From: Hormoscilla sp. SP12CHS1
GTDB lineage: Bacteria > Cyanobacteriota > Cyanobacteriia > Cyanobacteriales > Desertifilaceae
NCBI GenBank assembly: GCA_014324065.1
Contig: JACOMV010000032.1
Span: forward strand, 1 to 32,322
Direction: 5' to 3'
DNA: 32,322 bases
Shown: in pieces, positions 1 through 32,322 of the stretch
Numbering within the stretch: position 1 is the stretch's first letter
Layout: every line of letters begins with the position of its first letter
Program-made: the position numbers and the translations under genes
Notes under the pieces: generated by a model
Databases searched by the model: none
Told to the model about the DNA's origin: nothing
Seen by the model: the letters and a program-made list of their open reading frames with translations, nothing else

Positions 1-476
1 ATCACTATTTACTGGGCCGTTTTACCAGAAAGTCATAACCGAGTTCCCGTGGGAGCGGGTCTCCGTGATAGTAGTCAGGATTATTTGTCCCGGTCGTATC
101 CTATTCACCGTCCTATGTCTGCATATCCATAGGCATTACCCTAGGCATTGGCTTTTTAGGACATCCCTCCCACAGTGGCTTGCGCTTATCATCTAGCTTG
201 TCCCCCTATCCCATCCTTACCCTCCCGGAGACAGCAACACTGGAGGTGAATTCGTTCCTCGGTATCATTCTTGATGCTTTTAGGCCCCTACACTACCCCG
301 GGAGCTCTTTGAGTACGTTGTCAGCTAAGTTAAAGGGCTGACACTGGCTACCATATCCCTTTTGGGCCAGCGATACAGCCTTATTGCGCTGGTTCTGATT
401 TACGAGACTTAAATAGGTTCGCTTATTCTAGCCATGAGCATCTTTCCCTAGCGGCGTCACCGGCTTAGGCTGCCAG
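1..476 (-). mobile_element. Group II intron, 5' part (domain I onward), cut by window edge
   Basis: Read on the minus strand, this segment has no long reading frame but looks like the 5' ribozyme part of a cyanobacterial (chloroplast-like) group II intron. Just after the nuclease stop codon comes a GTGAC-type start, then GATGCTCATGG, AGCGAACCTA and TTAAGTCTC in the order I recall for domain I of such introns. The rest is compact and GC-rich with many local inverted segments. The reverse transcriptase/maturase gene would lie beyond base 1 and is not visible. The exact 5' splice point is uncertain; GTGAC departs from the usual GTGYG. Insertion directly behind a stop codon leaves the host gene intact. 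The identification rests on remembered motifs rather than a folded structure. Confidence 0.55.
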
Positions 477-1928
477 CTAGCCTACATTTAAGTCCTTCTC
501 TCTCAGGAAAGTCCATAACCAGTCTTTTACCCGCTGGGTGGCCCGACAGTCATCTTCATTGTAGCGAACGATCGCCTCACAGAAAGCCCGATCGCCCGTT
601 TTCTGCCACTGATCGTACCAGTATAGACTCTGGGCGCCACTGGCATCGGAGTCCCGCCACTCAAACCCTACCCAACGGGCGATCGACTTCAGGGAGTAGC
701 TTTCCACCGGTAGGATCGCCCCTTGAGTGACTAACTGATGTACGTCCTCCAACCTTGTGATTAGGGGTTCCCACTGGGGTGCTGCTGTCTGATAGAGCCT
801 TGCTAACCGCCTCACGGTCTTGACTTCATAATCGTAGAAATGGAAAATGGGAGCGGACGGGTAGCGCCAGACTAACTCAAGAAACTGTTCCCAAATTAAC
901 TGCTCATCAGCCGGTTGTTCTGCTAGCAATGGATAAAACCGGTCTGTTCCCGAAGAGCGATCGACCACCAACAGCCCCAGCAAATAATCCAGATGCAGCT
1001 GTGGTTCTGCCTCTATATCAAAGTATATTTCTACTGGGGCTACTGGCAACAAGGTCAAGTCGGACTTGACCAGGGCCTTCCCTGTAAGAGTTGATTTCGC
1101 TTGCAGCACTAACTGCTGAGCGATCGGCCTGGACCACACCGGTTCCAGCACCGCCGGATCTACAGCCGAAAGCGATTCGGTAGTCGTCAGCCCCAGAGTT
1201 TGCAAATCATCATAGCGCGATTGACTCACTCCAGCCAACAGGGACAAATGAAGTTCAGACTTAGCAGTTGCATAGCAGCTGCTATACCAGCGACAGAGAT
1301 TGCAGCGCTGGCGGGAGATAAACACCTCTGGTTCTGTCCGGGACAATAACATCTGGATACAGGCGTTGAGGGTCTGGAGAAACCGATCCTGCAGTTTTGC
1401 CAGATTTACCTGATAGTCACTTCTACCTCGTAGAATAAGGATTGAAGTTTCCGGCATCAAACCTTGCACTTGTGCCAACACCCAGGCATGAAACGCTGCT
1501 ACAATCTGATAATCCAGCTTCGGACGCTTACCCAGTTTGATTTGGTGAGGGATGTAACTCCAAGCACCCAAGTCCGATTTTTCCGGAACGGTGGAAGTAG
1601 AGCATTTTACCAGCAAGTCTGGCCTACTCAGCAGGGTCACTCCCCGATCGTCAGGGTATAAGAGCACTCCTTTGTGAATGCAGTCAACCCCTTGAAGCAT
1701 TAACTCCCTTGTTGCATCAGCTCCAGCTTGCCAATCTTCACGGATATACTTGATTTGGTGATAATTCCACTCATTGAGAACAGTTTGGTGGTGCTCCCAA
1801 CTATCGCGCATCAGTTTGTGCAGATAGTCACTGGCTTGGTCTTGTCTCGATGGGTCTTCATAAACATCGAGAAAAGCACGCCGGTTACAGCGTTGGTAAA
1901 ATAGCAGCAGTCGAGCATCAAGCAGCAT
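477..1928 (-). CDS. TM0106 family RecB-like putative nuclease
   Basis: The 483-residue protein has the two-part layout of the TM0106 family. The N-terminal half is RecB/Cas4-like, with 'SRPDLLVKC' and later 'HQIKLGKRPKL' as the PD-(D/E)XK-type core, followed by a CNLCRWYSSC cluster likely to hold an iron-sulfur centre. The C-terminal half is RNase H-like (predicted 3'-5' exonuclease fold), with 'YFDIEAEP' supplying the first acidic pair and 'YNEDDCRAT' the last. The likely role is DNA or RNA end processing or repair; no substrate is established that I can name. The length is normal and there are no internal breaks. It starts at ATG 1928 and its TAG stop abuts a group II intron end, so the intron did not disrupt it. 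The gene reads alone, with a histidine kinase remnant divergently upstream. Confidence 0.85.
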   Translation of the reverse strand: MLLDARLLLFYQRCNRRAFLDVYEDPSRQDQASDYLHKLMRDSWEHHQTVLNEWNYHQIKYIREDWQAGADATRELMLQGVDCIHKGVLLYPDDRGVTLLSRPDLLVKCSTSTVPEKSDLGAWSYIPHQIKLGKRPKLDYQIVAAFHAWVLAQVQGLMPETSILILRGRSDYQVNLAKLQDRFLQTLNACIQMLLSRTEPEVFISRQRCNLCRWYSSCYATAKSELHLSLLAGVSQSRYDDLQTLGLTTTESLSAVDPAVLEPVWSRPIAQQLVLQAKSTLTGKALVKSDLTLLPVAPVEIYFDIEAEPQLHLDYLLGLLVVDRSSGTDRFYPLLAEQPADEQLIWEQFLELVWRYPSAPIFHFYDYEVKTVRRLARLYQTAAPQWEPLITRLEDVHQLVTQGAILPVESYSLKSIARWVGFEWRDSDASGAQSLYWYDQWQKTGDRAFCEAIVRYNEDDCRATQRVKDWLWTFLREKDLNVG

Positions 1929-2089
1929 GCCTTTAGATTAGCTTAAATCCCGTGATTGTGTCACTCGTGCATGACGATATCAGACTTCAACTAGCCTTGC
2001 TGTGCACGCTCCGGGACCCCTACGCTACCCGAGGGACTGCTGTTGGCAGAAGGAATATTTATCTTCCGTCCCGCTGTCCGGGAACTGGG

Positions 2090-2966
2090 TCAGAAAATGA
2101 AAACGCCCAAGCCTGCCCAGCGGACGCACAGAGGAACGAACTGCTGAGGGAGCTAGAACGGAAAAACATCGCGATCGACCTGGCCCCGATCGAAGCCCAA
2201 TCGGCCACTCGGATCAAATCTGATCCGCGTTACCTGGCTCCCGCCTGGTAACGCGGGGTGATGAGCCACGAAATCAATACGCCCATGAACAGCGAAGCGT
2301 GTGATGGGCATGACAGAATTGCTATTAGACAGTCAACTGGATGAATAGCAGCGGGAGTACGTGCAAACTATCCGCAAAGACGATATCCTCGACTTCTCCA
2401 AGATAGAGGCAGGCTTGCTGGATCTCGAAGTTAGGGATGGTTTCGATCTGCGAGTGCATTGAGGACTGCCTAGATTTGGTAGCCCAGAAGGCATCAGAAA
2501 AGCAACTGGATCTGGCATACCTGATTGATGAAGGAGTATGCCGTTAAATTCACTCAGTTTGGAGAAGTGGTGGTCTCAGTTACGGCCTGCCTCAAGGAAA
2601 ACAACTTGACTCGGGCAGTCAAACCAGGAAGACCAGAAATATGAGGTCATTAGAGCCGAAAGAGATACGGGCATTGGCATTCCAGAAAGCTGCCATCATC
2701 TGCTGTTCCAGTTTTTTTACCAGGTAGATAGCTCTTCGACGCGCCCATATCCAGGCATTGGTTTGGGTCTGGCGATCGCCAGACGTCTGGTAGAACTAAT
2801 GGGTGGTAATATCTGGACTGATAGCGAGGAGGGCAAAGGATCGACATTTCATTTCACGATCGTTGCCCCTGTTGCCCCTGTTGCTGCTAGCAGAACTGTC
2901 CGGGTAGTTCTAGACAAAGTGCAAGCCATGCTTAGTGGCAAGCATCTGCTGATTGTAGAGAAGTTG
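2090..2966 (+). pseudogene. Hybrid sensor histidine kinase, decayed
   Basis: Stitching frames together gives a recognisable hybrid kinase of the PAS/HisKA type. There is a coiled 'ELERKNIAIDLAPIEAQSA' linker, an H-box 'MSHEINTPMN' (His about base 2267), 'MTELLLDSQLDE', 'DDILDFSKIEAGLLDLE', 'VKFTQFGEVVVSV', the G1 box 'DTGIGIPES', and '[18 protein letters not shown]' with '[11 protein letters not shown]'. It ends at the first strand of a receiver domain ('GKHLLIVE') and then dissolves. At least four frameshifts or stops break it. One stop (2249-2251) lies inside a palindromic repeat that replaced the EFLA-like residues just before the H-box. The G1-box motif survives but no translatable frame does. 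The true 5' end is not visible; everything before about 2090 lacks similarity I can recognise. Confidence 0.85.
2225..2256. repeat. Palindromic repeat family A, copy 1 (inside kinase pseudogene)
   Basis: CCGCGTTACC and GGTAACGCGG form a perfect 10-bp stem around the 12-base loop TGGCTCCCGCCT. It lies in the same frame as the upstream kinase codons and contributes the TAA at 2249-2251. Related copies, sharing the CGTTACC/TGGCTCC core, lie at 7815-7839 and 23588-23617 (reverse orientation). Confidence 0.9.
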
Positions 2967-3143
2967 CGACTAAGTACCCTAAAACCTACACATCTCTCAT
3001 ATTTGAGCGAAAAATCAGTAGGATAGGTGTCGTGAGCGGTAATTAAAATATTCGATAACTTCCGTGTTTTTGCGAGTATTGCTACGTTTGGTTGTGGTTA
3101 CAGTTATAAAGATAAAGCGAATGATACTAATGTAATCCAGCAA

Positions 3144-3168
3144 GAAACGAGCATTGGGTGCTCGTTTC
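3144..3168. other. Perfect 10-bp hairpin before tnpA
   Basis: GAAACGAGCA and TGCTCGTTTC pair perfectly around TTGGG, four bases before the tnpA ATG (3172). It may mark the element's left end, or act as a hairpin that limits read-through or translation of tnpA. There is no T-run after it, so it is not a standard terminator. Confidence 0.6.
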
Positions 3169-3171
3169 TAA

Positions 3172-3760
3172 ATGAAACATGAGTATTATACCCCAGCCCA
3201 GGCAACTAACCTTTACCGGAGTACATCGGTGAGTCCCGACTAAGATGGGAGCGAGGAGGAAAAATCAAATCGTACAGGACACCAGTTGGGCGGCGCCGTT
3301 TCCTCAAAGGGGAAATTGTGCAGATTTGCAGGCATCACGTTACCAACTCCAACTATTGGCTATGCAAGGGTCTCAAATTATTCCCAACATAAAGATATTG
3401 AGCGACAACTTGAATACTTGCGCTACCACTATTCAGAAGCGTAATTTATTTCATAAATTGTCGGAGGGCTTAATTTTAGACGGCGAAAATGTAAGTCCTT
3501 TCTGAAACGAATTGTCAAGCAAGCTATCCAGCGGCTTGTCGTTGCCCACCGCAACAGACTCAGCCCTAAAGGCTACGAACTGGTTGAGTGGCTATGCTAG
3601 TACAATGCAGTCCAACTCGTGGTTCAGATCAGTCCAGAGCAAGAGCTTGTTCCGGATACTTTGTCCAGCATCCACTGCTTCAGTTCTCGGCGCTACGGCT
3701 TGGCTTAGTACCGAAAAAAAATCAGCGATAAAATACGAGAAGAACCCCTTCAAAAAAAGC
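3172..3760 (+). pseudogene. IS607-family serine recombinase TnpA, frameshifted
   Basis: From ATG 3172 the frames read 'MKHEYYTPAQATNLYRST', a MerR-like N-terminal helix-turn-helix. Then 'GGKIKSYRTPVGRRRFLKGE' and 'TIGYARVSNYSQHKDIERQL' follow; the latter is the catalytic-domain start with the Ser of YARVS. After another shift come 'RRRKCKSFLKRI', 'VAHRNRLSPKGYELVEWL', then a TAG, and 'SSIHCFSSRRYGLA' with another TAG, the usual C-terminal signature of IS607 resolvases. Domain order and spacing match an enzyme of about 190-200 residues. Multiple shifts and two nonsense codons make it inactive. It catalyses strand exchange in the intact family and is followed closely by tnpB. Confidence 0.85.
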
Positions 3761-4880
3761 CAAAAGGTTCCGCCTAACAGCATCCTAAAAATCCCCTTAT
3801 TCCCCGAGCCAGAACTTCATGCTATTTGGAAGCAATGGATGGCAGCTTATCGCTGGGTTTACAACCAATGCGTAGAGTTCTATAACTCCAACCGAGTGTT
3901 GGCTGAAGGGCAATCTTTAGACCAGTATATACAAGGGTTGCAAAAATTACCAAAAAATCAATGGACAAAATGCTTGGCGTCAATCTTGCAAAGCTAATGG
4001 TGGCAAGATTTTGCTGCGGTTTAGATCCTGTAGAAGCAAATCGCAAGCTATTCAGTTTAAGAATGACGCTTACCGAAATGGCACTTGGTTTACCTCAAAG
4101 ATTGGTAACCGGAAATTCACTGTTGCTAAAGGCTATGAACTGCCCGTTAATTGCGTTTACGGTACGGAACTGGTCTATCAGCGCGGGCAGTGGTTTGCTT
4201 GCTTTCCTCAGTATGTACCAGTAGTAGGTACTGGTTCTAACAAAGTAATTGTGCTCGACCCTGGAAACCGCACTTTCCTGACTGGCTACGATGGTGAAAA
4301 TATCCTATAAATTGGCAAGGGCGACATCGGGCGGCTAACCAGGCTGTGCCTGCACCTTGACAAAATAATCGGGAGAAAAATGAAAGCCACTGGCAAAGCT
4401 AATAAGCGTTTGCAGTACAAACTGAACAAAGCAATTGAGCGGTTGCAGTTTAAGATCCGCTCGCTCGTAGATGACCTACATCGGAAAGCTGCAAGTATGC
4501 TTGTTAATAGCTACAAGCTGATATTTATACCCACTTACCAAACTTCGCAAATGGTCGTCAAAGCCAACCGTAAGATTAATAGAAAGTCAGTTAGAAATAT
4601 GCTTACGTGGGCAATGGGTAGATTTGCTTCTCACTTGGAACAGGCAGCAAAGCGAAAAGGTGTACTAGTAGTGCGCTGTAATGAAGCTTACACTAGCAAA
4701 ACTTGTCCCCTTTGCGGTCACATTCACAAAAAGCTAAGTGGTTTTAAAGTTCACTTTTGCCCGGCTTGCGGTCATAAAGCACGCTCCGGGCCCCCTCCGC
4801 TGCGAGGATTGGGTAGGCGCTCTCAACATCATGTTGAGGGCTTTGCAGGCTGTCGCCTTCGATGTCGGAAATGGCGTTAT
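3735..4880 (+). pseudogene. tnpB: TnpB (IS607/IS605 OrfB, RNA-guided nuclease family), broken
   Basis: Segments in order are 'WMAAYRWVYNQCVEFYNS' at the N-terminus, 'KVIVLDPGNRTFLTGYDG' (RuvC-I with its Asp), 'KLIFIPTYQTSQMV' at the RuvC-II position, and a zinc finger CPLCGH...CPACGH. Intact relatives as I recall them read FETSQ-like at RuvC-II, so the catalytic Glu appears changed to Gln. The reading frame is lost near 3975, has an in-frame TAA at 4308-4310, and is disrupted at the RuvC-III DRD motif by a GC-rich palindromic repeat at 4782-4804. After it, 'WVGALNIMLRAL' resumes in another frame. The gene is dead three times over. The remaining tail to 5058 is an open frame of unknown origin. 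Confidence 0.88.
4782..4804. repeat. GC-rich repeat family B inside tnpB
   Basis: CGCTCCGGGCCCCCTCCGCT replaces the codons of the RuvC-III acidic motif between 'CGHKA' and 'WVGALN'. The same core occurs at about 18187-18210 and 18509-18530, and the opposite arm (GGAGGG...CCCGGGGAGC) at 5088-5113 and 18533-18560. Confidence 0.85.
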
Positions 4881-5058
4881 TACTATTTCTGATGCCGATG
4901 TTATACTTGCGCCTGATATTAGCTTTGTGAGGGTTAAAGGCAGCACAGTGTCACTAACAGAGAAATTCTCAGTCAAGTCAGACAGAATCTCGCTATATGA
5001 GGCTGTACAGCAGCCCGAAGCGATCGCACAATCGGATATTGGGAGTTGGTTGACCTGA

Positions 5059-5398
5059 AAGTGATAGCCCAGTAGCTGGCCCTGAACAGCGGAGGGGGCG
5101 TTACCCGGGGAGCTGGCAGATAGACAAAAATTCTGATATATACGTCACAGATGCTATCATTGTCTTTAGAGGAAAAAGCTACTGAGGAATATTCTGAATA
5201 CCATAAGCAAATTGTAGCTAAATTAGAATGAATTTCAGTCCGGCAGTTGTGGCAGGATCGAAAGTGGGGGATTGAGTAGTGGAATACTAGAGGAATGTAT
5301 TGTCAGTTGTTGATATGCTCCGGTGGTTAATAATAGAAATTATCTCCAACGCAGATTGAATATTTAAAAGAAACCATGAAAAACAAAAAACTATCGTT
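5059..5398. other. Non-coding stretch with a small unplaced gene trace
   Basis: No convincing gene is seen. Bases 5088-5113 carry the arm AGCGGAGGGGGCGTTACCCG of repeat family B. An ATG at about 5151 opens a 26-codon frame, 'SLEEKATEEYSEYHKQIVA', and after its TGA the same direction reads 'SVRQLWQDRKWGIE' before another stop. This looks like residual protein-coding sequence, possibly the end of a decayed gene. I do not recognise the family. Confidence 0.4.
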
Positions 5399-5800
5399 CG
5401 CAAGAAAATCATCCAGAGATCGCCGCTTTTATACAATATGAAGCGAGATGTCCAGAATCATTCAATGTCAACATTCATGCTGATGATGAGATGTTCACCT
5501 TTCTCCTGGATGCCAGGGCGTTCCCAGGCGGAGCCGTGGGAACGAGGGCGATCGAGACCGGGCCCTGTTGGCTTATTTCAAGTCAGGACAAGAGGTCATG
5601 ACCCGAGTAGAGCAAATCATCAATTGGAAGTTTAAGGGCTGGGATAGGATGATGGAATCGGCTTTTCTGGATTTTGCTTGCGGTTACGGGCGGTTTACGC
5701 GATTTTTGGTGCAAGAAATGTCCCTCGATCGCATTTTGGTGTCTGATATTTACTCTGAGGCAGCAAGATTTGTATATAATAGTGCGGGGAGAATACGAAG
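5399..5800 (+). pseudogene. Class I SAM-dependent methyltransferase, fragment
   Basis: The frames read 'ENHPEIAAFIQYEARCPESF', 'NVNIHADDEMFTFLLDA', then, after a palindromic repeat, 'LLAYFKSGQEVMTRVEQI', 'NWKFKGWD', 'LDFACGYGRFTRFLVQEM' and 'VSDIYSEAARF'. FACGYGR is the glycine-rich SAM-binding motif I, and SD-IYSEA is motif II. The layout matches cyanobacterial methyltransferases found near glycosyltransferase or polysaccharide loci. The coding sequence has no clear start, is interrupted by the repeat at 5519-5547 and by a shift near 5653, and stops before the rest of the Rossmann fold. It is a non-functional remnant; the acceptor substrate is unknown. Confidence 0.8.
5519..5547. repeat. Palindromic repeat family C, copy 1 (inside methyltransferase remnant)
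   Basis: CGTTCCCA and TGGGAACG pair around GGCGGAGCCG. Further copies are at 18139-18166, 18455-18483, 24560-24589 and 24691-24726, with half-like versions at 14021-14036 and 24205-24215. This one interrupts the methyltransferase sequence between 'TFLLDA' and 'LLAYFKSG'. Confidence 0.9.
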
Positions 5801-6050
5801 ATAAATTGACTATGGATTTGGGACCGAGAGGATATCTGGATAGTTGTATTTTGAAAGAAAATTATCAACTCAGATTGCAAGTTTGGGCAGCAAATATTCC
5901 TCCTGAAAACATTGTCGAAGAGTTGCGGATAAATGGCAAACTAAAGTAAACTTGTATGCCGAGGCAAGAGCGTCGGGATGTAAGTAATTTTTTTGCAGAT
6001 AAAAGATATCTGCAGAGTGGGTGGGCAACGGAGTGTCAGTTGGAAAAAGC
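5801..6050 (+). pseudogene. Remnant of methyltransferase-associated C-terminal domain, copy 1
   Basis: Across two frames this reads 'GYLDSCILKENYQLRLQVWA', 'PPENIVEELRINGKL' and 'FFADKRYLQSGWATECQL'. The pattern G-x-LD, then L-x-x-WA, then an asparagine-glycine turn, then R(Y/F)-x-x-SGW recurs in the next entry, so this is one repeat unit of a small beta-rich domain often attached to cyanobacterial methyltransferases or glycosyltransferases. The domain's function is not known to me. A stop at 5947-5949 and a frameshift break it. It follows the methyltransferase fragment without a start codon of its own. Confidence 0.6.
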
Positions 6051-6104
6051 AAGTCAGATAGATCGGGACGATCGCCAGCTATCAGTGGGAACAACAAAGA
6101 ATGA

Positions 6105-6594
6105 GTGCTGCACTTGAGTACCTTGGAAAAGGCTTTGTCCGGATCGCTAGCGATCAATAAACAGAATTTGATGACCCAGGTTTTAGAGATAATGGCAGGG
6201 GCTGTAAGCAGTGTAAAACAATTATTATCTGTGGCCCATGACCCCGAAAGCCGGATAAAGGGTTGTCTGGATCGGGTAGTGTGGCAGGGTAACGAACTAT
6301 GGCTGGAAGGATGGGCCTCCGATATCAGCAAGAATGGAAAAATCAAGGAAATTCACATAATAATTAATGGTCAAGCACAACAGAAAAAGATATTCTTTGT
6401 AGAAAGACCGGATGTAGCCAAGTTTATAGGCGATGAACGATTTATAAATTCGGGGTGGATATGTAGATGTGAGTTGACGGCAGATCCAAAGCTGGTAGCG
6501 TAGGGTTCCCGGAGCGTATGGTAGTCAAAGCAATCAATAGCAAAAATGTTGAAAGAGTGCTATATGTGGGTAGCATAGAAGGAGCGTTAAAATT
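6105..6594 (+). pseudogene. Second copy of the accessory domain, truncated and shifted
   Basis: The 132-codon frame contains 'GCLDRVVWQGNELWLEGWAS', 'KIKEIHIIINGQAQ' and 'DERFINSGWICRCEL', the same domain as at 5801-6050. After the TAG at 6501-6503, a shifted frame continues with 'VVKAINSKNVERVLYV' and ends with a TGA just before the aminotransferase start. The N-terminal 45 residues ('LIMTQ'-like helical segment) have no motif I recognise. This is probably the tail of the same multidomain protein as the methyltransferase fragment, or of a paralogue beside it. The frame might still be translated as a short protein, but its C-terminus is displaced. Confidence 0.55.
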
Positions 6595-7770
6595 ATGACA
6601 AGTGGTGGGACGGGAAAAACGATAAGCCATCGAGAAGAGTTTCCGGGGCTGATAAATAAGGCATATTTTAATTATGGCGGACAAGGACCAATGCCGCAAA
6701 GGGCAATAGAGGCGATCGCCGAGTTCTATCACCTGATCCAATATCTGGGACCATTTTCAGGCCAGGTGCATGACTTGCAGGAGTCTTCGGCATTGAGAAC
6801 CAAAGAGGCGATCTCCAGTGAATTGAAGGTACCAACAGCAACGATTACCCTGACGGAAGATGTGACCGTCGGTTGTAATATTGCCATGTGGGGAATGGAC
6901 TGGCGGGGGGGTGATCGCATGTTACTAACGGACTGCGAACATCCAGGTATCGTCGCCACTGCTAAGGAAATTAGCAGGCGGTTTGATGTGGAAGTTTCTA
7001 CCTGTGGGGTGATGGCAACGTTAAATCAGGGCAACCCGATAGAAGTAATTGCTAGTGCGGTGCAACCTACTACCCGACTGGTAATACTCAGTCATATCCT
7101 CTGGAATACGGGTCAAGTATTACCTCTAGCTGAGATTGTTAAAGCTTGCAAATCAGTTAATAGTAATGTCAAGATTTTAGTAGATGCGGCCCAGTCTGTG
7201 GGGATTTTGCCCTTAAATTTAATTGATGAGGGGATTGACTTCTATGCCTTTACGGGTCATAAATGGTGGTGCGGACCAGAAGGCGTGGGTGGTTTATATG
7301 TCAGTCAGGAGGCGAGGGAAGATTTGCATCCCACCTTTATTGGTTGGCGGGGCATAGTCACGGATAATGCTGGCCATCCCGTAGGATGGAAACCCGATGG
7401 AGGCCGGTATGAAATTGCCACATCTGCTTATCCCTTGTATGCCGGGTTGCGCGAGGCTATCGGCCTCCATTCTGCCTGGGGAACGGCCCAAGAACGCTAT
7501 CAACGCATATGTGAATTAAGTGCATATCTCTGGCAAAAATTGACCCAAGTAGAAGGGGTTATCTGCTTGCGGGAATCTCCTCCTCTATCGGGTTTAGTTT
7601 CCTTTCAGCTAGCTAATAAAAAGCATTGCCAGCTAGTGAAATTTTTGGAGACGCAGAATATTATGGTACGGACAATTCGCGATCCGGACTGCGTGCGTGC
7701 TTGCGTTCATTATTTTACCTTAGAGTCGGAAATAGAGCAATTGGTATCGCTAATTGCTAATCAATATTAA
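6595..7770 (+). CDS. Aminotransferase class V-fold PLP enzyme (cysteine/cystine lyase or desulfurase-like)
   Basis: The 391-residue protein has the fold-type I PLP layout: 'AYFNYGGQGPMP' at the N-terminus, a 'CEHPGIV' substrate-side histidine, 'LVDAAQSVG' with the ring-nitrogen Asp, and the Schiff-base Lys223 in 'FTGHKWWCGPEGVGGLY'. The GHKWW context and missing NifS-type mobile cysteine loop resemble the Synechocystis cystine C-S lyase (C-DES) and isopenicillin N epimerase-like proteins more than IscS or SufS. It probably acts on a cysteine-like amino acid in the cytoplasm. AAGGAG lies upstream of the ATG with usual spacing. The gene is intact although every gene for 4.5 kb upstream is decayed, so it seems to be under selection. 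The exact substrate is uncertain. Confidence 0.8.
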   Translation: MTSGGTGKTISHREEFPGLINKAYFNYGGQGPMPQRAIEAIAEFYHLIQYLGPFSGQVHDLQESSALRTKEAISSELKVPTATITLTEDVTVGCNIAMWGMDWRGGDRMLLTDCEHPGIVATAKEISRRFDVEVSTCGVMATLNQGNPIEVIASAVQPTTRLVILSHILWNTGQVLPLAEIVKACKSVNSNVKILVDAAQSVGILPLNLIDEGIDFYAFTGHKWWCGPEGVGGLYVSQEAREDLHPTFIGWRGIVTDNAGHPVGWKPDGGRYEIATSAYPLYAGLREAIGLHSAWGTAQERYQRICELSAYLWQKLTQVEGVICLRESPPLSGLVSFQLANKKHCQLVKFLETQNIMVRTIRDPDCVRACVHYFTLESEIEQLVSLIANQY

Positions 7771-7807
7771 GAATAATAATTAGCAATTAACGATTAGCGA
7801 ACGACAA

Positions 7808-10800
7808 TTAGCCTCGTTGCCTGGCTCCGCCTGGTAACGCGGGAGTCAATTGGAGATACAAACAGGGCACGATTAAAAGAGAGATCGCAGTTGAGGCCGT
7901 CAAGCCAAAGGCGATCGCCATGCAGAGGGGAAACCAGACCGGAGCGCTCAGGGCCAAGGGAACCACACCCGCGATCGTGGTAATACTGGTAGTCAGGACA
8001 GGACGCAGGCGATCGCTTGCCCCATGTGCAGCAGCAGAACGCAGGTTCATGCCCCGTCGGCGATGAGAATTCATCGTTTCTACCATGACGATCGAGTCAT
8101 TGACGACTATTCCCGTCAGAGCGATAATCCCAATTACCGCCGGGAAAGATATCGGGATCCAGAACAGAAAGAAGCCGCCAAAAGTGCCGATCAAAGCGAA
8201 GGGAATAGCTAGCATAATAATGAAAGGCTGGGTGAAAGAGCCAAACTGAATCACTAGGACAGCAAAGACAAGGAACAGCGCCAAACCTGCCATCTGTCCC
8301 GCCGAACCAAAAGTCTCGCTTTGGGTTTCCGCTTCTCCGCCGAACTTGTAGTCATAGCCCCCGGGCCAGCGGCGCTGCATTTTCTGCAACTGCGGTTCCA
8401 AATCTGCTAAAATCTCCCCGACCGTGCGACCTTTGGTCTTCGCCAAAACCGTGACCGTGCGTTGGGCATCTTGGTGGGTAATGGACAAAGGTGCTTGATC
8501 GAACTGGATTTCGACTACTTGGGAGGCGGTAATTGACCCGTCTGGGGAGAAGAAACGAGTCATCATCAGTTCCTCCATCTGGGTGGGTCCGCCAACTGCT
8601 CCACCACGGGAAGGCCATTTTGTACTGAGGTGAATTTCTAGGTCTTCCTCTCCACCCCCGATCGGGAAATCGCCGATATCGTTATTAGTCATCAGGTAGC
8701 GCCCCTGGAGGGAGAAATCTTCTGGAGTAATGCCATAGAAGTTCATTGCTTCTCGGCGGGGACTGAGTTTCACGTCCGGTCGTTCCGGACCCAGGTCGTC
8801 GCGGACATCTGCTGTTCCCCGAATCTGTCGCAAAGCTAGCTGCACGTCCCCAGAAATGCCGCGCAACAGGTCCATGTCGCTGCCCGTTAGCTCAATGGCG
8901 ATCGGGTCTCCAGCTTCTCCCGATCGCTCAAAGTTCACTACTAAAGACGTCCCCGGATAGTTGCGAACGAGCGCTTGTAACTCCGACCGCAGGGGGTCTA
9001 TATATTCAAAGGACAATTTTTCGCGTTCTGCTTGAGGTACAAACATTGCCGAAAAGCCCACTAGGTAGTTGCCCGTGCTAGGTTTGATGCCGCTTTCTTG
9101 TACTAGGTTACTGCGCTGACCGACGAATTTGACTACCGTTTCCAAGTAATCCTTGCTCCGCAGAATTTCCCCCACTTCATCTGCTAATATTTGGGAACTG
9201 TCGAGGGTAGTAGTGGGGGGCAGTTCGATGTTGATGCTCAATTTGAGTTTGTCCGAGTCGGGAAACAGAGTTCCCGGTATGTTTCCCACCAGAATTGTCG
9301 TGCAGACAAACAAGGCGATCGCCCCCATAGTCCAAAGGCGGGCAGTAGTTTTGTTGCGGACAGTGGAGCGCAAACTCCAATGGATAAACTTCTCGGAAGC
9401 GGCTTCCGTAAGTTTGTCAATGAAAGTCTTTTTCGCGCCGCCTTTGACATTAGCGAGGAGGTAGCGGGAGAGAGGGATATCTACAAAGAGGGCGATCCCG
9501 TAGCTGATTAGCAAGCAAGTAATGGCACTAATGGGAATCAAGCGGATAAATTTGCCCATGGTGCCGCTAATTGCCATCAAGGGGGCCATGGCCAGGATTG
9601 TAGTCAACTGACCGGAAAAAGCTGGCACTGCGTAGGTTTTAACAGTTTTCAAGGCCGATTGCTCGAAAGACAGACCTTCAACGAAAATCCCATCGTGCAT
9701 CCCTTCCATCATCAGGATGAATACATCTACAAGGAGTCCCAGGGCGAGGATCAGACCCACTTGCACCATCGTGTTCAGAGTGTTGCCGAATATCCAAAGG
9801 ACCGCGATCGCCCCCAGAAAGGTGAGGGGAATAGACAGGCCAGCGATGATGGCTTCGCGCCAACTAAGGGCCAACAATAATACGATAAAGACGGCCAAAA
9901 CTCCTTGCCAAGCATTATTAAATAGATTCTGCAGTTCCTCGTTGATGATATCTGCATCCGTACTGACGATCTGGTATTCCATCCCGTAGGGCCAGATTGA
10001 GGGATTTTGTCTGGCCTGCTCTAGGGCTGCTAGGCAATCATTAATCACTTTAATTGTATCCGAACCCGGTACCTTGACTACATCCACGTTAATTACCGGT
10101 TTAAACTCCCCCCCATTACCACTAATAAAAGCGCGAGTCTGTTCTCGTTCCAGGTCGCGACGGACTTCTGCTACTTCTGAGAGGTACACCACCCTTCCTT
10201 CCGTACCCCCCAGGCGGGTGACCGGTAAACTGCGCAGGTCGGCTTCGGTTCTAAAGCGACCGTAATAACGCACTTGCCTGCCTATTTGGTCGCTCTCTAT
10301 CTGGTCCCAGGGCAGGTCTCGGTTGCCTCCGGTAATCGCATCTCTCACCTGAGTCGGAGAAATATTCAGAGTCAGGAGGCGATCGGGCAGCAGCTGCACG
10401 TGGATGACCTCTTTGCGATCGCCACTCAGGTCAACTTTTCTGACATTGGGGACTTTTTCTAACAGTTCTTCGATCTCTTCGGCAGCGCGACTCAGGACTG
10501 CCTGGTCGATATTGCCAAACAGGCCCAGGCTGAGAACGGGGGTATCTTGGGCCGATATTTGCTCGACTTTGGGCTCTTCGGCGTCCGAGGGCAAATTCAA
10601 CTCTGCCGAAGCTTCATCGACTTCTGCTCTCACCTGGGCGATCGACTCTGCCACCGGAGCTTCGACGCGGAATTCAATTTTAATTTGCGAACGGCCATCG
10701 AATGAGGCACTACTGAGTTCCTTGAGTCCCTTGAGGGATTTGAGTTCTTTCTCTAGCTTATCCGTGACCTGGTTCTCGATCGTTTCTGGATCTGCACCTG

Positions 10801-10993
10801 GCCAAATAGTCGTCACGTTGGCTAAGGCTTGATTGATATCTGGGTCCCCTTCTTTCACCATTGTCGCCGCTCCTATCAGCCCTCCTATTACCAATAGGAC
10901 GCACAGGAGTATGGCAAAAACCGTGTTCAGGAAAAAGAACTTGGCGATCGGGGATGCTTTGCTGACATCGGGAACATCATGTTCTTCGTTCAT
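7808..10993 (-). CDS. RND-family efflux permease (AcrB/HAE1-like inner-membrane pump)
   Basis: At 1061 residues this has the full RND length and order: a first membrane helix at about residues 18-44, a large periplasmic loop, helices TM2-TM6 from about 360, a second periplasmic loop, and TM8-TM12 near the end ('PFALIGTFGGFFLFWIPISF', 'IALTGIVVNDSIVMVE'). It would export hydrophobic compounds or metal-type substrates using the proton gradient together with the adaptor encoded upstream. The TM4 motif reads 'GLLVDVFILMMEGM' where AcrB-type pumps have GLLVDDAIVV, so one of the paired proton-relay aspartates (position 424 here) is Val. The last codons, 'PALPGGARQRG' and the stop, lie in a palindromic repeat, so the original C-terminus was probably replaced. 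No outer-membrane factor is present nearby. Confidence 0.93.
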   Translation of the reverse strand: MNEEHDVPDVSKASPIAKFFFLNTVFAILLCVLLVIGGLIGAATMVKEGDPDINQALANVTTIWPGADPETIENQVTDKLEKELKSLKGLKELSSASFDGRSQIKIEFRVEAPVAESIAQVRAEVDEASAELNLPSDAEEPKVEQISAQDTPVLSLGLFGNIDQAVLSRAAEEIEELLEKVPNVRKVDLSGDRKEVIHVQLLPDRLLTLNISPTQVRDAITGGNRDLPWDQIESDQIGRQVRYYGRFRTEADLRSLPVTRLGGTEGRVVYLSEVAEVRRDLEREQTRAFISGNGGEFKPVINVDVVKVPGSDTIKVINDCLAALEQARQNPSIWPYGMEYQIVSTDADIINEELQNLFNNAWQGVLAVFIVLLLALSWREAIIAGLSIPLTFLGAIAVLWIFGNTLNTMVQVGLILALGLLVDVFILMMEGMHDGIFVEGLSFEQSALKTVKTYAVPAFSGQLTTILAMAPLMAISGTMGKFIRLIPISAITCLLISYGIALFVDIPLSRYLLANVKGGAKKTFIDKLTEAASEKFIHWSLRSTVRNKTTARLWTMGAIALFVCTTILVGNIPGTLFPDSDKLKLSINIELPPTTTLDSSQILADEVGEILRSKDYLETVVKFVGQRSNLVQESGIKPSTGNYLVGFSAMFVPQAEREKLSFEYIDPLRSELQALVRNYPGTSLVVNFERSGEAGDPIAIELTGSDMDLLRGISGDVQLALRQIRGTADVRDDLGPERPDVKLSPRREAMNFYGITPEDFSLQGRYLMTNNDIGDFPIGGGEEDLEIHLSTKWPSRGGAVGGPTQMEELMMTRFFSPDGSITASQVVEIQFDQAPLSITHQDAQRTVTVLAKTKGRTVGEILADLEPQLQKMQRRWPGGYDYKFGGEAETQSETFGSAGQMAGLALFLVFAVLVIQFGSFTQPFIIMLAIPFALIGTFGGFFLFWIPISFPAVIGIIALTGIVVNDSIVMVETMNSHRRRGMNLRSAAAHGASDRLRPVLTTSITTIAGVVPLALSAPVWFPLCMAIAFGLTASTAISLLIVPCLYLQLTPALPGGARQRG
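7815..7839. repeat. Palindromic repeat family A, copy 2 (3' end of RND gene)
   Basis: CGTTGCC and GGTAACG arms flank TGGCTCCGCCT. Read on the minus strand it encodes the end of the pump protein, with the TAA at 7808-7810 immediately behind. ATTAGCCTC next to it also accompanies the repeats at 19939 and 23551. Confidence 0.85.
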
Positions 10994-11262
10994 TATTCAT
11001 TGCTAATTGTTCATTGCTAATTGTTCATTGCTAACTATATAGTGCAATTTTCCCCTGAAAAACAGCTCTTCTTTCGACTGAAAATGCTGGCCCTGGGTTA
11101 CAGGAAATACTTGCCTCGATTATCTTCTCCCGATCCTCGCTGAAACCCGCGCTATGACAATAAGTTCTCCCAATAACAACGGAGCTGTCTAGCCTTGCTA
11201 ATTTATTCATCTCCATTCTCAATTTTTCATTCTCAATTCGACCTTCTCAATGAACAATTTTC
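10994..11262. other. Gap between pump genes with 14-bp tandem repeat
   Basis: TCATTGCTAATTGT is repeated with a 14-base period from 10997 to about 11035, two full copies and a partial third, directly upstream of the permease ATG. The rest shows no gene I trust; the 63-codon minus frame at 11031-11222 has no recognisable similarity. The gap is long for an operon, but the adaptor and permease are in the same direction and are probably still expressed together. Confidence 0.6.
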
Positions 11263-12858
11263 CTATTCAATCACCTCCACGGGGGCTCCATCCACGAGAC
11301 TATTTTTTCCCTCAGTCACGAGCTGTTCCCCTGGTTGAACGCCATCGATAATTTCCCGTTGGGAGATGCCACGAATGCCCGTTTTTATCTGGCGCTGTTC
11401 TACTATTTTCTCTTGTTGATTAACTACAAAAACATGAGGTTTTTGGTCCCTCCATACAAAAGCATTGAAGGGAGCAGTTGTAGCATTCAACTTTTCTTCT
11501 ACGGCGATCCAAGCCGAAACGCGAGCCCCATTCTTGAGGTTTTGGGTGCCTTTATTTACCCTGATTTTTACCTCGATCGCCCGACCCCCTGGAGTCACTG
11601 AAGGACTGACAGAGAAGACAATCCCTTCGGCACTAGCCAAATCTATCAGATCTGCGCTCGTCATAGCTTCAGGGCTGTGAAGCCGTTCGTTGGCAATAAT
11701 GAACGCGCGTTGACCCGTTCTGACCCTAGCACCATCGAAAGCAGGCAATTCTACATCGACCTCAAACTCATTCGGGTCGATCGCGATTATCGGCACGGAC
11801 TCTACTATCTGCTGATAGTCACCTGTGGCATTGATCCGCTGGGGCGTCCAATAGTCCCCTTCTTTGATGTTGAGATGGGCGATAATGCTGTCAAAAGGGG
11901 CGACTATCTCCGTGTCTTCCAGGATGACTTGGGTTTTGTTCAGGGAGGCGATCGCCGATTTAATTCCCGACTGCGCTGATTCTACCTGGGCCTGTTGGGA
12001 TAAGACTGCCGCCTGAGCTGAAGAGACAGCGCTCGACGCTGCCCTTATTCCTGCATCTGCCGCTTTCACCTGCGCTCGTGCAGCTTCAACCGCCGCTTGA
12101 GCTTCCGCAAACTGGGTTTCTCTGGTGTCCCGCTCGCTCTTCGATACGACGCCGTCTTCCCAAAGTTTCTGGTAGCGGTTAACATCGGTCTGGGCGAAAT
12201 CGCGATTAGCTTCAGCTCTTTTCAAGTCCGCTTGGGCAGACGCTAAAGAAGCTTCCGCTCTTGCTTTTTCAGCTTGGGCCTGACTCACCGCCGACTCCGA
12301 CTGCCTTAAAGAAGCCAGGGCCGTACTCAACCGCTGCTGGGCATCCTGCCGCTGGGCCTGGGCCACCGTCACATCCGAAGCCAGTTTGCGAGGGTCTACC
12401 TGGGCTAGCAGGTCCCCTTTTCTCACAAAATCCCCCGTTCGCAGCTCGCGGCCATTTACCTTCTTCACATAGACGATCGTCCCTTCTGCCTCAAAAGTGA
12501 GATGCTTGCGGAGCACCGCCTCCACAAAACCGTCGCTGAATACCCAAGCTTGGATCGGGGCTATTTGCGCCCGCGCTGCCCGCACTGGTAGTTTCGCCAC
12601 CGTGGCCGCCGCACTTGCCTCTATCTGTGCTGGCTGATTTTTCAGGCGGTGGGAGGCGATCGCCCCTACTCCTAACACCACTGCTACTAATGGGACCATC
12701 CACAGGAGCCTACGCGCCAGCGATAGTTTTCCCTTACCCCCATAGGCATCATTTTCTGCGCTGGCAGGCGAGACGCCCGCCCTACGCAATTCTCTTGTGT
12801 CCCGTGAAGCTTCTACCACACTTACTTTTTCCTTGTGGGTTACATCCGATGTTTCCAT
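11263..12858 (-). CDS. RND efflux periplasmic adaptor subunit (HlyD/AcrA-type membrane fusion protein)
   Basis: The 531-residue protein has an N-terminal anchor 'LLWMVPLVAVVLGVGAIASH' at about residues 51-70 and a lipoyl/barrel-sandwich half near 'EGTIVYVKKVNGRELRTGD'. A very long Ala/Gln-rich coiled-coil hairpin follows (about 165-305). The second lipoyl half is near 'VAPFDSIIAHLNIKEGD', followed by beta-barrel and membrane-proximal domains. It would bridge the RND permease downstream to an outer-membrane channel not encoded here. AGGAGG precedes the ATG by eight bases. Residues about 27-35 ('RRAGVSPAS') are encoded by an imperfect palindrome typical of intergenic repeats, inserted in frame into the cytoplasmic N-terminal tail, where it is unlikely to harm function. 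Confidence 0.92.
   Translation of the reverse strand: METSDVTHKEKVSVVEASRDTRELRRAGVSPASAENDAYGGKGKLSLARRLLWMVPLVAVVLGVGAIASHRLKNQPAQIEASAAATVAKLPVRAARAQIAPIQAWVFSDGFVEAVLRKHLTFEAEGTIVYVKKVNGRELRTGDFVRKGDLLAQVDPRKLASDVTVAQAQRQDAQQRLSTALASLRQSESAVSQAQAEKARAEASLASAQADLKRAEANRDFAQTDVNRYQKLWEDGVVSKSERDTRETQFAEAQAAVEAARAQVKAADAGIRAASSAVSSAQAAVLSQQAQVESAQSGIKSAIASLNKTQVILEDTEIVAPFDSIIAHLNIKEGDYWTPQRINATGDYQQIVESVPIIAIDPNEFEVDVELPAFDGARVRTGQRAFIIANERLHSPEAMTSADLIDLASAEGIVFSVSPSVTPGGRAIEVKIRVNKGTQNLKNGARVSAWIAVEEKLNATTAPFNAFVWRDQKPHVFVVNQQEKIVEQRQIKTGIRGISQREIIDGVQPGEQLVTEGKNSLVDGAPVEVIE
12763..12781. repeat. Short imperfect palindrome inside adaptor N-terminus
   Basis: GGCAGGCG-AGA-CGCCCGCC is an 8-bp stem with one mismatch and a 3-base loop. 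It encodes part of 'RRAGVSPAS' in frame before the membrane anchor. I recognise this type as a common translated intergenic repeat in cyanobacteria. Confidence 0.55.
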
Positions 12859-13482
12859 TTCCTTTGCCTCCTGCTGAGAGTCTCTTTCCTCGCACCATTT
12901 TTTTCTCTATTATATCTCGATCAAATCCGATCTACTGACAACTGACAATTCAAAATTCTGGCATTGACAACTGACAACTGACGACCCTGGTGTCAAGGGA
13001 AGCAGGGTAATGATTAAAATCAAGGTCAATAAGAAGGATGAATTATGGGAGCATGTCCAGTGGCATCTGGAGTGCCAAAACCCGGAAATAGCACGAAAGT
13101 GGTGTTCCCGCCTCTGGACAGGAAGTCTGCTTGCAGACTCGATCTAATGCTGCCAGTCCTGGGGCTGGTTAAGGGCAAAACGGCCACGCAACTCAAAATC
13201 GATCGGGGATCTTCGATATCTCTGCTCCTTGCTCTTGTCCCAGGGGACATACGGCACACAGGAGACATCGCCGCCAACTCCGGAGGCCAAACCGGGTATG
13301 AGCAGACTGCACTGCTGACCAGTGACCTGTGAGCAGTTATCAGTGAGCTGCTACCAGGCCGAGTGACGAGGCGATGTGCGATGCGTAGTGCGAATACGAT
13401 GTCCCCGGGGACATCGAGCGCGCAGAGCACATATAGTACTGCGATCCTGACAACTGACAACTAACAACTGACATGGTAGTCG
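12859..13482. other. Gene-free stretch with small repeats and a perfect 18-bp palindrome
   Basis: Two overlapping frames here (13026-13460 minus and 13045-13332 plus) have no recognisable family and mutually shadow each other. The region holds runs of TGACAACTGACAACTGAC at about 12935-12985 and 13448-13472, a hairpin AGTCTGC/GCAGACT near 13125, and the perfect palindrome GATGTCCCCGGGGACATC at 13398-13415. The heptamer-like TGACAAC repeats are of the short tandem type common in cyanobacteria. Confidence 0.6.
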
Positions 13483-13884
13483 CTACCTGGGGGGTTTGGC
13501 GGCCAGGTATTTTTCCAGTGCTTCTTGAATCACAGCCTTAAATTCCTCAGGCTGCCAAGGCTTGGTGACGCATTTGAAAACATGGGAGAAGTCAATCTCT
13601 TCTCCTTCATCACCCAGTTTGTCATGGTCGTAGCCAGTGAGCAGAATACCAATTGTATCGGGGAAGCGGTCTTTTGTCTTGCCCAAAAATTCCACCCCTG
13701 TCATTTCTGGCATACTCTGGTCGGAAATAATCACCGCCATTTCGCCTTCCGTATCCATAATTTCCATCGCGCTGGCAGGACTGTCGGCTCTAAATACTTG
13801 AAATTCACGCCCAAACGTCCTGTACAGTAAGTCCAGGTTGTCACCCTCGTCATCTACCACCAGTAGTCTAGGTTTTTTGGGCAT
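13483..13884 (-). CDS. Stand-alone CheY-like response regulator
   Basis: The protein is a single receiver domain of 133 residues. It has the acidic pair Asp11/Asp12 ('VVDDEGDN'), the phospho-acceptor Asp55 in 'IISDQSMPEMTG', Thr83 in 'LLTGY', and Lys108 in 'VTKPW', so all phosphorylation residues are present. There is no output domain; it would relay a signal by protein contact or serve as a phosphate sink for a kinase elsewhere. The TGY...TKPW form is typical of receivers related to RpfG/cyclic-di-GMP or hybrid-kinase systems. The adjacent kinase/adenylate cyclase gene (14237-16302) points the same way but is broken, so this regulator may have lost its local partner. The linkage is inferred from position only. 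Confidence 0.9.
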   Translation of the reverse strand: MPKKPRLLVVDDEGDNLDLLYRTFGREFQVFRADSPASAMEIMDTEGEMAVIISDQSMPEMTGVEFLGKTKDRFPDTIGILLTGYDHDKLGDEGEEIDFSHVFKCVTKPWQPEEFKAVIQEALEKYLAAKPPR

Positions 13885-14236
13885 CTCTCAACTCACTCCG
13901 CCAATCTGTACCCTGCGTAACTTGACATGTATCTGTCAGACAATAGCAAATACTGCCGCTTTGTCAAGTGACGCAGGCTGTGTCTACCGGGGCGAGGTAT
14001 CTCCTGAGAGCGCTATCGCACGTTCCCACGAACGAGGGAGGAGACATCGTACTCGGAGACACAGCTGGTTGCTTTGCATTTTAGCTTTTCTTCTGCTTGG
14101 ATAGGCAGTCAGTTAAGTACATGAGCAAAATTAATTTCACTCCCGCCCTCGCGCTGATGCACCCTGCTTGCATTGTGAGATGCACCCCCTCTATCATAGA
14201 CGCTGACAACTGATAACTGACAACATTAACAATTAA
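13885..14236. other. Gene-free stretch with a long imperfect inverted repeat
   Basis: No gene is seen. GCTGTGTCT at about 13977 and AGACACAGC at about 14057 form the ends of an imperfect hairpin of some 90 bases. Its inner parts (TATCTCC against GGAGACA) also pair, and its loop carries ACGTTCCCACGAACGAGG, a short relative of repeat family C. TGACAACTGATAACTGACAAC sits near 14202-14224. Confidence 0.55.
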
Positions 14237-16302
14237 TTAGTCGGACAAACGTTCTTGACAACGATCTAGATAAATGCGGGCTACTGGATCTGCGGGGTTT
14301 TGGCGCAAGCAATCGGCAAACATTTGGGCGGCTTTATGGATAGACTTGCGATAGTATAGCAGTAAACCTTCTTCAAATATTTTGATGGTCTCTAATTTCG
14401 CCTGTCGCAGTTCGGGAGGATCGCCGTCAAAGACTTCAAAGACGGCCACCTATGAAAGATTTTCCCTTCACTTTCACCCGACCGATCAGGCGCATCTTAT
14501 ACTGCATGGGGTCTGACAAACTGGCAAAAGTATAGTAAGAGATTAACAAAGACACTCCATAGGTTTTGGTTAAGTTTTCTAAGCGAGATGCTAAATTGAC
14601 AGCATCGCTAATGACAGTGCTATCCATGCGGGAATGTCCCCCGATCGTCCCCAGCATCAGAGAACCTGTATTGATGCCAATGCCGATTTTCACCGGTGGA
14701 TAACCAGAATTGGCGCGATGTTGATTATATTTTACTATACTTTGCAGCATACCAACTCCGGCATTAACAGCATCATCGGCGTTGCCGCTAAAAAGTGCCA
14801 TAATTGCATCGCCAATGTATTTATCAATAAAGCCATGATTTTCGAGAATCACGGGTTCTAGGCGAGAAAGATAGGAATTGATAAATTTGAAATTCTGCTC
14901 CGGTGTCATGGTTTCACTTAGGGTAGTGAAGTCGCGAATATCATAAAATAAAATCGACATCTCCTGCTGGACTTGATCTCCTAATTGGACACGACAATGC
15001 TTTCTTTGTGCAAAAACTGGAGAAATTCCCGGGGGACAAAGCGACTGTAGGCGATATTGAGAGTAGATATGCGCAGATGAGTTTTTATTCTGGCTAGGAG
15101 CGTTTTTGGAAATGGGTTTAGTCAGATAATCATTGGCACCAGCATTAAATCCTTCTACTAGATTGTTGACTTGATTTTTGGCGGTTAACATGACCACAGG
15201 GAGTTCGTTGGCTGGGAACTAATCGCGGATTTTATGACAGACTTCATAGCCAGTCATGCGCGGCATCATCACGTCTAGTAAGACTAGGTCGGGTTTGAAA
15301 CCCCGATCGAGCATTGATAAAGCATCTAGACCATTCTCGGCCAGGGCGAGACTATAATTTTCTAGGGAAAGATGGTTGACCAGTACCTGAAGATTCACTG
15401 GCTCATCATCAACTATCAGGATTTTGAACTGATGAGGCTGTTGACCGTTGACTGTTAATTGTTGATTGTTGCTTTGTGCTGGCTGGTGCATTATGCTTTC
15501 ACGCCAATTGACGATCGCGCGATCTGTGACGGTGGCGGGGCGATCGCTTGTTTTCGGGGCTCTGCCTGGGGCTAATGGTAGGGTAAAGGTAAACCGGGTG
15601 CCCTCGCCCACGATCGAGGAGACGCCAATTTCTCCCCCGTGCAATTCTATTAGCTGTTTGGTGATGGTTAAGCCTAAACCGGTGCCTCCGTATTCCCGGG
15701 CTGTGGAACCGTCCGCTTGTTCAAAAGATTCAAAGATGCGGTCTAATTTATCCTTGGGGATGCCGATGCCAGTATCGGACACGGAAATTGCTAATTGTTC
15801 GTTGTCGATCGTCGAGCCAGCATTGCCATCAACTATGAAGGATGGACCGTGAATAGTCTTGGCGGAGATTTCCACCATGCCGCTATTGGTGAACTTGATG
15901 GCATTGCCCACTAGGTTGTGCAGAATCTGTTGCAGGCGATTTTCATCGGCATATACTAGAGATAGCTCCTCGGGAATAGCGTTAATTAGCTGCAAATCTT
16001 TGTTGCCAACCAGAGATTGGCTGAGGGAAATCACAGAGTCGGCGATTTCTCGGATCCCCACTGGCTTGAGTAACTATATGGGGCGTCCCTAGGTAACTGC
16101 GCAGTTTTTGGTCAACCCGATCGGTTATTTCGCTACGCAGTTGGGTGGCGACATCGTTGACGGCTGTTTGCCCCTTTTTAATCGAGAGATATCCCGTCAG
16201 CCCCACCGCCGCACAGATCTGGAGCACGAAGGGTACGACCAGGACCGTGCGCAGGTGAACTTTTTCAGAAAATTTAGAAATTAAGTGGTTTAGAGATTGC
16301 AT
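14237..16302 (-). pseudogene. Sensor kinase-receiver-adenylate cyclase fusion, decayed
   Basis: The N-terminal piece (16302 to about 16075) has a membrane helix 'VLVVPFVLQICAAVGLTGYL' and the start of a periplasmic sensor, ending at 'YLGTPHIV'. A large deletion then joins it to 'PVGIREIADSVISLSQSLVG', losing the rest of the sensor, the HAMP/PAS region and the histidine phosphorylation domain. A HATPase follows ('DENRLQQILHNLVGNAIKFT', 'DTGIGIPKDKL', 'GGTGLGLTITKQL'), then a receiver ('LLDVMMPRMTG'). An in-frame TAG (15219-15221) splits the receiver. A compensating pair of shifts lies at about 15000-15100. A class III cyclase domain ('ILFYDIRDFTTLSE', 'DKYIGDAIMALF') and a shifted C-terminal helical tail (14237-14449) complete it. 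The cyclase residues look intact, so a partial product from an internal start is conceivable. Confidence 0.88.
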
Positions 16303-16496
16303 CCAATCATCACCTTGGGGATAATTAATCTATACTCTAATTGGCCATCCACCCTGATAAGCTGGCACCCCTCTAAGCTGTCGTGCATTTAAATTGCATA
16401 GGCCGATCTTCTGAAAGCCTTGCCCAGCCCAATGCAAGAATTTTGAATTTTGAATTTTGAATTGCTTAGTGGGGTGTTTCTGAATATTATTTTAGC
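16303..16496. other. Intergenic with AATTTTG repeats
   Basis: GAATTTTGAATTTTGAATTG near 16439-16464 is a short AT-rich tandem. No gene is seen. It separates the dead cyclase gene from the stop of the YjbQ gene upstream on the same strand. Confidence 0.5.
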
Positions 16497-16916
16497 TCAA
16501 TTACCGGTAATGTGAACGATGATTTCTCGGGGATGTCCCTGCTGCCGGTGCTCCCAAAGGTATATTCCCTGCCAGGTTCCTAGCAGCAATTTTCCTTGAT
16601 GAATGGGGATCTGTTCTGATGTCTTGGTGAGGGCTGTGCGAATATGGGCAGGCATGTCGTCCGGTCCTTCTAGATCGTGAATGTAGCTTTTGTCATCCTC
16701 TGGCACTAGCTTGGCAAAGAAGTTTTCCATGTCTTTGAGCACGTCTGGATCGGCGTTTTCTTGGATCAGCAAGCTAGCTGATGTGTGACGCAAAAATATG
16801 CTACATAGTCCTGTTTGGATCCCTGAATATGTGACTATTTCTTGCACTTTAGATGTGATGCGGCAAAAGGATTTGCCTCTGGTTTTGATTGGCAGTTGCT
16901 GTTGATAATGACTCAT
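16497..16916 (-). CDS. yjbQ: YjbQ family protein (UPF0047)
   Basis: The 139-residue protein matches the UPF0047/YjbQ family along its whole length. It has 'HTSASLLIQENADPDVLKDM', 'YIHDLEGPDDMPAHIRTAL' and 'LLLGTWQGIYLWEHR', including the conserved histidines and acidic residues of the metal-binding pocket. E. coli YjbQ has a weak thiamine-phosphate synthase activity, but the true role is unsettled. It is a small cytosolic trimer in known structures. The gene lies 19 bases behind the glycosyltransferase gene in the same direction, so the two are probably cotranscribed. The gene is intact. Confidence 0.9.
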   Translation of the reverse strand: MSHYQQQLPIKTRGKSFCRITSKVQEIVTYSGIQTGLCSIFLRHTSASLLIQENADPDVLKDMENFFAKLVPEDDKSYIHDLEGPDDMPAHIRTALTKTSEQIPIHQGKLLLGTWQGIYLWEHRQQGHPREIIVHITGN

Positions 16917-16935
16917 CTTGGTACTCGGTCAATTT

Positions 16936-18021
16936 TTATGTCATACTCTGAAAATAGTTGGCTACTTCTCGGGCGATCGCCTGGCTGCCATTTTTATCCA
17001 ACGGTGACTGCTGCCGAGGGGGCTGGGGTGCTTGCCGCAGGAACTGCCAATTGCTACAGTAAAACTCTGCGGGGGTAATAATTTGATGATAACTATAATC
17101 TTGAATGCCAGCCAGCAACAGAGGTGCTTCGGCAAAACTCTCCCTGGTCAGAGAGATAATGGGTATTTCCAGTCGCATAGCTTCGGCAAAGGTGCTGTAT
17201 CCAGGTTTAGAAATGACGCGCCCGCAGGCAAGCATTAAGTCTAGGGGACGGTATTCTCTACCGGAAATTTTCAGTAAATTGGGTAAGTCAGGTGCTTGTC
17301 GATCCAGGGTGATGAATTGCCAATCAGGAAACTGTGGCAATATTTGGTAGGGAATGGCCTGCAAACTCAGTCCCCCAAAGGTGAGTAAGATGGTTTTTTC
17401 CCGAGGTGCTGTTAGTTCCAGGCGATCGCGGATTTCGGCAGCAGGATAGCGCGGGTTGCCGCCAGTTAACCCGACATCGGTGATATTCTCAAAGGCTGTC
17501 ATGGGTTCGGAGAGGGGCAGGCGAAATAGGCGATCGCACTTTTGGTAAGACTGGGCAATCCAATGGGCAATTTCGAGAAACTCACCGCCCCAATCTCGAT
17601 AAATAAAATCCCAACTGAAATTACTCAACATCCAACAGGGAATCCCAGCGGCTGTGGCAATTTCCGCTGCCAAGGGGGGGATATCAGCCAAAACTAGACC
17701 TACCCGATTTTGACGGATATAACTGACTTCTCCGGCGACAATTGATTTTTGTTGAGCGCGAATATGCCACAATTTTTCTAGGGTTGCGTCCTTATCCATT
17801 GTCAAGCTATCAGATTGAATCACGCCCACGTCGAAGGCCCGGGGGCGATGAATGAAATCCCCGGGAATGTAGGATTCTAGCAACCATCGCGGTGCGGCTG
17901 TCACCAGAATCAGCAGCAGTTCGAAATATATCTGCTTCAGGGCTGCGGCCACCGATGATGCTCTCACAGCATGACCGAATCCGTGATTGGTGATGGCGAT
18001 GTATAAAACAGGTCGGGGCAT
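16936..18021 (-). CDS. MurG-like glycosyltransferase (GT-B fold)
   Basis: The 361-residue protein begins 'VLYIAITNHGFGHAVRASSV', the N-terminal glycine-rich motif of GT-B enzymes related to MurG, MGDG synthase and the N-terminal domain of L-arabinokinase. It ends with the nucleotide-sugar half: 'ILLTFGGLSLQ', 'VISKPGYSTFAEAMRLEIP' and 'ISLTRESFAEAPLL'. The KPGYSTFAE segment is the donor-binding signature. No signal peptide or membrane helix is evident, so it should act in the cytoplasm or at the inner face of the membrane. Donor and acceptor cannot be told from the sequence. The length is normal with no breaks. It is followed 19 bases later by yjbQ. Confidence 0.85.
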   Translation of the reverse strand: MPRPVLYIAITNHGFGHAVRASSVAAALKQIYFELLLILVTAAPRWLLESYIPGDFIHRPRAFDVGVIQSDSLTMDKDATLEKLWHIRAQQKSIVAGEVSYIRQNRVGLVLADIPPLAAEIATAAGIPCWMLSNFSWDFIYRDWGGEFLEIAHWIAQSYQKCDRLFRLPLSEPMTAFENITDVGLTGGNPRYPAAEIRDRLELTAPREKTILLTFGGLSLQAIPYQILPQFPDWQFITLDRQAPDLPNLLKISGREYRPLDLMLACGRVISKPGYSTFAEAMRLEIPIISLTRESFAEAPLLLAGIQDYSYHQIITPAEFYCSNWQFLRQAPQPPRQQSPLDKNGSQAIAREVANYFQSMT

Positions 18022-18650
18022 AACTAGGTGTTAGGCGCTAGGGGTCTGTTGGAGTTACCATCCTACATTAGCAGCTAAGGAGTGAGACCATCTATATAGA
18101 TCGGGTGCATATTGGCGTCGCAGCCGCCCGAACCCGTTCCCAGGCAGAGCCGTGGGAACGAGGGGTCCGGCTACAGGAACAAAGCCCACGCTCCGGGCCC
18201 CCTCCGCTGCGCAGGGGCTAGATGAGAAAAGTGAGATGCACCCTATAGATCTAAATCCTTTGCGATCGCTGGCCAGGAGACAAGGGGTTGTAACGACCAC
18301 AGGATAACTGGTAGGGTGGTCACCGCGGCGAGCATAGCCCACCAGGGACAGCCTTGCAGTTCTGACTGCGAACAGCGCCAGCGTGTCCGATCGCGCCCTA
18401 TCCCCAACAGAAAAGCGATCGGGTGCATCCCATATTTGCCTCGCCGCCCGAACCCGTTCCCAGGCAGAACCGTGGGAACGAGGGGCCCGGCTACACGAAC
18501 AAAGCCCACGCTCCGGGCCCCCTCCTCGCAGCGGAGGGTTCGTTACCCGGGGAGCTGGCAGACAGCGAAAGGGTCAGCTCATCTACCTGGTTTCTGGGTC
18601 ATACTGATACTCATCGCCACCTGCTTTTGCGGGTAAACTTTGCCCAGATA
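18022..18650. repeat. Repeat-only region: duplicated composite of families C and B
   Basis: Two similar blocks of about 115 bases (about 18099-18215 and 18416-18530) each run GATCGGGTGCAT, then a spacer, CCGCCCGAACC, a family C palindrome (CGTTCCCAGGCAGA...), GGCTAC, GAACAAAGCCCACGCTCC and the family B core GGGCCCCCTCC. The second block continues into the other family B arm, GGAGGGTTCGTTACCCGGGG (18533-18552), so it can fold as a long hairpin. The middle (18240-18415) shows no gene. All open frames here are repeat shadows. Confidence 0.85.
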
Positions 18651-19082
18651 TCAAGCTTCTTCAATATGGTGTACCCAGGAAATATTGAGGTTTCTGGCAG
18701 CATCAGCAATTCGCCGATCTGCTGTCCAAAATTCTGCCTCTTGGGACTCAGCTAAGGCAAGGTAGGCAGCATCATAGGCGACGATCTGATTCAGTCTCCC
18801 TGCCCAAATAAGCGCTTGTTGGTGAAGTGCAGGCGTGGGCGGTACTTGGGGAATGTTCATAGATAGAATATCTTGCATATCTTCTACCGCCTCTTCAGAA
18901 GAAATACTCCTGGTTGCAACAGCCTTGCGGAGAGTGGAAGCTACCTCATAAGACCATAAGGTAGGCACTAGCAGTTCTACATTTTGCTGTTCCCATTCTG
19001 CCATCTTGTCGATCGCGGCTTGGGAATAGGGTAGAGAAATCACTAGCGCTATGAATATATTTGAGTCTGGCATGATTTTCAT
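18651..19082 (-). CDS. PIN-domain ribonuclease toxin (VapC type)
   Basis: The 143-residue protein is a PIN domain. 'MPDSNIFIALVI' carries the first catalytic Asp, 'WSYEVASTLRKAV' the Glu, 'VAYDAAYLALAES' the third acidic residue, and 'WTADRRIADA' the last. All four residues are in place, so it should be an active metal-dependent RNase toxin. The start codon overlaps the antitoxin stop as ATGA (19079-19082), the usual translational coupling for such pairs. The length is normal for VapC proteins. The target RNA is unknown. Confidence 0.9.
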   Translation of the reverse strand: MKIMPDSNIFIALVISLPYSQAAIDKMAEWEQQNVELLVPTLWSYEVASTLRKAVATRSISSEEAVEDMQDILSMNIPQVPPTPALHQQALIWAGRLNQIVAYDAAYLALAESQEAEFWTADRRIADAARNLNISWVHHIEEA

Positions 19083-19372
19083 GGTTCACCTCTCATTACC
19101 TTGTCAATTTGTTTTTCTCGTTCGGCCCGGACTTCGGCAACTAGATCCCCTGGATACATACCGTGCTGGCGATGGTATTTGATGCGCCGCTGGGTTAAAC
19201 GATCAAGGATTTCCAAGTTGTGCTGTTTTTGCTTTTCCCGAGTTTCTAGCCCTAAGCGCACCATTTCTTGTGCTAGATCGGAAATGCTGCGACCTTCTTG
19301 ACTGGCCATTTGGGCGAGGGTTTCATATTGTTCTGGAGCCAATAGCACATTATGAGTAGCGGTTTTTGTCAT
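19079..19372 (-). CDS. Ribbon-helix-helix-like antitoxin of the PIN toxin
   Basis: I choose the start at ATG 19372 ('MTKTATHNVLLAPEQYETLA') rather than 19426. GAAGAGGTCGAG sits directly before it as ribosome binding site, and the 18 extra residues of the longer frame look untranslated. The protein is then 97 residues: an N-terminal ribbon-helix-helix-like DNA-binding part ('LLAPEQYETLAQMASQEGRS', 'ISDLAQEMVRLGLE') and a charged C-terminal tail that would wrap the toxin. It would neutralise the toxin and repress the shared promoter, as is usual in the family. It overlaps the toxin gene by four bases. Confidence 0.85.
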   Translation of the reverse strand: MTKTATHNVLLAPEQYETLAQMASQEGRSISDLAQEMVRLGLETREKQKQHNLEILDRLTQRRIKYHRQHGMYPGDLVAEVRAEREKQIDKVMRGEP

Positions 19373-19488
19373 CTCGACCTCTTCACTATCTGAACTATTG
19401 CTTCTATTGTAGATTATAGCTAGCATGGATGGATATTGTCAAGTCTCCAAGAAACCGGGTTTCTGGGTATGAATAATTCTCGATCGCT

Positions 19489-19914
19489 TGCCGAAATATT
19501 GGGTTGCGTGCTAAGGCGATCGCTCCTGACGGCTGGTACGTAGACTCGCAAGAACCCATTACACTAAATGATAGCGAGCCGGAACCAGATATTGCGATCG
19601 TGCGAGGCGATACCCGCGATTATCTCGATCGCCATCCGGGTGCGCGAGACTTAAGTTTAGTGGTGGAAGTTGCTGACTCTACCCGGGAACGCGATCGCAC
19701 TTTGAAACAACGCCTCTATGGGCGGGCGGGAATACCGGTTTATTGGATTGTTAATCTTGTGGAAAGGCAACTTGAAGTTTATTCCCAACCGGTTGAGCTT
19801 CCGTCAGGGCCACTTTATCAGCAGCGCCAAGATTACAGCCTGTCCGATGCAGTTGAGGTGGCGATCGGCGATCGGACTGCGGGTTCCTTGAGGGTGCGGG
19901 ACTTGTTTCCATAG
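19489..19914 (+). pseudogene. Uma2 family endonuclease-like protein, 5'-truncated
   Basis: The frame holds the C-terminal two-thirds of a Uma2 (DUF820) protein: 'GWYVDSQEPITLNDSEPEPD', 'IAIVRGDTRDY', 'LSLVVEVADSTRERDRTLKQ' and 'LYGRAGIPVYWIVNLVERQL'. PEPDIAIV, VVEVADST and the K of 'TLKQRLY' form the PD-(D/E)XK-like core. Uma2 proteins normally have about 190 residues; here only about 136 remain. The missing N-terminus lies where an AGAAACC/GGGTTTCT palindrome (19450-19464) begins, so repeat insertion or deletion at that point is likely. A start inside the remaining frame is doubtful. Uma2 proteins are numerous in cyanobacteria and their cellular role is unclear. Confidence 0.8.
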
Positions 19915-20047
19915 GGCGATCGCGCTTGCGCCATTGGAGATTAGCCTCATGGCCCGCCAGGGGTTATGGCGATCGGCGCAAGATGTAAGTATAATGTATG
20001 GTAAAACGATTCTAAGTTCACATTACCGTTAACTACCTCAGACAACT
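19915..20047. promoter_or_regulatory. Intergenic with repeat and possible promoter of the UPF0175 gene
   Basis: GATTAGCCTCATGGCCCGCC (19939-19958) is shared exactly with 23551-23570. CTTGCGCC (about 19925) and GGCGCAAG (about 19974) can pair across it. TATAAT at about 19990 may be the -10 box of the UPF0175/DUF3368 operon; no clear -35 box is seen. Confidence 0.4.
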
Positions 20048-20299
20048 ATGCCTGATATGTCTATTTCCTACCCGGACTCCTTACTCATTACCTCGGGCAA
20101 ATCACCGCAAGATTTAGAAGCAGAACTGGTCTTCTTGCTGGCAGTCAAACTGTATGAGTTACGGCGGTTGTCTCTAGGCAAGGCCGCTGAATTTTGTCAC
20201 ATGAACAAAATCCAATTTATGTTTGAACTCGGACGAATGAAAATCCCGGTAATCAACCTAGATGATGACCAAATAGCTGACGAATTACGTGATGACTAA
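20048..20299 (+). CDS. UPF0175 family antitoxin
   Basis: The 83-residue protein is a complete UPF0175 member. It has 'MSISYPDSLLITSGKSPQDL', 'FLLAVKLYELRRLSLGKAAE' and 'FCHMNKIQFMFELGRMKIP'. The central helix-turn-helix-like part ('LSLGKAAEFCHM') is expected to bind the operon promoter. UPF0175 proteins are usually the antitoxin partner of DUF3368 PIN-like toxins, and such a toxin begins eight bases before this gene's stop. That toxin is truncated, so this antitoxin appears to be an orphan that survived its toxin. Confidence 0.85.
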   Translation: MPDMSISYPDSLLITSGKSPQDLEAELVFLLAVKLYELRRLSLGKAAEFCHMNKIQFMFELGRMKIPVINLDDDQIADELRDD

Positions 20300-20411
20300 T
20301 GCTGCCATTATCGCCGATAGCAGTCCGCTCATTTCTATAGCTATTATCGAACAGCTAGAACTTTTGCCTCAGCTATATCAGCGGATCTTGCTTCCTCCTG
20401 CTGTATGGGAT
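20292..20411 (+). pseudogene. DUF3368 PIN-like toxin, 3'-truncated
   Basis: Only the first 40 residues are recognisable: 'NAAIIADSSPLISIAIIEQL', then 'LYQRILLPPAVWD'. These match the start of DUF3368 toxins, including the first Asp of the PIN-type site (ADSSPL). Family members run to about 150 residues. After 'PPAVWD' the frame continues to 20615 in unrelated sequence containing a terminator and a palindrome, so the nuclease core is lost. ATG 20292 overlaps the UPF0175 gene by eight bases. A fusion peptide might be made, but it cannot be an active toxin. Confidence 0.8.
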
Positions 20412-20492
20412 TTCGATCGGGTATTTCTGGGCCGATCGCACGCTTTCTCCGGCAGCAAAGCCATCTGGACCACCAGTCGCGTCTACAAAAAG

Positions 20493-20514
20493 AAAACCCG
20501 CGCTGGCGGGTTTT
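20493..20514. terminator. Hairpin terminator
   Basis: AAAACCCGC and GCGGGTTTT pair perfectly over 9 bases around GCTG, ending in a T-run on the plus strand and preceded by an A-run, so it could work in both directions. It lies about 80 bases behind the point where the DUF3368 similarity ends. Confidence 0.7.
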
Positions 20515-20576
20515 CCTATTCAAAGATGATATTGTTAACAGAATGGAAAGCGATCGCGCTTGCGGTGGGGGATGAA

Positions 20577-20615
20577 TTAAGAAACCCGGTTTTTATTCCA
20601 TACCGGGTTTCTTAA
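20577..20615. repeat. Palindrome with AAGAAACCCGGT arms
   Basis: TTAAGAAACCCGGT (20577-20590) and ACCGGGTTTCTTAA (20602-20615) pair perfectly over 14 bases around an 11-base loop. A shorter relative, AGAAACCGGGTTTCT, is at 19450-19464. Confidence 0.85.
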
Positions 20616-20652
20616 TTGCTGGTGAAACCTCCCCGCAGTCTGTTGCGCATTA

Positions 20653-20672
20653 GTGGGCGGTGCCCACCCTAC
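20653..20672. repeat. Repeat family E (GGTGCCCACC core)
   Basis: GTGGGCGGTGCCCACCCTAC is a short inverted repeat. Close relatives are at 24515-24531, 24773-24789 and 30515-30536. Confidence 0.7.
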
Positions 20673-20749
20673 TTTTACCATTGCCATCTCGTACTGTTGA
20701 CAAAGTACACTGCAAGGGTTCAGAATCATCCACTTGGAAATAAAGCTTT

Positions 20750-21070
20750 TCAAAAGTCCCTCTTGGAACTATTTGGGCAAGTTCGCCAATAATAAGAAAC
20801 ATCCGGCTGACATTCCAGCACCCCAACCTGACGAAAGCTACAGGCGCCTATTGAGAGGAATGCCGTATCAAACAAGTTAACGGCAAATAAAATTATGCCT
20901 TTATCGCACGAACGATCGTATCCTGTAGGCATGGAGGCGATCGGCATCCGTCCTTTATAATAATAACCACTCGCCTGTTTATAAGCCCGATCGTTATTCA
21001 ATTCTATATACTCTTCCCAACTGACGATCGCCCATATGTCTGTGGGTAATTGTGTGGACGTAGTTTTCAT
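20750..21070 (-). pseudogene. Uma2 family protein, 3'-truncated and shifted
   Basis: From ATG 21070, preceded by GAGGT as ribosome binding site, the protein reads 'MKTTSTQLPTDIWAIVSWEE', 'AYKQASGYYYKGRMPI', 'CDKGIILFAVNLF' and 'ECQPDVSYYWRT'. This is the N-terminal part of a Uma2 protein of the 'GYYYKG' subgroup. The pairing of 'CQPDVSYY' with the missing downstream VEVA/K motifs shows it is cut before the catalytic core. The longer frame beginning at 21229 is not used, because its first 53 residues cover repeat-like upstream DNA. The gene ends about 80 bases from a family E repeat. Confidence 0.75.
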
Positions 21071-21356
21071 GTAGTACCTCGCTCCTGGTTCTTTGACTGA
21101 CTTCCTGTTAGCCCTAGCCCCCAGGCGCTTCAAAGCGCCGCGTCCCCAGGCGGTCCCCAGCGAACTCGGTAGGAGTCGGGTTGAAAACCGACTAAAAATA
21201 ATATAGAACAATATTGCGATCGCTCTCAATCAATTATATGATTTATGCAGGGGGGAATGCGATCGCCTCTTTTTTATGATTCCCCCGATCGCCCGTACCA
21301 AATATATTTGTTGACTCATACTTCAAGTCGTTCCTGTTCGATCGAGTATAACACAA

Positions 21357-21965
21357 TTATAGCAAACCTGGAGGAGGCGCTATCTCCATTCTCCGATTTT
21401 TCAAGTCTACCACTGGCACAATTTCCTTGACAAAGGGAATCAAAACCGTAACTGGTTTCCCTGGTTTTGGCCGCTTTTTTCTAATTTTACTCTTTCTATT
21501 CGGAATGGGGGCATTTGACTTCTCCGACGGCAGTTCTGGTTGTTTGTGCAACTGCACTTCTAGCAGATCGTTCCCCGCTGGTATTATATCTACTACAACA
21601 CCGATCGCCTCTCCTGTCAGTTGGTTAAATACTTCCAGTTTCAGCAAGTCTCTCACGTGATATTCGTCCTCTTCCAGGGTGGGGCGATCGCTTTCTGGCA
21701 CCAATAATTTAGCATCTCGCAAAGCTTCCGCTTGGTCGCGATATTCTATCCCTGCCAATTTTACCACATATAAACCCTTCCCCGGAATATAGCGTCCCCC
21801 CAGCAATTCTACCGGTTCGGGTTCCCGATCGCCCTGTTGTAGCCATCTTTTTCCGGGTTCGAGAAACCGTTCGGGAAAGTCAGTATTAGGATAAACTCGC
21901 ACTGCCCCATCCAGGGCGTGGGGCGCAACTACTGTACCAATTTCTATCCATTCTTCATTGCTCAT
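21357..21965 (-). CDS. rimM: Ribosome maturation factor RimM
   Basis: The 202-residue protein has both RimM domains. The N-terminal beta-barrel begins 'EWIEIGTVVAPHALDGAVRV' with the conserved hinge 'GGRYIPGKGLYVVKLAGIEY' and 'RDQAEALRDAKLLVP'. The PRC-barrel follows with 'EYHVRDLLKLEVFN' and 'IPAGNDLLEV', then 'VTVLIPFVKEIVPVVDLKNR'. RimM helps assemble the head of the 30S subunit and binds S19. A basic insert of about 30 residues ('SNAPIPNRKSKIRKKRPKPG') lies in the PRC-barrel and is longer than in E. coli; such inserts seem usual in cyanobacteria, from memory. The gene appears intact. Confidence 0.95.
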   Translation of the reverse strand: MSNEEWIEIGTVVAPHALDGAVRVYPNTDFPERFLEPGKRWLQQGDREPEPVELLGGRYIPGKGLYVVKLAGIEYRDQAEALRDAKLLVPESDRPTLEEDEYHVRDLLKLEVFNQLTGEAIGVVVDIIPAGNDLLEVQLHKQPELPSEKSNAPIPNRKSKIRKKRPKPGKPVTVLIPFVKEIVPVVDLKNRRMEIAPPPGLL

Positions 21966-21995
21966 TTGTCAATTCGTAATTTTTATTAAGTATCG

Positions 21996-22110
21996 TTTGT
22001 AGTGAGGACTTTAGTCCTCATCCGCGTTTGTAATGAGAACTTTAGTCCTCATCCGCGAGTTAGGGAGATAAGGACTAAAGTCCTTACTACGAACCTTTAT
22101 TTACGAACCT
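21996..22110. repeat. Repeat family D: GGACTTTAGTCCT palindromes
   Basis: Three linked palindromes occur: GTGAGGACTTTAGTCCTCAT, GAGAACTTTAGTCCTCATCC and AAGGACTAAAGTCCTTACTA, the last followed by CGAACCTTTATT twice. A fourth copy lies at 30620-30645 upstream of the ROK gene. The last bases overlap the aminotransferase stop region (22101). Confidence 0.85.
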
Positions 22111-23366
22111 TTATTATTATACACTTCTTCTACAACTTTTGCCAACCGACTTATTCCCGTTACAATTTCGTCATTCGTCGCCGTCAAGCTAATTCTCATG
22201 CACTCTTGCTTGTGTTGCCATTCTGACCGCAAACCTGGGAAAAATGGACTCCCTGGCACTACGATCACTCCTACTTGCTTCAGCTTTTCGTAAAATTCCC
22301 AATCAGTCATTGGTAAATCTTGCAACCACAACCAGGCAAATATTGCCCCTTCCCCCCGATGCAGGAACCAGGGTAATTCTTTGGGCATTACTTCATCCAA
22401 TGTCGATTCGACAATCTCGAACTTTTTCTGGTAAAATGGACGTATTACCTCATCTGATATCTTCCCGAGTTTACCTGACTTAATCGCTAAGGCCGCGATC
22501 GCCTGTCCGTAGCGGGAAGAATGAATGCACAAATTTGTCTGAAATGACTCCAACACTCGCAGCAGTTTGGATGGTCCGATCGCAACACCAATCCGTTCTC
22601 CTGGCAGTCCCGCCTTTGATAAACTCAGACAATGGACGATATTATCTCCAAATACTGGCGTCATACCCGTGAAGTTCAGGGCCGGATAGGGCGGGCCATA
22701 AGCCGAGTCGATGAACACTGGTACATTAGAGGCGATCGCGCCAATTTTGTTCACTTCATCATCTGTCAAAACATTTCCCGTGGGGTTGCAGGGGCGAGAG
22801 AAGATAACGCAACCCGTATTTTCGGTAATTTGCAGTTGACTAAAGTCTGGGCGATACTTGAACCGATGGGATGTCATTTCTATAGTTGGTTTATAGGCAT
22901 ATACTACATCTGGGGTCAAGCTAATCGATCCGTATCCCGTGTAATCTGGACTCAATGGTAACACAATTTGCTTGAGGGTGCCATCAGGGGTATAGCCGCC
23001 AAAGACATTCGCCGCAAAAAAATAGATTGATTGACTTCCATGCGTAATCAGGATATTGCGATCGCCCATTTCCCACCCGTAGCGCTGGTTAAAATCATCC
23101 TTGACCGCCTCAATCAAAGGCTGATATCCTTGAGATAGGCCGTAGCGACAAACCACCTCGCCGTATTCCCGACTAGATAGCAGTTCTGCCGTACAATCAC
23201 GCCACAACTGCTCTACTTCTGGTAATATAACTGGATTGCCCGCACTCAAATTAATAAAATCTTGCCCTTTACCAGCTTGTAAAGTTTCAATGATATCTTT
23301 CATAATTGCCCGCACCCCGCTGAGGTGGGACATCTTCACGCCAAATTGAGTCAGTACAGGTTCCAT
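22101..23366 (-). CDS. avtA: Valine-pyruvate aminotransferase-like PLP enzyme
   Basis: The 421-residue protein is a fold-type I aminotransferase. 'INLSAGNPVILPEVEQLW' starts it, 'YGLSQGYQPLIEAVKDDF' covers the N-terminal substrate region, 'SRPCNPTGNVLTDDEV' is the NPTG signature, 'FIDSAYGPPYPAL' holds the PLP-ring Asp/Tyr, and 'HCLSLSKAGLPGERIG' the Schiff-base Lys with the GERIG loop. The C-terminal 'CMRISLTA' carries the carboxylate-binding Arg. The GERIG and SPDYTGYG features match AvtA, which moves amino groups between valine/alanine and pyruvate/2-oxoisovalerate. It would act in the cytosol in branched-chain amino acid metabolism. The length is normal and there are no breaks. Confidence 0.85.
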   Translation of the reverse strand: MEPVLTQFGVKMSHLSGVRAIMKDIIETLQAGKGQDFINLSAGNPVILPEVEQLWRDCTAELLSSREYGEVVCRYGLSQGYQPLIEAVKDDFNQRYGWEMGDRNILITHGSQSIYFFAANVFGGYTPDGTLKQIVLPLSPDYTGYGSISLTPDVVYAYKPTIEMTSHRFKYRPDFSQLQITENTGCVIFSRPCNPTGNVLTDDEVNKIGAIASNVPVFIDSAYGPPYPALNFTGMTPVFGDNIVHCLSLSKAGLPGERIGVAIGPSKLLRVLESFQTNLCIHSSRYGQAIAALAIKSGKLGKISDEVIRPFYQKKFEIVESTLDEVMPKELPWFLHRGEGAIFAWLWLQDLPMTDWEFYEKLKQVGVIVVPGSPFFPGLRSEWQHKQECMRISLTATNDEIVTGISRLAKVVEEVYNNKGS

Positions 23367-23731
23367 AGGTTTTTTCTTGTTTTTCTCCTACCGGTTCTTC
23401 GAGCTGGGTTTTCCCAGCCGTTTCTCCATTCTAGTATATGCTGAGTACATCATACCAATATTTGAGTAAACCTAAGCTAGGATGGTGTTATAGTAACATG
23501 ACGTCGCAATAATCCGCAGAGGGTTTTAACTGAGTTCTTGCACCATTCTCGATTAGCCTCATGGCCCGCCGTGGGTTAAAACCCACGCGCGTTACCAGGC
23601 GGGAGCCAGGTTTCGAGGCGCCAAGTGGGTTAAAACCCGACGGGTTTTGACCGCACCCAATGTCAGATTATGTTGGATTACAATAGAGCAAATCCCAGTA
23701 TCTACCGGACCTATGCACCGGCGATAAACCT
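23367..23731. other. Gene-free repeat-rich stretch
   Basis: GATTAGCCTCATGGCCCGCC (23551-23570) is followed by the palindrome GTGGGTTAAAACCCAC (23571-23586), then a family A copy in reverse orientation (CGCGTTACCAGGCGGGAGCC, about 23588-23607), then GTGGGTTAAAACCCGACGGG. A second GGGTTTT palindrome ends near 23652. Nothing coding is seen. Confidence 0.7.
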
Positions 23732-23991
23732 ATGGAACTTGAAGATTTCTTCAATCTCGCCTCCGACATCGTTTACGCTAAGACTGGCAAACACCTGAAC
23801 GACCAACACGAGCAATGGAGGCGCTAGAACAGTTAATTGAACTTGCTCTGATGCTGATGGGAACAAATACGTTTAAGAACTCTCTGCTTTCTCTGGAAAG
23901 GCGATCGCTCCTGGAAAAGCCCTCACAAAACGGTAACTCGACAGTTTTCTACCTGGCGCCTGTCCTGAGAGAATATTTGCAAAATAAATAA
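23732..23991 (+). pseudogene. Remnant of a vWA-MoxR/NB-ARC-type conflict or signalling NTPase
   Basis: ATG 23732 starts 'MELEDFFNLASDIVYAKTGK', the short N-terminal domain typical of cyanobacterial NB-ARC or CHAT/vWA-associated proteins ('AKTG(K/R)xLxD'). It ends after 31 codons. From ATG 23815 another frame, overlapping the first, reads 'TFKNSLLSLERRSLLEKPSQ' and 'FYLAPVLREYLQNK', which is like the winged-helix part at the end of NB-ARC NTPases ('RRSLIEK...LQPVVMEY'). The large ATPase and repeat domains between the two are absent, so this looks like both ends of one gene joined by an internal deletion. It is a fragment with no expected function. The N-terminal assignment is less certain than the C-terminal one. 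Confidence 0.6.
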
Positions 23992-24072
23992 AATGTAGCG
24001 AAGGGTATTGAAGGCCCTCGTAAGGTCAGAATTAGGAAAACCCGTACTCAATACTTCTCGGTTAACAATCTG

Positions 24073-24431
24073 TCATTGCGAGGGGAAAACCTTTGCCGAC
24101 ATTTTAGGGATCCAAGTGACGATCCCCCCGTTAGCGCAGCGGCCCGACGACAACGCTCTGTCTCCGGTAGTTGCCAAGGGGAGGCCGAGCCTCACCAAGT
24201 GCGTTCCCACGGACGGAGAAATTTTTGTTCCCTTTGATCCACTTCCCCACTCACTAGCTGGGCCACACAAGCAGAACATTCTCCTTGCTTGCATCCAGAT
24301 GGTAAGCGGATCCCAGCCTCCTCTGCTATGTCGAGGATATACTCGTTCTCGGGAACCTCGATCGCGCGAACGCTGCGCGAAAAATCGAGACCAATTTTAT
24401 CATTCACCAGACGCACTTGATAAGCTGCCAT
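24073..24431 (-). pseudogene. Plant-type [2Fe-2S] ferredoxin, disrupted
   Basis: The first 74 residues match a plant-type ferredoxin: 'VPENEYILDIAEEAGIRLPS' and 'GCKQGECSACVAQLVSGEVD', with Cys47, Cys52 and Cys55 in place. After 'QKFLRP' an insert of about 80 bases carrying inverted segments (GGGAACG, GAGGCCGAGCCTC) shifts the frame to a stop. The rest reappears in another frame as 'GIVTWIPKMSAKVFPSQ'. The motif VVTC, which supplies the fourth cluster ligand, reads IVTW, and TGG is visible at 24114-24112. Residues 17-23 ('FSRSVRA') come from a small palindromic insert. With its last ligand lost it cannot bind a normal cluster. Confidence 0.85.
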
Positions 24432-24851
24432 AATATCTCCAGCGGACTTGATTTATCGGGCGATCGCCCCTAAACCAATTGAAAAAGAATTTTGAATTCC
24501 GCGCAGCGGCACTAGGCACCGCCCACCCTACCAATTATAGCTGCTGGAGATATGATTCCCTCGTTCCCAGGGAGACCCTGGGAACGAGCAATCTGAGGCT
24601 CTGCCTCTTGTGAGCTTGTGATTTCTGGGACTCCTATGTGCTCCGCCGTCGAGGCCAGGAGGCAGAGCCTCAACGGAACGTGACCAGGGAGACAACTCGT
24701 TCCCACGGATCAGCCTGGGAACGAGGGGCCCGGCTACATGAAAAGAATTTTGAATTCCGCGCAGCGGCACTAGGCACCGCCCACCCTACCAATTATAGCT
24801 GCTGGAGATATGATTGGAAAATGGCAGCGATGAATTGAAGGAGTCAGAATT
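24432..24851. repeat. Repeat block with perfect 75-bp direct repeats
   Basis: Bases 24483-24557 recur exactly at 24741-24815, 258 bases apart. Both copies contain AAAAGAATTTTGAATTCCGC and a family E repeat. Between them lie two family C palindromes (24560-24589 and 24691-24726), plus GGCTCTGCCTC at about 24598 and GAGGCAGAGCC at about 24657, which pair. No gene is seen. The second copy ends 37 bases before the moaE start, which has AAGGAG at 24837-24842. Confidence 0.9.
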
Positions 24852-25328
24852 GTGCTCATAGCCCCCAGTCAACCGCAAATAAAAGATAGTTTTGCCATTA
24901 CTTTTGCCCCCTTGTCCTTAGAGGAAGTCTACGCCTTGGCAGACGAGCGAGCCAACGGGGCGGTAGTAGTGATGAGTGGCACGGTACGGAATCAGACGGA
25001 TGGTAAGCCCGTGGTAGCCTTAGAGTATCAGGCTTACGAACCAATGGCAATTCAGATATTTCGTAACATTGCGGCCCAGATTCGTCATCAATGGCCTGAT
25101 GTGAATCGGGTGGCGATCCACCATCGCACTGGACGCTTGCAGCAAGGGGAAATTAGCGTCCTGGTAGCTGTGGGTTGTCCCCATCGGGCAGAAGCTTTTG
25201 CAGCTTGCCAGTACGCGATCGATACCCTGAAGCACAATGCCCCCATCTGGAAAAAGGAACATTGGGCCGATGGTTCCAGCAGTTGGGTGAGTATTGGAGC
25301 TTGTGAAGCGGTTAGTGCTAATTGCTAG
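24852..25328 (+). CDS. moaE: Molybdopterin synthase catalytic subunit MoaE
   Basis: The 158-residue protein is a full-length MoaE. It has 'NGAVVVMSGTVRNQTDGKPV', 'ALEYQAYEPMA', 'VAIHHRTGRLQQGEISVLVA', 'CPHRAEAFAACQYAIDTLK' and the catalytic 'KHNAPIWKKEHW' with its two lysines. With MoaD it places the dithiolene sulfurs on precursor Z to make molybdopterin. GTG 24852 is chosen as start because AAGGAG lies nine bases upstream (24837-24842), and no better ATG gives the N-terminal strand. No other moa gene is nearby. The gene is intact and sits directly behind the repeat block. Confidence 0.93.
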   Translation: MLIAPSQPQIKDSFAITFAPLSLEEVYALADERANGAVVVMSGTVRNQTDGKPVVALEYQAYEPMAIQIFRNIAAQIRHQWPDVNRVAIHHRTGRLQQGEISVLVAVGCPHRAEAFAACQYAIDTLKHNAPIWKKEHWADGSSSWVSIGACEAVSANC

Positions 25329-25486
25329 TTTCAATAGTCCGGACCCTTTTGAGAATAATTTTTATAATTCACTATGTAACATATCCAGTCCGATTTTGTA
25401 TATATTACAATAGCCAGTTGAAAAGGGAGTTTGTCTCCAAGCTATCCACCCTGTCGAGTGTTGTAGTAAACCAAATCGGGTGTGGC

Positions 25487-25759
25487 TCAACAATAAAGCT
25501 TATCCTCAAACAGGTCTTCACAAGTAACTTGGATGACATCCTTTAGTCCCAGGCTTTCCAAGTAGAAGATCCACCCTTGGGGAGTATTTTCGACTTCTAT
25601 AAGACCCAGGGCCCTGGCCACGTCGGCTATCCAGGGAACGGTGGAGATCCTATATCCCTGCCAATTTACTCCTACGGATAGCCATTCAGGTACAGCGCCT
25701 TCGTCAAACTGGGTTGACAGTTTGTAGCTAGCCCGGAAACAATAGATTTGGCTGTTCAT
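25487..25759 (-). CDS. Hypothetical protein
   Basis: The 90-residue protein begins 'MNSQIYCFRASYKLSTQFDE' and is globular, with 'WLSVGVNWQGYRISTVPWIA' and 'GWIFYLESLGLKDVIQV'. It has no signal peptide, membrane helix or motif I recognise. It begins nine bases behind the end of an ABC-transporter remnant in the same direction, so it was probably the downstream gene of that operon. The codon use looks ordinary and the frame is closed, so it may still be expressed. No function can be assigned. Confidence 0.6.
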   Translation of the reverse strand: MNSQIYCFRASYKLSTQFDEGAVPEWLSVGVNWQGYRISTVPWIADVARALGLIEVENTPQGWIFYLESLGLKDVIQVTCEDLFEDKLYC

Positions 25760-25768
25760 GGTTAATTG

Positions 25769-26060
25769 TTAGCTATTAGCAATACTCTCTTGGAGATTGT
25801 AGCTAGAAGCCTGTAAGCGAAACATCCGCGCATAGAGGCCATCATTGGCCATCAGTTGAGCGCGATCGCCCACTTCGACAATGGGACTATTATCTAGCAC
25901 GACAATGCGATCGGCCAATAGGAAGACTGACAAAGAAAGTCATTTTTACCCGAGTTAGCTAGCGAAAGTTCTGAAACAATTGATATTCGGCTAAGGCATC
26001 ATAAGCGGCGGTGGGTTCGTCTAAAAGGATATCCATACCATTACGATCGCCTGACGGTCG
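25769..26060 (-). pseudogene. ABC exporter nucleotide-binding domain, C-terminal remnant
   Basis: Frames on the minus strand read 'MDILLDEPTAAYDALAEYQL' and 'FQNFR' (Walker B and D-loop), then after a shift 'ADRIVVLDNSPIVEVGDRAQ' and 'LMANDGLYARMFRLQASSYN', the usual end of an ABC exporter ATPase (H-loop side and C-terminus). The Walker A, signature motif and the membrane domain are missing, and a stop plus frameshift at about 25940-25980 break it. It ends with TAA at 25769-25771, just before the hypothetical gene. It is a dead fragment. Confidence 0.8.
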
Positions 26061-26067
26061 AGGTCAG

Positions 26068-26141
26068 CATGGTTGTGGGGGATGAGATATGCCCAACCTG
26101 ACCCAAGGGTAAACCCTTGGGTCAGGACTATGTCAACCATG
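26068..26141. other. Nested inverted repeat with perfect 13-bp hairpin
   Basis: CCTGACCCAAGGG and CCCTTGGGTCAGG pair perfectly around TAAA (26097-26126). Outer arms CATGGTTG (26068-26075) and CAACCATG (26134-26141) extend it. No T-run follows, so it is not a classical terminator. It could be a small non-autonomous repeat or a transcription boundary between the ABC remnant and the cyclase gene. Confidence 0.65.
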
Positions 26142-26204
26142 TTGTCAATGGTGCCAAAGAAAGTGGTTTGCCTGATGATTGTATCCAGAATTGTACAATA
26201 TAAA

Positions 26205-26915
26205 TTAGGGAATCAAGGCCAATACTGATACAGGTGTTCCCGAACCCCCCCGGAGACGGAGAACGCCAATTACTAATGTAGCACCTGTAGGAGGCAGGCG
26301 CTCGAGGTTGGTCAAATTTTCCAGGACAATTTTATGCTCTCGAAGTACTAGCTTATTAATAGAGAAGGTGCTGTCTACTGCGGGGTCTACTCCGTGGGTG
26401 TCAATTCCAACTCCGGCAATGCCTCGTTCTGCTAGCATAAAGCAGGTGGCTTCAGTCCCGAATCCGGGAAATTGCGGCAAAAATGCTCCGGCATCGCCCC
26501 ACTTGTTTTGCCAACCCGTGTATAATAGGACAATACTGCCGACGGGGATGCGATCGTCGTGCTTTGCTTCCCAACTGAGAATGTCATCTTTGGTTAAGGC
26601 ATAATCGGGATTGGCAGCAGTGCGATCGCAGATATCGATCGCCACAGATGGGACAACCAGCGATCGGGCGGGATAGCGATCGATTCCGGGACCATCGGGA
26701 TAAAAACTCTTGGGTGCATTCATGTGAGTGCCGCTATGTTCTCCCATGGAGAAGCGGCGCAGATAGTAACCATCTTGGTTTAACTCAGCGACTGACTCAA
26801 ATTCAACGGGGGGATCCCCTGGCCATCGGGGAATGTTGGGGTCGATAATATGGCTGAGGTCTATTACCTGAGAGTAACTGATGGTTTCGATACTGTTGGA
26901 GTTGGAGTTCATCAC
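26205..26915 (-). CDS. Cyclase family protein (kynurenine formamidase-like metal hydrolase)
   Basis: The 236-residue protein has the cyclase-family layout: 'VIDLSHIIDPNIPRWPGDPP' at the N-terminus, the metal motif 'EHSGTHMNAPKSFYPDG', and 'ERGIAGVGIDTHGVDPA' in the C-terminal half. The HxGTHxDxP signature reads HSGTHMNAP, with Asn in place of the metal-binding Asp, so the usual metal site is altered. Family members hydrolyse N-formylkynurenine, cyclic amides or isatin, or have a carbonic-acid-ester role. The substrate here is unknown. It starts at ATG 26915, with a palindrome (ATGCTAACATATTAGCAT, 26955-26972) in the divergent gap before the next gene. Confidence 0.85.
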   Translation of the reverse strand: MMNSNSNSIETISYSQVIDLSHIIDPNIPRWPGDPPVEFESVAELNQDGYYLRRFSMGEHSGTHMNAPKSFYPDGPGIDRYPARSLVVPSVAIDICDRTAANPDYALTKDDILSWEAKHDDRIPVGSIVLLYTGWQNKWGDAGAFLPQFPGFGTEATCFMLAERGIAGVGIDTHGVDPAVDSTFSINKLVLREHKIVLENLTNLERLPPTGATLVIGVLRLRGGSGTPVSVLALIP

Positions 26916-27008
26916 GGTAATGGGTTGAGTTAGTTCACAATTGCTATCTAGATTATGCTAACATATTAGCATGGCGATGCAGATGATTGACAAGAAAAAA
27001 AACAGCCA

Positions 27009-28184
27009 ATGCAGGATATCAAGGAAGTAGTTGCCCAAGCTGCCCAGCACCTAACGGGGCAAGAAGATTTTCCCGGGGCCACAAGTTGGTATATAGGTAG
27101 CAAAGTTGTCAAAGCGGATATAATTGAGTTCTTGCAGGAGGCAGCTACTCGTTTTCCCCAGGTTAAGGTTTCCAGTAAGGATACCAAAGATTGGTTGATT
27201 GCTACGCTGTTAGAACATCCCCAACTATGGGATAGTTTTTTCCAGAGGTTTAACCAAGCTTTGGCCCTGCATCCTCCGGATGTAGAGTATATTTTGCAAT
27301 GTTCCCGAACTGAACGCAAGCGTTGGGAGTCGGAAGGAAAACTGCCTGTGGTGGGTTCTGATTCTGTGAGGAAGCATGGCCGGGATTTGGTTTTCTCTCT
27401 GTTCGATCTCAGGGCGATCGCCCGGCTGTCTCCAGAGGAGATTTCGGCTTGGCGCAGCACTCACGCACAGTTGCTGAAACGCTCTCGAAAAATAGGAGCA
27501 TATAAGGCCAAGGAAACCTTGGTAAAACATAACCGGGCTCGTTTAGAATTTGGTTTAACTTGGCAAGAACTGTGCGAACAATGGGAAATTCGAGATGCTG
27601 CTGCTGCACCAGTGCTGAAGCTAGCTTATTGGTGTGTCTGGGTTTCTCGGTGGGCGAAGGCATATCAGATCCGGGCTCATCGCGCTAGGAAATATGCTGA
27701 CCAGTATCGGGCTAAATCACAGGAATATTATCAACTGAAGCATGAAATTGTGAAAATTTTGGTGCGGTCTCCTTATGCCCAGTTAAGTTTTTATCGCCCC
27801 GATCGCCCTCATAAAATAATTTGGGACGATCGGGACTTTGATGATGAATATGATGAACCAGATCGCTTTTACGACCGACTCCGGGAACCAGTGCGTCAAA
27901 TTAAAGATTACTACTCTCTGTATTATTTAGCCGTCGCCTCCGATCGCATTCCCGATGTCGGGTTTTCTTTCCACACCCCCTATCCTATCGGGAAAAAGTT
28001 CTTGCCTTTTCCGAATAGTTTGCCGCAAGTAAAGCATTCCGAACAAGAAGGAATATTCCGGTTTGGGCGGGTGCTGTTTGATAAGGAAAAGATTACTCAC
28101 AGCGAAAAAATGACCTGTAAGCAAGCGGAATTTTATTTAGATTTATTGCGACATAAATATGCTGCCATTGAAAAGCTTAATTAA
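27009..28184 (+). CDS. Unrecognised 391-residue protein with HTH-like segment
   Basis: I do not recognise this family. The N-terminal 85 residues are acidic and helical. A segment 'SRTERKRWESEGKLPVVGS' followed by 'RKHGRDLVFSLFDLRAIARL' looks like a MerR/excisionase-style recognition element (a W-x-x-E-G-x-LP turn followed by a wing and helix). The middle is Lys/Arg-rich and helical ('KRSRKIGAYKAKETLVKHNR'). An Asp-rich stretch 'DDRDFDDEYDEPDRF' precedes a Tyr-rich region. There is no signal peptide or membrane helix. It is an intact long gene among pseudogenes, transcribed divergently from the cyclase gene. A DNA- or RNA-binding role is a guess from the basic middle. Confidence 0.75.
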   Translation: MQDIKEVVAQAAQHLTGQEDFPGATSWYIGSKVVKADIIEFLQEAATRFPQVKVSSKDTKDWLIATLLEHPQLWDSFFQRFNQALALHPPDVEYILQCSRTERKRWESEGKLPVVGSDSVRKHGRDLVFSLFDLRAIARLSPEEISAWRSTHAQLLKRSRKIGAYKAKETLVKHNRARLEFGLTWQELCEQWEIRDAAAAPVLKLAYWCVWVSRWAKAYQIRAHRARKYADQYRAKSQEYYQLKHEIVKILVRSPYAQLSFYRPDRPHKIIWDDRDFDDEYDEPDRFYDRLREPVRQIKDYYSLYYLAVASDRIPDVGFSFHTPYPIGKKFLPFPNSLPQVKHSEQEGIFRFGRVLFDKEKITHSEKMTCKQAEFYLDLLRHKYAAIEKLN

Positions 28185-28280
28185 TCTTTTTCTTCTCGGG
28201 AATTATGGCAGCATAAATTACCGGATTTTATGCAAGAGTGAAGTTCTAACATGCTGATTTCCTATTATTGTATAAGTTGC

Positions 28281-28631
28281 TTACTGGCGATCGAGTCCCT
28301 GTTCGATCCAGTTGATACATTCTTGTTCCAATAGGAACAGCTTGGGGGCGGCAATATTTCTCAAGCTGTCGGGGGGATAACGATCGTAAAAATATTTGCC
28401 GCATTGTTTGTAGATGATAATTAGATTGTGGCGATAGGTATATCGAGATTTGAAATCATCTACCTGACTGAGGACATCTGTATGGCGATCTAGATGTTCT
28501 TTAGCAATTTCAATCAAGCTAGCAATGCTACCGGAATAGATGCCAGCGGGATTTTCCGATTTATGGAATTTACCTTTATGTCCCAGATCGGATAGTAGCT
28601 TATAGGAGTAGATGGAGTAACCGTCCGCCAT
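28281..28631 (-). CDS. Hypothetical protein, possibly 5'-truncated
   Basis: The 116-residue frame starts 'MADGYSIYSYKLLSDLGHKG' and runs to 'ECINWIEQGLDRQ'. The frame stays open upstream of this ATG as 'SHRGHPIVSFVFG' until a stop near 28673. That segment looks like real protein sequence, so the true N-terminus may have been lost or an alternative start is used. The protein is basic, rich in Tyr and Lys, and has no motif I recognise. It is convergent with the 391-residue gene; TGCTGCCAT and ATGGCAGCA form an inverted pair in the gap. Confidence 0.5.
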   Translation of the reverse strand: MADGYSIYSYKLLSDLGHKGKFHKSENPAGIYSGSIASLIEIAKEHLDRHTDVLSQVDDFKSRYTYRHNLIIIYKQCGKYFYDRYPPDSLRNIAAPKLFLLEQECINWIEQGLDRQ

Positions 28632-28822
28632 GCCAAAGACAAAGGAGACGATCGGATGTCCCCGATGGGAAACTTAATTTTCGTAAATTAACCTATTCAT
28701 GGTGCTTTTTGTGGTATAATAACATCAGTTCGTAGTAATACCATTTGTCTTCGCTGTCAGCCCGCCGGGGGTTCAAACCCCCGACTAATAATATAATGTT
28801 CAAGTAATTGTAACATTGCAAG
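28632..28822. other. Gap with repeat-like sequence
   Basis: GGGGGTTCAAACCCCC (28767-28782) is a palindrome of the type seen as GTGGGTTAAAACCCAC at 23571. GTGGTATAATAACA near 28714 resembles a -10 box reading rightwards, but no gene begins after it on the plus strand. No gene is seen. Confidence 0.45.
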
Positions 28823-29212
28823 CTAAAAAGGATTGAGCAGCATAATGTTGCAACCCTCAAAATCTCGGATATTGCGCGTCACTAAAGTCAGTGCATGAAA
28901 TTGAGCGGTAGCAGCAATTATCATGTCTGCTTGAGAACGGGTTTTTCCCTGAGATTGTAATTGCCCTCTCAGTTGGCCAGCAAGCTTGGAGATCGGCGCA
29001 GTAACTGAAAAAATACTACAGCGAGAGTCGATAAATGTCTCAAACCAAGCTTTAATTCTCGGGTTAGGTTTCCAAGCTAGACCGTAGTAAATTTCCTCAA
29101 CAGTTATCGCACTAATAGCAATATCTGAAACACCTGCCGCCCAAGCTAGCACTTTCTGGTCAGGCAGAGGTCGTGCTAGTTCACTGATGATATTAGTATC
29201 ACAAAGAAACAT
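28823..29212 (-). CDS. PIN-domain ribonuclease toxin (VapC type)
   Basis: From ATG 29212 the protein is 'MFLCDTNIISELARPLPDQK', the typical VapC start. The longer frame adds six residues that overlap the antitoxin end and lack a clear ribosome binding site. Catalytic acids are in 'LCDTNIISE', 'ITVEEIYYGLAW', 'RSQADMIIAATAQ' and 'VTRNIRDF', so all PIN positions are filled. The length is about 129 residues, as usual. The start codon lies 14 bases inside the antitoxin gene, so the pair is translationally coupled. It is unrelated in detail to the PIN toxin at 18651-19082, so the two systems are not recent duplicates. Confidence 0.9.
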   Translation of the reverse strand: MFLCDTNIISELARPLPDQKVLAWAAGVSDIAISAITVEEIYYGLAWKPNPRIKAWFETFIDSRCSIFSVTAPISKLAGQLRGQLQSQGKTRSQADMIIAATAQFHALTLVTRNIRDFEGCNIMLLNPF

Positions 29213-29570
29213 CGTCAAGATTGTCAACAAAGGATAATGGTCTATTTTGGCGCGGCGGCACCTCTAGAGAATAATCCTCCTCAGCGCATAGACGACGCAA
29301 CTCGGCAAATTCATCCGCCAGTGAAGGTTTTTGACACTGCTGGTGCCAAAGCAAAAACTCTTGAAAGGTTTCGGCATCGACAACCGCCGCCACTAGCTGT
29401 TCTCGATCGTAGATAAGCTGCGGTTCTTGGTTTATAGAACGAATGAGTTCGGCAAACCGCTGTTGTGCTTCGGGAATCTCCCAGTTCAAGCTATTTCCTC
29501 CCAGATCCTCTACAAATTTTGCAGATTGTCTTATTTTACCCTTAAAATCATAATTATCACAGTCGTTCAT
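29199..29570 (-). CDS. Phd/YefM-like antitoxin of the second PIN toxin
   Basis: I choose ATG 29570 ('MNDCDNYDFKGK') over the GTG at 29609, which would overlap the start region of the divergent hydrolase. The conserved part is 'LNWEIPEAQQRFAELIRSIN' and 'QEPQLIYDREQLVAAVVDAE', which has the Phd/YefM beta-alpha pattern for DNA binding. The C-terminal 'DEFAELRRLCAEEDYSLEVP' would bind the toxin. The N-terminal 20 or so residues are variable. It is expected to repress the divergent or shared promoter with the toxin. The gene is intact and overlaps the toxin start. Confidence 0.82.
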   Translation of the reverse strand: MNDCDNYDFKGKIRQSAKFVEDLGGNSLNWEIPEAQQRFAELIRSINQEPQLIYDREQLVAAVVDAETFQEFLLWHQQCQKPSLADEFAELRRLCAEEDYSLEVPPRQNRPLSFVDNLDDVSL

Positions 29571-29617
29571 ATAAATTATCCCCGATCGACCAAATATATT
29601 TGTTACCACCGTTGTTT

Positions 29618-30496
29618 ATGTCGAGCAGTTTCTTACCCCCGGAAGTCACGCAACTGACTGAGTCTACTTCTATTACTCTGGCCCAAAGGATCCAGTGTCA
29701 GCCGATCGCCACTCCTCTGAACGATCGGCCAATTCCGACCGCCTACGTGCATGAGGGGAAAGGCAACACCCCGATTTTATTATTGCACGGTTTTGACAGT
29801 TCCGTGCTGGAATTCCGCCGCCTTCTCCCCCAACTGGCCCCTGCAAATGAAACTTGGGCGATCGACTTGTTAGGTTTCGGCTTTACAGAACGCATTCCGG
29901 GCATTACCTCAGAAACCATTAAAGCACATCTCTATGCTTGTTGGCAAAGTTCGATCGCTCGGCCAGTAATTTTGGTGGGGGTGTCCATGGGCGGTGCTGC
30001 TGCGATAGATTTTAGCATCTCTTACCCGGAAGCTGTCAAAAAGCTAGTGCTAATTGACAGTGCGGGCTTTGCTAAAGCCCCAGCAATGCAGGGATTTTGG
30101 TTGACTCCCTTGGTCTACCTGGCGGCGGAATTTCTGCGTCAGCCCAAGGTGCGCCAGCATGCCGGTCAAAAGGCTTACTATAATCGAAAGTTGGCTTCCT
30201 CTGATGCTAATTTATGTGCATTCCTACACCTGAAAATGCCCAATTGGCGTCAAAGTATGGTAGACTTCACTAAGACGGGTGGTTACGGCTTTTTGGCCGA
30301 TCGCATTTCGGAAGTTACGCAGGAGACCTTGATTTTGTGGGGAGACTCCGATAAGATTTTGGGAACCTCCGATGCGAAAAGGTTCCAGAAGGCGATCGGC
30401 GGTTCACAACTGATCTGGATCGAAAAGTGCGGTCACCTACCGCACCTGGAGAAGCCGGAAATTACTGCCCAACACATTCTCGCCTTCCGTGATTAA
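29618..30496 (+). CDS. Alpha/beta-fold hydrolase
   Basis: The 292-residue protein (ATG 29618 chosen over the upstream TTG) has the alpha/beta hydrolase core. 'PILLLHGFDSSVLEFRRLLP' is the oxyanion strand, 'WAIDLLGFGFTER' follows, Ser123 sits in the nucleophile elbow 'ILVGVSMGGAAAID', the Asp lies in 'LILWGDSDKILG', and the His in 'IEKCGHLPHLEKPE'. All three triad residues are present. It resembles the MhpC/epoxide hydrolase-like group widely present in cyanobacteria. The substrate is not predictable. A leader peptide is not evident, so it should be cytoplasmic. It is divergent from the toxin-antitoxin pair and followed by a repeat block. Confidence 0.88.
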   Translation: MSSSFLPPEVTQLTESTSITLAQRIQCQPIATPLNDRPIPTAYVHEGKGNTPILLLHGFDSSVLEFRRLLPQLAPANETWAIDLLGFGFTERIPGITSETIKAHLYACWQSSIARPVILVGVSMGGAAAIDFSISYPEAVKKLVLIDSAGFAKAPAMQGFWLTPLVYLAAEFLRQPKVRQHAGQKAYYNRKLASSDANLCAFLHLKMPNWRQSMVDFTKTGGYGFLADRISEVTQETLILWGDSDKILGTSDAKRFQKAIGGSQLIWIEKCGHLPHLEKPEITAQHILAFRD

Positions 30497-30756
30497 AAGG
30501 TTTGTACTAAAGTAGTAGGGTGGGGCACCGCCCACCAGCAGCGCCTGTGGTCTTTTTTTTCCAACTGGTTTTGACCACGGTTTGTACTAAAGTTTGTACT
30601 AAAGTTTGTGCTAAAGTTCATAGTAAGGACTAAAGTCCTTGCACTCCGGAAACACTTTAGTGTTTACTACGAACCCGGGAAACACTTTAGTGTTTACTAC
30701 GAACCCGGGAAACACTTTAGTGTTTACTACGAACCAACTAACAAGGTAAACAGAAA
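30497..30756. repeat. Tandem repeat block before the ROK gene
   Basis: The 12-base unit GTTTGTACTAAA occurs at 30500 and three more times from 30580 (last copy one base changed). A family E repeat lies at 30515-30536, a family D palindrome at 30620-30645, and then three copies of a 30-base unit, AAACACTTTAGTGTTTACTA plus CGAACCCGGG, run from 30650 to 30735. Its core AAACACT/AGTGTTT is palindromic. The last copy ends 21 bases before the ROK start codon, where AAGGTAAAC may serve as binding site. Confidence 0.9.
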
Positions 30757-31722
30757 ATGAATTCCAAGAATAAATTAATTCTCGCTCTCGACTTTGGAGG
30801 CACCAAACATGCAGCCGCGATCGTCCACAGCGGAGACAGAAAGTGGCAGAAAGGTCGCCGCGCCCTTTCTCCTCCCTTCGCTGGTGCTACCGTCGATCGC
30901 GAAATTATGCGATCGCTCATCCACCAGTTGCTGCAAGGAGAAAAACCAGGGGCGATCGGGGTAAGTTTTGGCGGACCGGTAGACGCCACCACGGGAACAG
31001 TACGGCTTTCCCATCACGCCCTGGGTTGGGAAAATACTCCCCTGCGGGAACTCTTAGAAACCGAATATGGCGCACCGGTCAGCGTAGACAATGACGCCAA
31101 TGTAGCAGCATTAGGAGAATATCGGTTTGGGGCGGGAAAGGGTTACGAGAGCATGTTTTATATTACCATCAGTACGGGTGTAGGAGGGGGATGGATTCTG
31201 AATGGACGCCCTTGGCGGGGTGCTGATGGCATGGCAGGAGAAATAGGTCATATAGTAGTCGATCCAGAAGGACCAAAATGCTTGTGTGGGAAGCGCGGAT
31301 GTGTGGAACGTTTCGCTTCGGGACCATATATTGCCCAAACAGCGCAGCAGTTCTTGCAGCAGCAACCACATCGAGGTGAATTATTGCGGAATTTGGCAGG
31401 AAATAATTTGTCAGATATCACTGCACAATTAGTCAGTCAAGCGGCAGCCCAAGGAGATAATCTAGCTAGTGAAGTATTAGAAGTAGCAGGATGGGCCCTA
31501 GGAGTAGGTATTGGGAATGTGGCGAATTTGATCAATCCTCAGCTTTTTGTGTTGGGGGGAGGCGTGACGAAAGCAGGGGCAAAGTTTTGGGAAGCAGTGC
31601 GTCGGGTTGCCCGGAAGACTGCTTTACCAGAAGTTAATTTTGAAATTGTTCCTGCTGCTTTGTCAGATGAAGCCCCGCTGTGGGGTGCGGTGGGATTGGC
31701 AGAAGATTTACTTGGTTCGTAG
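30757..31722 (+). CDS. ROK family sugar kinase (glucokinase-like)
   Basis: The 321-residue protein is a full ROK kinase. 'LALDFGGTKHAAAIV' is the ATP phosphate-binding start, 'IGVSFGGPVDATTG' the first sugar-side loop, 'VSVDNDANVAALGEYRFGAG' carries the catalytic Asp, 'ITISTGVGGGWILNG' the second phosphate loop, 'GEIGHIVVDPEGPKCLCGKR' and 'GCVERFASG' the zinc-binding CxCGxxGCxE signature. It should phosphorylate a hexose such as glucose in the cytoplasm. There is no N-terminal DNA-binding domain, so it is an enzyme rather than a ROK repressor. The gene is intact. Confidence 0.92.
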   Translation: MNSKNKLILALDFGGTKHAAAIVHSGDRKWQKGRRALSPPFAGATVDREIMRSLIHQLLQGEKPGAIGVSFGGPVDATTGTVRLSHHALGWENTPLRELLETEYGAPVSVDNDANVAALGEYRFGAGKGYESMFYITISTGVGGGWILNGRPWRGADGMAGEIGHIVVDPEGPKCLCGKRGCVERFASGPYIAQTAQQFLQQQPHRGELLRNLAGNNLSDITAQLVSQAAAQGDNLASEVLEVAGWALGVGIGNVANLINPQLFVLGGGVTKAGAKFWEAVRRVARKTALPEVNFEIVPAALSDEAPLWGAVGLAEDLLGS

Positions 31723-31776
31723 CAAGACACCGTTTGCTCTATACTATAATTACAGCAACTAATTCACGGGATTCCT

Positions 31777-32259
31777 ATGACACAAATAATCCAGGCAAAT
31801 ACATTAACATTACACGATGTTAAGGAAAAGTTTAGCATCCAGCTTATTGATGACGAAGATTTTTTCTCCGAATGGCAATATAATTTGCCACAGGTGACTG
31901 AGGCGGAAAAAGAATGGCTCGATCGGATGAAAGCAGATTTCCTTTCTCTAGAAGAGTACCCATTCCACGAAGAAATTGTCAAGCTGGCTGTCTTGGGCCC
32001 TTTGCTGTCCTTAGCAGGTTTATTTGGTCATCCTTTTCATCCGGAGGTTGAGGTAAAAGTTGAGACAGAAGATGAGGAAGAAGTTATACGCGGAAGTATT
32101 GATGTGTTGATTTTACGGCAAAATTTTTGGGTGACATTAATAGAGGCTAAAAATCAACAGTTTAGTCTGGTGAAAGCTTTACCGCAAGCTTTGTTTTATA
32201 TGATGAAAAATCCTCATCCTGAGAAACCCACCTTTGGCTTGATGGTGCGATTCGTTTAG
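31777..32259 (+). CDS. PD-(D/E)XK-like protein, probably C-terminally truncated
   Basis: The 160-residue protein resembles small cyanobacterial proteins often labelled restriction endonuclease subunit R-like. 'MTQIIQANTLTLHDVKEKFS', then the motif 'VIRGSIDVLILRQNFWVTLI' plus 'EAKNQQFSLVKALPQAL' gives the D...(E)AK core of a PD-(D/E)XK fold: Asp in RGSIDVL, Glu and Lys in IEAK. At the end 'KPTFGLM' should lead to a strand such as 'nGdrFvFlkL' and about 40 more residues; here the frame stops with 'VRFV'. A short deletion at about 32240-32255 is likely, though the core is complete. It starts 54 bases behind the ROK gene, possibly cotranscribed. Confidence 0.65.
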   Translation: MTQIIQANTLTLHDVKEKFSIQLIDDEDFFSEWQYNLPQVTEAEKEWLDRMKADFLSLEEYPFHEEIVKLAVLGPLLSLAGLFGHPFHPEVEVKVETEDEEEVIRGSIDVLILRQNFWVTLIEAKNQQFSLVKALPQALFYMMKNPHPEKPTFGLMVRFV

Positions 32260-32322
32260 CATAAACGACTTGACACAGGTCAAGATAAAAAAGCTAGCAG
32301 GGCCTTCATTAGCCCTGACAAC
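32260..32322. other. End of window, small hairpin
   Basis: AGGGC and GCCCT pair around CTTCATTA at about 32299-32316. It might be a weak terminator; TGACAAC at the very end is again the common short repeat unit. Confidence 0.35.

Follow-up and report, generated by a model that had tools for sequence, protein, structure and literature searches.

A conserved RND permease of Hormoscilla with a single aspartate at the TM4 proton-relay site

In the proton relay of AcrB, cycling protonation is best supported for D408, without which export is abolished (PMC8277102). A 2017 review describes D408 as less conserved than D407, gives a single acidic residue for many members of the superfamily, and states that K940, where lost, has probably been lost along with D408 (PMC5719797). 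In the metal exporter CusA the relay consists of D405, E939 and K984; D405 is indispensable, and transport proceeds with no second Asp in TM4 (PMC8092243). MmpL3 uses D256-Y257 and D645-Y646 (PMC11524445), and like CusA it is considered a proton-driven transporter (PMC8092243; PMC11524445). The HME pumps for monovalent metals have a single TM4 Asp, and one RND group of uncertain function lacks K940 (PMC2891726). If D408 is the residue that cycles in AcrB, single-Asp pumps would have to use the D407 equivalent or another acid.

The permease studied here, P0001, is encoded by an intact ORF of 1061 aa at positions 7808-10993 (minus strand) of a 32,322-nucleotide stretch of Hormoscilla sp. SP12CHS1 (contig JACOMV010000032.1), hereafter the window. 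It matches the Pfam ACR_tran model PF00873 over essentially its full length (residues 16-1048, 533.1 bits for a cut-off of 28), and a weak match to SecD_SecF_C (31.5 bits) is confined to its C-terminal TM region. The G-x3-D-x6-E pattern of TM4 is present (G419-x3-D423-x6-E430), and the best sequence match in the PDB is MexK of P. aeruginosa. All HAE-1 models of NCBIfam score P0001 far under their cut-offs, including the curated multidrug models TIGR00915 (258 vs 940.35 bits) and NF033617 (423 vs 1250), as does the HME model TIGR00914 (249.8 vs 701.45 bits). With the curated models for HAE-1 and HME both below threshold, P0001 can be filed only as a member of an uncharacterised RND subfamily. 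On its sequence, P0001 is an RND superfamily permease that lacks both residues expected of HAE-1 pumps, D408 and K/R940. An AlphaFold model built from 14 sequences had a mean pLDDT of 55.7, too poor for geometry or a fold search, and was used for no more than locating helices at 408-438 and 950-979.

Upstream of P0001, across a gap of 269 bp, lies a gene for a periplasmic adaptor (membrane fusion protein) of the HlyD/RND type (531 aa; 11263-12858, minus strand), which scores 146.9 bits against TIGR01730 (RND_mfp; cut-off 94.9). An adaptor homologue adjoins the permease gene in all 13 relatives examined, in divergent orientation in one of them (G008); over all sources the figure is 69 of 82, with several of the others ending at a contig edge. 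This recurrent pairing leads us to regard the family as an adaptor plus permease exporter. The adaptor was the sole consistently linked gene: the neighbourhoods gave no consistent hint of a substrate, rarer neighbour clusters included a TetR-type regulator (9 loci), and no gene for the outer-membrane factor of a tripartite efflux system was seen among the window ORFs scanned. At one locus of a same-genus genome (L027, G001:C6:102000-120000), the adaptor homologue is broken into two reading frames (5387-6421 and 6580-6990), which suggests a frameshift or decay.

The window holds other genes of separate interest. At 14436-16061 (minus strand), a hybrid histidine kinase/receiver/nucleotide cyclase-like gene has an in-frame stop inside its receiver domain, after which the same frame continues. 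A short ORF at 4380-4892 (plus strand) contains a Cas12f1-like TNB domain and is probably what remains of a TnpB-type transposon protein. A PIN-domain protein at 18651-19426 (minus strand) is preceded by a ribbon-helix-helix protein, the two resembling a VapBC toxin-antitoxin pair.

Relay residues were numbered by aligning P0001 with AcrB and CusA, both read from the E. coli K-12 record. The TM4 segment of P0001, LALGLLVDVFILMMEGMHDGI, reads GLLVD423-V424-FILMMEGM. D423 (codon GAT, 9725-9727; this and the following codons are on the minus strand) aligns with AcrB D407 and CusA D405 and is the retained proton-site Asp of TM4, whereas V424 (GTA, 9722-9724) aligns with AcrB D408 and CusA A406. 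The preliminary description of this locus was thus right that Val occupies the D408 position. The positions given there, 9725-9730, encode V422 (GTA, 9728-9730) and D423, and are off by one codon from the substituted one. In TM10, N965 (8099-8101) aligns with AcrB K940 and CusA E939, so that the positive charge is absent, and it is Asn in all 89 relatives covering the position; the neighbouring D966 (8096-8098) aligns with AcrB N941. R971 and T978 of AcrB TM11 are kept as R995 (8009-8011) and T1002 (7988-7990), the latter aligning also with CusA T987. The relay predicted from this alignment cannot be the D407-D408-K940 triad of AcrB; D423, V424 and N965 instead fit the single-Asp relay without K940 described in PMC5719797.

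The valine is a real and conserved feature of the family. It is kept in 93 of 93 relatives of more than 40% identity, as DVF in 89 and DVY in 4, and homologues from same-genus MAGs (89-90% identity) have the identical motif. A scan of a contig collection with two patterns, DVFILMM and WREA[IL]IAG, gave 80 loci; its counts are biased towards the motif, although the DVY members, found with WREA[IL]IAG only, still have Val. Because DVFILMM was itself a search pattern, the unbiased evidence for conservation is that of the whole-genome searches: 12 of 59 related genomes and 5 of 386 genomes sampled throughout the phylum hold a family member of at least 59% identity, and all those read, the 12 related genomes included, have DV. 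At 87 distinct loci all four Val codons are used at this position (GTG 33, GTA 24, GTC 17, GTT 13), and the segment GLLVDVFILMMEGMH hardly varies between cyanobacteria and Planctomycetota in spite of synonymous codon turnover. This pattern reflects purifying selection on the valine. A sequencing or assembly error at the codon, which the preliminary description had named as a possible way out, is ruled out by the 93 relatives, the four synonymous codons and the two base changes that separate GTA from an Asp codon.

Loss of D408 is also common outside the family. Our survey covered 253 RND proteins, taken as HMM-selected ORFs, 160 of which fall outside the family and come from cyanobacteria and from eight genomes of other phyla. 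D408 is absent in 51 of these 160 (N in 25, G in 14, S in 6, A in 5 and P in 1). Val at this position was found in none of the 160 and is in this sense specific to the family. D407 is present in 252 of the 253 proteins, and Arg occupies the R971 position in 247 of the 248 proteins covering it. The only protein without D407 is an RND-like frame from a proteobacterial bin (L243, G418:C231:93-3131, minus strand), whose TM4 reads GILVTNSIVV and has neither D407 nor D408; it would be a stronger anomaly than V424 of P0001. The expectation that D408 loss is unusual, and that coupling may differ on that account, is not borne out by these numbers or by the characterised single-Asp pumps; CusA (D405-A406) and MmpL3 (D256-Y257) largely supply, in kind, the proton-driven precedents that would speak against it. 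Judged against these comparisons, V424 is an ordinary, well-conserved family trait, neither a defect nor a surprise.

The state of position 408 tends to go together with that of position 940. Lys or Arg is found at 940 in 92 of the 109 non-family RNDs with D408 vs 1 of the 51 without it, and, after redundancy reduction at 60% with the family included, in 41 of 54 vs 1 of 34. Fisher's test gives tiny p values for this association, although it takes no account of relatedness. The tree shows at least 6 changes at 408 and at least 2 at 940, and an independent-pairs sign test gave a median p of 1, with only 4 independent pairs on supported branches; with so few independent events, significant covariation under phylogenetic control could not be claimed. 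What is defensible from the sampled proteins is that D408 has changed several times and that its absence is nearly always accompanied by absence of the positive charge in TM10. P0001, with V424 and N965, fits this co-absence. Paralogues in the host genome show both states (VDD with TKN in L002, VDN with VNN in L001), and the host's own SecD reads VDA at the TM4 position (GMAVDANV). One exception was sampled: L177 (G105:C212:1461-4544) is the sole RND with Asn at 408 yet Lys at 940 (VDN with GKN).

We consider it likely that P0001 is the inner-membrane permease of an adaptor plus RND export system, driven by protons through a single-Asp relay. The direct basis for this reading is the residues themselves, their conservation across the family, the co-absence of D408 and K940 in the sample and the adaptor partner. 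D423 would be the essential protonation site and, as neither the D408 carboxylate nor the K940 ammonium is present, the net charge of the buried cluster would stay approximately balanced. The properties of D423 may be tuned by N965 and D966 in TM10 and by R995 and T1002 in TM11. As in other RND pumps, its protonation from the periplasm would drive a rearrangement of TM4 and TM10, and release of the proton to the cytoplasm would reset the protomer. From this we infer that export of a substrate is coupled to protons, that the trimer rotates and that each protomer passes one proton per cycle, with the D407-type Asp alone presumably equivalent to the relay of AcrB. The abolition of transport by D408N in the AcrB/MexB context (PMC5719797; PMC8277102) could be taken to mean that P0001 has degenerated or is uncoupled and acts as a passive or regulatory RND-like protein. 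This is very improbable given the intact ORFs, the near-invariance of GLLVDVFILMMEGMH under synonymous turnover and the retention of the D407 and R971 and T978 equivalents together with the adaptor.

The preliminary description proposed looking for a compensating acid in TM10, and D966 is indeed there, although it is not obligatory. Position 966 is Asp in 72 of 89 relatives and Asn in 17, with at least 8 switches between the two, and V424 is unchanged in the Asn members. D966 is thus not a required compensation. A TM10 Asp also occurs together with a retained D408 in 15 of the 160 non-family RNDs, and since this separate group has both, the TM10 Asp and the loss of D408 are not coupled. Obligatory compensation by D966 was rejected as a rule on both counts, and D966 may still take part in the relay. 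Among the charged helix residues examined, the only other buried acid that never varies within the family is E430, which is common to nearly all RNDs; D505, which lies towards the cytoplasmic end of TM6, is enriched (69 of 93) and not fixed.

The presence of D966 raises the possibility that the lost TM4 carboxylate is replaced functionally in TM10, the relay being split over the two halves of the protein as in SecDF. TM10 of P0001 reads GIVVND and resembles GFSVND of the SecF of its own genome, which is paired with the GMAVDANV of SecD; the predominance of Asp at 966 and the weak SecD_SecF_C match are in line with such an arrangement. The Asn members with their unchanged V424 and the non-family RNDs that combine a TM10 Asp with D408 speak against it, and we regard it as unlikely. 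It is doubtful that the DV[F/Y] clade as a whole has a pseudo-symmetric split relay whose second carboxylate, D966, is optional in some members; if it did, the clade would offer a natural series for one vs two protons per RND cycle. A coupling ion other than H+, for example Na+, is suggested only by the departure of the relay from that of AcrB; no Na+-site signature was identified, and the single-Asp pumps CusA and MmpL3 are driven by protons according to published work (PMC8092243; PMC11524445), which makes another ion the least probable of the functional alternatives.

The likely single-Asp, proton-driven exporter has partial counterparts among described systems. With the HAE-1 pumps AcrB and MdtB/MdtC of E. 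coli and MexK of P. aeruginosa, P0001 has in common the PF00873 fold family, the 12-TM layout, the equivalents of D407, R971 and T978 and an adaptor partner; it differs from them in lacking D408 and K940, it is about 20-28% identical to sampled RNDs of this kind, and its family and AcrB with MdtB/C lie on different sides of the tree. CusA, an HME pump, shares the single TM4 Asp (D405-A406), and its proton relay works without D408, but P0001 has N965 for E939 and, by motif alignment after RVRP, V999 at the K984 site, and it is placed away from CusA in the tree. The RNDs whose TM4 has VDN and whose TM10 has VNN (L001, L021-L024 among them) likewise have D407 only, no K940 and the same TM10 VN motif, but Asn rather than Val at 408 and 25-29% identity to P0001. 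A group with TM4 VDD and TM10 VNDS (L259, L260, L265 and others) has N940 and D941 and, as in P0001, no K940, but keeps D408; it is possibly the type of uncertain function without K940 (PMC2891726). SecDF resembles P0001 in having one TM4 Asp (SecD), Asn-Asp in TM10 (SecF) and Arg in TM11, and differs in consisting of separate SecD and SecF proteins with other periplasmic domains that serve in protein translocation, whereas P0001 is a full-length ACR_tran protein. The HAE-2 protein MmpL3, compared from its published description (PMC11524445), has a single TM4 Asp followed by a non-acid (D256-Y257) and an Asp in the other half of its relay (D645), but belongs to a mycobacterial lipid transporter family with a different periplasmic part.

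The relatives of P0001 form one clade on a long, fully supported stem of the RND tree, and identity falls to 29% for the next-nearest RNDs outside it. The suggestion of a distinct cyanobacterial subfamily holds as regards a distinct, supported clade; "cyanobacterial" is too narrow, since of the best 80 loci of the collection scan 70 are from Cyanobacteriota and 10 from Planctomycetota, Nitrospirota, Thermodesulfobacteriota, Myxococcota, Pseudomonadota or unassigned bins. Cyanobacterial carriers of the family include Leptolyngbya sp. PCC 7375 and Acaryochloris marina MBIC10699. A family member 60% identical to P0001 adjoins an HlyD gene on plasmid pREC2 of Acaryochloris marina (L287, NZ_AP026077.1), typed as conjugative, and carriage of this sort may help to account for the patchy distribution of the family.

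The best reading of these comparisons is that P0001 represents a conserved, putative single-Asp RND exporter of an uncharacterised subfamily; the observation of the missing D408 is true and its significance low. The DD-K triad of AcrB is not a rule for RND permeases, and a missing D408 should not be taken as a defect. Because D408 is the residue best supported as cycling in AcrB (PMC8277102), a clade in which position 966 is naturally Asp in some members and Asn in others, with Val at 408, is well suited to a test of proton stoichiometry.
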